In this document: piece after piece, positions 1 to 64,000 of the stretch
How positions within the stretch are numbered: position 1 is the first letter of the stretch
Layout of the letters: each line of letters begins with the position of its first letter
From: an uncultured Dongia sp.
GTDB taxonomy: Bacteria > Pseudomonadota > Alphaproteobacteria > Dongiales > Dongiaceae
Assembly (NCBI RefSeq): GCF_936916975.1
Contig: NZ_CAKZGO010000004.1
Location: 62,001 to 126,000 of the forward strand
DNA length: 64,000 nucleotides
Direction of reading: 5' to 3'
The notes under the pieces: model-generated
Told to the model about the DNA's origin: nothing
Seen by the model: the letters and a program-made list of their open reading frames with translations, nothing else
Databases searched by the model: none
Translations under genes and position numbers: made by a program

Positions 1-2894
1 CCCGTGAGGTCAAAGCCGGCGGAAAGGCCGCGCTGCCCGCGCAGACCCATTTCTTTGCCCGCGACACTGAACTGCGCTGTCGGATTGCTGCGCGGACCGG
101 AGAGCGCCAGCGTCGCATCCACCGTGCCCACGGCATCGACGCCAGGATCGGCGACTTTCAGCAGTGCCAGCGGGAATTGCGCAATTTTGAGATCGACCTC
201 ATTGCCGGCGGGGCTGGTCGCAGCATCGAGCGTGATCCGACCATCGCGGGCGCGAAGATCAAGGCCTGTCACGCGCATCGTCTCGCCTTCCCGCGTGAGG
301 GTGGCCGGGCCGGCCAGAGTCACCTGTTCTGCGCGGTAGCTGGCGGTGAGTGCCGTCAAGGTGATGGCCTGGCGTTCCGGCAGGTTTGCAAGATCGGCGG
401 CGAGATCGAGGGCGATCTCCGTGCCGCTTGCTTGCGCCGTGATCGCCATGCCATCGGCGATGCTGCGCGCGGTAAGGGCGACCGTGTCCAGCTTCTGCCC
501 GCTCGCCGCCACGTCGCGCAAATCGACACGGCCGTCGATGGACGGCATGCCAGCCACATCGCCGATCTGCGCCGCAATCGTGCCATCACCGATGGTTGCC
601 GTCTGCGCATAGGCCAGATCCCGCATCGTCGCGTTCACCCCGACATTCTGTTTGCCGCCGTCGTGGCTGAGCACGATGTCCGCCGTGATTGCGCCGGCAA
701 GATCGAGGCCGGTAAGACGCTGCAACTCGGCCAGCGCCGGCATGTCGAGAGTAAGATTGCCGGCGACCAGAGTGCCTGTCACATCCGCCTGGCCACTCAC
801 ACTGCTGCGACCGAAGCCGAGCCTCATGTCACGGATAGCGATGGTCCCGTTCTGCGGTTGCTGGATGGCGCGGGTGTTGATGCTGGCCTTCAACCCGTCG
901 ACCATCGCCGTCCCATTGACGACCAGTTGCGGCGCGTTGACCAGATCCTGCCCGTCGATGTTGAGGGCTACCGCCGTCGCGCTGCGCTGGTCATAGGTGA
1001 TCTGTTTGGAGGTCAACACCGCCGCGATCTGCGGTGCTGCTTGTGTGCCGGAAATCTTCGCCTGCAACGCCACCGCGCCCTTCGCCGCCGGATCGAGGGC
1101 GGAAAGATCGCTGAGGGCAGCCTCGAGCGCCATGTCGATCACCGCCCCTTTGACGGTGCCGGACGCGTTGAGCGCGACAGTGCGGCCTTTCAAGGTCGCT
1201 TCCGTCAGGTCGATATCGCCGGCCGTGTCCTGTGTCGCCCGGAGCGCGACGGTCGGGCTGTCGCCCAGCAAGCCATCGACCGCTGCGATCCCGAGCGACA
1301 GAGCCTCCCCTTCTCCCGAGAGGTCGATACGAGCACCTTCGGCGTCCTTGTCGGCCAGGATCGACACGCTGACATTGCCGTTGAGCTGTGCCTGATCCGA
1401 CGTCACCCACGCTCCGAGATCGGTGGCCTTCGCGTCGATCTCGGCATGGAGCGATGTGGTGCCCCAGCCTTCGGCCTGCGCGCTGCCGAACAATGCGAGC
1501 GGGCCGGCGTTGAGATCGATGTTCCTGATGTCGGCCTTGCCGGTAAGATCGATACGCCCTTGCACGCCAAGTCTGGCGCCATCGGCAAGCAGAGGCTGCC
1601 AGGTCGGGTCGGTGAGCGTGATATCCGTTGCGTTGATCAATGCATCGATATCGATGCCTTCGGCAAAGGTACCGGCAGGATCGGCGGTGATGCTGATATC
1701 GGTGAAGCCCACCCTCTGCCCGCCGGCGACGAGATCGGTCAGCGTGCCGGTCGCCGCCACCTGCGGTGCTGCGATCTCGCCCTTGATCTCGCCTTGCAGA
1801 TCGACCGCGCCCCAGCTGACCTCCGGCAGCAACACGGCATAGGGTGCCGAGCTGCCGGTCCGCAAGGTGAAACCGAGCTTGCCCGGTGCATCGAGGCCGA
1901 CCGATCCCTGGGCCGACAGTATTGCCGAGGCAGCGGCAGCCTGGAAATCATGCACATGAAGGAGGCCGGCCGGTTGGTCGACCGTGACCTTGCCGCGCGC
2001 CTTGATGCCGTCCATCAGCAGCACCTTCACATCGTCGGCCAGCAAGCGGCGGGGATCGGCGTCGAGGGTAAAGCCAATGGCGCGTTGGCTGGCGGGGCCT
2101 TCCGTCGTCAGGGCGAGCGTCAGCAGCTTCTGCGCATCCAGTGTCGCCGTGACGCCACCTTGCCAGGAAGTGAGCGGTCCGTCGCCGGTGGCGTCGATCT
2201 GCAAATTAGGCGCACCGGGCAAGCCCGCGAGGCGCGTCAGCAGGCCGCCACGCGGTTCGTGTACCGCCAGCGCCAGCTTCAATGTATCGTCCGCGGGTCG
2301 ATAGGCGATGTCGGCGTCGATGCGATCATCGCCGCCATCCATGCGCCGCAGGGTGAGTTTGGCCGCAAGCCCGTCATCGATATCACCCAGCGACGCACTC
2401 GCCTGCGCCGTGAACACTGCCGCCTCCCCCAGGATCGGCGCGCCAAGTGATAGCCGCTCGATGGTGAAGGATTGCACCATGATATCGACCGGCAAGGATG
2501 GCCATGATGGCGCGGCGGCCCCATCGTCGCGCGTGCTGGCATCGGCAGTTGTCTCAGGTACGCGCACCATATCGACGTTGCCCAGATGCAGATCCGAGAC
2601 CTCCACTGTTCCTGACAACAGTTTCAGCGGTGACCAGTCGAGTGCAACACGGTCGATGGTGAGCCAGATACCCTTCTCATCCGACAGCACGACACCCTCA
2701 ACCGCCATATCGAACGGCACCACGCCGCTGATCCCGCCGGCCTGCAACTTGATCGGTCCCGCGGCCATCGCAGCCTGCACTTGTGCCAGGATGATGCCCC
2801 GGCCCGTCTCGGTCTGCAGGAAGCCGAACACGGCCAGAACCAGCAGAAGCAGAGCTGCCAGAACGATGCCGATATATTTCACGATCCTGCGCAT
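1..2894 (-). CDS. tamB: TamB, translocation and assembly module inner-membrane subunit (5' part, truncated by window edge)
   Basis: TamB is a long periplasm-spanning protein anchored in the inner membrane. With TamA it serves outer-membrane protein insertion and lipid transport to the outer membrane. The frame is open from an ATG at 2894 to the window edge, about 964 codons. It begins MRRIVKYIGI and a single hydrophobic anchor (about residues 5-27). After that come repetitive beta-rich segments typical of AsmA/TamB proteins. The C-terminal DUF490 domain would lie beyond the window. The start overlaps the tamA stop by one base (TGATG), which indicates translational coupling. A long plus-strand frame covering 177-2450 is an antisense shadow. 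Family assignment rests on the tamA linkage and on protein architecture. Confidence 0.88.
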   Translation of the reverse strand, partial: MRRIVKYIGIVLAALLLLVLAVFGFLQTETGRGIILAQVQAAMAAGPIKLQAGGISGVVPFDMAVEGVVLSDEKGIWLTIDRVALDWSPLKLLSGTVEVSDLHLGNVDMVRVPETTADASTRDDGAAAPSWPSLPVDIMVQSFTIERLSLGAPILGEAAVFTAQASASLGDIDDGLAAKLTLRRMDGGDDRIDADIAYRPADDTLKLALAVHEPRGGLLTRLAGLPGAPNLQIDATGDGPLTSWQGGVTATLDAQKLLTLALTTEGPASQRAIGFTLDADPRRLLADDVKVLLMDGIKARGKVTVDQPAGLLHVHDFQAAAASAILSAQGSVGLDAPGKLGFTLRTGSSAPYAVLLPEVSWGAVDLQGEIKGEIAAPQVAATGTLTDLVAGGQRVGFTDISITADPAGTFAEGIDIDALINATDITLTDPTWQPLLADGARLGVQGRIDLTGKADIRNIDLNAGPLALFGSAQAEGWGTTSLHAEIDAKATDLGAWVTSDQAQLNGNVSVSILADKDAEGARIDLSGEGEALSLGIAAVDGLLGDSPTVALRATQDTAGDIDLTEATLKGRTVALNASGTVKGAVIDMALEAALSDLSALDPAAKGAVALQAKISGTQAAPQIAAVLTSKQITYDQRSATAVALNIDGQDLVNAPQLVVNGTAMVDGLKASINTRAIQQPQNGTIAIRDMRLGFGRSSVSGQADVTGTLVAGNLTLDMPALAELQRLTGLDLAGAITADIVLSHDGGKQNVGVNATMRDLAYAQTATIGDGTIAAQIGDVAGMPSIDGRVDLRDVAASGQKLDTVALTARSIADGMAITAQASGTEIALDLAADLANLPERQAITLTALTASYRAEQVTLAGPATLTREGETMRVTGLDLRARDGRITLDAATSPAGNEVDLKIAQFPLALLKVADPGVDAVGTVDATLALSGPRSNPTAQFSVAGKEMGLRGQRGLSAGFDLT

Positions 2895-4741
2895 CAGAAA
2901 GCCTGCCCGATGCTGATATAGAATTGGAACGCATCGTCATCGCTGCGCGGATTGAGCGGGACAGCGAAGTCGGCGCGGATGGGGCCGATCGGCGTGTAAT
3001 ATCGCAGGCCAATGCCGGCTGCGTATTGGATGTCCTCGTCGAAGCTCGGGAACACATCGTCGGAGACGGTGCCGGCATCGAAGAATGGCACGATGCCGTA
3101 ATCGTCGAGGAAGCGATAGCGTAGCTCCAGGCTGGCGATCACTGAACTGCGCCCACCAAGCGGATCGTCGTCCTCGTCAAGCGGGCTGATCGAGCGGAAT
3201 TCGTAGCCACGCACCGACCCGCCGCCACCCGCATAAAGCCGCCGGTCGGCCGGCAGGTCCTCAGTATCACCACCGAACACATTGGCGGCGGCGACCCGGC
3301 CGGCCAGGACCAGATTGCCGTCGCCGGTGAGGTCAAGATATTTGCTGTAATCCGCATTCGTGCCGATGACATCCTGGCTGGAGCCCAGCATTTCCGGAAA
3401 AGCGAAGGTGGAGAGGATAAGCCGCGAGCCGGAGACGGGATTGAGAAGATCGGTCGTCGTGTCGCGCTTGAACGACAGGGTCGGACCGAACAGCAGGAAA
3501 TCCTCGGTCTCGCCATCCTCGGTGATGCGCGAGCGCTCGATTTCCACACCATAGCCCCAGCTCATCGTGTCGTTGATGCGCCGCTCAATGCCAAGTGTCG
3601 CCGTCGCCGATTCCTTGTCGAAGGTGTCCTCGTCATGGGTTGAGGCGAGGATCAGGCCGGCCATCAGATCCTGGTGCCGCATCAGATAGTCCGGTTTCTG
3701 GAAGGCGGCAGAGAGGGTGTAATCGGTGTCCGACAGGCTGTTCTCGCCAAAGCCGGAAATCTCCGCATCCAGGCGCAGCTTCTCCGCCCCGCCGAAGACG
3801 TTGCGGTCGCCCCAATAAGCCTTTACGCCAGCACCCTTATCCGTCGCGTAATTGGCACCGAGGCCGATGAAATGGCGCTTACGCTCCGCCACCAGCACAT
3901 CAACGGGCAGGCTGCCGTCAGGCGCCAACTGCTCGGCCGCCGTCACCTTGACCGATTCGAATACATCGAGGGAGCGGAGATCATCGCGCAGCGCGCTGAT
4001 GTCGCTGGGCTGGAAAAGTTTGTTTGGCGGGAATTGCGTGCGCTGCTGCATGAAGACCGGGTCTATGCGCTCAAGCCCCGAAACGCTGACCGCCCCCATC
4101 GTCGCCGCCTTGCCCGGTTCCACTACATAGGTGACGGCCACCGACCCGGTCGCGTGATCGACCACGGCCGGCTGCAACGTGACCTTGGCGAAGGGATAGC
4201 CCTGGTCCAGCACCGCGTTGAGCAGCCGCTCCCGCTCCGCAAGGATGTCCGCTGCCCGCGCGGACTGACGGGCCTGAAGTTTCGGCGCAAGGGGTTTTGC
4301 CAAATCGGGCGGTGCCTGGACCGTTACCGATTGCAGGGTGAAGAGCGCGCCGGGCGTCACCAGGATGTCGACCGGCAACGGCTTGTCGCCCGCCGGTTCC
4401 TCCGCATCGGCCAGCGCCACCTCGTCGGTGACGTCCTTGCCATCCACCAGGATGATGACCGTGCCGCCGTAGTAACCCGCCGAGCGCAGGGCCTTCTCGA
4501 TCCGGGGAATGTCCTCTTCGGCGCGGCGCGTCAGGCCAAAGAGGGAATCGGGCGGCGATTCCTTCAGCTCTACCAGGGTCGAGCTGGCCGCCACGGCCTG
4601 ACCCAGGGCGGCATCGTCCAGCTTGGCGATGGTAACCTCATAGTCGAGCGCAGAAGCACCCCGAACGGCGCCCAAAAGGGCCGCGAGCGAGAGGATGGCA
4701 ACAACCGACCGCTGCGTCCGCCACCGGAAATAATACGTCAC
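2894..4741 (-). CDS. tamA: TamA, Omp85-family outer-membrane assembly factor
   Basis: This 615-residue protein has an N-terminal signal peptide (hydrophobic stretch about residues 11-32, ending near ASA). POTRA-type domains follow (about 35-270), including the segment VTPGALFTLQSVTV. A C-terminal 16-stranded Omp85 barrel follows (about 280-615), with GGGGSVRGYEF and terminal phenylalanine (IGQAF), as expected for an outer-membrane barrel recognised by BAM. Family members are usually about 570-620 residues long. tamB follows directly with a one-base overlap, so the two form an operon. The start at 4741 leaves the signal peptide complete. The 117-base gap to the next gene downstream in coordinate order shows nothing I recognise. 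Confidence 0.92.
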   Translation of the reverse strand: MTYYFRWRTQRSVVAILSLAALLGAVRGASALDYEVTIAKLDDAALGQAVAASSTLVELKESPPDSLFGLTRRAEEDIPRIEKALRSAGYYGGTVIILVDGKDVTDEVALADAEEPAGDKPLPVDILVTPGALFTLQSVTVQAPPDLAKPLAPKLQARQSARAADILAERERLLNAVLDQGYPFAKVTLQPAVVDHATGSVAVTYVVEPGKAATMGAVSVSGLERIDPVFMQQRTQFPPNKLFQPSDISALRDDLRSLDVFESVKVTAAEQLAPDGSLPVDVLVAERKRHFIGLGANYATDKGAGVKAYWGDRNVFGGAEKLRLDAEISGFGENSLSDTDYTLSAAFQKPDYLMRHQDLMAGLILASTHDEDTFDKESATATLGIERRINDTMSWGYGVEIERSRITEDGETEDFLLFGPTLSFKRDTTTDLLNPVSGSRLILSTFAFPEMLGSSQDVIGTNADYSKYLDLTGDGNLVLAGRVAAANVFGGDTEDLPADRRLYAGGGGSVRGYEFRSISPLDEDDDPLGGRSSVIASLELRYRFLDDYGIVPFFDAGTVSDDVFPSFDEDIQYAAGIGLRYYTPIGPIRADFAVPLNPRSDDDAFQFYISIGQAF

Positions 4742-4858
4742 ATCTGCCTATCGACCAGGAAATCTGCGCATGATTGAAACAGCGTCAGACGCACCCGGTT
4801 CCGCCCAGTCACCTGGAGCCTGGACCCCGGACCAGCTTATAGGGACAGCGTGGGCAGG

Positions 4859-5950
4859 TTAAACCGGAATAACGGCGCCGGTTTCTTTCAGGAAGACATG
4901 CATCTTCTCGGCATCGATCGGCACCAGGGCCGTGTCGTCGGCCGCGGCCTTGGTGTGCGCCGCCACCTGGGCGGTGAACGGCGCGCCACCGGCCGTGCCG
5001 ATAAGGAGCGTGTGCGGCCCCAGGGGTTCCACGTCACGTATCTTGAGCTCGATCATCGGCAGTACCCTGCCGGCGCCGACCGTATGCTCCGGGCGGATGC
5101 CGGCTACCACCTTGGCGCCGATATGCGGCCCATAGACGCCAGCACGGGCGGGCGGCAGCGGAATGTCGATGCCATCGGCGGCGCGGAAGTGGATGCCGCC
5201 ATCGCCCTGCACCAAGTCGCCTTCGATAAAATTCATCGAGGGCGCGCCGATGAAGGCCGCCACGAACAGGTTGCGGGGCTTTTCATAGAGCGTGATCGGG
5301 TCCGCGGCCTGCTCGATGCGGCCGCCATTCATCACGACGACGCGGTCGGCCATGGTCATGGCTTCGACCTGGTCGTGCGTGACATAGACCACCGTGGTCT
5401 GCAGGCGGCGGTGCAGCGATTTGATTTCGGTGCGCATTTCGATGCGCAGTTTGGCGTCAAGGTTGGAGAGCGGCTCGTCGAACAGGAACACATCCGGATT
5501 GCGCACGATGGCGCGGCCAATGGCGACGCGCTGGCGCTGACCGCCCGATAATTGCTTCGGCCGCCGCTCAAGATAGGGTTCGAGATTGAGAATGCGGGCG
5601 GCTTTCTTGACCGCCTCATCGATATCGCCCCTGGCCGTCCCGCGGACGCGCATGCCATATCCGATATTCTCGCCCACCGTCATGTGCGGATAGAGCGCGT
5701 AGTTCTGGAACACCATCGAACAATTGCGCAGGCCCGGACGCAGATTGGTGACATCCCGGTCGCCGATCTTGACGGTGCCGGAGCTTGCCGTCTCCAGCCC
5801 AGCGATCATGCGCAAGGTCGTGGTCTTGCCGCAGCCCGATGGGCCGACCAGCACGACGAATTCGCGCGAGGCGATTTCCAGATCGAGCGGCGGTATCACG
5901 GTCACGTCGCCGAAGGATTTGGTGATGCGTTCGAGGCTTACGCGGGACAT
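4859..5950 (-). CDS. sugar ABC transporter ATP-binding protein (MalK/UgpC family)
   Basis: This is the 363-residue ATPase of a carbohydrate importer. Walker [10 protein letters not shown] lies at about residues 36-44, the LSGGQ signature at 134-138, and Walker B ending in FDEP at 157-160 (DE at 158-159). The 'SNLDAKLR' D-loop follows. The C-terminal third is a TOBE/OB regulatory domain of MalK type. It is the last gene of the operon that starts at deoC and would energise the two permeases at 7584-9481. The solute cannot be read from the ATPase. A strong hairpin (5983-6019) separates it from the upstream binding-protein gene. Context points to pentose, deoxypentose or nucleoside uptake; that is inference. 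Confidence 0.93.
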
Positions 5951-5982
5951 GGCATGCTTCTTTTATAATGCGAAAGATGATC

Positions 5983-6019
5983 CCGCCCCAGAAATTTGCA
6001 GGAGCAATTTCCGGGGCGG
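5983..6019 (-). other. strong intergenic hairpin after the solute-binding protein gene
   Basis: Arms of 14 bases at 5983-5996 and 6006-6019 pair with one mismatch around a 9-base loop. The stem has a GC-rich base (CCGCCCC/GGGGCGG). It sits between the binding-protein stop and the ATPase start, with no U-run on the transcribed strand. Such hairpins often protect or partly terminate the binding-protein mRNA, so that more binding protein than ATPase is made. That role is inferred. Confidence 0.6.
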
Positions 6020-6038
6020 AACTTGGTCATCGGTAGAG

Positions 6039-7490
6039 TTAGAGCGGCGGCAGACCCATCGACGCGCGATAGGCCGTGAGCTGCTTGTCGCGGCCGAATT
6101 CGTCAGTCAGACGATTCCATTCGGCAGCGACCGTGTCGAGAGCCTGCTGCGCGGTGACTTCGCCAGCCAGCGCCTTGGAGAGTTCGATCTCCACGACTTC
6201 GGTATAGGAGAAGTAGCCCGGCAGACGCATGTCGAGCACCACGTTCTCGGCCGCCAGCGAATCGGCCTGGCCGGCGAGATATTCCTTGGCCTCACGTTCG
6301 CTGAACAGCTTCGACCACAGGGCAAGATCGGTCGTGTGCGAGATGCGGTAGGGGTTCACACCGGTACCGCCGGTGATCGCCGCCTGGCCCGAAACCGCGG
6401 GGCTGGAGAGGAACTCGATATAGTTCCACGCCGCTTCCTGGTTCTTGGAGGACGCCGGAACGGCCGCCTGCCAGCCGCCGAACGCCATGAACGGCGATTT
6501 GACGACGTGGTCGAACTTCTTCCATTCCTTGGTCTTGTAGTCATAGATCTCGTTCGAGCCCGGCAGCACGGCCGAACCCACTTTGCCCGAGATCTTCGAC
6601 TGCTTCGGATCGGCGGCGATGACGCCCGTATCACCCCAGCCGATCGACTGCGCCACCTGGCCACCGGCCACGGCAGCATTCACTTCGCCGAACGAGAAGT
6701 TGAGCGCGTTGGGCGGCGCCAGCTTCGAGGATTTCACATATTCCTCGAGGCCACGGACCCAGCCCGGGTTGTTGATTTCGGCATCCATGGTCTCCGGATT
6801 GAAGAACATGGCGCCCTTCTGGCCCGGGACGTTGGTGTAGGACGCCGCGTGGCTGAAGAAGAACCAGAATTGCTGGCCGCCACGGCGATAGGCTTCGGCC
6901 GTGCCCCACAGGCCCTTATCCGGACGCGTGAAGAATTCGGCGATGTCGAGATACTGCTTCCAATCCTGCGGCACGGCGAGGTCATAGCCATACTTCGCCT
7001 TGAACGCCTCTTGCTCCTTGGGATCCTCAAAGAGATCGATGCGGTAGGTATAGGTGTGAACGTCGCCATCGATGGTCTGCGACAGCGTTTTGCCGTTCCA
7101 CACCATCAGCTGCTCGCGGTAAATCGGCGCGATATCGTCCCAGGCGGCACCCTTGCGCATGGCTTCGGGCACTTCCGAGAGGAAGTCCGTGAAGTCCGGC
7201 GACCAGGCCGGCGCGAAGCTGATGACGTCGAAGGTCTCTTCACCCGAGGAGAGCGAGGTCACGATCTTGGGGTACAGTTCCGACCAGGGGAACTCGACCA
7301 CATTGACCTTGCCGCAGGTCTTCTTGGCCCAGGCTTCGCCAGCCGTCTGCAACGCCGAGGCGATGTAGGGGCCGGTCTGCGAGGCGGCGGTCAAGGTGAC
7401 GCCGGTATAATCCGGATCGCAGGCCAGTGCGGCCCCGGTGCTCAACGACAGCGCTGCCATCGCTGAAGCACCCAGTAGAAGCTTTCTCAT
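6039..7490 (-). CDS. periplasmic sugar-binding protein of an ABC importer (family 1)
   Basis: The product is a 483-residue extracellular solute-binding protein. It has a clear Sec signal peptide (MRKLLLGASAMAALSLSTGA, cleavage near ALA-CD). The mature part has family 1 features such as TFDVISFAPAW and a C-terminal region with EAAWNYIEFLSSP. It would capture the solute in the periplasm and deliver it to the permeases encoded at 7584-9481. A ribosome site (GGGAG, 7 bases before the ATG) supports the start at 7490. The 93-base gap upstream has no clear terminator. Specificity is unknown; the operon suggests a pentose or deoxypentose. Confidence 0.92.
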   Translation of the reverse strand: MRKLLLGASAMAALSLSTGAALACDPDYTGVTLTAASQTGPYIASALQTAGEAWAKKTCGKVNVVEFPWSELYPKIVTSLSSGEETFDVISFAPAWSPDFTDFLSEVPEAMRKGAAWDDIAPIYREQLMVWNGKTLSQTIDGDVHTYTYRIDLFEDPKEQEAFKAKYGYDLAVPQDWKQYLDIAEFFTRPDKGLWGTAEAYRRGGQQFWFFFSHAASYTNVPGQKGAMFFNPETMDAEINNPGWVRGLEEYVKSSKLAPPNALNFSFGEVNAAVAGGQVAQSIGWGDTGVIAADPKQSKISGKVGSAVLPGSNEIYDYKTKEWKKFDHVVKSPFMAFGGWQAAVPASSKNQEAAWNYIEFLSSPAVSGQAAITGGTGVNPYRISHTTDLALWSKLFSEREAKEYLAGQADSLAAENVVLDMRLPGYFSYTEVVEIELSKALAGEVTAQQALDTVAAEWNRLTDEFGRDKQLTAYRASMGLPPL

Positions 7491-7583
7491 GTTGTCACTC
7501 CCGTTTTCACTTTGTTGATTGGTTAGGTTGGTGAAGTTAGGTGGTCGGCAATTTCAAACTCGGGCAATTCAAGAAAGAGACGG

Positions 7584-8612
7584 TCATTTGATGGCACCCA
7601 GCAGCAGGCCGGATCGCATGAGCCTGCTCAGGAGTGCCGCCATGATCATCATCGGAATGATGGCAACCAGGGCAGCGGCAGAGATCGACCACCATTCATC
7701 GCCGCGCTGGCTGTTCTGGCCGGCAACGAGAATGGGCAGCGTCTGCCATTTGGCGTTGGTGAGGAAGAGCGCGAACAGGAACTCGTTCCACACGAAGGCA
7801 AGCGTGATCATGAAGGTGGCGATGAGACCCGGGACCGACATCGGCAGGACGATGCCGGTGAAGATGCGCCAGCTCGGCACATTGTCGACCATCGCCGCCT
7901 CTTCCACCTCAAGCGGCAAGGCGGCGAAAAAGTCGCGCATCAGCCACACGACGATGGGGAGAGAGAAGGCGATATAGGCCAGCACCATGCCGACATAGGT
8001 GTCGACCAGCTTGAAGCCCATGCGGCCGACTTCGGTATACATCAGGAACAGCGCAAAGGCGGTGACGATGGGCGGGAACATGCGCTGGCTGACGAACCAG
8101 AAGATGATGTCCTCATTGCCCATGATCGGCCCAGGCACCTTGAGGCGATTGGTGATCAGCGACACAACAAGGGCCGCGGCGAAAGCCATCATCATGGCGG
8201 CCGCGCGGCTGAAGCCGAAGACATAATAGCCCAGCAGATAGCCGCCGAGCGCCACCACGAAAAACGCCAGGCCCGACGCCAGCTTCACCTTGAACGGGAA
8301 GCGTACCAACGCATAGGCCGCCATGGCGCCGATTGCCGTTGCCAGCACCGCTGAGCTGAGGCCGATGATCGTCGAGGCGATGACGTTGTTGAAGAACTCG
8401 CCGCGTTCGCCGGAGAGCAGTTCGCTCCAAGCCTGCAGGGACGGTTCGAAATCGACGAACGGGATGAACGTCGCCTGTCCGACGACCGAGAGCGAGGTCT
8501 TGAACGAGGTCACGATCACCCAATAGAGCGGAAACATCGTGAACAATGCCCAGAACACGATACCGAGCAGGGCGAAATAGCGCGGCGCGCCTTTGAGAGT
8601 GCGAGTACTCAT
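7584..8612 (-). CDS. sugar ABC transporter permease (MalG-like) with an extra membrane insertion
   Basis: This 342-residue inner-membrane permease starts with TM1 (FALLGIVFWALFTMFPLYWV). The EAA loop that contacts the ATPase is seen as LEVEEAAMVDNVPSWRIFTGIVLP. MalG-type permeases are usually about 270-285 residues. Here about 65 extra residues (roughly 120-185) sit between the second core helix and FVSQRMFPPIV. They include two additional hydrophobic segments. The ATG overlaps the stop of the partner permease by four bases (ATGA), so the two are translationally coupled. Confidence 0.92.
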   Translation of the reverse strand: MSTRTLKGAPRYFALLGIVFWALFTMFPLYWVIVTSFKTSLSVVGQATFIPFVDFEPSLQAWSELLSGERGEFFNNVIASTIIGLSSAVLATAIGAMAAYALVRFPFKVKLASGLAFFVVALGGYLLGYYVFGFSRAAAMMMAFAAALVVSLITNRLKVPGPIMGNEDIIFWFVSQRMFPPIVTAFALFLMYTEVGRMGFKLVDTYVGMVLAYIAFSLPIVVWLMRDFFAALPLEVEEAAMVDNVPSWRIFTGIVLPMSVPGLIATFMITLAFVWNEFLFALFLTNAKWQTLPILVAGQNSQRGDEWWSISAAALVAIIPMMIMAALLSRLMRSGLLLGAIK

Positions 8613-9481
8613 CTGTGTTTCGCCAGATAGGGTTTGAGGATCGCGAGATAGACCACGCCGATCACCGTGATGACGATCAGGAACAGGAAGGAGAGCGCCG
8701 AGGTATAGCCGAGATTGAACTTCTTGAAGCCTTCCTGGTAGGCAAAGAGGGTCAGCGTCTCCGTCGAAACACCCGGACCGCCACCGGTCAGCACGAACAC
8801 GGTGTCGATGATCTTGTAGCTCTCGATGAGACGGATGAAGACCACCGCCACCGAAATGGGCAGCATCATCGGAAAGGTGATGTCCCAGAACTGCCGCCAG
8901 GAACTGGCATTCTCCAGCGAGGCTGCCTCATAGACATCATCGGGCAAGGTGGCGAGGCCGGCCAACAGCATCAGCACGATGAAGGGCGTCCATTGCCACA
9001 CCTCGACCGTGATGAGGGCGCCGAGCGACCAATAGGTCTGCGTCAGGAACGGCAGATTGGGAAACCCCAGGAAGGTCATGAATTGGTTGAGCGGGCCCTG
9101 CGTCGGATTGAAGATCTGCCGGGCAATGAGCGCCACCGCCACCGGGGCAATCAGCATCGGCAACAGGAAGGCAACGCGGAACAGCTTTTCGCCCGGCACT
9201 TTGGCATGAAGAGCCAGCGCCACGCCAAACCCGATCACATACTGGATCGCCACCGAGATGAAGGCGATGATGCTGGTGGTCAGCGTCACATGCCAGAAAC
9301 GCGGATTGGCAAGCAGGCTGGTGTAATTATCCAGCCCGACAAAGCGCGGCGGGATCGGCGGCACCAGGCGGAAGCTCATGAAGCTGGTGGTCAGCGAATA
9401 GATCAACGGAAAGATCGAGATCGCCAGCACCACGAAGAGTGCCGGCCAGATGAAGAAGTATTTGATCGGATCGTTGCGCAT
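8609..9481 (-). CDS. sugar ABC transporter permease (MalF/UgpA-like)
   Basis: This 290-residue permease has six predicted membrane helices. TM1 is YFFIWPALFVVLAISIFPLI, and the FVGLDNYTSLL motif typical of UgpA/MalF proteins follows. The EAA loop is PDDVYEAASLENASSWRQFWDITFPMM, split here by the helix turn. It pairs with the overlapping MalG-like gene to form the membrane channel. It begins 13 bases after the ribokinase-family gene, so the transporter genes belong to the same transcript as the catabolic genes. Length is normal for the family. Confidence 0.92.
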   Translation of the reverse strand: MRNDPIKYFFIWPALFVVLAISIFPLIYSLTTSFMSFRLVPPIPPRFVGLDNYTSLLANPRFWHVTLTTSIIAFISVAIQYVIGFGVALALHAKVPGEKLFRVAFLLPMLIAPVAVALIARQIFNPTQGPLNQFMTFLGFPNLPFLTQTYWSLGALITVEVWQWTPFIVLMLLAGLATLPDDVYEAASLENASSWRQFWDITFPMMLPISVAVVFIRLIESYKIIDTVFVLTGGGPGVSTETLTLFAYQEGFKKFNLGYTSALSFLFLIVITVIGVVYLAILKPYLAKHR

Positions 9482-9494
9482 CCCGTCTACCCAA

Positions 9495-10430
9495 TCACTT
9501 TAGTCGTGCCAGCAAGGCATCGATTTCAACCCGCGATGGCATGGAGGGCGCCGTGCCTCGCTTCGTCACCGAGAGGCCGGCAACGGTGCAGCCGAAGCGT
9601 ACAGCCTCGGCCGGCGCCGTACCATCGGCAATCGCAGCGGCAAAGCCACCGACGAACGCATCGCCCGCACCCGCCGTATCGATCACGGTCCCCGCGGAGA
9701 CCGCCGGAACATGGATCGAGTTGCCAGCGGAATGCAACAGCGCACCACGTTCGCCCAACGTAATCAGCGCATTCCTGGCGCCGTTAGCTAACAGCACATC
9801 ACCGGCACGCCGCGCATCGTCCATCGAGTTGAGCGGGAAGCCGACCAGGGCCGCTGCTTCGCTCTCATTGGGCGCGATGTAATCGCACAACGGATAAAGC
9901 GCCTTCGGAAAGGTCTCGGCCGGCGCCGGATTGAAAATGGTGATGACGCCCGCTGCCTTGGCGATCTCCAGCGCACGCTGCGCCGCGACCACAGGCTGTT
10001 CCAATTGCGTCACGAAGACCTTGGCGCCACGGATCTGGTCGGCCGCCGCGTCGACATCGGCCGGCGACAGCGTCCCGGCGGCACCGGGATAGACGATGAT
10101 CGCGTTCTCGCCGGTCTTGTCGTTGACATAGATGAAGGCGACGCCGGTGGGATCTACCTCTGACACGCCCACCTGGGCGTGGACGCCCTCGGCCTTCCAC
10201 GTCTTCTGCGCGATCTCGCCGAACGTGTCGCCACCGATCTTGGAGATGAAGGTCACCCTGGCCCCGGCGCGCGCCGCGGCCACGGATTGGTTCGATCCCT
10301 TGCCACCCGGACCCATTTTGAAGCCGGAACCCGCGATGGTCTCGCCGATCTTCGGCATCCGATCGCCCATGAAGGCAAGATCGGCAACGAAGATGCCGAG
10401 GATGACAACGCCTTCCTGCTGCGCGCTCAT
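9495..10430 (-). CDS. rbsK: PfkB-family sugar kinase, ribokinase or deoxyribokinase
   Basis: This enzyme of 311 residues phosphorylates a pentose at O5. Substrate-binding GPGGKGSNQSVAAAR is at about residues 40-54. The PfkB signature 2 DTAGAGDAFVGGF is at about 251-263, with catalytic Asp257 and its GAGD anion hole. Ribokinase (RbsK) and deoxyribokinase (DeoK) are the same family and cannot be separated by eye. Linkage to deoC and deoR makes deoxyribose a serious candidate. ATG at 10430 is chosen over an adjacent TTG at 10433; neither has a strong ribosome site. The rbsD stop lies only six bases upstream, so coupling is likely. Confidence 0.9.
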   Translation of the reverse strand: MSAQQEGVVILGIFVADLAFMGDRMPKIGETIAGSGFKMGPGGKGSNQSVAAARAGARVTFISKIGGDTFGEIAQKTWKAEGVHAQVGVSEVDPTGVAFIYVNDKTGENAIIVYPGAAGTLSPADVDAAADQIRGAKVFVTQLEQPVVAAQRALEIAKAAGVITIFNPAPAETFPKALYPLCDYIAPNESEAAALVGFPLNSMDDARRAGDVLLANGARNALITLGERGALLHSAGNSIHVPAVSAGTVIDTAGAGDAFVGGFAAAIADGTAPAEAVRFGCTVAGLSVTKRGTAPSMPSRVEIDALLARLK

Positions 10431-10436
10431 CAATAT

Positions 10437-10892
10437 TTACCGGGCGTCGGGCGGAATGACGCCCTTGGTCAACATGAAGCAGCCATAGAAGCGGCGCTCG
10501 CCCGTCGCGATGACACAATAAGATTTCTTCGCGAGTTCATAGAAGGCCATGCGTTCGATCGGCACCAGCGGCCAGGACTTGCCCTCGGCGCGGTCGATCT
10601 CGGCCTGTACCTCCTGCTGCACGGGCGGCACTTCGGTCGGGTTGCCGACGATCTCCATGCGCATCGCCGCATCTGGAATGAAGGTATCGAGCGGCATCAA
10701 GGACAGGATCGCACGTGTCGCCTCGGCCGTGGTGGCGCCGTCGATGCGCAGCAATCCGCCGAGCACGGTCTGTTTGGCAACCGAGGCTGCCGGGAAATTG
10801 GTATCGCACAGGACCAGGCGGTCGCCATGTCCCATCGCGCGCAGCGCGAAAAGGACATCCGCATTCAACAGTGGGTTGATGTTCTTCAGCAA
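10437..10892 (-). CDS. RbsD/FucU family sugar mutarotase
   Basis: This 151-residue protein of the RbsD/FucU fold interconverts the anomers (and ring forms) of a pentose or fucose before phosphorylation. Recognisable segments are ALRAMGHGDRLVLCDTNFPA near the N-terminus and ERRFYGCFMLTKGVI near the C-terminus. The latter keeps the family's active-site Tyr and Gly-rich end. The start is a TTG (10892-10890), chosen because GGAGG lies eight bases upstream and the translation begins MLKNINPLL as in relatives. The pattern is closer to FucU than to classical RbsD. It sits between ALDH16 and the kinase, consistent with feeding the kinase the correct anomer. Confidence 0.87.
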   Translation of the reverse strand: MLKNINPLLNADVLFALRAMGHGDRLVLCDTNFPAASVAKQTVLGGLLRIDGATTAEATRAILSLMPLDTFIPDAAMRMEIVGNPTEVPPVQQEVQAEIDRAEGKSWPLVPIERMAFYELAKKSYCVIATGERRFYGCFMLTKGVIPPDAR

Positions 10893-10979
10893 ATTCCGTC
10901 CCTCCCCATCTTTTATCTTTTCTGGCGTTGCAGCTCAAATCGGCCGCATTGGCCCGACTGCATTGTCAGGTCACTCTAT

Positions 10980-13364
10980 TCACTCGCCATAAGGAATCCA
11001 AATATTCTTCACCTGCACCGCATGGCGCAGCAGGATCGGCCCTTCGGAAGCCGCCACATCTGACCAATCGGTCACGAGACCGTGATCCACCAGCAGGCGC
11101 TTGAGATTGCCAACCGACAGCTTCTCCGCCATCGCCGACAATTCCTTCGCACCGAACACCCACAGCGCATCGACATCGTCATGGTCGGCCAGCGTCTTGG
11201 TGAGATCCTTCGCGGCACCGGTCACGATGTTGATGACACCGGCCGGCACATCGGAGGTCTCGATGACCTGGTAGAAATCGGTGACCGCCAGCGGATGCCG
11301 TTCCGACGGCACCACCACGACGCGGTTGCCCATGCTGATGAGCGGTGCGACCAGCGAGATGAAGGCGAGCAGCGGCGCTTCCTCTGGACACACCACGCCG
11401 ACGACGCCGATGGGCTCGTTCATAGCGAGTGCGACACCGCGCAAGGGCGGGGTATGCACCGTACCTTCGAACTTATCGGTCCAGGCGCCATAGCTGAACA
11501 GGCGCGAAATGCTGGCCTCGACCTCGGCTTCCGCCTTGGCTTTGCTGACGCCGGTCATCGCTGCGATCCGGCCGGCAAATTCAGCGGCGCGGGCGGAAAG
11601 GTTCTCAGCGAGGTAGTAAAGGATCTGCGCACGGTTATGCGCCGTGGCCTTCGCCCAGCCTTCGGCACCGCGCGCGGCTGCCACGGCGTTGCGGATATCC
11701 TTGCGATTACCCTCGCCCACTTCGCCTATCTTGGCGCCTTTTGGCGACAGAATCGCCCGGGAGTAATTGCCGTCGGGGCGCGCTTGCTTGCCGCCGACGA
11801 AGAGCTTCGCAGTTCGATCCAAGCTCGGCAGATCGAAACCGGCGGCAGCTTCCTGCGCTTTCGGCGCTTCCGTCACAACGCGCGCTTTGCGCGCGGCCCA
11901 CGCCTTCGGCTTCAGATATTCATAGGCGCCTTCTTTGCCACCCTCGCGGCCATAGCCGGATTCGCGGTAGCCGCCGAAACCGACCGCGGCGTCGAACAGG
12001 TTGGTGGCATTGATCCACACCACGCCGGCCTGCAGCTTGGGCGCGATGTCGAGGGCAAGGCCAATGGTTTCGCTCCACACGCTGGCCGACAAGCCATAGC
12101 GCGTGTTGTTGGCCAGCATCACCGCCTCGTCCGGCGTGCGGAAGGTCATCGAGACCAGTACCGGCCCGAAGATTTCTTCCCGCGCGACGGTGGCCGCGGT
12201 ATGTACATTGCTGAGCAAGGTCGGCGGATAGAACGACCCGCCCTTGGGCAGATCGATATCCGGCTGATAGAGCTCGGCGCCTTCGGCGACACCGGTCGCC
12301 ACCAGCGATTTGATGCGCTCCAGCTGCACTGGCGCCACGATGGCGCCCATGTCGATGCATTTGTCGAGCGGATGGCCGACGCGCAATTTCTGCATGCGAC
12401 GCTTGAGGCGGGCGAGGAACGTCTCGGCAATGCCTTCCTGCACCAGCAGGCGCGACCCGGCGCAGCAGACCTGGCCCTGGTTGAACCAAATCGCATCGAC
12501 GACACCTTCGACCGCACCATCGATATCGGCGTCATCGAACACGATGAAGGGCGATTTGCCGCCCAGCTCCAAGGTCAGCGATTTGCCCGAGCCTGCGGTC
12601 TTCTCGCGGATGAGCTTGCCCACTTCCGAGGAGCCGGTGAAGGCGATCTTGTCGACACCGGCATGTTCGACGATGGCGCCACCCGTCGCACCGTCACCGG
12701 TCACCACATTGAGGACGCCCGCCGGGAGACCTGCTTCCGCCGCGATCTCGGCAAACAGCAAGGCCGCGAGTGAGGTGAACTCGGCGGGCTTCAGCACCAC
12801 CGTGTTGCCGAGCGCCAAGGCCGGCGCCACTTTCCAGGCCAGCATGAGCAGCGGGAAATTCCAGGGAATGATCTGGCCGACGACACCGACCGGGACCTGG
12901 TCGGCAAATTCGGTCGCCTGCAATTGCGCCCAGCCGGCATGGTAATAGAAATGTCGCGCCACCAGCGGAATGTCGATGTCGCGCGTCTCGCGGATCGGCT
13001 TGCCGTTGTCGATCGCCTCGACCACCGACAGCAACCGCCCATGGCGCTGCACGGCGCGCGCCAGTGCATAAAGATGCCGCGCCCGCGCATGGCCGCTGAG
13101 TTTCGACCATGGGCCCTGCGCCTTGCGGGCGGCCGCCACCGCCGCATCCACGTCCGCCTGATCGCCCTGCGCCACGCGCGCGATCTTGGCATCGGTCGCC
13201 GGTTCGAATACGTCGAAATATTTGCCGCCCGCGGGCTTCACCGAGGCACCGCCGATGAAATGGCCGAAGCCGCCTTCATGTTTCTTCAGCCAGGCGCGCG
13301 CGTCACCATCGGCTTCCGGCGCCGGGCCATAGGACATCTCGTCGAAATAGCGGGCGACACTCAT
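10980..13364 (-). CDS. ALDH16-type aldehyde dehydrogenase, two-domain
   Basis: The protein has 794 residues, much longer than ordinary aldehyde dehydrogenases (about 500). The first domain is complete: nucleotide-binding PWNFPLLML near 168-175, general base Glu266 in LELGGK, and nucleophile Cys300 in FNQGQVCCAG. The C-terminal third (from about residue 510) is a second, shorter ALDH-like domain. I see no Glu or Cys active-site motif there. This arrangement defines the ALDH16 family. Placed directly after deoC, it probably oxidises the acetaldehyde released from deoxyribose 5-phosphate. ATG at 13364 is preferred over 13382: it has AGGA seven bases upstream and avoids overlapping deoC. Confidence 0.9.
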   Translation of the reverse strand: MSVARYFDEMSYGPAPEADGDARAWLKKHEGGFGHFIGGASVKPAGGKYFDVFEPATDAKIARVAQGDQADVDAAVAAARKAQGPWSKLSGHARARHLYALARAVQRHGRLLSVVEAIDNGKPIRETRDIDIPLVARHFYYHAGWAQLQATEFADQVPVGVVGQIIPWNFPLLMLAWKVAPALALGNTVVLKPAEFTSLAALLFAEIAAEAGLPAGVLNVVTGDGATGGAIVEHAGVDKIAFTGSSEVGKLIREKTAGSGKSLTLELGGKSPFIVFDDADIDGAVEGVVDAIWFNQGQVCCAGSRLLVQEGIAETFLARLKRRMQKLRVGHPLDKCIDMGAIVAPVQLERIKSLVATGVAEGAELYQPDIDLPKGGSFYPPTLLSNVHTAATVAREEIFGPVLVSMTFRTPDEAVMLANNTRYGLSASVWSETIGLALDIAPKLQAGVVWINATNLFDAAVGFGGYRESGYGREGGKEGAYEYLKPKAWAARKARVVTEAPKAQEAAAGFDLPSLDRTAKLFVGGKQARPDGNYSRAILSPKGAKIGEVGEGNRKDIRNAVAAARGAEGWAKATAHNRAQILYYLAENLSARAAEFAGRIAAMTGVSKAKAEAEVEASISRLFSYGAWTDKFEGTVHTPPLRGVALAMNEPIGVVGVVCPEEAPLLAFISLVAPLISMGNRVVVVPSERHPLAVTDFYQVIETSDVPAGVINIVTGAAKDLTKTLADHDDVDALWVFGAKELSAMAEKLSVGNLKRLLVDHGLVTDWSDVAASEGPILLRHAVQVKNIWIPYGE

Positions 13365-13368
13365 AATC

Positions 13369-14382
13369 TTATCCTGCCGCATGGCGGTTATAGGCCGAAT
13401 AGCGGCCCGTCACATGATGTTCAAGCTGGCGCTCGATGTCGGCCAGCAGACTGGAGGCGCCGATGCGGAAGAGGTTCGGCTCCAGCCATTCGCGCCCCAG
13501 TTCCTCCTTCATCAGGAACTGGTAGTTGAGCACGTCCTTGGCCGCCGAAATGCCGCCGGCCGGTTTGTAGCCGACTTTGAAACCGGTGCGTTCCTGATAT
13601 TCGCGGATCATGCGGATCATGATGAGCGTCACCAGCAAAGTGGCATTGACGCCTTCCTTGCCGGTCGAGGTCTTGATGAAATCGGCACCCGCCATCATGC
13701 AGACCAGCGAGGCGCGCGCGACGTTGCGCATGGTCTTGATATCGCCGGTCGCCAGAATGGCTTTCACATGGGCGTCGCCGCAGGCCGCGCGGAAGTCGCG
13801 CATCTCGTCGTAGAGCGCCTGCCAATTGCCGGTCAGCACATGTTCGCGGGTGATGACGATGTCGATCTCCTGCGCACCATCTTTCACCGAGGCTTCGATT
13901 TCCTTGAGCTTGATGTCATGGGGCACCAGGCCGGCGGGGAAGCCGGTCGACACAGCCGCCACCGGAATACCCGAGCCTGCCAACGCCTCGACGGCGGTCG
14001 CCACAAAACGGTGATAGACGCAGATGGCGCCCGTCGTGAGGCCGCGATCCGCCATGCCGAGCGCTTCGAGGATATCCGCCCGCACCGGCGATTTCGCCTT
14101 GGCGCAGAGCCGCTGCACGCGCGCAACCGTGTCATCGCCGTTAAGGGTGGTAAGGTCGATGCAGGTGATGGCTTTCAGCAGCCACGCCGCCTGCGCGTCC
14201 TTCTTGACCGTGCGGCGGCCGGGCAAGGTCGCGACACGCCGTTCGGCGGCCGAGAGGTTGACGCGCACGCCCTGCACCCAGCCGAGATCGAGCGGCCGCG
14301 CCACATTGCGCGCGACGGCGTTGTGCCCCGCGCCATGTTGCGTACTGGACCCACCGATGGGCGCGATCTTGAGATCAGCCAT
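13369..14382 (-). CDS. deoC: deoxyribose-phosphate aldolase
   Basis: This aldolase splits 2-deoxy-D-ribose 5-phosphate into glyceraldehyde 3-phosphate and acetaldehyde. The Schiff-base lysine is Lys237 in GADFIKTSTGK. The second active-site lysine is Lys273 in VGYKPAGGI, and the acidic partner lies in QEIDIVI (about 171-177). At 337 residues it carries about 70 extra N-terminal residues compared with the 259-residue E. coli enzyme, as in longer eukaryote-like DeoC proteins. The stop is four bases before the ALDH16 ATG. A 197-base gap upstream, toward deoR, holds a DeoR-like operator over a possible -10 element. deoC is therefore the likely first gene of the catabolic transcript. Confidence 0.95.
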   Translation of the reverse strand: MADLKIAPIGGSSTQHGAGHNAVARNVARPLDLGWVQGVRVNLSAAERRVATLPGRRTVKKDAQAAWLLKAITCIDLTTLNGDDTVARVQRLCAKAKSPVRADILEALGMADRGLTTGAICVYHRFVATAVEALAGSGIPVAAVSTGFPAGLVPHDIKLKEIEASVKDGAQEIDIVITREHVLTGNWQALYDEMRDFRAACGDAHVKAILATGDIKTMRNVARASLVCMMAGADFIKTSTGKEGVNATLLVTLIMIRMIREYQERTGFKVGYKPAGGISAAKDVLNYQFLMKEELGREWLEPNLFRIGASSLLADIERQLEHHVTGRYSAYNRHAAG

Positions 14383-14514
14383 GCCGACACCATCTGCGAA
14401 AAACGCGGGCTGCGAAAAGCGGCGGAAGCCTCAGCGGCAGACAAAGGGGCATCAGGCAGACCCATCGGCCAGCCTTGCTGCATCCTCCCATCCGACGCGT
14501 CGTTTTCCGGCGCT

Positions 14515-14530
14515 TGTTATTATTCTACCA
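14515..14530 (-). promoter_or_regulatory. putative DeoR operator over the deoC promoter
   Basis: The plus strand reads TGTTATTATTCTACCA. It matches the E. coli DeoR operator TGTTAGAATTCTAACA (recalled from the literature) at 13 of 16 positions. It lies 133 bases upstream of the deoC ATG in the deoR-deoC gap. On the minus strand a possible -10 hexamer TAGAAT (14527-14522; five of six matches to consensus) falls inside it, so a bound repressor would block polymerase. No convincing -35 is visible. The regulatory role is inferred. Confidence 0.65.
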
Positions 14531-14579
14531 AATTCTGATCACTTTATGACATCGGCCCTCGGACGCGTCAAGCGCTCGA

Positions 14580-15305
14580 TCAGGCATCTGCGGTCTCTTT
14601 AGCCCCTGCTTCGGTGATGATCGCGCGGAAATCCGAAAGCCTCGCAAAATAGGCCGGCTTCACAATGCCGAATTTGCTGTCATCCACCACCAGATAGCTC
14701 TCCAGGGCGCTGGCGATCGCCTTCTGCTTGATCGGCACTTCGTGAAAATGCGAACAGCTGGCGCCACGCTCCACGTCGACACCGCCGGCCGAAATGAATG
14801 CCTTGTTAATGCCGAAGCGGCCCAGGGGTTCCAGCCACTCGCCGCTGGAAAAGGTCGCCGAAGCCGGGTGATAAATTCCGCCCAACATAATCATCCGGAT
14901 ATGCGGTTTCTCCGCCAGCCGCTGCGCCACGTTGAGCGAGTAGCAGATCACCGTGATGATGAGATCTGCCGGTATTTGCTGGGCCAAATGATCGAGCGTC
15001 GAGCCGCAATCGATGAACACCGTGTCGTCGGGCGCGATCAGCTTCAAGGCATGGGCGCAGGCGCGGAACTTGGCGTTGGCATGGCTGTCCGCCTCCCGCC
15101 CCAGTTCATAGCCGCCGGCGATGTCATCAGCGCTGACGATATGACCGCCGAGATAGGCGAAGCGGTCCGGCATGGTGCCGACATCGCGCCGCACGGTCAT
15201 TTCCGAGACGCCGAGCAAGGCCGCTGCATCGCGCAGATGCAGCACGCCGCGCCGGGCAAGGGCATCAGCCAGCGCGTTCGCACGCTCTGTCTTGCGGGTA
15301 GACAT
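14580..15305 (-). CDS. deoR: DeoR transcriptional repressor of deoxyribose/deoxynucleoside catabolism
   Basis: The 241-residue regulator has an N-terminal DeoR winged helix (about residues 5-55) with HLRDAAALLGVSEMTVRRD. That segment is nearly the same as my memory of E. coli DeoR. A DeoRC sugar-phosphate sensor domain follows, with DTVFIDCGSTLDHLAQQIP and the C-terminal VVDDSKFG motif. The known E. coli inducer is deoxyribose 5-phosphate. ATG at 15305 is chosen because AGGGAGA sits about nine bases upstream and the protein aligns there with DeoR; an upstream in-frame start at 15386 adds unrelated residues. Operator-like sites flank the gene on both sides, suggesting autoregulation plus control of deoC. 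Confidence 0.93.
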   Translation of the reverse strand: MSTRKTERANALADALARRGVLHLRDAAALLGVSEMTVRRDVGTMPDRFAYLGGHIVSADDIAGGYELGREADSHANAKFRACAHALKLIAPDDTVFIDCGSTLDHLAQQIPADLIITVICYSLNVAQRLAEKPHIRMIMLGGIYHPASATFSSGEWLEPLGRFGINKAFISAGGVDVERGASCSHFHEVPIKQKAIASALESYLVVDDSKFGIVKPAYFARLSDFRAIITEAGAKETADA

Positions 15306-15419
15306 GGATACGGCTTCTCCCTGACGGCTCGGCGCCGGAATCCAGCCGCATTTGCCGCGGTTCTCGGACAGGCACCGGCCAAGCATGCGCCGCCGGTGCC
15401 GCCGCCGTCAATCCTGAAA

Positions 15420-15435
15420 TGTTATTTTTGTAACA
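15420..15435 (-). promoter_or_regulatory. putative DeoR operator upstream of deoR
   Basis: TGTTATTTTTGTAACA has perfect five-base inverted arms (TGTTA/TAACA) around a six-base centre, the same geometry as the E. coli DeoR operator (12 of 16 matches). It lies 115 bases upstream of the chosen deoR ATG in an AT-rich patch unlike the surrounding GC-rich DNA. It is 905 bases from the deoC site. The spacing would permit looping, as described for the E. coli deo operators. The promoter itself is not clear. Confidence 0.65.
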
Positions 15436-15466
15436 TTTTTTTGCACGTGATGGCATTTGCCACCCG

Positions 15467-16132
15467 CTAGCTGAACATCCGCCGCTGTTTCACCTGGGGC
15501 GGGGCAAACAGCCAGCGCAGCAGGAAATGCGTCGGCCACAGTATCACGACGGGCAGCGCCACCAGCACCAACAGGAAATAGCTGAACGGCGCCATCCAAT
15601 CCTGCGGCGCCGCATCGCCCAGGCCATAGACATAGTTCACATTGACCGGCAGGCCCGGATTGTTGGCCGGCGCCGGGGGCGGCGGCACGAACATGTAGCT
15701 GAGGATCATGAGGAGGGTGGCCGTCGGCCACCACAGCCAGATGGCGCGGCGGTCATAGCCGAACCGCCCCACCAGATAGAGCAGCAGCAGCGGCAGCCAG
15801 AAATGAAACAGCGACAGGAAGCGCGTGAACAGCGGCAACGCATCGTCGAACATATAGGCGGTCATGCCGGTCAGCGGCAGGCCGAGCGCGCTGCCGATGA
15901 AATCCGCCATCCACACCGCCTGCGGCAGAAGGATGCCGACCGCCCCTGCCGATGCCCACAGCATGTTACCCGACCACAGGCTGACAAGCGCCAGCAGCAG
16001 CGCCACATCGCAGAAATAGAGAAAATTGGTGGGACCGTAATCCGCGAGATAGACCGGCACCAGGATCGCGACGAACAGGCTGTAGGCAAGCTTCAGCCAG
16101 AGCGGCGGCGTCTCGTGATGCGCATGAAGCAT
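15467..16132 (-). CDS. conserved multi-pass membrane protein of unknown function
   Basis: This 221-residue protein has about six hydrophobic helices. Examples are LKLAYSLFVAILVPVYLADY (about 14-33), NFLYFCDVALLLALVSLW (about 36-53) and a C-terminal FSYFLLVLVALPVVILWP. The N-terminus is His-rich (MLHAHHE) and a proline run (FVPPPPAPAN) lies in a loop before a NVNYVYG motif. I do not recognise a named family with confidence. The gene is 161 bases upstream of deoR on the same strand, with the deoR operator between them. It diverges from the MFS gene at 16237. Function is unknown. Confidence 0.75.
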   Translation of the reverse strand: MLHAHHETPPLWLKLAYSLFVAILVPVYLADYGPTNFLYFCDVALLLALVSLWSGNMLWASAGAVGILLPQAVWMADFIGSALGLPLTGMTAYMFDDALPLFTRFLSLFHFWLPLLLLYLVGRFGYDRRAIWLWWPTATLLMILSYMFVPPPPAPANNPGLPVNVNYVYGLGDAAPQDWMAPFSYFLLVLVALPVVILWPTHFLLRWLFAPPQVKQRRMFS

Positions 16133-16236
16133 GGGTCAGTATCTTTCGCTGATGGGGACTTCCGCGCGCGCCGGCAATAGATCACAATGCGCAGCAACCG
16201 GCTTCGTTCCCGCGCCCGCAGATCGAGTTCCCCGTC

Positions 16237-17481
16237 ATGACCGCCAAGCCCACCATGATCTCTGTGCTGCGCAACAGGGATTTCCTGTTCCTGGAAACCA
16301 ACGCCTTCTTCAGCACCCTGGCCGCCGAAATCCTGACCGTGTCAGTGGCCTGGATGATCTATGACATCTCCAGGAATCCGTACGATCTTGCCTTGGTGGG
16401 GCTGGTGCAGTTTCTGCCTGTCCCGCTGCTGGTGATGCTGACCGGTACCTTTGCCGACAGATATTCGAGGCGTCGTATCATCACCATCTGCATGGGCGTC
16501 GAATTCGTGGCGGTCCTCGGCATCACCCTCGTCGCAGTAAGTGGCAGTTCCAAGGTGTGGCCGATCCTGGCCTTTCTCGCCGTTCTCGGCGCCGGCCGCG
16601 CCTTTTTGTCGCCGGCCTCGCACGCTCTCGCCCCCACCGTGGTGAAACGCGAGGAGATCGGCGCTGCCATCAGTTGCTCCACCGCCGTCTGGCAGTTCTG
16701 CTCGATCGCAGGCCCCGCCATCGGTGGTCTTCTCTATGGCATCTCGCCGCTCTTTGCCTATGGGACGGCGCTGGTGATGATCGCCATCGCGCTGCTGGCG
16801 ACGTTGTTCATCCGCCCGGTGCCGCAGCGCACGATCGAGGAAAGTAGCGTGCTGGAATCGCTTATGGGCGGCTTCCGCTACATGAAGGCGGAGAAGATCG
16901 TCCTGGGTGCGACCACGCTCGATCTCTTTGCCGTCCTGCTCGGCACCACCGTCGTGCTCCTCCCGATCTATGCGCGCGACATCCTGGTGGCAGGACCCTG
17001 GGAGCTCGGCGTCCTGCGCGCTGCCATCGGTGTCGGCGCACTCATCATGGCGCTTTATCTCGGCATCTATCCTGTGCGCCGCCGCGCCGGCCACATCATG
17101 TTCGGTGCCGTCTTCGTGTTCGGCTGTGGTACGATCGTGTTTGGCCTGTCGCATTCGCTCATCCTGTCGGTCGTGGCGCTGGCCATCATGGGCGCCAGCG
17201 ACATGGTCAGCGTCTATATCCGCGAGGTCTTACTGCAGCTCTGGACACCGGATCATCTGCGCGGCCGCGTCAACGCCGTCAATTCCGTCCTGGTCAACGC
17301 CTCCAACGAATTGGGCGCCGCCCGTGCCGGCAGTGTCGCCGGCCTCATCGGGCCGATACCCGCTGCACTGCTGGGCGGTGTCTGCACGCTCATCATCACG
17401 CTGCTGTGGATGTTCTGGTTTCCCAAGCTGCGCCGCGCCGATGATCTTTCCGGTGTGGAGACCGACCGCGACCTATCCTAG
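16237..17481 (+). CDS. MFS transporter, EntS/MFS_3-like exporter
   Basis: This 414-residue major facilitator protein has about twelve helices. It opens with RDFLFLETNAFFSTLAAEILTV, the usual start of MFS_3 (enterobactin exporter EntS-like) transporters. The signature-like loop GTFADRYSRRRIITICMG between TM2 and TM3 is clear (about residues 70-87). It likely exports a small molecule by proton antiport. The substrate cannot be inferred. The gene diverges from the membrane protein at 15467-16132, sharing a gap of about 100 bases. The next gene starts 37 bases after its stop, so the two may be cotranscribed. Confidence 0.85.
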   Translation: MTAKPTMISVLRNRDFLFLETNAFFSTLAAEILTVSVAWMIYDISRNPYDLALVGLVQFLPVPLLVMLTGTFADRYSRRRIITICMGVEFVAVLGITLVAVSGSSKVWPILAFLAVLGAGRAFLSPASHALAPTVVKREEIGAAISCSTAVWQFCSIAGPAIGGLLYGISPLFAYGTALVMIAIALLATLFIRPVPQRTIEESSVLESLMGGFRYMKAEKIVLGATTLDLFAVLLGTTVVLLPIYARDILVAGPWELGVLRAAIGVGALIMALYLGIYPVRRRAGHIMFGAVFVFGCGTIVFGLSHSLILSVVALAIMGASDMVSVYIREVLLQLWTPDHLRGRVNAVNSVLVNASNELGAARAGSVAGLIGPIPAALLGGVCTLIITLLWMFWFPKLRRADDLSGVETDRDLS

Positions 17482-17517
17482 AATGACTCTTTGCGATGCC
17501 TTCCCGAGGAACATCTG

Positions 17518-18525
17518 ATGTCATCCAGCCCCATTTCCACCGAGATCGATTTCACCCGCGACGGCAAGCAGACGGGTTACCTACGCCTGCCGCATTCCGT
17601 CAATCGTTCGGCCTATGGCTGGATCCCTTTTCCCATCGCCTGCATCCGGAACGGCGTCGGGCCGGTGATCTTCCTGTCGGCCGGGGTGCATGGCGACGAA
17701 TATGAGGGGCAGATCGCGCTCTCACGCCTCATCCAGGATATCGACCCCAAGGACGTGAAGGGGCGTATCATCATCCTGCCGATGGCGAACTTTCCCGCCG
17801 GCATGGCGGGTACCCGCGTGTCACCGATCGACGCCGTCAATCTCAACCGCGCCTTTCCCGGTGATCCCACGGGCACGCCGACGCAGATCATCGCGCATTA
17901 TATCGAGACCGTGCTGATGCCGGGTACCGATCTCCATGTCGATATTCATTCCGGCGGATCATCGCTGTTCTATCTGCCCTGCTCGATGCCGGATTGGACA
18001 TCGAACTGCAAGATGAGCAAGGAACGCGTCACCGAGCTCTGCCACCTGTTCGGCGCGCCCTATCAGATCAGCTTCGATGAAGACCAGGAGGGCCGCTACA
18101 TCTCGGCTGCAGCAACGCGCCTTGGTATCGCGTCCATCGGCGCCGAGCTGGGTGGCGGCGGCAGGCTGACCGGTGCCTATGCCGACATCGCCTATTGGGG
18201 AACCTTACGCATCCTCCGCGACATGGGCTGCTACACCGGCAGCCTCGACAAGGCGCCCAAGCTCACCGGAACAGAAGTATTGCCGGTGAAGGCGGCGCAG
18301 TTCGCCTATGCCATGGATAGCGGCGTGGTCGAACACATCGTGGCGCTAGGCGACCGCATCAGTGACGGCCAGCAAGTGGCCCTCATCCATCATCCGGAGA
18401 CGCCGGGCCAGGCACCAACACCGGTTTTCGCCAAACAAGGTGGTTTCGTCATCTGCCTGCGCGCCATGGGCCGCGTCGAACGCGGCGATTGCCTCGGCCA
18501 CTGGGGCGGCGAGAGTGCTGCGTAG
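17518..18525 (+). CDS. zinc-dependent deacylase of the succinylglutamate desuccinylase/aspartoacylase (M14) family, DoeB-like
   Basis: The 335-residue enzyme has the family zinc site: GVHGDEYEG (His and Glu ligands, about residues 57-65) and the second His in LHVDIHSGG. A substrate Arg segment, VNLNRAFPG, lies between them. Its opening (ISTEIDF...GYLRLPHSVNRSAYGWIPFPI) resembles N-acetyl-diaminobutyrate deacetylase DoeB of ectoine breakdown as I remember it. No other ectoine genes are present, so the substrate is open. The start at 17518 follows GAGGAAC by six bases; an earlier in-frame GTG/ATG-type start at 17491 would overlap that ribosome site. Confidence 0.82.
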   Translation: MSSSPISTEIDFTRDGKQTGYLRLPHSVNRSAYGWIPFPIACIRNGVGPVIFLSAGVHGDEYEGQIALSRLIQDIDPKDVKGRIIILPMANFPAGMAGTRVSPIDAVNLNRAFPGDPTGTPTQIIAHYIETVLMPGTDLHVDIHSGGSSLFYLPCSMPDWTSNCKMSKERVTELCHLFGAPYQISFDEDQEGRYISAAATRLGIASIGAELGGGGRLTGAYADIAYWGTLRILRDMGCYTGSLDKAPKLTGTEVLPVKAAQFAYAMDSGVVEHIVALGDRISDGQQVALIHHPETPGQAPTPVFAKQGGFVICLRAMGRVERGDCLGHWGGESAA

Positions 18526-18566
18526 GTCGCACTAAGCGCCCAGGAAGATCGTGGCCTGGAGCAGAG

Positions 18567-19223
18567 TTATGCTGCCTTGGCGCGGGCCGCGAACATCTCG
18601 GTGATTTTGACCGCCTGGCCCAGGCGCTTGTCGATCTCAGCCATGGTCTTCGCCAGATCTTCGCTGTCGTCGCGGCGCCAGGCATGGAGGCCGGCGAAAT
18701 AGATCGCCATCAGCCCCTGCAGCCGCACCAGCCCCTTAAGGCCTGACGCGCTGATCCCGGCCGTTTCCAACATCAGTGCCATCGAACGTCGTACCTGCCG
18801 GCTGAGGCAGGCGGCCTCGAACGGCGTCTGCGGGAGTTCATGCAGCAAGGTGAGATAGGCATCGCGCGCCTGCTGCAGATGATCGAAGCGCCGCATGACG
18901 AGATCGAACAGCCGGTCCTTGGCACCGCCCTCCAGCGGATCGTCTTTGAGCGAGCGCAGGATGTCGTTATCGGTTTCCCGCGCGAGCCCCAGCAGGATCG
19001 CCGCCTTGGTCGGATAGATGTCATGGGCCGCCGCCATGTCGAGCCCGGCTTCCGCGGCAATCGCCGCCAGCGACAGATCGCGCCAACCTTGCGTCGCGAT
19101 GAGATGGAGAAGCGCTGCGCGTAACCGCGCCGCCGGATCGCCACTCGGCGCAGCCTGGCGCGGCTTGGCAGCCGTCTTTTTCTTGGGTGCCGTCTTCCTG
19201 GTCGTTCGTGTGGTCTTGGCCAT
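18567..19223 (-). CDS. TetR-family transcriptional regulator
   Basis: This is a 218-residue protein. A lysine- and alanine-rich N-terminal tail (about residues 1-28, with TTRKTAPKKKTAAKPRQ) precedes a TetR helix-turn-helix (about 30-80). The HTH contains DLSLAAIAAEAGLDMAAAHDIYPTKAAILLGL. The C-terminal ligand domain (about 85-205) is of no recognised subclass. The basic tail is unusual for TetR and could add nonspecific DNA contact. A good ribosome site (GGGAGG, six bases before ATG) fixes the start. It converges with the deacylase gene. Its target is not visible; TATAAA at about 19250 could be its own -10. Confidence 0.82.
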   Translation of the reverse strand: MAKTTRTTRKTAPKKKTAAKPRQAAPSGDPAARLRAALLHLIATQGWRDLSLAAIAAEAGLDMAAAHDIYPTKAAILLGLARETDNDILRSLKDDPLEGGAKDRLFDLVMRRFDHLQQARDAYLTLLHELPQTPFEAACLSRQVRRSMALMLETAGISASGLKGLVRLQGLMAIYFAGLHAWRRDDSEDLAKTMAEIDKRLGQAVKITEMFAARAKAA

Positions 19224-19489
19224 GATCGCCCTCCCATGTCCCAGGATTTTATACGGTCATGATATAGGGTTGGATGCCTGCGGAGCAAGCCGGGGATCAG
19301 CCAGCGACTGATGAACACGGCGCCTTGCCGCACCTGATTCCGGGGGCAGGCACCGGGGGTTCGCCCGCAATGTGGGAAAGCGCTCTGGAATGTGCTTGAA
19401 CCTGCTGATCCGATGATGCTCCGGGGCAATTTCCTGCCGGCGCGGCCTTAGACTAAAATCCGGGGACTGAAATCCGGGTGAAAATCGCA
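19224..19489. other. non-coding gap upstream of metA: tandem 14-mer and leader elements
   Basis: I see no gene in this gap. Two adjacent 14-base units at 19452-19465 and 19466-19479 (ACTAAAATCCGGGG and ACTGAAATCCGGGT) form an imperfect tandem repeat. Just downstream, 7-base inverted arms at 19483-19489 and 19503-19509 overlap the proposed metA promoter. The remainder of the gap is unremarkable. Confidence 0.6.
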
Positions 19490-19518
19490 TTGGCGCTTTG
19501 GCTGCGATTCGATTAAAT
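19490..19518 (+). promoter_or_regulatory. candidate metA promoter
   Basis: A -35 TTGGCG (19490-19495) and a -10 TTAAAT (19513-19518) are separated by exactly 17 bases; each matches consensus at four of six positions. Initiation about seven bases downstream (near 19525) would place the start of the RNA immediately before the SAM-II riboswitch. That positional fit is the main support. Confidence 0.45.
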
Positions 19519-19529
19519 GGAAGGTATTC

Positions 19530-19580
19530 CGTGGTGATTTGGCCGGCCGGCTTGCAGCCACGTAAAAAAACTTGCTAAAG
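19530..19580 (+). ncRNA. SAM-II riboswitch in the metA leader
   Basis: SAM-II (the alphaproteobacterial 'metA' motif) senses S-adenosylmethionine and lowers translation of methionine genes. P1 is formed by CGTGGT (19530-19535) and GCCACG (19557-19562). The conserved loop starts GATTTGG and ends CTTGCA. After P1 comes an A-rich joint and the conserved pseudoknot strand GCTAAAGGG (19573-19581). All hallmark blocks are in the right order. metA starts 81 bases downstream, so the switch lies entirely in its leader. Confidence 0.93.
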
Positions 19581-19661
19581 GGCCGCCCGGGATTTTCGAG
19601 ACTGGAATCTCAAGGCAGCGGACCCAAGGCGAGTCATTTGCCGACTTTTGGGTGACCGCAC

Positions 19662-20579
19662 ATGCCGATCAAGATTGCCGACAAACTCCCTGCCTTCCAG
19701 GCCCTCCAGGACGAGGGCGTGCGCGTGATGACCGAGACAGCGGCGATCCGCCAGGACATCCGGCCGCTGCAGATCGGCCTGCTCAACCTGATGCCGAACA
19801 AGATCAAGACCGAGCTGCAGATTGCGCGCCTGCTCGGCGCCACCCCCTTGCAGATCGATCTCTCTCTCATCCGCATCGGCAACCATGCCGCCAAGAACAC
19901 GGCGGAAGACCATCTGCGGACCTTCTATCAGACCTGGGAGGATGCGCGGCATCGCAAGTTCGACGGCTTCATCATCACCGGCACGCCGGTCGAGACGATC
20001 CCCTACGAAGACGTGACGTATTGGCCGGAGATGCAGCAGATCTTCGACTGGACCACGACCAACGCGCATTCGACGATCAATGTCTGCTGGGGCGCCATGG
20101 CGGCACTTTACCATTTTCATGGTGTGCCGAAGCATCAACTGCCGGAAAAGGCGTTCGGTGTCTATCGCCAGAAGATCATGAAGCCATCTTCACCCTTCCT
20201 GATCGGCTTCTCAGACGATTTCGTCATACCGATCTCGCGCTGGGCCGAAATCAGGACGGCCGATGTGGCGGCTTGCCCGGATGTCGACGTGCTGGCTTAT
20301 TCGGACGAGAAAGGTGTCTGCATCGCCCAGAGCCGCGGCACGCGCCGTCTCTACGTGCTCGATCACATGGAATATGACGCGACTTCGCTCGGCGATGAGT
20401 ATGCGCGCGATGTCAAGGCCAATGTCCCGATCAAGCTGCCGCACGACTATTTCCCAGCCGATGATGCAGCACGGGCACCGCTCAACCGCTGGCGCCCGCA
20501 CGCGCATCTCTTCTTCTCGAACTGGATCAACGAGATCTATCAGACGACGCCGTTCGAGATCGAGAAGATCGGCCGGTGA
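19662..20579 (+). CDS. metA: homoserine O-acyltransferase (MetA family), predicted acetyl-CoA type
   Basis: This 305-residue enzyme carries out the first committed step of methionine synthesis, acylating homoserine. The nucleophile is Cys142 in [10 protein letters not shown]. The His-Glu partners are expected in the DHMEYDA region near residues 235-241. Residue 111, in [12 protein letters not shown], is Glu. E. coli MetA (succinyl-CoA) has Gly there, while Glu111 is known to favour acetyl-CoA in Bacillus MetA. I therefore predict O-acetylhomoserine as product despite the usual 'succinyltransferase' label. Expression should be controlled by the SAM-II riboswitch in the leader. Length and frame are typical. 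Confidence 0.93.
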
Positions 20580-20607
20580 AACGGTGATGTGAAATCCGCG
20601 GAATCGA

Positions 20608-22275
20608 TCAATCCCCCAGCGCCACCGGCCCGATCTCCTGATAGACGTCGCCGGGGCCCGGATTGTCCTTGAAGGTTCGTCCGCCGAAATGGGCCATGAC
20701 ACCCCAGACCGCGTTCAACGCCGTCTGCACAGCACCCTCGACCCAGGCCGGAATCCACGCGACGTCGTCGCCGGCCATGAAGATGCCGCGCTCGGCGGGC
20801 GGCATGTCCTTCTGCATGAAATGGCCGAACATGCGGTGATTGTAGCGGTAATGCCCCGGCAGCGCGCCCTTGAAGGCGCCGAGGAAATGCGGGTCCGCTT
20901 CCCAGGAGACGGTGATGGGGTCGCCGATGATGTGCTCGGCGATGTTGACCTTGGGATAAACTTTACTCAAAGCTGACAAGGCCAGTTCGACACGGCGGTC
21001 GACCGGCAGCGGCAGCATCTTCAGCGCGTCCGACATCCAGGTATAGCTGAGGCAGATGACACCAGGCTTGCCCGGACCGTTGTCGAACAGATAGGTCCCG
21101 CGCGTGAGGCGGTCGGTCAGCGTCATGCTCATGACATCGCGGCCCGTAACCGGGTCCTTGTCCTTCCAGAATGGCCGGTCAACCATGACGAAGGTCTTCG
21201 AAGACTGCATGTAGCGCGTGCGGTCGAGCGCCATCCAGATCTTCTGCGAGAAGACCGATTCATCGGTATCGATGCTGGTGGTGAGCAGCCAGCTCTGGCA
21301 GGTCGAGACCACCGCGTCATAGGCCTTGGTGCGGCCCCAGCGATCGGTCACATCGAACTTTTGATCGGTACGGCGTTTGATGCGCGTCACCCCCGGCAAG
21401 GGCGCGCCGCCATGAAGGCTGCTGAGTGAGGTGCCAGCCGGCCAATGTTTCAAGCGCAACGGTGCGCGGCGCCAGATGCCTTGCGGCACCTGCTCGACGC
21501 CGCCTTCGATGAAGCGCTGGTGATCGTCGCATTCGGTGACGTTGACGCGCAGGATTTCCAGCATCGAATTGGGGAAGTCGGAATCCCAGCCGCCGGTGCC
21601 GAAGCCGACCTGCCCGAACACTTCGCGGTGGCGGTAGCTCAATTTGGTGAAGGCCGAGGATTTGGTGACGAAATCATAGAAGGTGCGCTCGTCCCACTCG
21701 CGTACCAGCGGATCCCAGATCGCCTTGATGGCGCGCACATCGCGGTTGCGGATCGCGCGCTGTAGCGCCGAATAATGCGCATGCTCCTCAAGGGCGGCGT
21801 GATAGGCGTCCGCCACCTCGCGGAACATCGGCGGCAGATCGGCCAGCGTGCGGGCGTAATAGGTCTCGCCCTCGAGATTGATCACCGTGCTGCCGGCGGC
21901 CTCGGTCAATGGATTGGGGAATGGCTGCGAGCCAAGGCCGAGGCGGTCGACATAATGATAGAACGAGGTCGACGAGACGGGGAAGCGCATCCCGCCCAGT
22001 TCGGCGATGATGCCCGGCGGCGCCCCTTCGAAAGGCTGCGAGCGCAGGCGACCGCCCAGTTGTGATGCTTCATAGACGACCGGCTTCAGCCCCAGCTTCA
22101 TCAGCTCATAAGCCGAGACCAGGCCGGAAATGCCGGCGCCGATGACAGCGACCTCGGCCCCGTGGCGGTCGGCCGGAATCTCACCCAGGCCCGCCGGATG
22201 CTTGATCCAATCGTCATAGGGAAAGGGAAAGTCAGGCCCAAAGATGGTGACCGGTTTTTGCGCGGACTCCGTCAC
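20608..22275 (-). CDS. FAD-dependent amine oxidase / L-amino-acid monooxygenase-like
   Basis: The 555-residue flavoprotein has a GxGxxG dinucleotide motif in VAVIGAGISGLVSAYELM (about residues 42-59). The FAD-binding YEASQLGGRLRS follows. The C-terminal flavin motif is RGIFMAGDDVAWIPAWVEGAVQTALNA. Architecture and length resemble bacterial tryptophan 2-monooxygenase and L-lysine monooxygenase more than short monoamine oxidases. The exact amine or amino acid is unknown. The GTG start at 22275 overlaps the DUF427 stop by four bases (GTGA). No amidase gene such as iaaH or davA lies next to it, so a complete IaaM or DavB pathway is not shown here. Confidence 0.85.
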   Translation of the reverse strand: MTESAQKPVTIFGPDFPFPYDDWIKHPAGLGEIPADRHGAEVAVIGAGISGLVSAYELMKLGLKPVVYEASQLGGRLRSQPFEGAPPGIIAELGGMRFPVSSTSFYHYVDRLGLGSQPFPNPLTEAAGSTVINLEGETYYARTLADLPPMFREVADAYHAALEEHAHYSALQRAIRNRDVRAIKAIWDPLVREWDERTFYDFVTKSSAFTKLSYRHREVFGQVGFGTGGWDSDFPNSMLEILRVNVTECDDHQRFIEGGVEQVPQGIWRRAPLRLKHWPAGTSLSSLHGGAPLPGVTRIKRRTDQKFDVTDRWGRTKAYDAVVSTCQSWLLTTSIDTDESVFSQKIWMALDRTRYMQSSKTFVMVDRPFWKDKDPVTGRDVMSMTLTDRLTRGTYLFDNGPGKPGVICLSYTWMSDALKMLPLPVDRRVELALSALSKVYPKVNIAEHIIGDPITVSWEADPHFLGAFKGALPGHYRYNHRMFGHFMQKDMPPAERGIFMAGDDVAWIPAWVEGAVQTALNAVWGVMAHFGGRTFKDNPGPGDVYQEIGPVALGD

Positions 22276-22625
22276 GGCAGGATCTCGATCGCATCGACCT
22301 TGTTCGGATAGAAGGCGAGATGCCCAGCGATCTCCGTCATCGCCGGGTACGGCTGTTCATAACTCCACACGGCATTGTCATCGCTTCCCGGCAGCGCGTA
22401 ATAGGCGGCATCGCCCTTATAGGGGCAATGCGTCTGGTGCGTGCTACGCGTCAACTGGTCCATCCTGGCATCGGCGCGCGGGATATATTGCACCGGCGGA
22501 TAGCTTGCCTCCTGCAGGGTGAGCGCCTGGCGGCTGTCGGCGACCACCTTGCCGCCGAGCTTGACCACGACGCGGCCCTTTGTGGGTGTGATCGTGATGG
22601 GATGATCCGGTCCGGGGAGTTTCAT
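22272..22625 (-). CDS. DUF427 domain protein
   Basis: This 117-residue protein is one DUF427 domain. It has ITITPTKGRVVVKLGGKVVADS at the N-terminus, THCPYKGDAAYYAL in the middle and a C-terminal EIAGHLAFYPNKVDAIEI. DUF427 proteins are small beta-tent folds often fused or linked to oxidoreductases; their biochemical role is unsettled. It comes first in a two-gene transcript with the amine oxidase and overlaps that gene by four bases. The conserved HCPYKG motif is intact. Upstream, 137 bases separate it from the divergent GST gene, with no regulator site I recognise. Confidence 0.88.
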   Translation of the reverse strand: MKLPGPDHPITITPTKGRVVVKLGGKVVADSRQALTLQEASYPPVQYIPRADARMDQLTRSTHQTHCPYKGDAAYYALPGSDDNAVWSYEQPYPAMTEIAGHLAFYPNKVDAIEILP

Positions 22626-22762
22626 GAAAATGACCTGCCTGCAAGACGCTATGGTCGGACTCTAGAAAAGGCGGCGCGTCCTGTCGAGGATTGTCGTCAC
22701 CAACTGCCCGCTGCTAGTCTGCGGCAAATCCCCGGGACAAATCTCTAGCATTGGAGTCCGAC

Positions 22763-23380
22763 ATGCTGAAACTGTTCTATGCGCCGCAATCCTGTGCGCT
22801 CGCCTCGCATATCGCATTGCAAGAAGCGGGTGCGGCCTATGAGGCCGTGCGGGTCGATTTTGCGAACGGCGCGCAGCGCCAGCCGGATTATCTCAAGATC
22901 AATCCCAAGGGACGGGTGCCGGCCCTGCTCACCGACCGGGGAATTCTGACCGAGACCCCGGCCATTCTGTTCTATATCGCCCAGACGCACCCCAAGGCCG
23001 CGTTGGCGCCACAAGACGACCCGTTCGAGATCGGCCGCCTGCAGGCCTTCACCAGCTATCTGTGTTCGACGGTGCATGTGGCGCACGCCCATCGGATGCG
23101 CGGCTATCGCTGGGCCGATGACGAGGCGAGCTTTGCCGATATGAAGCGCAAGGTGCCGCAGACTGTCGCTGCGTGTTTCGAGCTCATCGAACGCGAGATG
23201 TTCATCGGTCCCTGGGTGATGGGTGAGAAATTCAGCATTGCCGATCCCTATCTCTATACGCTCGCCACCTGGCTGGAGGGCGACGGTGTCGACCCTGCTC
23301 AATTCCCCAAGATCGCCGATCATCGGCAGCGCATGTCGGCACGCCCGGCCGTCGCGCAGGTCCTTGCCGCGCATAACTGA
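22763..23380 (+). CDS. glutathione S-transferase family protein
   Basis: A 205-residue cytosolic GST. The N-terminal thioredoxin fold begins MLKLFYAPQSCALASHIAL, and the cis-proline motif is GRVPALLTDRG. The C-terminal helical domain (about 85-205) contains FSIADPYLYTLATWL. The SCALASHI segment is that of the beta-class-like family, where an N-terminal Ser or Cys can be catalytic. The start at 22763 is six bases after GGAG; a TTG twelve bases earlier lies on that ribosome site. It would conjugate or reduce electrophiles, including products of neighbouring oxidases. That link is speculative. Confidence 0.88.
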   Translation: MLKLFYAPQSCALASHIALQEAGAAYEAVRVDFANGAQRQPDYLKINPKGRVPALLTDRGILTETPAILFYIAQTHPKAALAPQDDPFEIGRLQAFTSYLCSTVHVAHAHRMRGYRWADDEASFADMKRKVPQTVAACFELIEREMFIGPWVMGEKFSIADPYLYTLATWLEGDGVDPAQFPKIADHRQRMSARPAVAQVLAAHN

Positions 23381-23604
23381 CCCCGCAATTCTGGTGGTTG
23401 GGAAAGTTTGCCGCTACGCCGCGGCACGTACCGTCGTCGATTAATGTTTTGTTAATAGTTGTGATAAGTCGTTGATTTAATATCTCAGCTTGCAATTGCG
23501 CGGCGAGACGCAGCACACTTCGTACAGGTGTCGACGATCGCCATTTTTGCAGGGCCATGACGGCCTGATCGTTTGCAGAATCGGACCGCAGGAGACCCGG
23601 TAAA

Positions 23605-25032
23605 TTGGCAATCGCCCCTAACTCGCCCAGCGCCTCGCCCGAGAAACGAACCGAGACAAGCCGCGATGGCGATTCGCGCTTCCAGCGCGTGGTGGAAGCA
23701 TCGCCCAGTGCCATGGTCATGATCAACAGTGCCGGGCGCATCGAGATGGTCAATTTGCAGGCAGAGCGCGTCTTCGGCTATGCCCGCCTCGAGATGGTCG
23801 GCCAGCCGGTCGAGATGCTCCTGCCGCAGCGCTTTCGCGGCCATCATCCGGGCCTGCGCCACGCCTATTTCGCCGAACCGCAATCGCGCCCCATGGGTAT
23901 CGGGCGCGATCTCTTCGGCATGCGCAAGGACGGGCGCGAATTTCCGATCGAGATCGGCCTCAACCCGATCGAGACCGAAGAGGGGATGATGGTGCTCTCG
24001 GCCATCGTCGACATTTCCGAACGCAAGCATCTCGAAGAACGCTTCCGCCGCGTGGTCGAAGCTGCCCCCAACGCCATGGTTATGGTCAACAGCAGCGGCC
24101 GCATCGAGATGGTAAACGCCCAGGCGGAACGTGTCTTCGGCTACGCCCGCGCCGAGCTGCTGGGCCAGCCGGTCGAAATGCTGGTCCCCGACCGGTTCCG
24201 CGGTCATCATCCGGGCCTCCGCCAATCCTTTCACCAGGAACCCGATGCCCGGCCCATGGGAGCCGGCCGCGACCTCTTTGCACGGCGCAAGGATGGCAGC
24301 GAGTTTCCCGTGGAGATCGGTCTCAACCCCATCGAAACCGAAGACGGCACGATGATCCTCTCGGCCATCGTCGACATCTCCGACCGCAAGCAGAAGGAAC
24401 GCAGCATCGAACAGGCGCTGCAGGAAAAGGATGTGCTGCTCGGCGAAATCCACCACCGGGTGAAGAACAACCTGCAGATCGTCCACAGCCTCCTCGACCT
24501 GCAATCCGGGCAGGTCAGCGATCCGGCGGCGCTCGCCATGCTGCGCGACAGTCAGAACCGCATCCGCTCAATGGCGCTCATCCACCAGACGCTCTACCAG
24601 TCGAAGGACTTCGCCAGGGTGGATTTCGGCAACTTCCTCGACTCCTTCGCGCCGATCCTGGTCTCGTCCTATGCCGTCAATTTGAACGATGTGGCGCTGA
24701 ACATCGACGCCGAGGGCATGTCGCTGCCGATCAACTGCGCCATTCCCTGCGGGCTGATCGTCAACGAATTGATTTCAAACGCCCTCAAGCACGCTTTCCC
24801 CGACAAGGCTGGCGGCAGCATCCGCGTCGAACTGCGCCAGGATGGCGCCGACCACTTCCTGCTGGCGGTCAGCGACGATGGCGTCGGCCTGCCGCCGGGC
24901 CTCCACATTGAGACGGCATCCACCCTCGGGCTGCAATTGGTGACCTTGCTTACCGACCAGTTGCGCGGCAAGCTGGCGATCGAGACCATGAAGCCGACCC
25001 GGTTTGCCATCAGATTTCCAGTTCCGGCATGA
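23605..25032 (+). CDS. two-PAS sensor histidine kinase, HisKA_2/HWE type
   Basis: This 475-residue cytoplasmic kinase has two successive PAS domains (about residues 25-143 and 147-265). A HisKA_2 dimerisation domain follows, with the phospho-acceptor in GEIHHRVKNNLQIV (His283/His284). The C-terminal ATPase domain has NELISNALKHAF (N box) and DDGVGLPPG (G box). There is no membrane segment. The PAS domains are about 77% identical to each other, a recent internal duplication. Start: TTG at 23605, with AGGAG about ten bases upstream; the first ATG lies inside PAS 1. The response-regulator hybrid kinase gene begins 10 bases downstream and is probably its partner. Confidence 0.85.
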   Translation: MAIAPNSPSASPEKRTETSRDGDSRFQRVVEASPSAMVMINSAGRIEMVNLQAERVFGYARLEMVGQPVEMLLPQRFRGHHPGLRHAYFAEPQSRPMGIGRDLFGMRKDGREFPIEIGLNPIETEEGMMVLSAIVDISERKHLEERFRRVVEAAPNAMVMVNSSGRIEMVNAQAERVFGYARAELLGQPVEMLVPDRFRGHHPGLRQSFHQEPDARPMGAGRDLFARRKDGSEFPVEIGLNPIETEDGTMILSAIVDISDRKQKERSIEQALQEKDVLLGEIHHRVKNNLQIVHSLLDLQSGQVSDPAALAMLRDSQNRIRSMALIHQTLYQSKDFARVDFGNFLDSFAPILVSSYAVNLNDVALNIDAEGMSLPINCAIPCGLIVNELISNALKHAFPDKAGGSIRVELRQDGADHFLLAVSDDGVGLPPGLHIETASTLGLQLVTLLTDQLRGKLAIETMKPTRFAIRFPVPA

Positions 25033-25042
25033 CGAGGCGCCC

Positions 25043-27361
25043 ATGAATGCACCAACGGTCATGGTGGTGGAAGACGAACGGATCGTGGCGCTCAATCTGT
25101 GCCGCACGCTGACCAGGCTCGGCTACAACGCATCGACCATCATTTCCAACGGCATCGACGCCCTGCGGCATATCGCGGAGACGAGGCCCGATATCGTCCT
25201 CATGGACATCCATATCGACGGCGACATGGACGGGATCGAAACGGCGGCGCGCATTCCCGAGAACCTGATGCTGCCGGTCATCTATCTCACCGCCTATTCG
25301 GAAGACGCGACGCTCGACCGGGCGCGCACCACAAAGCCTTATGGCTATCTGGTGAAACCGTTTTCGGAACGCGAGTTGCACGCCACCATCACCATGGCGC
25401 TGCAACGGCGCGTCAGCGACGTCGCCGTGCGTGAGAGTGAGGAACGTTTGCGCCTGGCGCTGGCGGCGGCCGAACTCGGTTCCTGGGAGGTCGACCCCGA
25501 TACGGGGCAGATTCTGTGCAAGGACCATGAAGGCTGGTTGTCGGATGCGACACCGCGGCTGGTGGCCGAAAGCTTTCGTGAGTTCCTGCCCACGGTTCAC
25601 AGGGCCGACCAGGATCTGGTCCGCGCCGCCTTCAATCAGGTCAGCACGCAGAGCGAACTCTGCGAGGTCGAGTTCCGCAAGCCAGCCGCCGACGGCAGCG
25701 AGCGCTGGTTCCGCGTCATCGGCAAGACCTTTGCCAGCGACACCGACCGGCGGCGGCGCCTGCTGGGCGTCGTGCGCGATATAACGGCCCTGAAGCAAAA
25801 GGATCAGGAGCAGCGCGCCTCGGAACAGAGCTACCGCGCGCTCATTTCCAGCATCGACGGTATCGTCTGGGAAGCAGATCCCAGCCGCAACAGGATCACC
25901 TATGTCAGCGACAGTGCTGAGCGCGTGCTCGGCTATTCGCCCGAGCAATGGATGACGGAACCCCTGTTCTGGGAGCGGCGCCTCCACCGGGACGATGCCG
26001 CACAGGCGATCGCCGAATATACCGTGGCCATCGCCGCCGGACAGTCCTACGCGTCGACCTATCGCATGATCGACAGCAAGGGTGACATCGTCTGGATGCA
26101 CGAAGTCGTATCGGCCATATTGCGGGACGGTCTGCCCGTTTTGATGCGCGGCGTCATCATCGACATCACCGACCTCAAAAAAGCCGAGACCGAGATCGCA
26201 TTGGCATCGCAACGCCTCGCTGAAAGCGAACAGCGGCTAGCCGCCATTCTCGATACGGCGGCGATCGGCATCGTCACGGTCGACGAGAAGTTTCGCATCA
26301 TTTCCTTCAACCGCGAGGCCGAGAACATTTTCGGCTACACGGCCGAAGCGACGATCGGTAAAACGCTCGAGCATCTGCTGCCGGACTCGTTCCGCGACCG
26401 GCACCAAGAGCAGATGCGAGGATTCCTGCGGGGCGATGGGAAAAGCCGGGCGATGGGCAGCTGGCGCACGGTGACGGGCTTGGCCGCCGATGGCCGCATC
26501 ATTCCGCTGGCCACGATCATCTCCCAGGTATCGGTAGGTGGCCGAACAACTCTAACGGCGATCATGCGCGACATGACCGAAACCCAGAAGAGCGAGGCGG
26601 AACTGCGCCGCCTGCTCAACGACCGAGAAATCGCGGTCGCCACCGCCGAAGCCGCCAACATGGCAAAATCGAGTTTCCTCGCGGTGATGAGCCACGAACT
26701 GCGTACGCCGCTCAACGCCATCATCGGCTTCTCCGAGCTGATGGGCCAGGAAGTCATGGGTCCGATCGGCAATGAACACTACCGCCAATACATCGCTGAT
26801 ATCCATCAAAGCGGCCAATTGCTGCTGACCCATGTCAACAGCATCCTCGACCTGTCGCGCATCGAATCCGGCCGGCATGAACTCAACCTCGTCGGACTGG
26901 GCTTTGCGGATGTCTGGGATCAGGTCGCCGGCACATTGACCGTCAACGCGCTCACCAAGGGCGTCGCCTTGCAGCTGGAAGATATCAACAGCGATGTGAG
27001 GTTCCGTGGCGATCGCAATGCGGTGGCACAGGTCCTCCTTAATCTTGTCTCCAACGCCATCAAATTCACGCCGGCCGGAGGAAAGATCGACATCGGCCTG
27101 GCGAATACGGGCCGCGACAAAGAGGTTGCGATCTTCGTCCGCGACAACGGCCGCGGCATTCCCGCCGACCGATTGACCGATGTGCTGAAGCCGTTTGTGC
27201 AGGTGTCTGACACCTATGCCCGCGATACCGGCGGTGTGGGGTTGGGTCTCGCCATCTGCAAATCACTGGTCGAGGCCATGTCCGGCCGTATCGCGATCGA
27301 CAGCACCCTTGGCCAGGGCACCACGGTAAGGGTCTTCCTGCCGCGCTGGACGGATTCCTAG
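25043..27361 (+). CDS. hybrid kinase: receiver, three PAS domains, HisKA and ATPase
   Basis: This 772-residue signalling protein starts with a receiver domain (about residues 5-120) whose phospho-acceptor is Asp55 in DIVLMDIHIDG and whose Lys is in YGYLVKPFSE. Three PAS/PAC units follow (about 128-245, 255-380 and 395-520). HisKA follows with His551 in VMSHELRTPLNA. HATPase_c has LLNLVSNAIKFTPAGG and DNGRGIPADRL. The receiver is at the N-terminus, the reverse of usual hybrid kinases. ATG at 25043 is chosen over an upstream GTG-like start at 25004, which overlaps the previous gene. The preceding HWE kinase may phosphorylate this receiver (inference). Confidence 0.87.
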   Translation: MNAPTVMVVEDERIVALNLCRTLTRLGYNASTIISNGIDALRHIAETRPDIVLMDIHIDGDMDGIETAARIPENLMLPVIYLTAYSEDATLDRARTTKPYGYLVKPFSERELHATITMALQRRVSDVAVRESEERLRLALAAAELGSWEVDPDTGQILCKDHEGWLSDATPRLVAESFREFLPTVHRADQDLVRAAFNQVSTQSELCEVEFRKPAADGSERWFRVIGKTFASDTDRRRRLLGVVRDITALKQKDQEQRASEQSYRALISSIDGIVWEADPSRNRITYVSDSAERVLGYSPEQWMTEPLFWERRLHRDDAAQAIAEYTVAIAAGQSYASTYRMIDSKGDIVWMHEVVSAILRDGLPVLMRGVIIDITDLKKAETEIALASQRLAESEQRLAAILDTAAIGIVTVDEKFRIISFNREAENIFGYTAEATIGKTLEHLLPDSFRDRHQEQMRGFLRGDGKSRAMGSWRTVTGLAADGRIIPLATIISQVSVGGRTTLTAIMRDMTETQKSEAELRRLLNDREIAVATAEAANMAKSSFLAVMSHELRTPLNAIIGFSELMGQEVMGPIGNEHYRQYIADIHQSGQLLLTHVNSILDLSRIESGRHELNLVGLGFADVWDQVAGTLTVNALTKGVALQLEDINSDVRFRGDRNAVAQVLLNLVSNAIKFTPAGGKIDIGLANTGRDKEVAIFVRDNGRGIPADRLTDVLKPFVQVSDTYARDTGGVGLGLAICKSLVEAMSGRIAIDSTLGQGTTVRVFLPRWTDS

Positions 27362-28690
27362 CTAGTGCTCCGACCGGGCCCGCCGCAATTCATGCGACAG
27401 GCGGATTTTTGCAGCGAGTGTGAAAAGAGGCCCGCTCGGCACCCATTTGGGCTTTTCCTGCGCCAGCGCATTGGCAATGAGGGGCGAGCTGCCGCCGCTG
27501 GCATGTTCCGCCATCAATTTGCCGAGCAACGTCCCGCGCGCGACTCCGGCGCCATTATAGCATCCGGCCGCGAACAGGCCGGGCGACAACGCCTCGAACA
27601 CGAAGCGCCCGTTGCGGCTGGCGCACATATGGCCTGACCAGGTGTATTGGATGGCGTCCGACCCTAAGAACGGGAAGCGATTCTTCAGGCCCATCTCGTG
27701 CCAGGCACGGCGCTTTGCCAGCATGTCCGCACTGATGCCGGCCGGCTCGTATTCCGCCGTGTTGCGCATGAGGATGCGGCGGTCGGCGGTCAGGCGCACC
27801 GTGGCACCGCCTTCGATCGGGCACAGCATGCCCCAGGGCGCCGCTCGCCCGATCTGCTGTTCCTCATCCTCCGTCAGCGGCCGCGTGAGGCTGGCGGTGA
27901 GCGAGATCGGGAAAACCTGGTTCCGCTTCAATCCCAACCGCGGCATGAACGCATTGAGGCCGACGATGACATGGGCGGCACTGATGCTGCCATCCCGCAG
28001 GGTGACCACGGCGCCGCCACCCGGTCGCACCGTCACCTTCACTGCGTCGGTGTTCTCATAGATTTCGATCTGGGAGGGCAGCGTGTCGATCAATCCCTTG
28101 GCAAAGCGCGCCGGCTGCAGCAGGGCATTGCCCGCCCCGATCCACAGGCCATGGCGATAGAAGGAAATCCCCAGCCGCGCCTTCAGCGCCGCCTCCTCCA
28201 GCAACTCCGCCTCGCCGCCGACATCGACGATATCGCGCAGGATTGCCGCGCGCCGGGCAAATTTATTCGCCTCACGCACGGCAAAGATATAGCCCTTGGC
28301 CTCGTAATCGCAATCGATCGCCAGCTCGCCAACCAGCCGCTTCACTTCCGCCCCGGCAGCCCGGTGGATGTCCCATTGCGCCTGATAGTCGGCGCGCTTT
28401 GCGAGGGTGCCAAGGCCACCGCGCGGCATTTCCATCGACACGCTGAAGCCAGAATTGCGGCCGCTCGCCCCCTGCCCCAATTGCCGGCGATCAATCAGCA
28501 TGATCCGCGCATCGCTATGGAGCTCGGCCAATCGCCGTGCCGCGGCCAGGCCGGTGAAGCCACCGCCGATCACCAGCCAATCGGTCTTGTGCTCGCCCGA
28601 GAGCTTGGGAAACGCGCGGTACTCGCCGGCAAGTGCCACCCAGCCACTGCGATCTGTCACCTTGGTCCGCGTCGTGTCAGTTTGGCCCAT
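27362..28690 (-). CDS. FAD-dependent oxidoreductase of the DAO family (gamma-glutamylputrescine oxidase-like)
   Basis: This 442-residue flavoenzyme has a Rossmann motif in DWLVIGGGFTGLAAARRLAEL. The following GASGRNSGFSVSME is characteristic of gamma-glutamylputrescine oxidase PuuB and related amine-oxidising DAO proteins. The C-terminal FAD motif is FAAGCYNGAGVARGTLLGKLMAE. It oxidises a secondary or primary amine with O2; the physiological amine is unproven. No other puu gene is next to it. ATG at 28690 is selected: GGTGGGGG lies seven bases upstream and this leaves 14 bases to the preceding gene. It may share a transcript with the VWA genes upstream, but no functional link is evident. Confidence 0.85.
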   Translation of the reverse strand: MGQTDTTRTKVTDRSGWVALAGEYRAFPKLSGEHKTDWLVIGGGFTGLAAARRLAELHSDARIMLIDRRQLGQGASGRNSGFSVSMEMPRGGLGTLAKRADYQAQWDIHRAAGAEVKRLVGELAIDCDYEAKGYIFAVREANKFARRAAILRDIVDVGGEAELLEEAALKARLGISFYRHGLWIGAGNALLQPARFAKGLIDTLPSQIEIYENTDAVKVTVRPGGGAVVTLRDGSISAAHVIVGLNAFMPRLGLKRNQVFPISLTASLTRPLTEDEEQQIGRAAPWGMLCPIEGGATVRLTADRRILMRNTAEYEPAGISADMLAKRRAWHEMGLKNRFPFLGSDAIQYTWSGHMCASRNGRFVFEALSPGLFAAGCYNGAGVARGTLLGKLMAEHASGGSSPLIANALAQEKPKWVPSGPLFTLAAKIRLSHELRRARSEH

Positions 28691-28704
28691 GTCACTGCCC
28701 CCAC

Positions 28705-29109
28705 CTATCTCAGGGTCAGGACTTCCCAACCCGCCGGCACCTTGGGTGCTGCTGCCGTGGTGACATAGACGATCCGCTCGGCGTTGGCGAGGTCCGCGGC
28801 CTGCGCGACCTTGGCAAGACGCCCATCATCGCGCGGCGCATAGGGGGTGACGCGGCTGAAATTGAGCTGGTCGCTCCAGCCGTGGACCGGCCCCTTATCG
28901 GTAAAAGCCGCATATTCGGTGTAGCGTGCCTCATCCAGCGTATCGATGGCGACCTTCGCCCGGTCCCAGCTCGCCGCCATCGGATAGGAGGAATCGAGGA
29001 CCACCGCCACCCGGTGCGGTGCCTCGGTCAGGCGCAGATGCGTTGCCCCCGCCGCCCCGCCCCAGGCGAGAGCGGCCACCACCAGCCAGATCGAAAACAG
29101 CTTGCCCAT
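28705..29109 (-). CDS. small secreted VWA-like protein of unknown function
   Basis: This 134-residue protein has a signal peptide (MGKLFSIWLVVAALAWGGAAG) and then a compact domain. The segment HRVAVVLDSSYPMAASWDRAK looks like the first strand and MIDAS loop of a von Willebrand A domain. In place of DxSxS it has Asp-Ser-Ser-Tyr-Pro, and the expected later metal ligands are not obvious. The chosen ATG is 6 bases after GAGG; a GTG at 29121 would overlap the preceding stop. It is the last gene in the TelA/VWA cluster. It may be a reduced accessory to the full VWA lipoprotein. Function unknown. Confidence 0.7.
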   Translation of the reverse strand: MGKLFSIWLVVAALAWGGAAGATHLRLTEAPHRVAVVLDSSYPMAASWDRAKVAIDTLDEARYTEYAAFTDKGPVHGWSDQLNFSRVTPYAPRDDGRLAKVAQAADLANAERIVYVTTAAAPKVPAGWEVLTLR

Positions 29110-29117
29110 TTGTGACC

Positions 29118-30836
29118 TCACATCTGCGAGTTGAGCATGGCACTGATCTTATAGGCGACATCGTCGACACCCGCCTTGATGCTCGCCGCTTCAACGAGAT
29201 TGGAAACCTGACCCAGCACCTTGAGGTCCGCCTCGAAGCCGATGGTATGGACCGGAATGCGCATGCCGCGCACGATCGGCGCCAGATCGTCAAAGACATG
29301 ACCTTCATTCGTCTCGCCATCGGTGAGCACGAACAGCATCGGCTTGGCGTTGGGGTCCTTCTTCAGCTCCTCCTCCAGCACCCGGAGCGAGACCGCGATG
29401 CCGTCGAACATGGCCGTGCCGCCACCCACCGACATCTCGTCAACGGCTTTCAGGAACCGCGCCTTCTGCAGGAAGGTGAACGGCGCCGGCTCCAGCACCG
29501 TGCGCACATCGCTCGAGAACACGACGAGGCCGATCGAGTTCTTGGGCGAGATCGCGGTGACGCCGGCTTCCAGCGCCGCCTTCAGATTGGTGATGCGCGG
29601 ACCTTCCATTGAGCCGGACAGATCCGCCAGGAACACGGCGACGATGCGCTTGCCGGCATCCTTCTTCTGCTTCCAGATCTTCTGCGCCTCAATCAGCGTC
29701 TGCCCGGACGGCACCGGGAAGGCCGAGGCCCAGGGCTCGCCCTCCTCGAATCCGTATGACTGCGCCAGCTTCTGCATCTCCGAGCCCGCCGCAAACCCGG
29801 CAAAGGCCTCCATGGTCTCGATCTGCGCCGGCGTCGCACTCTCCAGCGCATAAAGCGGGTTGTCATGGCGCACGCCGAACGGCACGAAGCGATAGCCCGA
29901 TTTCAGGCTGTCCGTGTTGACGAAGGTCTGCCGCTCCATGACGAAGGTATCGAGGCTGCCGTCATTGGCGACCGAATCGCGCATCTGCATGGTGGTCTGT
30001 GCGATGAAGGGGATGTTCTTCTGGAACGCCTCAAGTGCTGCCGTCACGTCAGGCGACAACAGTTTGGCCTCGTTCTTGTTGGCGAACTGCTCCAGCACCG
30101 AGACCAGGAAGTTGAGGCCGGTCGAGGAGGCAAACGGGTCGGTATAGCCGGCCACCGCCTTGCCCTGCACCACATCGTCGACGACTTCGGCAATGCCGAC
30201 GCTGCCGCGCTCATCCTCAATGCGCTTGGCCATGTCTTCCTTCATGACGATGCCGGCGGTGTTGCCGACCAGGCGCGGGCTGATCAATTGCGTCTTCACG
30301 CCGCGCGCTTCCGCCATGCGCACCCACAACTCGTTGGATGGCGTGAAGCCAGCGGGCTTCCCCTGCCCCCAGGCAATGAGGTCATAGGCTGTACCCGAAG
30401 CAATCGAGCGCAAGGCGATCCTGGCCGTGCTGCCGTCAGACAGGCGATGGTTGCTGGCGTTGAACTTGGTCACCGCCTCGACCATCCAGCCATCGGTGCC
30501 CTTGCCGGACTTTTCGGTCGAGGCAAAGATCTCTGTCACCGTGGCGCCACTGACAACCCCCGGATCAACGGTCAGCGGAAAGCTGTCGACCGGCGGCAGC
30601 TTGGGCGCCGTCTCGGCCGGCGCTGTGGCGACGGCTTCCGCCGATCCGACCGGTTCGGCGCGCGACTGCACATCCTTCAGCAGCTTGGTGAGCCGGCTGG
30701 AAGCTTCCTCACGGCTGATCACCTTGGGGCCGCTCTGCGCCGTATCGCCCTTCTGCTCCTCGCAGGCAGCGGTCAGCAGCAACACACCGGCCAGGGCCGT
30801 CATCAATCCCGTCTTCAGGCTGACGAAAGATCGCAT
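29118..30836 (-). CDS. lipoprotein with substrate-binding and von Willebrand A domains
   Basis: This 572-residue envelope protein has a lipobox (LLTAAC, modified Cys25). A periplasmic binding-protein-like region (about 60-370) follows. A full VWA domain (about 395-570) has MIDAS DLSGSM (Asp405, Ser407, Ser409), a GGGTAMFDG loop and a third metal site near LTDGETNEG. Binding-protein/VWA proteins are often encoded with TelA or ter-type stress genes. It lies 59 bases after telA on the same strand. ATG at 30836 follows GAGGAG by ten bases. The alternative TTG at 30854 lies within that ribosome site. The ligand and partner are unknown. Confidence 0.88.
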   Translation of the reverse strand: MRSFVSLKTGLMTALAGVLLLTAACEEQKGDTAQSGPKVISREEASSRLTKLLKDVQSRAEPVGSAEAVATAPAETAPKLPPVDSFPLTVDPGVVSGATVTEIFASTEKSGKGTDGWMVEAVTKFNASNHRLSDGSTARIALRSIASGTAYDLIAWGQGKPAGFTPSNELWVRMAEARGVKTQLISPRLVGNTAGIVMKEDMAKRIEDERGSVGIAEVVDDVVQGKAVAGYTDPFASSTGLNFLVSVLEQFANKNEAKLLSPDVTAALEAFQKNIPFIAQTTMQMRDSVANDGSLDTFVMERQTFVNTDSLKSGYRFVPFGVRHDNPLYALESATPAQIETMEAFAGFAAGSEMQKLAQSYGFEEGEPWASAFPVPSGQTLIEAQKIWKQKKDAGKRIVAVFLADLSGSMEGPRITNLKAALEAGVTAISPKNSIGLVVFSSDVRTVLEPAPFTFLQKARFLKAVDEMSVGGGTAMFDGIAVSLRVLEEELKKDPNAKPMLFVLTDGETNEGHVFDDLAPIVRGMRIPVHTIGFEADLKVLGQVSNLVEAASIKAGVDDVAYKISAMLNSQM

Positions 30837-30895
30837 CTTACGCGCACTCCTCAAAAATCAGGCTCCAGGAATCAGATGGGCTACCAAAGAAGAAT

Positions 30896-31999
30896 TTAGT
30901 TCTGCTCAACCGTGGGCGCCGCGGCGCGCCCTTTCTCGAGCCGCTTGATCGCCTCTTCGCCGACATCAGCCAGGCGATCGAAGGCCAGGATCTGCTCTGC
31001 CATTTTTGGCAGCGCATTGCGGCGATAATTTGACACATCCTCGATCGCCGCGAAGATGTCGCGGAAGGCACCTTCCAGCGCCTTGATGTCGAGGCTGGCA
31101 TTGGATGCCTGCTTCTGGATGGCGGCACCCTGCGTCTTCAACCGTTCCGCCGTGCCGGCGATGATGTCCGAGGTGGTCTTGTTGAGCGCATCGATCTTGG
31201 TCAGCGCGATCTTCTGGTTGGCCAGCGCCAACGCAACCGTCACACCGACCTCCAACGCCCGTACCGTCACGTTGACCGCCCGATCGACACCGCTGATCAG
31301 CTCCTTGTTGTTCTCGATGATGACGTCGAGCGCCATCACCCCCTGCTGGTTGACCGCCATCTGCTGGCCAAGATCGAGCTGCCGCTGGCGCAGCTTGAAC
31401 AGCAGCTGTTCCTCGATGAAGCGCTTCTGGGCTTCATCGGCACCGCTGGTCTTGGCAACCAGCGCCTCATCCAAGGCCTTGGCGAAGACCAAACGCTTGT
31501 CGATCACCTTGGTGGCGCGGCGCATGTCATCGCGGTCATCGGCGATGGTGATGTTGTCGCGCTTCAGCTGATCCTGGCTCGACTTCAGCGAATTGACGAC
31601 AGCGTCAATCACCGTCTGCGCGCTTTCGAACTGGGTGAAATAGCGCTTGATCGGCGAGCCCACCAGCGGCAGCAGGCCCAGCGTGCGGCTCAGCCAGCCG
31701 GCCTCGAAATCGAATTTCGCCGGATCCAGCGCCTCGACCTGCTCCTTCAACTGCACCAGCCCTTTGGCGACCGGCCCGCCATCATCGGCGGCGGCAGCCA
31801 GGCTCTTGATCGGCTGGCGCAGCATGGCGCTCCGCCGCGTCGCCTCTTCCTGTGCGTCGCGGCCAAGGCTTTCGATCTCGACCACCACGCTGGGATCGCT
31901 GGACAGCGCCGCCAGTTGGTCGGCAGCATTGCGCGCCAGCGCCGTCACATCGGCGCTATCGCTGTCGAGGGCGGCATTCGCGGGCAGCGTATTGGTCAT
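30896..31999 (-). CDS. telA: TelA-family toxic-anion (tellurite) resistance protein
   Basis: This 367-residue cytoplasmic, largely helical protein belongs to the TelA (PF05816) family. Recognised segments are GWLSRTLGLLPLVGSPIKRYFTQ, split over the family's first conserved block, and the glutamine-rich QRQLDLGQQMAVNQQGVMALDVI. A coiled-coil C-terminal half ends in GRAAAPTVEQN. TelA proteins confer tellurite and colicin or antibiotic tolerance in several bacteria through an undefined envelope function. The ribosome site AGGAC precedes the ATG. It lies between a two-helix coiled-coil membrane protein and the VWA lipoprotein, the same order in transcription. Confidence 0.9.
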   Translation of the reverse strand: MTNTLPANAALDSDSADVTALARNAADQLAALSSDPSVVVEIESLGRDAQEEATRRSAMLRQPIKSLAAAADDGGPVAKGLVQLKEQVEALDPAKFDFEAGWLSRTLGLLPLVGSPIKRYFTQFESAQTVIDAVVNSLKSSQDQLKRDNITIADDRDDMRRATKVIDKRLVFAKALDEALVAKTSGADEAQKRFIEEQLLFKLRQRQLDLGQQMAVNQQGVMALDVIIENNKELISGVDRAVNVTVRALEVGVTVALALANQKIALTKIDALNKTTSDIIAGTAERLKTQGAAIQKQASNASLDIKALEGAFRDIFAAIEDVSNYRRNALPKMAEQILAFDRLADVGEEAIKRLEKGRAAAPTVEQN

Positions 32000-32126
32000 G
32001 TCCTGTCCCCTTATCGGCAGATGGTTTGTCGGCAGGCGGTCTTCGGCCAGGCTGAAATCAGTCGGGCGATTTCCAGGCAGTCGGTTTGTCGGCGTGACAT
32101 CAAAAACGGTTCACGCCAGCCTTGGT

Positions 32127-32870
32127 TCACGTCAAACGCGCAGCATAGCGCCCGGTGCGGGCAGCCAATGCCTCCAATTCCTTGATCGTCGTCGCCGCAT
32201 CCGGCCCGGAACTCGTCTTGGTCGAGGCCAGCGCCGAGGATGCGCGGTCGAGCACCGTGAGCGCTGCCTCGTTGGTGGCGAGCAGCTTGCCCAGACGCGC
32301 CTGCTGCTCGCGGCCGAGGTCGAGCCGTTCGGTCAGCGCCTTGATCTCATCGGCCGCATTGGTATCGTGCTGTAATTCCTTCAGCCGCTTCTCGGCATAG
32401 GGTGCATCCAGCCTGCTCGCCGCGCGCAAGGTGATGGCGCATTCGCGCAACCCATCGACCGCGGCCAGAAAGACCTGCTCGGCCAGGCCCAGATAGCGGC
32501 CATAGGTCACCTCGCCCTCATCCATGCGATGTTTCAGCACCTCGGCCAGCACGTCATGCTTTTCCTGCAGCGCCTTCAATTGCGCCACACCCTGCGTGGC
32601 ACCGAGCTTGGTCAACTGTTCGGCCAGCTCGTCGAGATCGCCTGCGGCATCCGCCGTGACGGCGAGGCTGAGATTGACGCGGAACGCATCAGAGCGCGCC
32701 AGCATCACCAGCCACAACAGGAACAGCACAGCGCCCAGCGCCGCCGCGACGGCAATGCGCTCCACATCCTGGCCGAACCAATAGAGGAATCCGGCGGCGG
32801 CGGCGACGGACAGGGCCAAGGCGACAAACGTCAACGGATGAGTCGCTGCAGCCTGCAATGGTCTCGACAT
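32127..32870 (-). CDS. two-TM coiled-coil membrane protein linked to TelA
   Basis: This 247-residue protein has two N-terminal membrane helices (about residues 11-31 and 38-58). A long cytoplasmic helical domain (about 70-245) follows with heptad-like repeats such as DLDELAEQLTKLGA and EIKALTERLDLGREQQARLGKLL. No catalytic motif is visible and I do not recognise the family. It opens the TelA/VWA cluster, 127 bases upstream of telA, and could tether TelA to the inner membrane. That is inference from topology and position. The start follows GAGGGGCG by one base pair of spacing; another start is not obvious. Confidence 0.7.
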   Translation of the reverse strand: MSRPLQAAATHPLTFVALALSVAAAAGFLYWFGQDVERIAVAAALGAVLFLLWLVMLARSDAFRVNLSLAVTADAAGDLDELAEQLTKLGATQGVAQLKALQEKHDVLAEVLKHRMDEGEVTYGRYLGLAEQVFLAAVDGLRECAITLRAASRLDAPYAEKRLKELQHDTNAADEIKALTERLDLGREQQARLGKLLATNEAALTVLDRASSALASTKTSSGPDAATTIKELEALAARTGRYAARLT

Positions 32871-32971
32871 CGCCCCTCGCTGGTGGTGAAAGCCCGTTCC
32901 CGGGTTTCCGCCGGTGAAAACGGTCTAAAGATGGGGAAGAATCCCCGTCAGCGCAACCTTTGGTGGGCTAT

Positions 32972-33454
32972 TTATTGCGCAAGGTCCGCAACCCGGCCGT
33001 TTGTCACGCGCTGCAGATCAGCCGGACTCAATCGAAACACGGCATTAGGCGCCCCGGCCGCCGCCCAGATATCGCTATAACGTTGCAGATCCTGATCGAT
33101 CAACACGACGACGTTGCCGATGTGTCCCACCGGTGCGACACCGCCGATGGCAAAGCCGGTCTCGGTGCGCACGAAGTCGGCGTCGGCCTTGCCGACCTTT
33201 TCGCCCAGCAGCGCACTCAGTTTCTTTTCGTCGACACGGTTGATGCCCGACGCGATCACCAGGATCGCGCGGCCCGACTCCTTGGCGCGGAAGACCAGCG
33301 ACTTCGCAATCTGCGCCACGTCGCAGCCGATGGCAGCTGCCGCATCGGCAGCCGTGCGGGTCGAGGCGTCGAATTCCTTGATCTCGGCTGTGAGTCCCAC
33401 CGCCGTCAATGCTGCCCGAACCCGCCCGACGCTGCCGACTGCGCTGCTGCTCAA
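32972..33454 (-). CDS. YbaK/ProX-family aminoacyl-tRNA deacylase
   Basis: This 160-residue editing domain hydrolyses mischarged tRNA such as Cys-tRNA(Pro) or Ala-tRNA(Pro). The conserved active-site lysine lies in CDVAQIAKSLVFRAK (about residues 43-57). The downstream GFAIGGVAPVGH is the family substrate pocket. The N-terminal part DASTRTAADAAAAIG is typical of YbaK. The start is assigned to TTG at 33454, overlapping the proC stop by four bases (TTGA). This keeps the domain complete; a longer reading to 33637 would run through proC. It is probably translationally coupled to proC. Confidence 0.86.
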   Translation of the reverse strand: MSSSAVGSVGRVRAALTAVGLTAEIKEFDASTRTAADAAAAIGCDVAQIAKSLVFRAKESGRAILVIASGINRVDEKKLSALLGEKVGKADADFVRTETGFAIGGVAPVGHIGNVVVLIDQDLQRYSDIWAAAGAPNAVFRLSPADLQRVTNGRVADLAQ

Positions 33455-34278
33455 TTGGCGAGCTCGCGCGAGCGTTTCGTGGCGGCGGCGATGGCGCGGT
33501 TCATCAGCGGCTGGATGCCATCCTCCGCCATCAGCACGTTGACGGCTTCGAGCGTGGTGCCCTTGGGGCTCATCACCGCCTGGCGCAAGGCGGTCGCCGA
33601 CTCCGTCGATTGATAGGCAAGCTCGCCGGAGCCGCACACCGTGGAGCGCGCCAGCTGCATCGCGAGATCGGCGGGGAGGCCGTTGACGCGGCCGGCTTCC
33701 GCCAGCGCTTCGATCAGCAGGAAGACATAGGCCGGGCCACCGCCGGAGACCGCCGTCACCTGGTTGAGCAGCTGCTCGTCATCGACCCACGCCACCTCGC
33801 CCACCGCTGCGAGCAACTGGCCGCAGAGATCGAGGATGGGGGCTGGCACCTGGGGGTCGCGGCAGATCACCGTCATGCCGCGGCTGACCGCCGCCGGTGT
33901 GTTCGGCATCGAGCGCACGATGAGCGCATCGGCGCCGAGCTTCTCCTTGAAATAGGCGACCGTCTTGCCGGCCGCGATCGACAGGAAGGTCGTGCTGGGG
34001 CTGGCCATCTTTTTGTAATGCGTGAGGGCCTCGTCCATGAATTGCGGCTTTACGGCAAGCAGCACGATCGCGGGCTCGAGGCCGGCCGGCAGCTGGTCCG
34101 GGCTGGTCATGATATGGACACCCGCGGCCTGGACGTCGTCCAACTCCTTGGGCGCCAGGTCGACGACATAGACCTGGGTGGGCTCGACGCCTTGGCCCAG
34201 CCAACCACGCAGCAGCGCGCCGCCCATCTTGCCGCAGCCGACCAGCAGCAGCGCGCCCGGTAATGTCAACTTGGCCAT
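33451..34278 (-). CDS. proC: pyrroline-5-carboxylate reductase
   Basis: The 275-residue enzyme makes proline from pyrroline 5-carboxylate with NAD(P)H. Its Rossmann motif is LLVGCGKMGGALLRGWL (about residues 10-26). The conserved MPNTPAAVSRGMT (about 128-140) and the C-terminal signature SGGGPAYVFLLIEALAEAG (about 169-187) are present. The latter includes the dimer and substrate-binding helix. Length is normal for ProC. It is transcribed after the YbjN gene. A small hairpin (34282-34306, seven-base arms) lies in the 36-base gap. The YbaK-like deacylase overlaps the stop, forming a proline/prolyl-tRNA pair. Confidence 0.95.
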   Translation of the reverse strand: MAKLTLPGALLLVGCGKMGGALLRGWLGQGVEPTQVYVVDLAPKELDDVQAAGVHIMTSPDQLPAGLEPAIVLLAVKPQFMDEALTHYKKMASPSTTFLSIAAGKTVAYFKEKLGADALIVRSMPNTPAAVSRGMTVICRDPQVPAPILDLCGQLLAAVGEVAWVDDEQLLNQVTAVSGGGPAYVFLLIEALAEAGRVNGLPADLAMQLARSTVCGSGELAYQSTESATALRQAVMSPKGTTLEAVNVLMAEDGIQPLMNRAIAAATKRSRELAN

Positions 34279-34314
34279 GAAACCGCCCCTTACATGTTCG
34301 GGCGGTCGTCGATG

Positions 34315-34818
34315 TCAGGCGTTGCCCACCGTATCGAGCAGCGCCGCTTCAACCGCCTCCTGCGGCTTCTTACCGCCCCACAGCACGAATTGGAAGGCGG
34401 GGTAGAAGCGCTCGCATTCATGGATCGCCGCTTCCATCAGGTCCTCGAGCTGTTCCGCGGTGACGCCGGCCGTCCCGCGCAGCAGGATCGTGTGGCGGAA
34501 CATCGGCGCGCCTTCATCGGAGCAGAGATCGAAATGGCCCAGCCACAGGCGCTCATTGATATGCGCCAGCAATTCCGCAACGCCCGCCCGCTTCCCCACA
34601 GGCACTTTGGTGTCGAACAGGCAGGAAAAATACAGGGCGCCCAGATCCTCCTGCCAGACGAAGAACATGCGGTATTCGCACCACTGGCCGGTGAATTCGA
34701 CGATCATCTCCTCATCGGTCGAGCGGTCGTAGCGCCATTCGTTGGCGTTGACTAATTCTTCCATCATATCAAGGGGGTTAGCGGTCGGGGCCAGGGTCTG
34801 TTCGAGATTTAGCTGCAT
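34315..34818 (-). CDS. YbjN domain protein
   Basis: This 167-residue soluble protein belongs to the YbjN family, with the type III secretion chaperone-like fold. Recognised parts are EWRYDRSTDEEMIVEFTGQWCEYRM near the start of the domain, split after GQ, and LLAHINERLWLGHFDL in the middle. The ribosome site GGAGGG is eight bases upstream of the ATG at 34818; a TTG start at 34839 lies before it and is rejected. In other bacteria YbjN proteins affect motility and stress, with no enzymatic activity known. It precedes proC by 36 bases. A Fur-like palindrome 150 bases upstream may control it. Confidence 0.85.
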   Translation of the reverse strand: MQLNLEQTLAPTANPLDMMEELVNANEWRYDRSTDEEMIVEFTGQWCEYRMFFVWQEDLGALYFSCLFDTKVPVGKRAGVAELLAHINERLWLGHFDLCSDEGAPMFRHTILLRGTAGVTAEQLEDLMEAAIHECERFYPAFQFVLWGGKKPQEAVEAALLDTVGNA

Positions 34819-34885
34819 CGCAAGCGCCCTCCAATGCAAGACTGAGGAGCCGCGACGGCTGGGGCGCGCGACCCCTAAGGATTGA

Positions 34886-34906
34886 TGGGAAATGGTAATT
34901 TTCCCA
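34886..34906 (-). terminator. hairpin between ubiK and ybjN-like gene
   Basis: Seven-base inverted arms TGGGAAA (34886-34892) and TTTCCCA (34900-34906) surround a seven-base loop in the 164-base gap downstream of ubiK. On the transcribed strand no long U-run follows. It could be a weak terminator or a leader hairpin for the YbjN gene. Its role is uncertain. Confidence 0.4.
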
Positions 34907-34967
34907 CCAGATTTAGAGTCGCAAATTTAAGAGTGCAGTGCAAGAGCCATTTACGAAGTTTAATATG

Positions 34968-34988
34968 GAGTGAGAATGATTATCACTC
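34968..34988. promoter_or_regulatory. Fur-like palindrome overlapping the ubiK stop codon
   Basis: The 21-base site has ten-base arms around a central G with only one mismatch. Its core TGAGAATGATTATCA matches the Fur 7-1-7 pattern TGATAATGATTATCA at 14 of 15 positions. It includes the ubiK stop codon (34985-34983) and lies about 150 bases upstream of the YbjN gene on the minus strand. Fur or a related regulator binding there could control that gene. Iron control is inferred from sequence alone. Confidence 0.5.
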
Positions 34989-35243
34989 GCGCCCGGAAGC
35001 GGCCAGTTTCGCCTCGATTTCCTGGAGCCTCCGCTCAAGCTTGATCTGCTCGGTGCGGGCCTCCTGGGCCACCGATTTCATGGTCTCGAATTCCTCGCGG
35101 CTGACCAGATTCATGCGGCCCAAGAGGCGTTCGAGCTGCTGCTGCACCTTGGCCTCGATTTCAGCCCTGAGGCCCGTGAGCGAGCCCAGGGCGCCGGTCG
35201 CCACCTTGGCCATGTCGTCGAGAATACGGTTGTCGCTCTGCAT
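34983..35243 (-). CDS. ubiK: UbiK-family accessory factor (BMFP/YqiC)
   Basis: This 86-residue protein has the YqiC/BMFP organisation: an amphipathic N-terminal helix (NRILDDMAKVATGALGSLTG) followed by a coiled coil (about residues 28-80). The coiled coil includes REEFETMKSVAQEARTEQIK. UbiK assists aerobic ubiquinone biosynthesis, and the Brucella homologue BMFP fuses membranes. ATG at 35243 has AGGGA about eight bases upstream. A longer frame to 35300 adds unrelated residues. It diverges from lgt with an 80-base gap. The stop codon is embedded in the Fur-like palindrome. Confidence 0.87.
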   Translation of the reverse strand: MQSDNRILDDMAKVATGALGSLTGLRAEIEAKVQQQLERLLGRMNLVSREEFETMKSVAQEARTEQIKLERRLQEIEAKLAASGRE

Positions 35244-35322
35244 GATGATCGTCCCTAAGCTTGTGGGTATGCGCTTAGGCCTTATATAACCGAGCCGCAC
35301 GCCGCTGACGAGAGCCCCCAGT

Positions 35323-36129
35323 ATGACCCCGGATACCAGTTATTTCATCTTCCCAGAATTCGACCCCGTAGCCCTCGACCTCGGCATTGTCGTGATCCGC
35401 TGGTATGCGCTGGCCTATATCGCCGGCATCCTGCTGGGCTGGCGCTACATGGTCTATCTCTGCAAGAAGCCGCCAGCGATCGTGAAGCCGAGCCATTGCG
35501 AGGACATGATCACCTGGGCGACGCTCGGCACCATCATCGGCGGGCGCCTCGGCCACGTGCTGTTGTGGGATCCCGGTTACTATCTCAGCAATCCACTGGA
35601 GATCCTGATGGTGTGGAAGGGCGGCATGGCGTTCCATGGTGGCCTCGTCGGTGTCATTGCGGCGATGTTCTTCTATGCGCGCCGCGCCGGCATTCCGTTC
35701 TTTGCCTTGGCTGATCTTGCCGCTGCCGCGACGCCGATCGGACTTGGCCTCGGTCGTCTCGCCAATTTCATCAATGGCGAGCTGGTCGGCCGGCCGACGG
35801 ATGTGCCCTGGGCGGTGATCTTTCCCCATGTCGACAATTTGCCGCGCCATCCCAGCCAGCTCTATGAAGCGCTGACCGAAGGTGTGTTGTTGTTTGTGAT
35901 CCTTGCGATCCTGGCACATCAGCAAAAGATCCGCGAACGCCTCGGCACGATGAGCGGCGTGTTCCTGATCGGCTATGCCGGTGCGCGCATGGTCTCGGAG
36001 ATGTTCCGCGAACCTGAGGCCCTCACCGGCACCTTGGTCGAGACGACCTGGGGGCAGTGGCTGAGCGTGCCGATGCTGGTCTACGGCCTCTATCTCGTCT
36101 GGCGCGGCCGTAAACCCGTTCACGCCTGA
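35323..36129 (+). CDS. lgt: prolipoprotein diacylglyceryl transferase
   Basis: Lgt transfers diacylglycerol to the cysteine of lipoprotein precursors at the inner membrane. The 268-residue protein has about seven membrane helices. It contains the essential signature GLGRLANFINGELVGRP (about residues 142-158), a conserved arginine region and the HGGLVGVIAA motif. It should act on lipoproteins such as the VWA lipoprotein ending at 29118. It diverges from ubiK and starts a three-gene run, with the next ATG 8 bases after its stop. The length is standard. Confidence 0.96.
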   Translation: MTPDTSYFIFPEFDPVALDLGIVVIRWYALAYIAGILLGWRYMVYLCKKPPAIVKPSHCEDMITWATLGTIIGGRLGHVLLWDPGYYLSNPLEILMVWKGGMAFHGGLVGVIAAMFFYARRAGIPFFALADLAAAATPIGLGLGRLANFINGELVGRPTDVPWAVIFPHVDNLPRHPSQLYEALTEGVLLFVILAILAHQQKIRERLGTMSGVFLIGYAGARMVSEMFREPEALTGTLVETTWGQWLSVPMLVYGLYLVWRGRKPVHA

Positions 36130-36136
36130 CAGACGC

Positions 36137-37219
36137 ATGCACCCGGTCGAGCGCAGCATCCGTGACCGCATCGCGCGCGAGGGGCCGCTGACGCTGGCCG
36201 CGGTGATGGAACAGGCGCTGGCCGGCCGGCACGGCTATTACCGCGACAACGATCCGCTGGGGCCGGAGGGTGATTTCATCACAGCACCCGAAGTCAGCCA
36301 GATGTTCGGCGAACTCATCGGCTTGTGGTGCGTCGATACCTGGCAGCGCCTCGGTAGCCCCACCGCCTTTCATCTGGTGGAGATCGGGCCCGGCCGCGGC
36401 ACGCTCATGGCCGATGCCTTGCGTGCCGCCCGCGTGGCGCCGGACTTCCTCGCCGCCAAACAGGTCAATCTCATCGAGATCAACGACACGCTGAAGTACA
36501 AGCAGGGCGAAAAGCTGCGCGAGCATGCACCGCAATGGCTGCCAAGTCTCAGCGATGTGCCGCCGGGGCCGATGATCCTCATCGCCAATGAATTGTTCGA
36601 TGCGCTGCCGATTCATCAATTGGAGATGACGGCGCAAGGCTGGCGCGAACGCGTCATCGGGCTTGAGGGTGATGCGCTGAAATTCGGTTTGGCCGCGCCA
36701 TCACCGGCACTGGGGCTGCTGCGAAGGGCCCATGCGCATGCCGAGCCGGGCGCCATCGCCGAGGTGTCGCCCGCCTCCATCGCGCTCGTCGACGGGATCG
36801 CGCGGCGGCTGGTGCAGGAGAATGGTGCTGCCCTCATCATCGATTACGGCCCGGCAGAAAGTGGCCTCGGCGATTCATTCCAGGCCTTGAAGAGCCATCG
36901 CTATCACGCGCCGCTGGAGGAATTGGGCACTGCTGACCTAACCGCCCATGTGGATTTCGGCGCGCTCATCATGGCGGCGCGGCAAGCCGGCGCGCTGGTG
37001 TTCGGCCCGACAACGCAGGGCGATTTCTTGCGCGCCCTCGGTATTGAGCTCCGCGCCGACATGCTGGCCAAGAGATCGGATCTTGCCACGACAGAGGTGT
37101 TGCGGCGGCAAGTGCACCGCTTGATTGCGCCCGAACAAATGGGCAGGCTGTTCAAGGTGATCGGCCTCGCCGGGCCGACACTGGAAATCGACGTGCTGGG
37201 AGGGTTGGCGGGACTATGA
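36137..37219 (+). CDS. SAM-dependent methyltransferase, MidA/NDUFAF7 family
   Basis: This 360-residue class I methyltransferase is related to mitochondrial NDUFAF7, which methylates an arginine in complex I. The SAM-binding motif is FHLVEIGPGRGTLMADAL (about residues 77-94). Also conserved are GDFITAPEVSQMFGELIGLW near the N-terminus and LIIDYGPAESGLGDSFQAL (about 234-252). Its complex I target is expected by homology, but bacterial substrate data are lacking. It overlaps the pgeF ATG by four bases (ATGA), so the pair is coupled. Order lgt-midA-pgeF is common in Rhodospirillales-like genomes. Confidence 0.9.
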   Translation: MHPVERSIRDRIAREGPLTLAAVMEQALAGRHGYYRDNDPLGPEGDFITAPEVSQMFGELIGLWCVDTWQRLGSPTAFHLVEIGPGRGTLMADALRAARVAPDFLAAKQVNLIEINDTLKYKQGEKLREHAPQWLPSLSDVPPGPMILIANELFDALPIHQLEMTAQGWRERVIGLEGDALKFGLAAPSPALGLLRRAHAHAEPGAIAEVSPASIALVDGIARRLVQENGAALIIDYGPAESGLGDSFQALKSHRYHAPLEELGTADLTAHVDFGALIMAARQAGALVFGPTTQGDFLRALGIELRADMLAKRSDLATTEVLRRQVHRLIAPEQMGRLFKVIGLAGPTLEIDVLGGLAGL

Positions 37220-37983
37220 TCGTGACCGTGGATGCGTTGCAGCGGCTCAAAACTATCCGCCACGGCTTCCTCACCCGCCGCGGCGGTGTCAGCGACGGCA
37301 TCTATGATTCGCTGAATTGCGGATTGGGCACCACTGACGACCGCGCCCATGTGCTCGAGAACCGCGCCCGCGCCGTGCAGGCAGCGGGGCTCAATGCGGG
37401 TCCGCTCAACACGGCCTATCAGGTGCATAGCGCCAAGGTGCTGGTGGTGGATTCGCCGCTCGACCAGGAGAACCGGCCGCAGGTCGATGGGCTGGTGACC
37501 AAAACCCGGGGCGTCAATCTCGGCGTACTCACGGCCGATTGCGGGCCGGTGCTGTTTGCCGACCAGCACGCCGGCGTGGTCGGTGCCGCCCACGCCGGGT
37601 GGAAAGGTGCGCTGGGCGGCGTGCTGCAGGAGACCGTGCGCGTCATGGAAACATTGGGCGCGCGGCGCGAAAACATCGTGGCGGCGGTCGGTCCCTGCAT
37701 CGGGCAGGAGTCGTATGAAGTCGGTACGGAATTTCCCACACCGTTCATCGCGCAGGACCCGGACAATGCGCGCTTCTTTGGTGCCGCTGACGCCTGCCGA
37801 AAATTCCATTTCGACCTTGCCGGCTATTGCGCGCATCAGCTGACGCGCATGGGCCTGGCCGAGGTGACGATCAGCGGCCATGATACCTGCGCGCTGGAGA
37901 GTGATTTCTTCAGCTATCGCCGCAAGACCAAGCGGGGCGAGCCGGATTACGGCCGCCAGGTTTCCGTGATCGGACTCGTCTAA
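37216..37983 (+). CDS. pgeF: peptidoglycan editing factor PgeF (YfiH/laccase-domain)
   Basis: This 255-residue PF02578 (Cu-oxidase_4) enzyme repairs peptidoglycan in which L-Ala has been replaced by L-Ser. The zinc/copper site residues are in YQVHSAKVLVV (His), ADCGPVLFAD (Cys) and AAHAGWKGALGG (His). The C-terminal signature PDYGRQVSVIGL is also present. The start overlaps the methyltransferase stop by four bases. The protein was formerly annotated as polyphenol oxidase. Length and motifs are those of full-length family members. A cupin gene follows 18 bases after the stop, so the transcript may continue. Confidence 0.92.
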   Translation: MIVTVDALQRLKTIRHGFLTRRGGVSDGIYDSLNCGLGTTDDRAHVLENRARAVQAAGLNAGPLNTAYQVHSAKVLVVDSPLDQENRPQVDGLVTKTRGVNLGVLTADCGPVLFADQHAGVVGAAHAGWKGALGGVLQETVRVMETLGARRENIVAAVGPCIGQESYEVGTEFPTPFIAQDPDNARFFGAADACRKFHFDLAGYCAHQLTRMGLAEVTISGHDTCALESDFFSYRRKTKRGEPDYGRQVSVIGLV

Positions 37984-38000
37984 CCCATCGGGAGGGCAGA

Positions 38001-38363
38001 TTGTCGAACGCGCATGAAGAGGTGAAGCCGGGCCGCCGCATCGTCCGCACCAGGACGAAGCCGTTTGCCGCCTATGATCTGGAGGGGCCGCTCCAGCATG
38101 ACATGTCGATCATCGAATTGTCCTATGACCGCGACGACAAACAGGGCGCCTATCTCATCCGCATGGAACCCGGTGCCGAAACCATCGCGCATGAGCACGG
38201 TTTCCGCGAGGAGTTCCTGATCCTGGAAGGCGAACTCATCGAAAGCGACGGCACCGTGCTGAAGGTCGGCGATTTCGTGATGTATGAGGCGGGCACCGTG
38301 CATAACAGCCGGACGGAGAAGGGCTGTTTGCTGCTGGGGATCGATTGGCAAAGGCGAGGTTGA
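38001..38363 (+). CDS. small cupin-domain protein
   Basis: The product is a 120-residue single cupin barrel. Motif 1 is GAETIAHEHGFREEFLILEGE, broken after FREE, with metal ligands His, His and Glu (around residues 56-64). Motif 2 is VGDFVMYEAGTVH with the fourth His. The barrel likely binds one divalent metal and may be an oxygenase, isomerase or sensor; no substrate can be inferred. The start is a TTG at 38001 with GGAGG five bases upstream; the first ATG lies too deep in the domain. It follows pgeF by 17 bases and may be the last gene of that transcript. Confidence 0.83.
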   Translation: MSNAHEEVKPGRRIVRTRTKPFAAYDLEGPLQHDMSIIELSYDRDDKQGAYLIRMEPGAETIAHEHGFREEFLILEGELIESDGTVLKVGDFVMYEAGTVHNSRTEKGCLLLGIDWQRRG

Positions 38364-38451
38364 TCGTCTCGCGACGGCCACAATTCGCGTGCCGTGCCGG
38401 GCTGCGCAAGCCAATTCGCATACAACCGCAACCAGACGGGATGGATGGATC

Positions 38452-39006
38452 ATGCGCAGAAGAATGAGCCGTTTGGTTTCAGTCGGTGCGTTGGTGTTGG
38501 CTGGATTCAGCGCGATCGCGGTGGCCGCCGAGGACAAGTTCGCGGTCCAAGTTCCAGGTGGGATCTCGCTGGGCGAGTGCAGGGGCTATGACGACTGGGC
38601 TGCGGTATCGATCAGTCATCCGCAGGAGCCGAAGGAAAAACTCAATCTGATCGTCGCCAATCCGACGATGATTGATGCCTACCGGGCGGGCATTCCCGGC
38701 AACGGCAAGGCATTTCCGGATGGATCGAAGACGGCCAAGGTCATGTGGCGTCCGAAGGCCAGCGAGGTTTCGCCCTTCGCGGTCCAGGAGCCCGAGAAGC
38801 TGCTGGGCGTGGGCTGCATGGTGAAGGACAGCAAGCGGTTCGCCGATACCGGTGGCTGGGGCTATGGCCAGTTCACCTATGATGCGGTGACCGACACGTT
38901 TGCACCCGATACGGTCGCTCAGGGGAACGATGCCAAATGCGGTGTCGCCTGCCATCAAGCTGCGTCGGCGACAGACTATGTCTTCACGAGCTACGGGAAG
39001 CGGTGA
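38452..39006 (+). CDS. secreted cytochrome P460-family protein
   Basis: This 184-residue exported protein has a signal peptide (MSRLVSVGALVLAGFSAIAV, cleavage near AAE) and a P460-type beta domain. The haem attachment site near the C-terminus is CGVACH (Cys163, Cys167, His168). That is Cys-X3-Cys-His rather than CXXCH, and the following DYVFTSYG is a usual P460-family ending. P460 cytochromes oxidise hydroxylamine or nitric oxide, and many relatives are detoxification proteins of unknown substrate. No ammonia oxidation genes are near. ATG at 38452 is chosen to leave a normal signal peptide; an ATG 12 bases later is equally possible. Confidence 0.82.
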   Translation: MRRRMSRLVSVGALVLAGFSAIAVAAEDKFAVQVPGGISLGECRGYDDWAAVSISHPQEPKEKLNLIVANPTMIDAYRAGIPGNGKAFPDGSKTAKVMWRPKASEVSPFAVQEPEKLLGVGCMVKDSKRFADTGGWGYGQFTYDAVTDTFAPDTVAQGNDAKCGVACHQAASATDYVFTSYGKR

Positions 39007-39076
39007 GGGGGCGATATCGTCGGGATGAAGCGAGGATGTTGGCCCTCACCCCTACCTTTCCCCTGAATGAATCGAC

Positions 39077-40078
39077 CTAGACTGCGGCAGAGAACCCGGG
39101 TGGCATATCTCCTGAGAGAAAAGAGTTCAGGAACATTTTTCCCAAGATGTGCTTCGTCTCTGTCGCCCCCGGCTTCAGATGCCCCGCGCCTACTGCCTGC
39201 TCAAATTCAGCACGGGTTGGAGCAGTGAGATTTGTATCGGTAGTTTCGCGCCCGGCCGCCGCTGAGGCACTGAGCAGGACGCCGGCGTAGTAAAGGCGCG
39301 TGAGCGAGCGGACCGGATTCAGCTTTTCGTAAAAGCCATCGCTCGTCGAGTGGCCCAGCCAGGCGTGCAGGAATGCGCTCTCTAGGGCAGGCTCGGGGGC
39401 AAAATTGTCGAGCATGATCGCGACATCAACGAGCGGGTCGTTGCGATAGGCAGATTCCCAGTCGATCATCCACAGGCGCGTGCCATCGAACAGGATATTG
39501 CGCGGGAGGGGGTCGTTGTGGCTGGAAACCAGATCCGTAGATTCCCAGGTGCAGATTTCGCGGATGCGACTGAAGCGTTCCGTGCAGGGGTCCAGCACGC
39601 CGGGTGCAAAGAGACCGGTTTGGCACACCCATGCCCAAAGGCGGCCGACCATATCGGGATACGCAATAAACTCTGGAAATAGCGGCGTGGCTTGAACTCG
39701 CCTGACCATTTCTCCCAATGCACGCGCCAGTGCGAGCGGCCCGCCGGGGAATGAGTCCAGTGGCCGCTCCTCGACGAAGTCCAGGATCGCGATACGCGCC
39801 GATTCATCGACATAGTGACACCGCGGGGCGATCCCGGCTTGTGCTGCGATCTGCAGGGAACGGTATTGGTGGGGATTGCGCAGCGGACTTGCGGCACCCT
39901 CTATTCGCAGCAAGTAGTGCCGCCGGCTGAGGTCTACTCGAAAAGTCCACGCACCTGACGCTCCACCCATGACGGGCGTGATCGCCTCAATTGGCGTGGC
40001 ACCAAATGCCGTTGCGAGCGCCAAACCTGCTGTCACACGGTGCTCGGTCGGGAGCTCCTCGAAATGATCCCGGGTCAT
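39077..40078 (-). CDS. APH/choline-kinase-like phosphotransferase
   Basis: This 333-residue kinase fold contains the Brenner motif SHNDPLPRNILFDGT (catalytic Asp near residue 188) and the metal-binding MIDWESAYRNDPLVD. These are hallmarks of choline/ethanolamine and aminoglycoside phosphotransferases. The N-terminal lobe has VMGGASGAWTFRVDL for nucleotide binding. The substrate is unknown; choline or another small alcohol is as likely as an antibiotic. Parts of the gene look less GC-rich than its neighbours, for example around 39100-39160, so transfer is possible but untested. It is followed 28 bases upstream, in transcription order, by the LysE gene. Confidence 0.83.
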   Translation of the reverse strand: MTRDHFEELPTEHRVTAGLALATAFGATPIEAITPVMGGASGAWTFRVDLSRRHYLLRIEGAASPLRNPHQYRSLQIAAQAGIAPRCHYVDESARIAILDFVEERPLDSFPGGPLALARALGEMVRRVQATPLFPEFIAYPDMVGRLWAWVCQTGLFAPGVLDPCTERFSRIREICTWESTDLVSSHNDPLPRNILFDGTRLWMIDWESAYRNDPLVDVAIMLDNFAPEPALESAFLHAWLGHSTSDGFYEKLNPVRSLTRLYYAGVLLSASAAAGRETTDTNLTAPTRAEFEQAVGAGHLKPGATETKHILGKMFLNSFLSGDMPPGFSAAV

Positions 40079-40105
40079 GGTCTTCCCTCGTCAACGGCGC
40101 GCCGA

Positions 40106-40726
40106 TCACCCCCGCGACAGCAGCAGCCGCAACCCGGCATAGCCGAAGCACAGCGAGAGCGTGGCTTCGATCCAGCGGCGGGCCCGGGCGTAGGCTTGCA
40201 CCATCGTGGCGGTCGAGAAGATGAGCGCGTAGCCGCCGAAGACGCACACGGCAAGGATGGCACAACCGCCGAGGATCGCCGGCAGCACGAAAGGCGGTGA
40301 GCCCGGCTGCAGACCAAGCGACATGATGGCGAGCCAGCCCATGATCGCCTTGGGATTGGTGAGATGCATGAGGAGGCCGCGCCGGTAAAGGGAGCCGTGG
40401 CTGCGCGCCGCGTTCTGCGCGGCGGAGGCCGCCGGTGCCAAAGCGGATCGTGCCGCCTTCCAGGCGAGATAGAGGAGATAAAGACCGCCCGCGATCTTGA
40501 TCACAAACAGGGCGTCGGCATAGGTCGCCAGCAGCGCCGAGAGGCCAGTGGCCGCGGTCAAGGCCCAGATCAGCGAGCCAGTCACGATGCCGGCGGCGAT
40601 GGCAAGGCCTGCCTTGCGGCCGCGCTGCATGGCGACCGCCATGATCGCCATGTTGCTGGGACCGGGGCTCGCCGTGGCGATGATGTAGGCGCCGTAGACG
40701 ATTGCGAGATGATGCAGGTAGTCCAT
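40106..40726 (-). CDS. LysE/RhtB-family amino-acid exporter
   Basis: This 206-residue protein has about six membrane helices. The N-terminal VYGAYIIATASPGPSNMAIMAVA carries the LysE-family PGP motif. HLTNPKAIMGWLAIM is the second conserved block. It exports amino acids such as threonine, homoserine lactone or leucine; the ligand is not specified. ATG at 40726 begins MDYLHHLAIVYGAY. The phosphotransferase gene starts 28 bases beyond its stop, probably in one transcript. The divergent MarC gene begins 283 bases on the other side, with two hairpins in the intervening DNA. Confidence 0.9.
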   Translation of the reverse strand: MDYLHHLAIVYGAYIIATASPGPSNMAIMAVAMQRGRKAGLAIAAGIVTGSLIWALTAATGLSALLATYADALFVIKIAGGLYLLYLAWKAARSALAPAASAAQNAARSHGSLYRRGLLMHLTNPKAIMGWLAIMSLGLQPGSPPFVLPAILGGCAILAVCVFGGYALIFSTATMVQAYARARRWIEATLSLCFGYAGLRLLLSRG

Positions 40727-40876
40727 GGGCGATTTCCTTCGTGCGGCGATGAACGCCCGATCCTAGCGGCGGTCGGGCATGGTCCAAAGGCGAAACATGT
40801 CCCAGCACAATGCGGCGTGCGGGATGGTTGCAGCTTTGACGGCGGCGGGAGTAGCTTGTGTCGTATTATTTCCGTC

Positions 40877-40982
40877 ATCCTCCGCCCATTGTTGAAAGAA
40901 CCGGGGCGGAGGATCCACGAGTTTGCTGGCAACATCGCGATGATAGGATAGAAATTCGTGGGTGGTCCGCCTTCGCGGACCA
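40877..40982 (+). other. two hairpins in the LysE-MarC divergent gap
   Basis: A perfect 11-base inverted repeat (40877-40887 with 40904-40914, 16-base loop) is followed by a perfect 8-base one (40963-40970 with 40975-40982, 4-base loop). The second ends 26 bases before the MarC ATG. They could structure the MarC leader RNA. The sequence just upstream (GGGAGTAGC at about 40846, CGTCATCC at 40874) slightly recalls the manganese-sensing yybP-ykoY motif, but the fit is weak. Otherwise the 282-base gap shows no gene. Confidence 0.5.
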
Positions 40983-41008
40983 TGACGATAAGGGAGAACG
41001 CGCAATCC

Positions 41009-41704
41009 ATGACCAGCAATTTCCTCTCTTACATCGGCTGGACGGTGGCGACGTTGCTGCCGATCATCAACCCGATCTCGGCCGCGGGGATGCTGATCGG
41101 CATTACCGGGCAGCTCACCAATGAGGAGCGCAATCGGCAGATCACCATGGCCTGCATCTACATGACCGTGATCCTGCTGAGCTTCCTGCTCGCAGGTGTC
41201 GTCATCATGGATCTGTTCGGCATCTCGATTCCGGGCCTGCGCATCGCCGGCGGCATGATCGTGGCGTTCCTCGGCTTCCGCATGCTGTTCCCGCATGAAT
41301 CGGAGCTGGATCAAAGCTCCGATATCGAGGCGCGACAGAAGATGGACATTTCCTTCACGCCGCTGGCCATGCCGGGCCTGTCCGGTCCTGGTTCCATCGC
41401 GCTGGTGATCACCATGTCGACCACGGTGCAGGAATCCGGCGAGCTCTCGACGCCGATGACCTACACCGTTATTTCGATCGGCATCGTGGTCACCGCCATC
41501 ATCATCTGGTTCTGTTTGCGGGCAGCCGGCCTCCTCAACCGCTGGCTGGGTGCCAACGGCATCGCCGCCATCTCGCGCATCATGGGGTTCCTGATGGTGT
41601 GCATCGGCGTGCAGTTCGCGATCAATGGTGTGCGCGACCTGCTGCACGACCCGGATTTCTGGCCGCGGGATCTGCCGGCGGCAGTGAGTACGACGGCGCC
41701 GTGA
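41009..41704 (+). CDS. MarC-family integral membrane protein
   Basis: This 231-residue inner-membrane protein has about six helices and the UPF0056/MarC signature. Conserved parts are IGWTVATLLPIINPISAAGMLIGI (TM1), split by a proline-rich turn, GGMIVAFLGFRMLF and PLAMPGLSGPGSIALVI. Despite its name, MarC has no demonstrated role in antibiotic resistance, and its transport function is unsettled. Start: ATG at 41009; GGGAG is about 12 bases upstream, and a start at 40982 is possible but lies in a hairpin. It converges with the kinase gene at 41709, separated by four bases. Confidence 0.87.
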   Translation: MTSNFLSYIGWTVATLLPIINPISAAGMLIGITGQLTNEERNRQITMACIYMTVILLSFLLAGVVIMDLFGISIPGLRIAGGMIVAFLGFRMLFPHESELDQSSDIEARQKMDISFTPLAMPGLSGPGSIALVITMSTTVQESGELSTPMTYTVISIGIVVTAIIIWFCLRAAGLLNRWLGANGIAAISRIMGFLMVCIGVQFAINGVRDLLHDPDFWPRDLPAAVSTTAP

Positions 41705-41708
41705 AGGC

Positions 41709-42797
41709 TCACGCTTCCACCGGGGCCGCACTCGCGCGGGCGAAGAAGAGCGTGACGGTGAGGCCTTTGCCGGGGATCGAGAGGATGTCGACGCTGGCCT
41801 TGGCGTTCTGGCGGAGTGATTGGACGATGAGGGCGCTGAGCTTGCCGGGCTTGGGCCAGACACCGCCCTCCGCAAGGCCAATGCCGTCATCGGCGATGAT
41901 GACCTTGCAGCCCTGCTCGTCGACCAGGCTGTGGAGCTTGATGGTGCCGCCATCTCGACCAACAAAGGCATGCTTCAGGGCGTTGGTCAGGAGTTCGTTG
42001 ACCACCAGCCCCGCCGGCATGGCGACATTGACCGAGACCGGCCAGGTGTCGACCTTGAGGTCGAGGCGGATGCCTTCGACGGCATGGGCGGACATGACGG
42101 CGGTGGCGATCTGGCTGAGATAAATGCCAAGATCGACGCTGTCGCTTTTGCCTTCATCGGAGAGCGAGCGATAGAGCAAGGCCAGCGAATCGACGCGGCC
42201 GGCTAGCCGCTCGAACTTCTTGCCGGTCTTGTCGTCATTGATGTTGCGCGCCTCCAGGCGGATGAGCGCCGTGATCATCTGCAGATTGTTCTTCACCCGG
42301 TGCTGCAGTTCGAGGAGCTGGGTGTCCTTTTCCGCGATCCGCCTTTGCAGCTCTTCCTGGTCGGGCTGGTCGGCGCGGTTGATCTCGGCCAGGGCGACCA
42401 GCCGGAAAGCCGGTTTGCCATCCTCGTCCTGGATGATGTTGGACCAGGCCTCGATCGTCACGGTCCTGCCATCCATGCTGACCTCGAACGCGCCGATGAA
42501 ATCTTCGTCGCCCTTGATGGCGTCGCTCAGGCCACGGCCGTCATCCTTGGCGACAGCATCGCCCGGCAGCGCGCTCCAGGGCTGGCCAAGGAGACCGGCC
42601 GACACTTTGCCGGTCAGACGCTCAAACTCGATATTGACGTAGGTGATCAGCTCAGGCCCCTGCATGGTCGCCACGGCGATGGCGAAGGGCACGTGATCGA
42701 GGAACTGCTTGAAGTGGTCACTATCGAGAGCGCCGGCCAGATCAGGCGTGTCCAGCAATTGCGTGTGCTGCGCCGTTTCCGCTTCTTTGCCCATCAT
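41709..42797 (-). CDS. PAS histidine kinase of HWE/HisKA_2 type
   Basis: This cytoplasmic kinase of 362 residues has one PAS domain (about residues 30-140), including FKQFLDHVPFAIAVATMQGPE. The phospho-acceptor helix is LLELQHRVKNNLQMI (His166), and the ATPase domain has VVNELLTNALKHAF and DDGIGLAEGG. HWE/HisKA_2 kinases in alphaproteobacteria commonly feed the general stress response through PhyR; no phyR is present here. It converges with marC. In transcription it follows a chemoreceptor gene, but the gap contains a palindromic repeat that may end the preceding mRNA. Two adjacent ATGs give 361 or 362 residues. Confidence 0.87.
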   Translation of the reverse strand: MMGKEAETAQHTQLLDTPDLAGALDSDHFKQFLDHVPFAIAVATMQGPELITYVNIEFERLTGKVSAGLLGQPWSALPGDAVAKDDGRGLSDAIKGDEDFIGAFEVSMDGRTVTIEAWSNIIQDEDGKPAFRLVALAEINRADQPDQEELQRRIAEKDTQLLELQHRVKNNLQMITALIRLEARNINDDKTGKKFERLAGRVDSLALLYRSLSDEGKSDSVDLGIYLSQIATAVMSAHAVEGIRLDLKVDTWPVSVNVAMPAGLVVNELLTNALKHAFVGRDGGTIKLHSLVDEQGCKVIIADDGIGLAEGGVWPKPGKLSALIVQSLRQNAKASVDILSIPGKGLTVTLFFARASAAPVEA

Positions 42798-42889
42798 GCC
42801 GAACCTGTCCTGCTGAAGTATGGCGCGTTATAGCAGGTATCGGCCCCAGCGGCAGGTGCGACCTCGATCGTGAAAGTCGGGGAAAGCGC

Positions 42890-42911
42890 CCCTCCCCCTG
42901 CAGGGGGAGGG
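42890..42911. repeat. CCCTCCCCC-type palindromic intergenic unit, copy A
   Basis: A perfect 22-base palindrome with CCCTCCCCCTG arms occurs in the 161-base gap after the chemoreceptor stop. Its arms match the core of the two units at 51196-51320, which points to a dispersed REP-like family. It would form a G/C hairpin on either strand and could terminate or stabilise the chemoreceptor RNA. Confidence 0.7.
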
Positions 42912-42958
42912 AGCAGGGTCCGGAGCAGCGCCAGCCCGCGCTGCCCCACCCCCACATG

Positions 42959-44662
42959 TCAGGCGGAGCGCACACCTTCCAGGAACTGGCTGACCGAGCG
43001 GCGCAAGGTGTCGGCCTGTTTCGACAAGGTGCCGGCGGTGCCGAGTACCTGGGCGGAGGCGGCACCCGTCTCGCCGGCGGCGTGGGTGACGCCGCCGATG
43101 TTCGAGGAAACATCCTGCGTGCCTTGGGCCGCCTGCTGGACGTTGCGGGCGATTTCCTGGGTGGCGGCACCCTGCTCCTGGACGGCGGAGGCGATGGTGG
43201 TGGTGATCTCGCTCATCTGGCCGATGATGTTGGAGATGCCCTTGATCGCCGTGACCGCTTCATCGGTGCTGCCCTGCATCCCGCTGATCTGGGCACTGAT
43301 GTCCTCGGTGGCCTTCGCGGTCTGAGTGGCGAGGTTCTTGACCTCCGACGCCACCACGGCAAAACCCTTGCCGGCCTCACCCGCCCGCGCCGCTTCGATG
43401 GTGGCGTTGAGGGCGAGGAGATTGGTCTGGCTGGCAATGTCGTTGATGAGCCCCACAACGGCGCCGATCTTCTGTGCTGCTTCCGCCAGAATCCGCACGG
43501 CAGCGTCGGTGCGTTCGGCATCCGCCACGGCCTGGCCGGCAATAAGGGTCGATTGTTCGACCTGGCGGCTGATCTCGATCACGGAAGCCGAGAGTTCGTC
43601 GGCGGCCGCAGCGACCGTCTGCACATTGGCCGAAGCCTGTTCGGAAGCCGCTGCCACGGCAGTGGCCTGGCGGCTGGTTTCTTCCGCCGTCGAGGACATG
43701 CTTTGCGCTGTCGCCTGCAATTCGGTGGAGGCGGAGGTGAGCTGGGTGAGCTCGCTCGACATGGTGTCATCGAATGTCTTGATCAAGCCGTCGATCGCCA
43801 TCTGGCGACGCTCCTTGGCCTTCTGTTCCTCCGCCTGCAGGGCGCGCATCTCCTCCGCGGCGGTGGCGGTGTCCTTGAACACCTGCAATGCCCGGGCGAT
43901 GTCGCCGATTTCGTCACCGCGCGCACCACCGATGATCTCGATGGTGAGGTCGCCGCGCGACAGGCGGTTGAGGTTTTCGATCGAGTTTGCCAGCGGCTTG
44001 CTGATGCCCATGGTAGCCAGCAGATAGCCAAATGCGAGGCCACCGACGACGCCGGCCACGGAGACGACAATCATCAGCATCTGGGCAAAGGCCGCGTCGG
44101 CCGCCGCGATTGTGGAAACCTCGGTGCCCTGCGAATTCACGAAGTCGGAATATTCGCGCACCGATTTCTGCAGAGCGTCAGCCATGGGCCGGCTTTTGGC
44201 CACAGCATCGAGCAGAGTCTGCTGCGCTTGGCCCAACTGTATGCTGGACCCCACCACGCGGGCGGTGTTGAAGGTATTTTCCAACGCCGCGCTGTAGTCC
44301 TGGTAGCTCTTCTCCACCCCGTCCAACAACTTGTTGCGGGTCTCGCCGGCGGTGGCGCGCAGCTGGGCCAGGCGTTCCTCGAACAGCTTGCGGTCTTCGC
44401 CGAGGCGCGTTAGGCGCGCTTCCAGCCCAGCGGCCGAGGGATCCAGCGCCAGATAATATTCGGTGCGGTTGAGCCCGATGACGTTCTGATTGAGGCGCGC
44501 GCTCGTCACACCTTCGACCCCGCTGAGGGTGACCTTGCCAAGGTCGGTGGCGGCGCTGCGCAGATAGACGACGCCGACACCGGCTACGGTGGCGATGATC
44601 ACCGCCATGACGCCCACCAGCAGCACCAGTTTCGAACGGATTTTCCAATTGCTCAGATTCAT
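42959..44662 (-). CDS. methyl-accepting chemotaxis protein, membrane type
   Basis: This receptor has 567 residues. The first membrane helix is [22 protein letters not shown] periplasmic helical-bundle sensor (about 35-185) follows, then a second helix ([21 protein letters not shown]) and HAMP. The signalling hairpin tip is [21 protein letters not shown]. It binds CheA and CheW and undergoes adaptation methylation. No C-terminal CheR/CheB tether is seen. The ligand is unknown. A 112-residue protein is encoded 69 bases upstream on the same strand. The start has GGAGG ten bases ahead. Confidence 0.93.
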
Positions 44663-44731
44663 GATGACGGCGCCTCCTGGATCGCCGGTTGCCTCAGATG
44701 AGGCGGCGTGTGTTTGTGTGAAAGATCGAGA

Positions 44732-45070
44732 TCAGAATTTGCTTGTGGCGAGGGCGGGTGTCGCATCGGGCGGCGCTTCCTCAGCTTCGTCGAGCAACGC
44801 CTGCCGCAGGCCGTTGAGCTCGGCCGCGATGTCGCGCCCGACCGCTTCCAACTGAAACAGCAGCGGCGGCAGATCGAGGCCCAGGCGGACCCCGCGCTGC
44901 ACGTCGGCGATGGCGCCGCGATAGGCTTCGGTGATGAGGATCAGGTGTGGCGACTGGTGATCGCGTGCCAGCCGCATCAATTCATCGACCATCAGTTGCG
45001 CGGCATCGGCCAAGGTCAGGCTGCGCGTCGCCAAGACCTCGTACCGCCGCAGCTTGAACCGTGTGTGCAT
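44732..45070 (-). CDS. hypothetical small protein upstream of a chemoreceptor
   Basis: This 112-residue soluble, mostly helical protein begins MHTRFKLRRYEVLATRSLTL. It contains LLFQLEAVGRDIAAELNGLRQALLDE, a predicted amphipathic or coiled-coil segment, at about residues 70-95. A short acidic tail follows. I do not recognise a domain. A strong ribosome site (GGGGTGGGG region) precedes the ATG at 45070. It is 69 bases before the chemoreceptor gene and probably cotranscribed, so a role in receptor function or adaptation is conceivable. No evidence beyond context supports that. Confidence 0.6.
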   Translation of the reverse strand: MHTRFKLRRYEVLATRSLTLADAAQLMVDELMRLARDHQSPHLILITEAYRGAIADVQRGVRLGLDLPPLLFQLEAVGRDIAAELNGLRQALLDEAEEAPPDATPALATSKF

Positions 45071-45370
45071 TGGTCCCCACCCCTCTCAATCGCCCCTGCG
45101 AGCGAAACTCGGCTGCAAGGATTAACGATTGATTGCGCGGAAGCCCCTGTCACGACCCGGCGAGGGCATCGTTCACGTGACATCAAATCTTGCTTCTCAA
45201 GGCGACAAACATGGTCGCCCGCAGTGCCTCAGAATGGATTCTAAGGACTCTGGTCTTATTGAATGCGTCGAACCGGGGTCTTCGTGAGAAGATACACCTA
45301 TCGGTGTCGGCCAGAGGGATGGGTGGCCTGGCGGCGCCGGTCCTTGGGGCCAGTTCGTGGGATCTGTTTG

Positions 45371-46423
45371 ATGCCGTTGCGGGGTGGCAAGGCACATAGC
45401 ACGTTGACGCTGTCGACCGATGATGTGCCGCCGGCGCAAGCCCGCAGCTATTGGGAGGAATGTGTCGCGCGCACCTATCTCGCCATGTCGGTGACACCGC
45501 TGGGCGATGGCCCGTTCCGTGCCACCTTGCAGGCCAATACGGTGCACGACATCACGGTGGCGCATGTTGCGACGACCGGACAAAGCGGGCGGCGCGCGGT
45601 TGGCACCGAAGCGGGCGGCAATGAACGTTGCCTGCTGCTGATCAATCTCAGCGGCGAGATTCATCTGCGACACAATGCGCGCGAGATCACGCTGCACCGA
45701 CATGACATGACGGTGATCGATTCGCGCCGGCCATCGGAATATGCGATTCCAGCTGGCGCCACGGCGCTCGCCGTGAACATGCCGCGCCAGGCGCTCACCG
45801 AACGCTTTCCGCAGGCCGGGCTGTTCGCCGCGGCGAAACTGCCGGCCAACCTGCCGATGCAGCAGATGACCATCGGCTTCTTTGGCAATCTCCTGGAGAA
45901 TTCCGCCACGGCAAGCGAGGGTGCGACCGCCATGCGACTGGCAGGGCACGCGATGGATATGCTCGGCATCGCGCTCAACGATGCGCTCACCGCGCGCATC
46001 CCGGCCTCACCCTATCGCACCGCCTTGCTGCGGCGGATCAAGGATTTTGTCGAGGAACATCTCCATGAGCCGATGCTGAGCGTGCAGGCGGTGGCCAGCA
46101 AATTCCGCATCACGCCACGCTATGTCGCCATGCTGTTCCGCGACGAAGCGACCACCTTCAGTGATTTCGTCAGGCAACGGCGGCTGGAGCGCTGCCGCCG
46201 GCAGTTGGAGGGAATGAGTGAGGATCGGCGGCAGATCGGCGCCATCGCCCTTGCCGCGGGGTTTGCGAGCCAAGCGCATTTCAGCCGGCTGTTCCGCGCC
46301 ACCTATCACGCAACACCGCGGCAATATCGCAGCGCGTTTCAGCGGCGCAGCGTGTCGGCCGATACCCATAACGGAGCACCGGCCGACAATCTCACCAAGA
46401 CACGGGAAATCGATGTGCCCTAA
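45371..46423 (+). CDS. AraC/XylS-family transcriptional regulator
   Basis: This 350-residue protein has an N-terminal AraC-binding-like ligand domain (about residues 15-210). The C-terminal two-helix-turn-helix region includes LSVQAVASKFRITPRYVAMLF and the second HTH IALAAGFASQAHFSRLFRATYHATPRQYR. It activates genes in response to an unknown ligand. The start is uncertain: ATG at 45371 fits domain length, while a longer frame starts at 45263. The roughly 300 bases upstream (45071-45370) contain the divergent promoter region for the small protein at 44732-45070 and nothing else that I recognise. The SDR gene converges on it. Confidence 0.87.
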   Translation: MPLRGGKAHSTLTLSTDDVPPAQARSYWEECVARTYLAMSVTPLGDGPFRATLQANTVHDITVAHVATTGQSGRRAVGTEAGGNERCLLLINLSGEIHLRHNAREITLHRHDMTVIDSRRPSEYAIPAGATALAVNMPRQALTERFPQAGLFAAAKLPANLPMQQMTIGFFGNLLENSATASEGATAMRLAGHAMDMLGIALNDALTARIPASPYRTALLRRIKDFVEEHLHEPMLSVQAVASKFRITPRYVAMLFRDEATTFSDFVRQRRLERCRRQLEGMSEDRRQIGAIALAAGFASQAHFSRLFRATYHATPRQYRSAFQRRSVSADTHNGAPADNLTKTREIDVP

Positions 46424-46461
46424 CGTGACCTTGGCCCCAGTGGCCTTAGCCTCAATGGCCT

Positions 46462-47226
46462 TTAACCACGGGCGATCGACAGGCCGCCATCGACCAGCGA
46501 GGCCGTGCCGGTGACGAAAGACGAATCGTCCGAGGCGAGATAGAGCACCGAGCGGGCGAGTTCTTCCGGACGGCCAACGCGCTTCAGGGCGTGCATGCCG
46601 TTCAGGAAGGTCTGCGCTTCCTCGGTGCTGTTCTTCTCGCGGTACATCGGTGTATCCACGGCACCCGGCAGCACCGCGTTGACGCGGATGTTGTGCGGCC
46701 CGTATTCGACCGCCAAAGCCTGCGTGAGACCGATGAGGCCGGACTTGCTGGCCGAATAGGCGGCCATGCCCGGAAACGACCCGGTATGGCCGACGAAGGT
46801 CGAGGTGAAGATCACCGAACCGCCGCCGCGCCTCTGCATGGCGGGGATCTGGTGCTTCGCTGCCAGGAACGAGCCGGTGAGATTGACGGCGATCGCCTGG
46901 TTGAAATCGGCCTCGCTCACCTCGCTGCTGGGACCGAGCGGCCCCAAGGTGCCGGCATTGTTGAAGGCGATGTCGAGGCCGCCATAAGTTTTCTCGGCGG
47001 TGGCGACCAGGGATTTCTGAAACTCTTCCGAAGCCACATCGCCGGCCACGGCCGTGGCGTCACCCCCGGCGGCCTTGATCTCCGCAACCAGGCTGGCAAG
47101 CTCGGCTTCGCGGCGGGCGGCCACAACGAGCTTGGCACCTTCCTTGGCGAACAATTTGGCGGTTTCCCGGCCGATGCCGGAGCTGGCACCGCTCACAATC
47201 GCCACTTTTCCCGTTAAGCGACCCAT
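46462..47226 (-). CDS. short-chain dehydrogenase/reductase
   Basis: The 254-residue classical SDR has TGxxxGxG as SGASSGIG (about residues 12-19). NNAG is at 89-92, and catalytic Tyr157 and Lys161 are in YSASK. The C-terminal RVGRPEELARSVLYLASDDSSFVTG is the usual SDR end. It uses NAD(P)H on an unknown alcohol or ketone. ATG at 47226 has GAGGG about 9 bases upstream; an earlier in-frame start at 47280 gives a non-homologous N-terminus. It is divergent from a LysR regulator across a gap containing a palindrome, a common regulator-target arrangement. Confidence 0.92.
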   Translation of the reverse strand: MGRLTGKVAIVSGASSGIGRETAKLFAKEGAKLVVAARREAELASLVAEIKAAGGDATAVAGDVASEEFQKSLVATAEKTYGGLDIAFNNAGTLGPLGPSSEVSEADFNQAIAVNLTGSFLAAKHQIPAMQRRGGGSVIFTSTFVGHTGSFPGMAAYSASKSGLIGLTQALAVEYGPHNIRVNAVLPGAVDTPMYREKNSTEEAQTFLNGMHALKRVGRPEELARSVLYLASDDSSFVTGTASLVDGGLSIARG

Positions 47227-47330
47227 GATGACACCCTCTTCTTTCCTGCGGCGGAGCCCTTCGCCCCGCTCGATGAACATAACTTAGGTCTTCTCTCGTC
47301 TTGAATGAAGAGCGCAAAAATGATCTTATT

Positions 47331-47347
47331 ATTCAGTTTTTATGAAT
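47331..47347. promoter_or_regulatory. LysR-type operator candidate between SDR and lysR genes
   Basis: ATTCAGTTTTTATGAAT has perfect five-base inverted arms around a seven-base spacer, the usual geometry of a T-N11-A LysR box. It lies in the divergent intergenic region, 14 bases before the chosen LysR ATG, and overlaps a possible earlier ATG at 47346. The regulator could bind it to control both genes. This is inferred from position and symmetry. Confidence 0.5.
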
Positions 47348-47360
47348 GATCGGACAGAGC

Positions 47361-48272
47361 ATGGACCGGTTGCGCGCGTTCGAGGTGTTTGCGACCGTCG
47401 TCGCGAAGGCGAGCTTCACCAAGGCGGCCGATGCGCTCGACACATCACCGGCCAACGTCACGCGTTATGTCAACGAGTTGGAGACGCATCTCGGCACCCG
47501 CCTCCTCAACCGCTCGTCGCGCAAGCTGTCGCTGACCGAGAGCGGAACCGCGCTTTATGAGCGCTGCAGGGCGATCCTCGACGATGTGGCGGAGGCCGAG
47601 GCGCTGGCTTCCTCGGCCGCATTGAAGCCGCGTGGGCGCTTGCGCATCAATGCCGGTGTCACTTTCGGCATCAAACATCTTGCGCATCTGTGGCCAACCT
47701 TCATGCAGAAATATCCCGAGATCGACCTCGACATTGATCTTATCGACCGCGTCGTCGACATGGTTGAGGAAGGCTATGACCTCACCATTCGAGTCTCGGC
47801 AGCAGCAAGTCCCACCGATCATGTGACGCGCAAGCTTGCGACATCCCGCAACATCGTCTGCGCAGCACCCAGTTATCTCAAACGCCATCCCGCACCGACA
47901 TCACCGGCGGATCTGGCCACGCATGCCTGTCTTGGATTTTCCTACGCCGCCACCGGCGATGAGTGGCAGTTCACCGATCCAGCCGGCAAGGCGCTGCGGG
48001 TAAAGGTGAACTGCGCCTTCCACACCAATAACGGCGATACGCTGCGCGAGGTGGCGCTGGCGGGACATGGCATCATCCGCCCGGCAGCCTTCCTGGTCGA
48101 CGAGGATCTCAAGGCAGGCCGCCTGGTGCGGTTGCTGCCCGATTATCTGCTGGCCGATACCGATCTGCTGGCGATCTATCCCAGCCGCCGGCATCTCTCC
48201 GCCAAAGTGCGGGTGATGGTGGATTTTCTCGCGGCGGCGTTCCGGGAAACGCCGAGCTGGGCCCGGATCTAA
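47361..48272 (+). CDS. LysR-family transcriptional regulator
   Basis: The 303-residue protein starts with a LysR winged helix (MDRLRAFEVFATVVAKASFT, about residues 1-60) and the HTH SFTKAADALDTSPANVTRYVNELE. The ligand-binding domain (about 90-300) has the two subdomains of the LysR fold. The CrgA/QseA-like subfamily is suggested by FGIKHLAHLWPTFMQKYPEIDLDI. The divergent SDR gene is the likely target. The start at 47361 follows GGAC by six bases and aligns with the family; an ATG five codons earlier lies inside the operator candidate. The effector is unknown. Confidence 0.92.
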   Translation: MDRLRAFEVFATVVAKASFTKAADALDTSPANVTRYVNELETHLGTRLLNRSSRKLSLTESGTALYERCRAILDDVAEAEALASSAALKPRGRLRINAGVTFGIKHLAHLWPTFMQKYPEIDLDIDLIDRVVDMVEEGYDLTIRVSAAASPTDHVTRKLATSRNIVCAAPSYLKRHPAPTSPADLATHACLGFSYAATGDEWQFTDPAGKALRVKVNCAFHTNNGDTLREVALAGHGIIRPAAFLVDEDLKAGRLVRLLPDYLLADTDLLAIYPSRRHLSAKVRVMVDFLAAAFRETPSWARI

Positions 48273-48287
48273 CCGCGAGAATTGCCG

Positions 48288-49601
48288 TTACGAGGCATGA
48301 ATGCTGACCAGGAATTTCTCCACAGCCTGGCGGAGCGTGCCCACCTCGCCGCCGATCCTGACCGAGGCACCGTTGATGCGGGCGGCGGTGTCACCGGTGC
48401 CGCTGGCCGCTTCGCTGATGGAGGCGACATTGTTGGAGACTTCCGCCGTGCCGGCCGAGGCCTGCTGCACATTGCGGGCGATCTCCTGGGTCGCGGCCCC
48501 CTGTTCGGCCACCGCGGAGGCAATGCCGGTGGAGATTTCGCTGATCAGGCGGATCGTCTCGCTGATGCTCTGCACGGCCTGGACCGATTCATGGGTCGCT
48601 TCCTGCATTTCAGAAATCTTGGCGTTGATCTCCTCGGTTGCCTGGGCGGTCTGGTTGGCGAGGCTTTTCACTTCCGACGCCACCACAGCAAAGCCCTTGC
48701 CGGCTTCGCCGGCGCGGGCGGCTTCGATGGTCGCGTTCAAGGCGAGAAGATTGGTCTGGCTGGCGATCTCGCTGATCAGCTTGGTGACGTCGCCGATGCG
48801 CTGGCCGGCCTCGGCAAGGCTTCGGATCTGCACATTGGTGCGGTCGGCGGCGGCCACCGCCTGATCGGTAATGCGGGTCGATTCGCCCACTTGCCGGCTG
48901 ATCTCGGCGATCGAGGCCGAGAGCTCCTCGGCGGCACTGGCCACCGTCTGGACGTTGACCGACGCCTGGGCGGAAGCCGCGGCCACGGCCGTCGCCTGGC
49001 GGCTGGTATCGTTGGCAGTGCCGGTCATGCTCTGCGCATCCTGCCCAAGATCCGCGGCGGCATTGGACAGGGTCTTGGCAACCGCATCCATGCTGCTGCC
49101 GAAATCCTCAGCGACACGCGCCAGGGCACGCACCTTTCCGTCCATGGTGGCGGTGCTGGCATTGATCATCTCGGCACCACTGCGAAAGACACCCGGCAGG
49201 CCGCGCACCAGCACCTTGCGGAAGCGCTTGCCGCGGCTGAGATACTTAACCGACGCCGTGGCTTCGCGCACGAAGGCGTCACTGATGTCGAGCATGTCGT
49301 TGATGGCGACCTGCATGCGGCCGAGATCGCCCTTGTCGCGCAAGCCCGGGATGCGCGCCTCGAGATTGCCGTGGAAGGCCTGCACGCAGACATCTGCGGC
49401 GGTCTTGATATGCTCCGCCGTCCGGCGCAACGACCAGAGCGCATAGCCAAACGCGCAGAGGATGATGACGAGTTCGGCGAGGCTGTCCCAAGGGGCAAGG
49501 CTTGGTCCCATCAGCAGGCGCAGCGCATTGACGGCGACGAGGCCAGTGAGGGCGAGCCAGAGCGCTGCAACCGCCTTAGATAGAGAAGATGAATTCGTCA
49601 T
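48288..49601 (-). CDS. chemoreceptor-type methyl-accepting protein without periplasmic domain
   Basis: The product is a 437-residue protein. Two N-terminal membrane helices (about 8-30 and 40-60) have only a short loop between them. A cytoplasmic domain (about 90-435) contains the conserved tip [29 protein letters not shown]. With no external sensor it resembles the signalling half of Aer, and probably gets its input from the separate PAS protein encoded upstream. The two genes overlap by 26 bases (49576-49601), so expression must be coupled. No CheR/CheB tail is present. It converges with lysR. Confidence 0.9.
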
Positions 49602-50157
49602 AATCGAGTCCCTTGTCGCGGAGCAGATTCACCAGCATGTCGTAGCCGCGCAACATGCCGTCTTTACGGCTGTCATGGCGGTTCTCTTCGGCGAGGAGCG
49701 CGGCATAGAGCGGCTTCACCTTCTCGATCTGCGCCGCGTCCGGCTTGCGGCGGTTGGAATGGTAGCCGACGATGTTCTGGTTGGCGTCGAAGGTCGGCGT
49801 CACATGGGCGAAGACCCAATAGTGATCGCCATCCTTGGCCATGTTCAGCACATAGGCGAAGATTTCCTCCTTCGCCTGGATCGTATCCCATAGCAGTTTG
49901 AAGACGCAGCGCGGCATGTCGGGATGGCGGATCAGGCTGTGCGGCGCACCCAGCAATTCGTCGAGCGGAAATTTGGCCAGGCGCAGGAACACGCTATTGG
50001 CATAGGTGATGCGGCCCTTGAGATCCGTCTTGCTGACGATGAGTTCGTCTTCGCTATAGGGACATTCCACGCCGGTCGGCCTGACCGTCCGCCGCGTCTG
50101 TGCTTCAATCATGTTCGAAACCTGCTTCCCGACCGTATTATCGTTGATTCTACGCAT
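49576..50157 (-). CDS. Aer-type PAS sensor protein
   Basis: This 193-residue soluble protein has one PAS domain (about residues 35-140) of the energy-taxis type: [21 protein letters not shown], then [26 protein letters not shown]. In Aer such domains bind FAD and sense redox state; here the sensor and the MCP are separate proteins. The C-terminal part (about 145-193) is short and ends DEFIFSI. GGGAG lies 7 bases ahead of the ATG at 50157. The MCP start is inside its last codons. A signal relay from this protein to the MCP is inferred from gene overlap and from Aer. Confidence 0.87.
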
Positions 50158-50260
50158 GGCACCGCTCCCGCAGGACACAGGGCGACGTCGGCCAACTTTG
50201 TCCGCAAATGATTTCGAAATGGTTTAACAGAGCAAGATTATTAACGAACTTGCGTTCGCG

Positions 50261-51154
50261 TCAGTGGATCCTGCGGCCGCGATCAAGGGTGGTGGCAATG
50301 ACGCCGGCGACGATGACGATGCCGCCTGCCCAGGTGGCAAGACCGTAATGTTCGCCCAGCATGGTGACGCCGATGACAAGGCTGGTGGCGGCGGCAACAT
50401 AGCCGATCTGGCTCAGATAAACCGGCCCGCCGGCCACTTGCAGGCGGAAGAAAAGCCCAAACATGGCAGCGGCGATGATGACCTGCGCCACCACCAGTAT
50501 CGGCGTGGTGGCAAGGGCTGCGAAGGGCAGCGCGCCGTCATAGATGACCGCTGCAATGATCAGGCAGAGTGCGGCTACCGCATTGCTGCCCATGGCCAGG
50601 ACCAGCGGTTCGCCATCCTGCGGCCAGTCGATGGTGCGATAGACATTGCCGGCAGCAAGACTCACCGGAATGATGAGGGCCAGGAGCGCCCAGCTGAGAT
50701 CGGCGGGGCTGCCGAGCTGGCCCTTCGAGAACACGACGGTGAGTGCGCCGGCACATCCCAGCAGAATGCCGACGATGCCGAGCCAACCCGGCCGCCTGGT
50801 GCCGAGCAGGATCGAGAAGGTGAGCGTGACGATGGGTGAGAGGGTGAAATAAAGCGTGGTCATGCCGGCGCCGAGATGCGGCACGGCGGCATAGATGATG
50901 AGATTTGGAATGACGTAAGAGAGCAACGCCGCGATCAGATAATAGCGCAGATGTGGCAGATCGAGCGGGATGCGCCGACGTTGGATCAGCAGCAGCACGA
51001 GGAGCACGAGCGCGCCACCGCCGGCGATGGCAAAACACCAGGCCGCCGTCGAGATGCCGCTTTCACGCGCGACTTTGCCGAGCGGCGCGAAGAGGCCGAG
51101 GAGGATCCCGGTCGAGAGCAGCAAGCGGAGGGCTGGGAGGTTGTGGCGGGGCAT
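50261..51154 (-). CDS. EamA/DMT-superfamily transporter
   Basis: This 297-residue membrane protein has ten predicted helices in two EamA repeats. The first repeat contains LLLSTGILLGLFAPLGKVARESG and LGAGMTTLYFTLSPIVTLTFSILLG. The second ends GVTMLGEHYGLATWAGGIVIVAGV. Substrates of such exporters are metabolites or amino acids; none can be assigned. ATG at 51154 is preferred; a frame extension to 51220 would enter the inverted repeat. It is downstream of grpE on the same strand but separated from it by the repeat hairpin, so it probably has its own promoter. Confidence 0.87.
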   Translation of the reverse strand: MPRHNLPALRLLLSTGILLGLFAPLGKVARESGISTAAWCFAIAGGGALVLLVLLLIQRRRIPLDLPHLRYYLIAALLSYVIPNLIIYAAVPHLGAGMTTLYFTLSPIVTLTFSILLGTRRPGWLGIVGILLGCAGALTVVFSKGQLGSPADLSWALLALIIPVSLAAGNVYRTIDWPQDGEPLVLAMGSNAVAALCLIIAAVIYDGALPFAALATTPILVVAQVIIAAAMFGLFFRLQVAGGPVYLSQIGYVAAATSLVIGVTMLGEHYGLATWAGGIVIVAGVIATTLDRGRRIH

Positions 51155-51195
51155 GGGGGCAATCAGTACTTGCTGGAGCCGATCCTGTCGCTCCA

Positions 51196-51320
51196 CCCCC
51201 TCTCCCCGACCCTCCCCCACGTTGGGGGGAGGGAGGTTCGACTGAGTTCGCGAATGCGTATGCGTTCAAGCTGGCTGGAGTTCCCTCCCCCCAACGTGGG
51301 GGAGGGTTAGGGAGAGGGGG
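51196..51320. repeat. long inverted pair of CCCTCCCCC-type palindromic units (copies B and C)
   Basis: Arms of 39 bases at 51196-51234 and 51282-51320 are reverse complements with two mismatches, around a 47-base spacer. Each arm holds its own CCCTCCCCC...GGGGGAGGG palindrome, the same core as the unit at 42890-42911. The pair resembles a REP/BIME arrangement. It lies between grpE and the DMT transporter and could form a very stable RNA hairpin at the end of the grpE transcript. Confidence 0.8.
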
Positions 51321-51323
51321 CTC

Positions 51324-51923
51324 TTACGCCACCGTATCGACATGCCCCGGCGCGTCACCGGCCGGTTTGGGCTCGCCCTTCGCCACACCGACCAGAGCAG
51401 GTCGCAGGAGCCGGTCGTGCATGACGTAGCCGGCTTGCAGGACCTGGACGACGGTGCCATTGGGCTGGTCGGTACCAGGGACTTCGAACATCGCCTGATG
51501 GAGATTGCTGTCGAACTTCTCGCCTTCCGGCCACAGGCGCTTGATCTGCTGGCGGGTGAAGGCGGCGTCCAATTGGCGTTCGGTCGCGGAGACGCCGTCG
51601 AACAGTGATTTCAGCGCCTCGTCCTTGGCGACAGCCTCGGCCGGAATGGCGGCGAGCGCACGATGCAGGTTGTCGGCGACGTCGAGCATTTCCTTGGCGA
51701 AGTTGGCGGCGGCGTATTTCGCCGTCTCGTCGCGTTCACGGGTCAGGCGGCGGCGGGTATTCTCCGTCTCGGCCACCGCACGCAGCAACTGGTCCTTCAT
51801 CGCCAGATAATCGGCCTGCAACGCCGCAAGATCGACCGCGGGTGATGGAATCTCATCGCCCAGTTCATCGACTGGTGTGTTCGCGTTGTCAAAAACGTCT
51901 TTTTCCTCAGAACCCATCGTCAC
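51324..51923 (-). CDS. grpE: GrpE nucleotide-exchange factor
   Basis: GrpE releases ADP from DnaK. The product has up to 199 residues: an acidic N-terminus, a long coiled coil (about 35-90, with LLRAVAETENTRRRLTRERDE), a four-helix bundle region, and the C-terminal beta wing. The family motif near LHQAMFEVPGTDQPNGTVVQVLQAGYVMHDRLLRPALV, here in two pieces, is complete. A GTG at 51923 has AGGAG nine bases ahead, while an ATG two codons later is possible. hrcA is 39 bases upstream on the same strand. A repeat hairpin directly follows the stop codon. Confidence 0.95.
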   Translation of the reverse strand: MTMGSEEKDVFDNANTPVDELGDEIPSPAVDLAALQADYLAMKDQLLRAVAETENTRRRLTRERDETAKYAAANFAKEMLDVADNLHRALAAIPAEAVAKDEALKSLFDGVSATERQLDAAFTRQQIKRLWPEGEKFDSNLHQAMFEVPGTDQPNGTVVQVLQAGYVMHDRLLRPALVGVAKGEPKPAGDAPGHVDTVA

Positions 51924-51962
51924 GACGGCTAACTCCTAATCAAACTGCTCAATTCTGCTGGC

Positions 51963-53057
51963 TCAGCCGAGAATCCGGCTGATGACCTTGGCGGTATAAT
52001 CCACCATGGGAATAATGCGCGCATAATTAATGCGGCTGGGGCCGATGACCCCGATGGCGCCGATCAGCCGGCGCTGGCTGTCGCGATACGGCGAAATCAC
52101 CGCGGAACAGCCGGCGAGGCCGAAAAGATCGTTCTCGGCGCCGATATAGATCTGGACGCCATCGGCCACTTCCGCCGCTTCGACCAATTTAAGCAGCTGT
52201 TCCTTGGTTTCAAGGGCGGCAAAGAGCGAGCGCAGGCGTTCGAGATCGCCGATGCCGGTGACGTCGTCGAGGAGATGCGCCTGGCCGCGCACGATGAGGG
52301 CGCCGCTGTTGTCGTCCTTGGCCCAGGAGGCGAGCCCCGCCTCGACCACTTGCTTGGTCAACTGGTCGAGCAGAGCACGTTCCGATTCGAGTTCATTCAG
52401 GATCTGGTCGCGGCCCATGCCGAGCGTGCGCCCGGCCAGCCGCGTGGTGAGATAATTGGTGGCCTCAATGAGTGCCGAGGATGGGAGGCCGAGGGGCACA
52501 TTGACGATGCGGTTCTCGACCATGCCGCCTTCTGTCACCATCACCACCAGGGCGCGGCCGGGGGCGAGGTGGACGAATTCGATATGCTTCAAGGGCCGGT
52601 CGGTCTTCGGCGCCACCACCATGCCGGCGCAGCGCGAGAGGCCGGAGAGCATGAGCGTCGCCTGATCGAGCACTTCGGGCAAGCTGCGGCCGGTGGCGGC
52701 GCATTGCACGTCGATCGAGGTGCGGTCGTCCTCGGTAAGGCCACCGGTTTCCATGAGACCGTCGACAAAGAGGCGCAGCCCCAGATCCGTCGGCAGGCGG
52801 CCGGCCGAGGTATGGGGTGCAAACAGCAGGCCCAATTCCTCCAAATCCGCCATGACGTTGCGAATCGTCGCCGGTGATAATTGCCCGCCGGCCAGCTGGC
52901 CAAGGCGGCGCGACAGCGTGCGCGAGCCCACCGGCTCGCCGGTTTCAACATAGGCCTCGACGATGCTGCGGAAGATATCGCGCGAGCGCGCCGACAGCTC
53001 GCTCAGGACCGGGCGGTGCTGAGTGGTGCTGATGCCTGAATTCGGTCGATACTGCAT
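51963..53057 (-). CDS. hrcA: heat-inducible transcription repressor HrcA
   Basis: HrcA represses chaperone genes by binding CIRCE. The 364-residue protein has an N-terminal winged helix (about 10-85) with RSIVEAYVETGEPVGSRTLS and TIRNVMADLEELGLLFAPHTSAGRLPTDLG in two conserved blocks. The GAF-like middle and dimerisation domains end SYRRLIG-like: here YRDSQRRLIGAIGVIGPSRINYARIIPMVDYTA, in separate motifs. ATG at 53057 is chosen over a TTG at 53069. No CIRCE sequence is upstream, so regulation of hrcA itself may be different. A possible promoter of TTGAAT, 17 bases, TAAATA lies on the minus strand near 53115-53085. Confidence 0.94.
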   Translation of the reverse strand: MQYRPNSGISTTQHRPVLSELSARSRDIFRSIVEAYVETGEPVGSRTLSRRLGQLAGGQLSPATIRNVMADLEELGLLFAPHTSAGRLPTDLGLRLFVDGLMETGGLTEDDRTSIDVQCAATGRSLPEVLDQATLMLSGLSRCAGMVVAPKTDRPLKHIEFVHLAPGRALVVMVTEGGMVENRIVNVPLGLPSSALIEATNYLTTRLAGRTLGMGRDQILNELESERALLDQLTKQVVEAGLASWAKDDNSGALIVRGQAHLLDDVTGIGDLERLRSLFAALETKEQLLKLVEAAEVADGVQIYIGAENDLFGLAGCSAVISPYRDSQRRLIGAIGVIGPSRINYARIIPMVDYTAKVISRILG

Positions 53058-53620
53058 GACGTTGCCCAAAAGTTCCCGCTGTATTTAAGGACTCGCGGGG
53101 CCTCATTCAATCAAGCATCCATTATGCCCGAGGTTTCCAAGGCGCCGCAAATATTCGAAGGTTCGGGGCAACATTCGTCGGCGATGCAGTCCCCCACTCG
53201 TCATCCCCGGGCTTGACGGTAGAGGGCGAAAGGCCGACCCGCTTTAACCGACTCGTTCTTTGGGCTGAGACGTTAACAAGGATTAACCAAACCTCTTGCG
53301 GCACATTGCCGCATAATCCCTATGGTTTCACGCCCGGGCCGGTTGGCGATGAGGGTTCGGGCCCTTTCACCGGCTGGGTTGAGGCCGCCAAGCCCTTAGC
53401 AAAGCTTGAGCTAGCCCCTGGTCCCGTGTAGTTTCAGCCTGCTTTCGGTGTATTTCCAAACTACTGGAATCCGAGGCACGGAATCTTTAAGGGGATGCGC
53501 GGAAGCTGGCCGGGGTAGGCGCCGGCTCACGCGAGATTGATCATGCCAGGGTGGTTGGGGGCCAAATCCATGCACAAGGATTTTTGTCCTAACGCCCTAG
53601 CCAGAACGGATGGGACCGAT
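53058..53620. other. long intergenic/leader region between hrcA and ctaC
   Basis: This 563-base gap holds the hrcA upstream region and probably the cox promoter and leader. There is no gene I can support. A perfect 7-base inverted repeat TGCGGCA...TGCCGCA occupies 53297-53313, and another, GTAGTTT...AAACTAC, pairs 53428-53434 with 53458-53464. A TTAACAAGGATTAACC motif is near 53274. The proposed ctaC start is at 53621; possible earlier starts at 53537 and 53570 would extend the protein before its signal peptide. No confident promoter can be set. Confidence 0.55.
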
Positions 53621-56249
<2,629 letters not shown>

Positions 56250-56256
56250 GCGTCAC

Positions 56257-56283
56257 CCGGGCGGCGGCACCACCGCCGCCCGG
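56257..56283 (+). other. strong hairpin between ctaD and ctaB
   Basis: A perfect 11-base GC-rich stem (56257-56267 with 56273-56283) surrounds a five-base loop, 7 bases after the ctaD stop and 13 bases before the ctaB start. No U-run follows, so complete termination is not expected. It may act as partial terminator or RNA stabiliser, keeping ctaC/ctaD product above the level of assembly factors. Role inferred. Confidence 0.65.
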
Positions 56284-56296
56284 AACAATTTACGGA

Positions 56297-57253
56297 ATGG
56301 AAAAAGTGCGTCAGAACGCGCTCGATATATCGCTTGAGAGCGAAACTGCCGCCGACATGATCGGGGCCGGCGCCCGTGTCGGTGACTTCTGGGCGCTGCT
56401 GAAGCCGCGCGTCATGTCCCTGGTGGTGTTCTCCGGCTTTGCCGGTCTCTATGTCGCCCCGGGCCATATCCACCCGCTGATCGGTGCGGTGGCCGTGCTG
56501 TGCATTGCGGTCGCCGCCGGCGCCTCGGGCGCCATGAACATGTGGTATGACCGGGATATCGACAGCGTCATGAGCCGCACCTGCGGCCGGCCGATTCCCA
56601 AAGGCTATGTTGCGCCGGAACAGGCTTTGGCCTTCGGCCTCACCCTCTCCGCCTTTGCCGTGATGACCATGGGGCTTGCCGTCAATCTGGTATCGGCCGC
56701 CCTTCTCGCCTTCACCATCTTCTTCTATGTCGTCATCTATACGATCTGGCTGAAGCGCCGCACGCCACAGAACATCGTCATTGGCGGTGCCGCGGGCGCC
56801 TTTCCGCCGATGATCGGCTGGGCCGCCGTCACCGGCAGTGTCGACTGGGCGTCGATTGCCCTCTTCATGCTGATCTTCATGTGGACGCCGCCGCATTTCT
56901 GGGCGCTCGCCTTGTGGCGCAACCCCGATTACACCAAGGCCGGCGTGCCGATGATGCCGGTCGTGGCCGGCATGCAATCGACCAAGCGGCAGATGCTGCT
57001 CTACACCCTGACCCTGCCGCCGATCGCGCTTGCACCCGTGTTCCTGGGTGTCGCCGGCTGGATCTACGGCGCCGTCTCCATCGCCCTCAATGCCGGCTTC
57101 ATCTATCACGCCTGGCGGGTGCTGAAATCCGAAGAGATGACCTGGCCCAAGCGCATGTTCGCCTTTTCGCTGCTCTATCTGTTCCTGCATTTTGCGGTCC
57201 TGATGATCGACCGCGCACCGGGCCTGCTGGTCCGCTTTGGGGTTGGACTGTGA
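56297..57253 (+). CDS. ctaB: protoheme IX farnesyltransferase (haem O synthase)
   Basis: CtaB attaches a farnesyl group to protohaem, making haem O for haem A. The 318-residue UbiA-type protein has about nine helices. The first Asp-rich motif is [19 protein letters not shown] (about residues 81-99), where the diphosphate and Mg bind. The second is in [16 protein letters not shown]. The ATG at 56297 lies just downstream of the ctaD-ctaB hairpin. The stop overlaps the CoxF-like gene start by one base (TGATG). A ctaA gene for haem A synthase is not in the window. Confidence 0.96.
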
Positions 57254-57393
57254 TGGCCGCGACCGACAATAAGGCCCTCATTGCCGAGAAGCAGAAGCGC
57301 CTGCGCCAACGCAACTGGGCGCTCGCCGGCGCACTCATCCTGTTCGTGGTGCTGGTCTTCGTCATCTCGGTCGTCAAGATGGGCGGTGCATGA
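57253..57393 (+). CDS. CoxF-like small single-helix protein
   Basis: This short gene codes for 46 residues: [18 protein letters not shown], then one helix RNWALAGALILFVVLVFVISVV and a GGA end. A small single-TM protein in the same place, between ctaB and ctaG, is known as CoxF in other alphaproteobacterial cox operons. Its function is not established; it probably helps CtaG or subunit assembly. The start overlaps the ctaB stop by one base and the stop overlaps the ctaG start (ATGATG). These overlaps support a real coupled gene despite its size. Confidence 0.82.
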   Translation: MAATDNKALIAEKQKRLRQRNWALAGALILFVVLVFVISVVKMGGA

Positions 57394-58001
57394 TGGCCAA
57401 GCGCAGTCTCAGCCAGCGCAACCGCAATGTGATGATGAGCCTGGTCGGTGTCGTGGCCGGCATGATCGGCCTCGCCTATGCTTCCGTCCCGCTCTACGAC
57501 CTGTTCTGCAAGGCGACCGGGTTCGGCGGTACACCGCAGCGCGCCGAGACCAATAACAGCATCGTCGGCACCCGCGACATGACGGTCACCTTCAACACCG
57601 ATCTTGGCGCCGGCATGCCGTGGCATTTCCGCCCGGAAGTGCCGAAGATGGAGGTGCGCACCGGCGTCACCTACAAGGCGCTGTTCGTGGCCGAGAATCC
57701 GACCGACAAGGTCGTCACGGGCTCCGCCACCTTCAACGTGTCGCCGGACGTGTTCGGCCAGTATTTCGTCAAGGTACAGTGCTTCTGCTTCGACAAGCAG
57801 GTGTTGCAGCCGGGCGAACGGGTTGAGATGCCGGTGGTGTTCTTCCTGGATCCCAAGCTGGAACAGGACCCCTATCTCGACAAATTGCGCGATGTCACCC
57901 TGGCCTATACCTTCTTCCAGGTGGAGAACGATCCGGTTCTGGGTGATGTTTCCAAAGAAATCAACCAGCCGGCAGAAGCTGGCCAAGGTGGCGGTAGTTA
58001 A
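57390..58001 (+). CDS. ctaG: CtaG/Cox11 copper assembly protein
   Basis: CtaG inserts CuB into subunit I. The 203-residue protein has one N-terminal helix (VMMSLVGVVAGMIGLAYASV) with the periplasmic Cox11 beta domain after it. The copper-binding motif CFCFDKQ is present near residue 131, preceded by QYFVKVQ. Overlaps with the CoxF-like gene and the short 80-base gap before ctaE show it is part of the operon. The gap includes an inverted repeat of seven-base arms at 58020-58026 and 58051-58057. The first Met pair gives 203 or 202 residues. Confidence 0.95.
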   Translation: MMAKRSLSQRNRNVMMSLVGVVAGMIGLAYASVPLYDLFCKATGFGGTPQRAETNNSIVGTRDMTVTFNTDLGAGMPWHFRPEVPKMEVRTGVTYKALFVAENPTDKVVTGSATFNVSPDVFGQYFVKVQCFCFDKQVLQPGERVEMPVVFFLDPKLEQDPYLDKLRDVTLAYTFFQVENDPVLGDVSKEINQPAEAGQGGGS

Positions 58002-58081
58002 GTAGATTGTGGTGAGATCCGGTCGATCGGGGGACAAGTGCCCGGGGTGGTCGACCGATTTAAAAAGAGAGAGTTGAAGCC

Positions 58082-58906
58082 ATGAGCGACGCGGCACACA
58101 AGCCAAGCCATCCCTATCATCTGGTCAATCCGAGCCCGTGGCCGCTGGTCGGCGCCATTGCCGGCGGCGTGTTCTTCATGGGCATGGTGCTCTACATGCA
58201 CGACAAGGCGAGCTTTGGCCTGGCCGTGACACCGGGCATCATCCTGCTGCTGCTGACCGCCTTCTTCTGGTGGCGCGACGTGGTGAAGGAGGCCGAGATC
58301 GACAAGGCGCATACGCCGGTCGTCCAGATCGGCCTGCGCTATGGCATGGCCCTGTTCATTGCCTCCGAAGTCATGTTCTTCGTGGCGTTCTTCTGGGCGT
58401 TCTTCGATTCCTCGCTGTTCCCCAAGGCAGCGATCGGCGGCGTCTGGCCGCCGCAGGGCGTCATGGTTCTCGACCCGCTGGCCATTCCGCTCCTCAACAC
58501 GCTCATCCTGCTGCTGTCCGGCTGCACCGTCACCTGGTCGCACCATGCGCTGCGCGAGGGCGACCGCAAGGGCTTCATCCAGGGCCTGACACTGACCATC
58601 CTGCTGGGCCTGATCTTCACCAGCTTCCAGGCCTACGAATACATCCACGCGCCATTCGCCTTCAAGGACGGCATCTATTCGTCGACCTTCTACATGGCGA
58701 CCGGTTTCCACGGCTTCCACGTGATCGTCGGTACGCTGTTCCTGGCGGTCTGTCTGTTCCGCGGCCTCAAGGGCCAGTTCACACCGGATCATCACTTCGG
58801 CTTTGAAGCTGCCGCCTGGTACTGGCACTTCGTCGACGTGGTCTGGCTGTTCCTGTTCTTCTGGGTCTACATCTGGGGTTCGGGTCCGGGCCCCTATCAT
58901 GGCTGA
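58082..58906 (+). CDS. ctaE: cytochrome c oxidase subunit III
   Basis: The 274-residue subunit III has seven helices. Signature segments include HPYHLVNPSPWPLVGAI near the N-terminus (here PYHLVNPSPWP), the KYGMA-like IGLRYGMALFIASEVMFFVAFFWAFFDSSL, in two helices, and the C-terminal WHFVDVVWLFLFFWVYIWG. The conserved Glu near EVMFF associates with phospholipid and proton uptake. A good ribosome site (GAGAGTTGAAGCC) precedes ATG. Together with ctaC and ctaD it completes an aa3-type oxidase; no subunit IV gene is found. Confidence 0.96.
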   Translation: MSDAAHKPSHPYHLVNPSPWPLVGAIAGGVFFMGMVLYMHDKASFGLAVTPGIILLLLTAFFWWRDVVKEAEIDKAHTPVVQIGLRYGMALFIASEVMFFVAFFWAFFDSSLFPKAAIGGVWPPQGVMVLDPLAIPLLNTLILLLSGCTVTWSHHALREGDRKGFIQGLTLTILLGLIFTSFQAYEYIHAPFAFKDGIYSSTFYMATGFHGFHVIVGTLFLAVCLFRGLKGQFTPDHHFGFEAAAWYWHFVDVVWLFLFFWVYIWGSGPGPYHG

Positions 58907-58927
58907 TGGCGACTTGGTGAGGGCGCT

Positions 58928-59320
58928 TTGACAGCGCCCTCACCCATCCTGACCGGAATAGCCTGCCGTTGCCCGCGCTGTGGGCGAGGCAGGCTTTTTC
59001 GTGGCTTGCTCTCGATCAACGATACCTGCAGTGCCTGCGGCTTCGACCTCAAAGCGGCCGATAGCGGCGACGGGCCGGCGGTGTTCATCATCATGATCCT
59101 GGGGGCCATCGTCGCACCGCTCGCCATCTGGCTTGAATTCGCCCAGGAGCCGCCCATCTGGGTCCATATCCTGCTGTGGCCCGTGGTGGTGGTGGGTGGC
59201 GCCATCGGCCTGCTGCGGCCGATGAAGGGTGTGCTCATCGCGCTCCAGTTCCATCACCAGGCCAGTGAGCATAGGGTCGGGGAACATAGAGTGGGCGAGC
59301 ACCGCGTGGGCGACGACTGA
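58928..59320 (+). CDS. DUF983 protein with zinc ribbon and repeated tail
   Basis: This 130-residue membrane protein has an N-terminal zinc ribbon (CRCPRCGRGRLFRGLL and CSACGFDL) and two helices (about residues 48-68 and 75-95). This is DUF983, often next to oxidase assembly genes in alphaproteobacteria. The C-terminus has three copies of EHRVG in tandem (DNA 59267-59311). The start is TTG at 58928, with GAGGGC just ahead; no in-frame ATG precedes the zinc ribbon. A role in oxidase assembly is inferred from position between ctaE and surf1. Confidence 0.83.
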   Translation: MTAPSPILTGIACRCPRCGRGRLFRGLLSINDTCSACGFDLKAADSGDGPAVFIIMILGAIVAPLAIWLEFAQEPPIWVHILLWPVVVVGGAIGLLRPMKGVLIALQFHHQASEHRVGEHRVGEHRVGDD

Positions 59321-59341
59321 ACATCTGATCGAATTGTTGAA

Positions 59342-60106
59342 ATGAAATTGCTCTTTAAACCGAAATTCTGGCCGACCGTGTTCACCGTTCCCGCGGTGAT
59401 CTTCATGCTGGCGCTGTGCGTCTGGCAGGTGCAGCGCATGTATTGGAAAGAGGGGCTGATCCATGAGCGGGTCGAGCGCACCACGGCAGCAGCCATCGCG
59501 CTCCCAGCACCTGGCGCCGATATCGACGAGGTCGATTTCCGCCGCGTGACGCTGAGCGGCCATTTCGACCATGCGCATGAATTCTACATGGCGGCACGGT
59601 CACAGAACGGCAATGTCGGCTACTGGATCGTGACCCCGCTCATCGCCGATGACGGCAAGAGCGCCGTCCTCGTCAATCGCGGCTGGGTCCCGGATGAACG
59701 CAAGGATCCGGCACGGCGCGCGGAGGGACAACTCGCCGGCGACGTCACCTTCGATGCCATCATCCGCCAGCCGCAGAAGCAAAGCTGGTTCCAGCCACCC
59801 AATGAGCCGCTCAACAACCGCTGGTTCTATCTGTCACCCGCCGAAATGGCGCTGGCGAGCGGCTTGCCCCTGCGTGAGGATTTTTATCTCGACGCCGTGA
59901 AGGCGGACCTGCCCGGCGGCTTCCCGATCGGCGGGCAGACGCGCATCAACCTGCCCAACGATCATCTCACCTATGCGGTCACCTGGGGCTCGCTCGCTTT
60001 GGCGCTGCTGGTGATCTATGTGATGTTCCATCTCAATCCCGGCGCCCTGGCCGCCACTGGGGCCTCTGCGACACCGGCAGCGCCGAAGGAGGATCAGCCG
60101 TCATGA
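59342..60106 (+). CDS. SURF1-family cytochrome oxidase assembly protein
   Basis: SURF1 helps haem a reach subunit I. The 254-residue protein has an N-terminal membrane helix, beginning KFWPTVFTVPAVIFMLALCV, and a C-terminal helix (YAVTWGSLALALLVIYVMF). The domain between them is periplasmic. Family motifs include VNRGWVPDERKDPA and YAVTWGSLA. A Gln/Trp-rich region QPQKQSWFQPPNE is also normal. ATG at 59342 is 21 bases after the DUF983 stop. The carboxypeptidase ATG overlaps its stop (ATGA). The last 20 residues are an Ala/Pro tail. Confidence 0.93.
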   Translation: MKLLFKPKFWPTVFTVPAVIFMLALCVWQVQRMYWKEGLIHERVERTTAAAIALPAPGADIDEVDFRRVTLSGHFDHAHEFYMAARSQNGNVGYWIVTPLIADDGKSAVLVNRGWVPDERKDPARRAEGQLAGDVTFDAIIRQPQKQSWFQPPNEPLNNRWFYLSPAEMALASGLPLREDFYLDAVKADLPGGFPIGGQTRINLPNDHLTYAVTWGSLALALLVIYVMFHLNPGALAATGASATPAAPKEDQPS

Positions 60107-61599
60107 GCTCCAATGCCTATGGCCAATTGGAACAGCGCTTCGCCCGCATGGGCGCGCTCAATGAAGCGGCCGGCATGCTGCATTGGGACATGGCGGCAGT
60201 GATGCCGGAAGGCGGGCATGAGTCTCGCGCCGAGCAATTGGCGACGCTCAATGTCATCTCCCACGAAATGCTGACCTCGGCCGAGATGGCGGATCTCCTG
60301 GCACTCGCTGGCGATAGCGGGCTCGATGAATGGCAACGCGCCAATCTCCATGAGATGAAGCGCATCTATGTGCACGCGACAGCCTTGCGGCCGGATCTGG
60401 TCGAGGCCATCACGCGGGCGCGCGCTGCCTGCGAGAAGACCTGGCGGGCAGCGCGTCCGGCGGGCGATTTCGCGATGGTGCAGCCGAAGCTGCAGGCGGT
60501 GCTGGACCTCTTCCGCGAGAGTGCGGCGGCCAAGGCCGAGAAGCTCGGCATCAGCCCCTATGACGCGCTGATGGACGAGTTCGAGCCGGGCGCTCGCGCT
60601 GCCGACATCACGCCGGTGTTCGACGATTACGCAGCCTTCCTGCCGGAATTCCTGGGCAAGGTGTTGGAAAAGCAGGCAAGGCTTGGCCCCGCCATTGCCG
60701 CCAAAGGGCCGTTCAGCATCCCCTCGCAAAAGGCGCTGGGAGAGAAGCTGATGGCCACCATCGGCTTCGATTTCAACCATGGCCGCCTCGACACCTCGTT
60801 GCACCCGTTCTGTGGTGGGACGCCGGACGATGTGCGCATCACCACGCGCTATAATGAGGACCAGTTCGCCGATGCCCTGATGGGTGTGGTGCACGAGACC
60901 GGCCACGCCATGTATGAGCGCGGCCTGCCCATCCAGTGGCGCCGTCAGCCGGTCGGCCAGGCGCGCGGCATGGCGTTGCATGAAAGCCAGTCGCTGATCA
61001 TCGAGATGCAGGCGGCGCGCAGCCTTGCCTTCTGCCGTTATCTCTCGCCGTTGCTCAATGAAACCTATCCCGGCAATGACGCGGCCTTTGCGCCAGACAA
61101 TCTCGCGCGCGCCTATACCAAGGTCGAGCCCGGTTTCATCCGCGTTTCGGCCGATGAGGTCACCTACCCCGCCCATGTCATCCTGCGCTACCGGCTGGAA
61201 CAGGCGCTGATCTCGGGCGATCTCAAGCTTGCCGATCTGCCGGGCGCCTGGAATGACGGCATGAAGCAGTTGCTTGGCCTCACGGTCACCAATGACCGCG
61301 AGGGCTGCCTGCAGGATATCCATTGGTTCGACGGCCTGTTCGGCTATTTCCCCTGCTACAGTCTCGGCGCCATGACGGCAGCGCAGTTCTTTGCAGCCGC
61401 CTTGCGCGATGTGCCCGGCATCCCGGCCGCCATCGAGGCCGGTGATTTCAGCCCGCTCATCGGCTGGCTGCGGACCCATGTGCATGGGCGGGGATCGAGT
61501 CTCACCACCCCAGAGATCGTCCGGGCCGCCACGGGTAAACCGCTCGATGCCGCGATCTTCCGCCGGCATCTGGAGCAGCGTTACCTCGCGGAAGCCTGA
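60103..61599 (+). CDS. M32 metallocarboxypeptidase (Taq type)
   Basis: This peptidase of 498 residues belongs to M32. The zinc site is HETGH (residues 264-268) within GVVHETGHAMYERG; the third ligand Glu is in MALHESQSLI (about residues 291-300). Family motifs DVRITTRYNED and the closing GYFPCYSLGAMTAAQFF are present. It removes C-terminal amino acids with broad specificity. The four-base overlap with surf1 shows that it is in the same transcript as the cox genes, although no functional link is evident. The length is normal for the family. Confidence 0.94.
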   Translation: MSSNAYGQLEQRFARMGALNEAAGMLHWDMAAVMPEGGHESRAEQLATLNVISHEMLTSAEMADLLALAGDSGLDEWQRANLHEMKRIYVHATALRPDLVEAITRARAACEKTWRAARPAGDFAMVQPKLQAVLDLFRESAAAKAEKLGISPYDALMDEFEPGARAADITPVFDDYAAFLPEFLGKVLEKQARLGPAIAAKGPFSIPSQKALGEKLMATIGFDFNHGRLDTSLHPFCGGTPDDVRITTRYNEDQFADALMGVVHETGHAMYERGLPIQWRRQPVGQARGMALHESQSLIIEMQAARSLAFCRYLSPLLNETYPGNDAAFAPDNLARAYTKVEPGFIRVSADEVTYPAHVILRYRLEQALISGDLKLADLPGAWNDGMKQLLGLTVTNDREGCLQDIHWFDGLFGYFPCYSLGAMTAAQFFAAALRDVPGIPAAIEAGDFSPLIGWLRTHVHGRGSSLTTPEIVRAATGKPLDAAIFRRHLEQRYLAEA

Positions 61600-61660
61600 A
61601 TCAGGCCAATTTCGAGGTAAAATCCCCGTATTCCGCAGGGGTTATCCGCCGATATGCACA

Positions 61661-61681
61661 CCTACATCTGTGAGATGTAGG
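61661..61681 (+). terminator. hairpin after the M32 peptidase gene
   Basis: Perfect eight-base arms CCTACATC (61661-61668) and GATGTAGG (61674-61681) surround a five-base loop, 62 bases after the M32 stop. No U-run follows, so it is not a classical intrinsic terminator. It could nevertheless mark the end of the cox transcript. The rest of the 219-base gap has a four-base CCCC/GGGG stem near 61624 and nothing further. Confidence 0.45.
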
Positions 61682-61818
61682 ACAAATGACTTAATCGCTT
61701 GAGTCGTTTGCCCGGCGTTGGCAGCATGGCCCCGCGCCAGGATGCGCCCCGGGACGGACCTAGGGGGTGGACCTGGTGGGGGTGGAACTGGGGGCGAGGC
61801 CCGGAGCGGGTTGGGTGT

Positions 61819-63912
61819 ATGAAACGAAGCGGCGGTAAATCCTGGCAGACAACGGATCCAGCCCAGCGCCCCTATGTGGCGCTGCTGGCGCTGATCAGCA
61901 CTGCCTGTGCCTATCGCTTAGGGTATGACATCGCCGCATGCTGGCCCGGCCTGGTGCCCGTGCTGTGGGCCGCACCCGCCTTTCTGTTGACCCCGCTCCT
62001 CCTCTTCGGCTGGCGCGCGTTGCCGGTGCTGCTGGTGCTGGCGCTGGCTGCCCAGTTCATGCTGCAGGGCACGGTCACCGCCGCCCTCCTCGCCGGTGCC
62101 GGCGATGTCATCGGTGCAGCAGGGGCGGCCTTCGCGCTCAAGCGCTGGGCACCCATCGATCTGCGGCTGCGCCAGCAGAGCGATCTGTGGCGGCTGGTGC
62201 TGGTCGCTGCGGTGATCGTGCCGGCCATTCTCTTCATCGCCGCGCTGTTGATAGGCGTGGGCATGGGAACAATCGTGGCCGGGGAACTGGTGTTGGCCTT
62301 CGCCGTGATGCTTGCCGGCAATGCGGTGGCGTTGCTGGCCGCAGGGCCGTTCATGCTGGTCTGGGTGACGCAACTGCAGGGTCGACGCCCCAGCCTTGCC
62401 GAATTGCGCTGGCTGGCCGGCATGGGCGTGCTGTTCCTGTGGCTGAACTTCCTGCCGCCAACCGCCATTATCGGTCAGTTGGTATTCCTTTCCATCCTCA
62501 GCCTGCCGCTCGCCTTTTATGCGCTGACGCGCTACGGCCGCCGCGGCGCCAGCCTGGCTGCCCTCGCCTTCGCGCTCATCATGGTGGTGGGGGCAAGCCA
62601 CGGCGCGACGCTGTTCCACGACGTCGCGGCGGAGCGCGAGCATCCGGCACTCATCCTGTTCGTGCTGGCCTGCGAGCTTGGATTGATGGCCGTCGCCATC
62701 GCGCGGGCCGAACACGACCGCCAGCAGGACCGTATCGCCGAGAATGAATCGCGCCTCCGGATCCTCATCGACAACACCAAGGTCTCACCCTATGCCATGC
62801 CGGGACCGGAATTCATCACCTACAGCTTCATCAGCGACCGCATCGAGGCCATGACCGGCTATTCGGTCGAAGAATGGCACAAGCCCAAGGCCTGGTTCGG
62901 CTTCATGGAGCCGCGCGACCGGCAGCGCATGGAGGGTATCACCGGGCGCGATCTCAGCCTGGAGCAGGATTACGAGTGGGAGTACCGCTTGATCCACCGC
63001 GACGGATCGACCGTGTGGATCCGCGATCTCTTTCGCATCGATCGTAAATCCGATGGCTCGCTGGAACTCCGCGGCATGATGACCGATGTCACGGTCCTAA
63101 AAAGCCGCGAGATCGCTCTGGCCGAGCGCGAGCATGAATTGCAGGAGGCGCGCAAGAATGCCGAGCAGGCCAATCGCGCCAAATCGAGCTTCCTTGCCTC
63201 GATGAGCCATGAATTGCGCACGCCGATGAACTCGATCATTGGTTTTGCCGAGGTGCTGAACGCCGAAGCCTTCGGAGCGCTCACGCCCAAGCAGCGGGAA
63301 TATATCGAGGACATCTCCACCTCCGGCCAGCATCTCCTGACACTCATCAACGACATTCTCGACATGTCGAAGATCGAGGCGGGACGTTTCGAGTTGAACG
63401 AGGAGTTGGGTGAACTGGGATCGCTCATCAATGCCTCGGTCCGCCTCAACGATCGCGAGGCGGCGAAGTATTCCGTCGCCATCGAGGTCGACAACACGGT
63501 GAGCGGGCTTGGCATCCATGCCGACCAGCGCAGCATCCGGCAGATCCTCATCAACCTCATCTCCAACGCCGTCAAATTCAGCAAGCCCGGCGGCGTTGTC
63601 AGCGTGCGCGTGCACCAGCCGGCAGATCCGGAAAAAGGCGGCATCGCCATTTCCGTCACCGATCGCGGCATCGGCATGACGCCGGAGACGTTGGCGCGTA
63701 TCTTCGAACCGTTCTTCCAGGGCTCCGGCGCCGATTTCCGCCACAAGCGCGAAGGCACGGGCCTGGGCCTCGCCATCTCGCAGAAGCTGGCGCAGATGCA
63801 TGGCGGCAGCGTCACCATCGAGAGCACGTTCGGCGCGGGTACCACGGTCACCCTGACCCTGCCCGAAGACCGGCTGCACCCGATCGCCGCAGCGCTGAAA
63901 GTGGCGACGTAA
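61819..63912 (+). CDS. MASE1-PAS sensor histidine kinase
   Basis: The 697-residue kinase begins with an integral membrane MASE1-type sensor of about eight helices (residues 15-300), including ALISTACAYRLGYDIAACWPG. A PAS/PAC domain (about 315-435) with EEWHKPKAWFGFMEPRDRQRM follows. HisKA has His464 in SMSHELRTPMNSI. The HATPase domain has INLISNAVKFSKPGG (N box) and DRGIGMTPETL. MASE1 sensors detect membrane or small-molecule cues. The start is uncertain: ATG at 61819 gives a normal first helix; a longer frame to 61699 adds low-complexity residues. Confidence 0.87.
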   Translation: MKRSGGKSWQTTDPAQRPYVALLALISTACAYRLGYDIAACWPGLVPVLWAAPAFLLTPLLLFGWRALPVLLVLALAAQFMLQGTVTAALLAGAGDVIGAAGAAFALKRWAPIDLRLRQQSDLWRLVLVAAVIVPAILFIAALLIGVGMGTIVAGELVLAFAVMLAGNAVALLAAGPFMLVWVTQLQGRRPSLAELRWLAGMGVLFLWLNFLPPTAIIGQLVFLSILSLPLAFYALTRYGRRGASLAALAFALIMVVGASHGATLFHDVAAEREHPALILFVLACELGLMAVAIARAEHDRQQDRIAENESRLRILIDNTKVSPYAMPGPEFITYSFISDRIEAMTGYSVEEWHKPKAWFGFMEPRDRQRMEGITGRDLSLEQDYEWEYRLIHRDGSTVWIRDLFRIDRKSDGSLELRGMMTDVTVLKSREIALAEREHELQEARKNAEQANRAKSSFLASMSHELRTPMNSIIGFAEVLNAEAFGALTPKQREYIEDISTSGQHLLTLINDILDMSKIEAGRFELNEELGELGSLINASVRLNDREAAKYSVAIEVDNTVSGLGIHADQRSIRQILINLISNAVKFSKPGGVVSVRVHQPADPEKGGIAISVTDRGIGMTPETLARIFEPFFQGSGADFRHKREGTGLGLAISQKLAQMHGGSVTIESTFGAGTTVTLTLPEDRLHPIAAALKVAT

Positions 63913-63958
63913 CGGGGGTTGGCGTCCCCGTCAATCTTGCGCCATAGGATTGGGAACC

Positions 63959-64000
63959 ATGACAATTTCGCAATGCCCCTGCCCGGCGGCCGGGTACGGC
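63959..64000 (+). CDS. possible start of another gene, truncated by window edge
   Basis: An ATG at 63959 with GGGAACC just upstream opens a frame of fourteen codons to the window end, MTISQCPCPAAGYG. The CPC cluster recalls the N-terminus of YchJ/SEC-C motif proteins (CPCGSG), but fourteen residues are too few to decide. It follows the MASE1 kinase by 46 bases. Confidence 0.3.
   Translation, partial: MTISQCPCPAAGYG

Follow-up and report, generated by a model that had tools for sequence, protein, structure and literature searches.

A TelA gene beside a fused substrate-binding and VWA protein gene in Dongia: a putative trans-envelope stress-sensing module

What does a TelA protein do in the company of a membrane protein and a putative lipoprotein? 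A 2026 paper describes the mechanism of Listeria TelA as still not known (PMC12791056). The window analyzed here, a stretch of 64,000 nucleotides from the genome of an uncultured Dongia sp., encodes TelA within a cluster of four open reading frames (ORFs), all on the minus strand and with coordinates as an initial annotation gave them:

32127..32870, minus strand, protein of 247 aa with two putative transmembrane segments (2TM protein; ORF and hydropathy)
30896..31999, minus strand, TelA, 367 aa (PF05816 match)
29118..30854, minus strand, protein with substrate-binding and VWA domains (SBP-VWA protein), 578 aa from a TTG start (SBP_bac_11 and VWA Pfam matches)
28705..29121, minus strand, small protein of 138 aa, predicted to be secreted or anchored in the membrane (ORF; 42% identity to its counterpart in G015, another genome of the same family)

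At the sequence level, the product of 30896-31999 is with certainty TelA: it matches PF05816 with an E value of 2e-64 and 218 bits (cut-off, 30) over family positions 15-329 of 332, confirming the TelA that had been annotated at this place. No second TelA was found in the genome. The AlphaFold2 model consists mostly of long helices (mean pLDDT, 68.6), and the fold search returned no match with an E value of 0.001 or below. Its top rows were designed bundles and long-helix proteins, including helical pore-forming proteins, rows of a kind that any coiled coil would give. A PDB sequence search gave a best E value of 0.16. We infer that TelA is cytoplasmic.

The SBP-VWA protein, for which an ATG is also present at about 30836, carries an SBP_bac_11 domain at residues 119-370 (1.3e-10) and a VWA domain at 407-543 (2.5e-14), both above the Pfam cut-offs. 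A plausible lipobox (LLLTAAC, identified by eye) suggests a lipoprotein, and the substrate-binding and VWA domains that had been proposed are borne out. In the homologues from G015 and from Bacillota, an N-terminal hydrophobic anchor replaces the lipobox (by eye). The VWA domain is predicted to lie outside the cytoplasm. A metal ion-dependent adhesion site (MIDAS) is defined by D-x-S-x-S plus a T and a D downstream; here the motif is complete (D411, S413, S415, T480, and D512), and these residues are invariant in all 16 aligned sequences (the window, G015, and 14 of the 28 Bacillota SBP-VWA proteins). The MIDAS may bind metal, and the SBP domain may bind a ligand.

The 2TM protein has hydrophobic segments at residues 13-31 and 39-57, as judged by hydropathy, followed by a coiled-coil-like helical domain that is probably cytoplasmic. 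The membrane part of its earlier description as a membrane coiled-coil protein stands, and the cytoplasmic coiled coil is a prediction. The protein matches no family above cut-off, and its homologues are encoded next to TelA or SBP-VWA at loci of Bacillota and elsewhere. Identity as XpaC is rejected, as there is no PF10112 match and hhalign gives probabilities of only 1.6 and 4.1% against XpaC profiles; PF10112 matches nothing anywhere in the genome. A gap of 127 bases separates the 2TM gene from the TelA gene, and given this gap, a separate promoter between the two is possible. A promoter scan found 0, compared to a mean of 1.2 in shuffled sequences. A single terminator-like site on the minus strand (30844-30832) lies between the TelA and SBP-VWA genes, and such sites occur at near-chance numbers.

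The small protein, with the motif D-x-S-Y ... W, matches no Pfam, NCBIfam, PHROGs, or PADLOC model. In both the window and G015 it reads D43-x-S45-x-P47, so that the third MIDAS serine is absent and the motif falls short of D-x-S-x-S. Profile comparison with VWA proteins (hhalign) gave probabilities of 1.6 and 0.7%, and a single-sequence structure model (pLDDT, 62.8) had no Foldseek match with an E value of 0.001 or below. In a structure comparison with this model, 23 of 50 VIA rows were VWA or I domains by our reading of titles and ranges, with Z scores of 4.1 to 4.9, tied with other folds. The model is suggestive of a possible degenerate VWA-like fold; the label "VWA-like" given to this protein in the initial annotation is not sustained by any family model or profile. 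On three cyanobacterial plasmids, the small protein encoded immediately after SBP-VWA has the D, S, and W as well. This comparison uses HMM ranks; a strict motif expression caught 2 of the 5 small proteins, along with 1 of 4944 background ORFs.

Does the linkage of these genes extend beyond this genome? The identical four-gene order occurs in G015 (locus L103) with different flanking genes (flanks by eye), and the linkage is therefore more than chance. EamA-, CorB-, and AroB-like genes were seen by eye in G015. A quick TelA tree pairs the window with G015 at a support of only 82; long branches, the window's included, were flagged and false joins are possible. Within the family the cluster is rare, being present in 1 of 77 relatives besides the genome itself, and full-length SBP-VWA was found in this genome alone among 289 sampled from the class; the class samples behind this rarity evidently did not contain G015. 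The initial annotation had named a lack of conserved linkage in relatives as refuting; the outcome is in its favor at distant loci and against it within the family.

On genome contigs, 49 loci were retrieved by searching for TelA peptides from the window, a set hence biased to relatives of this TelA. The 2TM, SBP-VWA, and TelA genes occur together in this order, with SBP and VWA fused, in all 28 Bacillota loci (in L053 the 2TM and SBP-VWA genes are in pieces; this locus does not enter the Bacillota 2TM profile but counts as having both). These loci (Paenibacillus and others) encode the same three protein families as the window, with identities among aligned members of 32-43% for SBP-VWA and 37-42% for TelA, but SBP-VWA precedes TelA and the small D-x-S-Y gene was not found there. 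Of the other loci, 17 extend far enough upstream to be judged, and in 15 of these, separate SBP-OmpA, VWA, and SBP-OmpA genes stand beside 2TM-TelA, mostly accompanied by ABC-transporter genes. The remaining two belong to Bdellovibrionales, and four further loci (L028, L031, L037, and L071) lie too near a contig start to judge. A profile match (probability 98%) connects the VWA that certain lineages have fused to SBP with the VWA that, in others, has a gene of its own flanked by SBP genes on either side. Further orders are TelA / SBP-VWA / XpaC / SBP, in two families of the window's class (f42 and f66), and SBP / TelA / SBP-VWA, in Sphaerotilus, in Nonomuraea, and in two genomes from other classes of the window's phylum. 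In the quick TelA tree, a long and supported split divides the SBP/VWA-linked proteins.

SBP and VWA genes run together with TelA in only 7 of 40 sampled TelA regions of the phylum. The 40 regions were our own selection, for the most part a single one for each genus, and come from 39 of 75 matched genomes (77 places); the TelA profile did not re-find the gene in 3 of the 40 (L121 to L123), and divergent partners may be missed. Among plasmids, SBP and VWA accompany TelA in 3 of 6 records examined, out of 14 carrying TelA. TelA can therefore occur without them, and the link is a recurrent variant rather than a universal TelA context. Because SBP, VWA, and 2TM proteins accompany TelA repeatedly, across several phyla and in several gene orders, we favor a functional link over a local accident.

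The gene content, the domains, the intact MIDAS motif, and a linkage conserved in several arrangements are established from sequence. We give about even odds (roughly 0.5) to the four genes encoding one trans-envelope stress-sensing module, for which we propose the following topology, physical complex, binding properties, and output. Outside, the membrane-anchored SBP-VWA protein would bind a small ligand via its SBP domain, and its MIDAS would bind a divalent metal through which a partner is contacted; this partner might be the 2TM protein or the small D-x-S-Y protein. Across the inner membrane, the 2TM protein would pass the state of SBP-VWA to its own cytoplasmic coiled coil, which would recruit or organize TelA into a submembrane scaffold that may alter membrane properties or envelope-stress tolerance. 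The output, borrowed by analogy from a TelA relative in Listeria, would be tolerance to membrane-acting or oxyanion compounds: lmo1966-lmo1967 are an XpaC-TelA pair, and telA disruption leads to higher susceptibility to nisin and tellurite (PMC12791056). Counting against the module are the small share of sampled TelA regions with SBP and VWA, the rarity of the four-gene form, the cyanobacterial plasmids on which SBP-VWA and a small D-x-S-[YF] protein occur with no TelA detected, the 127-base gap and the terminator-like site within the cluster, and the lack of a significant match in the TelA fold search.

An uptake-related system is an unlikely alternative. On this reading, TelA and the 2TM protein would serve an ABC importer as accessories. 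The window would hold a reduced version that kept the binding protein and lost the permease and ATPase. The binding-protein domains indeed recall NitT/TauT/SsuA-type importers (TIGR03427, SsuA family), and of the 15 loci with separate SBP and VWA genes, 10 have a third binding protein after TelA and 10 have a permease gene there; permease and ATPase genes, identified by Pfam, come after TelA in most of these loci. One binding protein (L027) passes the NCBIfam cut-off for a putative urea ABC transporter binding protein (499 versus 334 bits), and the entire set is present on a Vibrio plasmid. However, the permease profile matches none of the 28 Bacillota loci and nothing in the G015 region (all 11 matches are in non-Bacillota loci), and ATPase-profile matches occur in 4 of the 28 (L041, L047, L054, and L063; that of L041 lies just upstream of the 2TM gene). 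Nor is there an ABC permease or ATPase gene among the four cluster genes and six neighbors (ORFs, Pfam). The cluster's binding domain belongs to the SBP_bac_11 type and forms a fusion with VWA. The genome has three partial matches to the SBP-OmpA protein (27-36% identity), none full-length. VWA, OmpA, and TelA are not known as components of ordinary importers.

Also unlikely is a chemical stress module of the classic XpaC-TelA or Ter type, to which SBP-VWA would be an incidental extracytoplasmic add-on. XpaC does occur within the TelA gene run in 17 of the 40 sampled regions, TelA adjoins TerD genes on a Curtobacterium plasmid, and a jumbo-phage review places TelA and the VWA protein TerF among the submembrane components of Ter systems (PMC7824862). 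The window shares with XpaC-TelA pairs (Listeria lmo1966-lmo1967, Bacillus YaaN, and the XpaC-TelA-SPFH loci of family f23) a membrane-anchored protein gene beside TelA and a presumed envelope-stress role, and with Ter systems (TerB, TerC, TerD, and TerF with TelA) it shares TelA and the presence of a VWA protein, which in the wider Ter system is TerF (PMC7824862). Against this, the 2TM protein has no detectable similarity to the XpaC profiles built here, the genome lacks XpaC and TerD matches, and its three TerC homologues lie on contigs C3, C19, and C22, not on the window's C4; a Ter system, in which TerD and TerC genes would stand beside TelA, is rejected. The VWA domain of the cluster, with its predicted extracytoplasmic location, is part of a fusion with a binding domain, an outside partner added relative to XpaC-TelA pairs, and the pairing of SBP-VWA with TelA recurs in unrelated gene orders.

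The adhesion complex with two outside VWA modules originally envisaged is very improbable. VWA domains often mediate metal-dependent protein contacts, and the structure search with the small protein model lists many I-domain chains, but the full MIDAS motif is present in only one of the two proteins, and no adhesin family appears in the Pfam results for the cluster and its neighbors. No feature found favors adhesion; the SBP fusion and the related ABC-transporter clusters point instead to ligand sensing or uptake. What survives of the initial annotation is a TelA-centered unit with membrane and outside partners, supported by the recurrent linkage, without plural adhesion modules. Chance neighborhood, for which only the rarity of the cluster and of full-length SBP-VWA in family and class could speak, is contradicted by the same unit between other flanks in G015 and by homologous sets in distant phyla, and we reject it.

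Extending the stress-sensing module beyond this genome, we suggest, tentatively and with less confidence, that TelA may serve as the cytoplasmic platform in a ligand-gated machine that spans the envelope and is widespread, in which SBP and a MIDAS VWA, fused or split, would sense an outside compound and a 2TM coupler would drive TelA to remodel or protect the membrane. Some diderms would add peptidoglycan-binding OmpA domains and an ABC transporter, and the minimal four-gene version would add the small D-x-S-Y protein as a new family. Recurrent partners that include an outside ligand-binding domain make the role of TelA directly testable.

Other origins were considered for the cluster. A named defense system was rejected, as PADLOC had no match for any of the four proteins. 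A phage origin was likewise rejected: PHROGs matches were 2.9e-6 for TelA (a tellurite-resistance family) and 0.008 or worse for the other three, and a scan of viral contigs with the SBP-VWA alignment gave only 3 partial matches (28-47% identity). The G+C content of the cluster genes (0.63 to 0.66) is near that of the window (0.628), and composition therefore shows no sign of recent transfer. A FAD oxidoreductase gene (27362-28729) lies close downstream on the same strand; it was left out of the cluster because no such gene is seen by eye behind the G015 cluster. On the cyanobacterial plasmids (Pseudanabaena and Stanieria), SBP-VWA is followed by a small D-x-S-[YF] ... W protein in 3 of 3 records examined, of four matching; these loci differ from the window in that no TelA was detected, and SPFH or prohibitin genes lie nearby in 2 of the 3.

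The initial annotation had a coiled-coil membrane protein, TelA, a binding-plus-VWA lipoprotein and a small secreted protein following one another on one strand, and four minus-strand ORFs do lie in that order:

32127-32870, minus strand: coiled-coil-like protein with two N-terminal hydrophobic segments (2TM), 247 aa; ORF and hydropathy
30896-31999, minus strand: TelA; ORF with PF05816 at 2e-64, over the cut-off
29118-30854, minus strand: predicted lipoprotein with a periplasmic binding domain and a VWA domain (SBP-VWA), 578 aa; ORF with SBP_bac_11 at 1.3e-10 and VWA at 2.5e-14, both over the cut-offs
28705-29121, minus strand: small protein with an N-terminal hydrophobic segment, 138 aa; ORF

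By ORF coordinates, 2TM and TelA are separated by 127 bases, TelA and SBP-VWA by 41 or 59 bases (depending on the start codon taken), and SBP-VWA overlaps the small gene by 4 bases. The sequence LLLTAAC at the SBP-VWA N terminus is, by eye, a plausible lipobox. TelA was found in a single copy in this genome. Behind the cluster, two adjoining PAS-domain histidine kinase genes (23605-27361, plus strand), of which the second also has a receiver domain at its N terminus, run head-on into an oxidoreductase gene. Elsewhere in the window, a SAM_alpha riboswitch of the alphaproteobacterial type occupies 19521-19598 (plus strand; Rfam RF00521, 74.9 bits), consistent with an alphaproteobacterial source.

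Related gene sets recur far from Dongia. A TelA search of genome contigs yielded 49 loci, which were counted after iterated profile searches over their ORFs, and two arrangements emerged. All 28 Bacillota loci encode 2TM, a fused SBP-VWA protein and TelA, in that order. The 21 other loci include Thermodesulfobacteriota, Nitrospirota, beta- and gammaproteobacteria and one Sungbacteria genome, among others, and 15 of them have the split order SBP-OmpA, VWA lipoprotein, SBP-OmpA, 2TM, TelA, with a third binding protein after TelA in 10 and a permease gene in 10. Four of the other six loci are truncated by a contig start; two Bdellovibrionales loci (L032 and L034) lack SBP and VWA, and L034 has an SPFH gene upstream instead. 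In the one or two example split loci from which domains were read (L024, L027), the SBP-OmpA proteins have an OmpA domain C-terminal to an NMT1/SsuA-like binding domain; further genes encode a permease, an ATPase and a VWA lipoprotein, and the third binding protein of an example locus scores over the TIGR03427 cut-off. By profile comparison, the Bacillota 2TM proteins are related to the non-Bacillota ones (hhalign probability 98.6%, E 1.2e-15, for sets gathered with joint profiles), and the split VWA lipoprotein aligns to the VWA portion of fused SBP-VWA (probability 98.2%). The MIDAS residues are invariant in all 16 aligned SBP-VWA proteins (those of the window, of G015, a genome of the same family, and of 14 of the 28 Bacillota), and many binding-domain residues are invariant too.

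Individual loci vary. Three Clostridia-type loci (L064, L066, L068) have an extra binding lipoprotein directly after TelA, identified as SBP_bac_8 in L066 and by eye in the others. In Paenibacillus sp. D2_2 (L053, 3353-5834), the 2TM and SBP-VWA genes lie in several ORF pieces beside an intact TelA, reflecting either sequencing errors or decay. In the Sungbacteria contig (L039), a second SBP-VWA-profile match (11244-13031) follows TelA at a distance of about 4 kb on the same strand.

For the phylum, 40 regions were drawn from 39 of the 75 genomes in which TelA had been matched, and the TelA profile recovered the gene in 37 of them. SBP and VWA share TelA's same-strand run in 7 of the 40, XpaC does so in 17 and the window-type 2TM in 5. 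The orders include TelA/SBP-VWA/XpaC/SBP (L115-L118), SBP/TelA/SBP-VWA followed by a short protein with hydrophobic segments, by eye (L130, L133), and the split arrangement with ABC genes (L124); L125 has a further VWA match on the strand opposite TelA. In nine of nine regions from family f13 genomes (L105-L113), TelA stands without an SBP-VWA or XpaC profile match, and in at least two (L107, L110) it is followed by a short protein with hydrophobic segments (by eye).

TelA also occurs in 14 plasmid records, of which six were fetched. Plasmid pSEA2 of Vibrio alfacsensis, typed mobilizable, carries a complete split TelA/2TM/VWA/SBP-OmpA/ABC set (L156, 142-8917); five more Vibrio plasmid records carry TelA and 2TM homologues. 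The Sphaerotilus and Nonomuraea records, the latter a giant record filed as a plasmid, have SBP/TelA/SBP-VWA. No SBP-VWA appeared among the annotated or profiled genes with the Arthrobacter, Curtobacterium and Methanosphaera plasmid TelAs; that of Curtobacterium adjoins TerD genes. A quick tree of 87 TelA sequences, with long branches flagged, places SBP/VWA-linked TelAs on either side of a long, supported split, and the link is therefore old or has arisen more than once.

The literature already describes TelA paired with XpaC, and TelA accompanied by a VWA protein in Ter systems. At listing level, we found no publication in the open full-text literature on TelA with SBP-VWA or an ABC set; Anantharaman et al. 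2012 may describe such a link. The TelA-SBP/VWA link, present at a minority of sampled TelA loci, is a widespread and testable handle on a poorly understood family. Our best reading is a ligand-sensing trans-envelope module, of which we infer the complex, the ligand and the output alike. A passage of PMC7824862, citing Anantharaman et al. 2012, counts TelA and the TerF vWA protein among components that form sub-membrane structures. Any output would be suggested by analogy with a relative, Listeria TelA: the portion of PMC12791056 on the lmo1967 disruption mutant, citing another paper, gives susceptibility increases of fourfold to nisin and twofold to tellurite. The TelA model consists of long helices (mean pLDDT 68.6), and a structure search with it gave no significant match.

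Closer to home, the linkage proposed for relatives stands in part. In G015, 2TM, TelA, SBP-VWA and the small protein keep the window's order, with flanking genes that, by eye, are unlike the window's, and related sets recur at a distance as described; the four-gene form, however, is rare, because across the samples it was found just in these two genomes. SBP-VWA matches occurred in 18 of 78 genomes searched, own included, but were full length only in the own genome and G015 (57% identity), the remaining 16 matching the VWA part alone. In samples evidently without G015, an SBP-VWA alignment search (E <= 1e-30) of 289 genomes of the class returned the own genome alone, and the only one of 398 phylum genomes to yield the small protein was again the own one.

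The small protein matches no Pfam, NCBIfam, PHROGs or PADLOC model. It was annotated as VWA-like, and its stretch VAVVLDSSYPM does resemble a VWA domain start, but both known copies (window and G015) have proline at the third position of D-x-S-x-S, and profile comparison with VWA proteins was negative. A single-sequence AlphaFold2 model (mean pLDDT 62.8, pTM 0.53) retrieved nothing from the PDB at E <= 0.001; by our reading, 23 of its 50 VIA rows are VWA or I domains with most of the domain covered, only at Z 4.1-4.9, level with D-Ala ligases and others. A VWA-like nature is thus only a possibility.

Four cyanobacterial plasmid records encode SBP-VWA proteins with 31-34% identity to that of the window, and directly behind the gene, in all three records fetched, comes one for a small protein of 113-125 aa that has D-x-S-[YF] and then W. 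When profiles were searched reciprocally against 4944 background ORFs, the window and G015 copies among them, most counterparts were the top non-self matches, at weak E-values: the cyanobacterial profile gave E 0.07 for G015 and 0.78 for the window, and the window/G015 profile gave E 0.033 for P0001 and 0.16 for P0003 (two of the cyanobacterial proteins), the other, P0002, falling below several background ORFs at E 6.3. The profile-profile probability is 39%. Taken together, these proteins likely form a small family tied to SBP-VWA. TelA was not detected at the three cyanobacterial loci (L148, L149, L150); SPFH/prohibitin genes are present at two of them, and a CHAT or caspase gene lies nearby in two.
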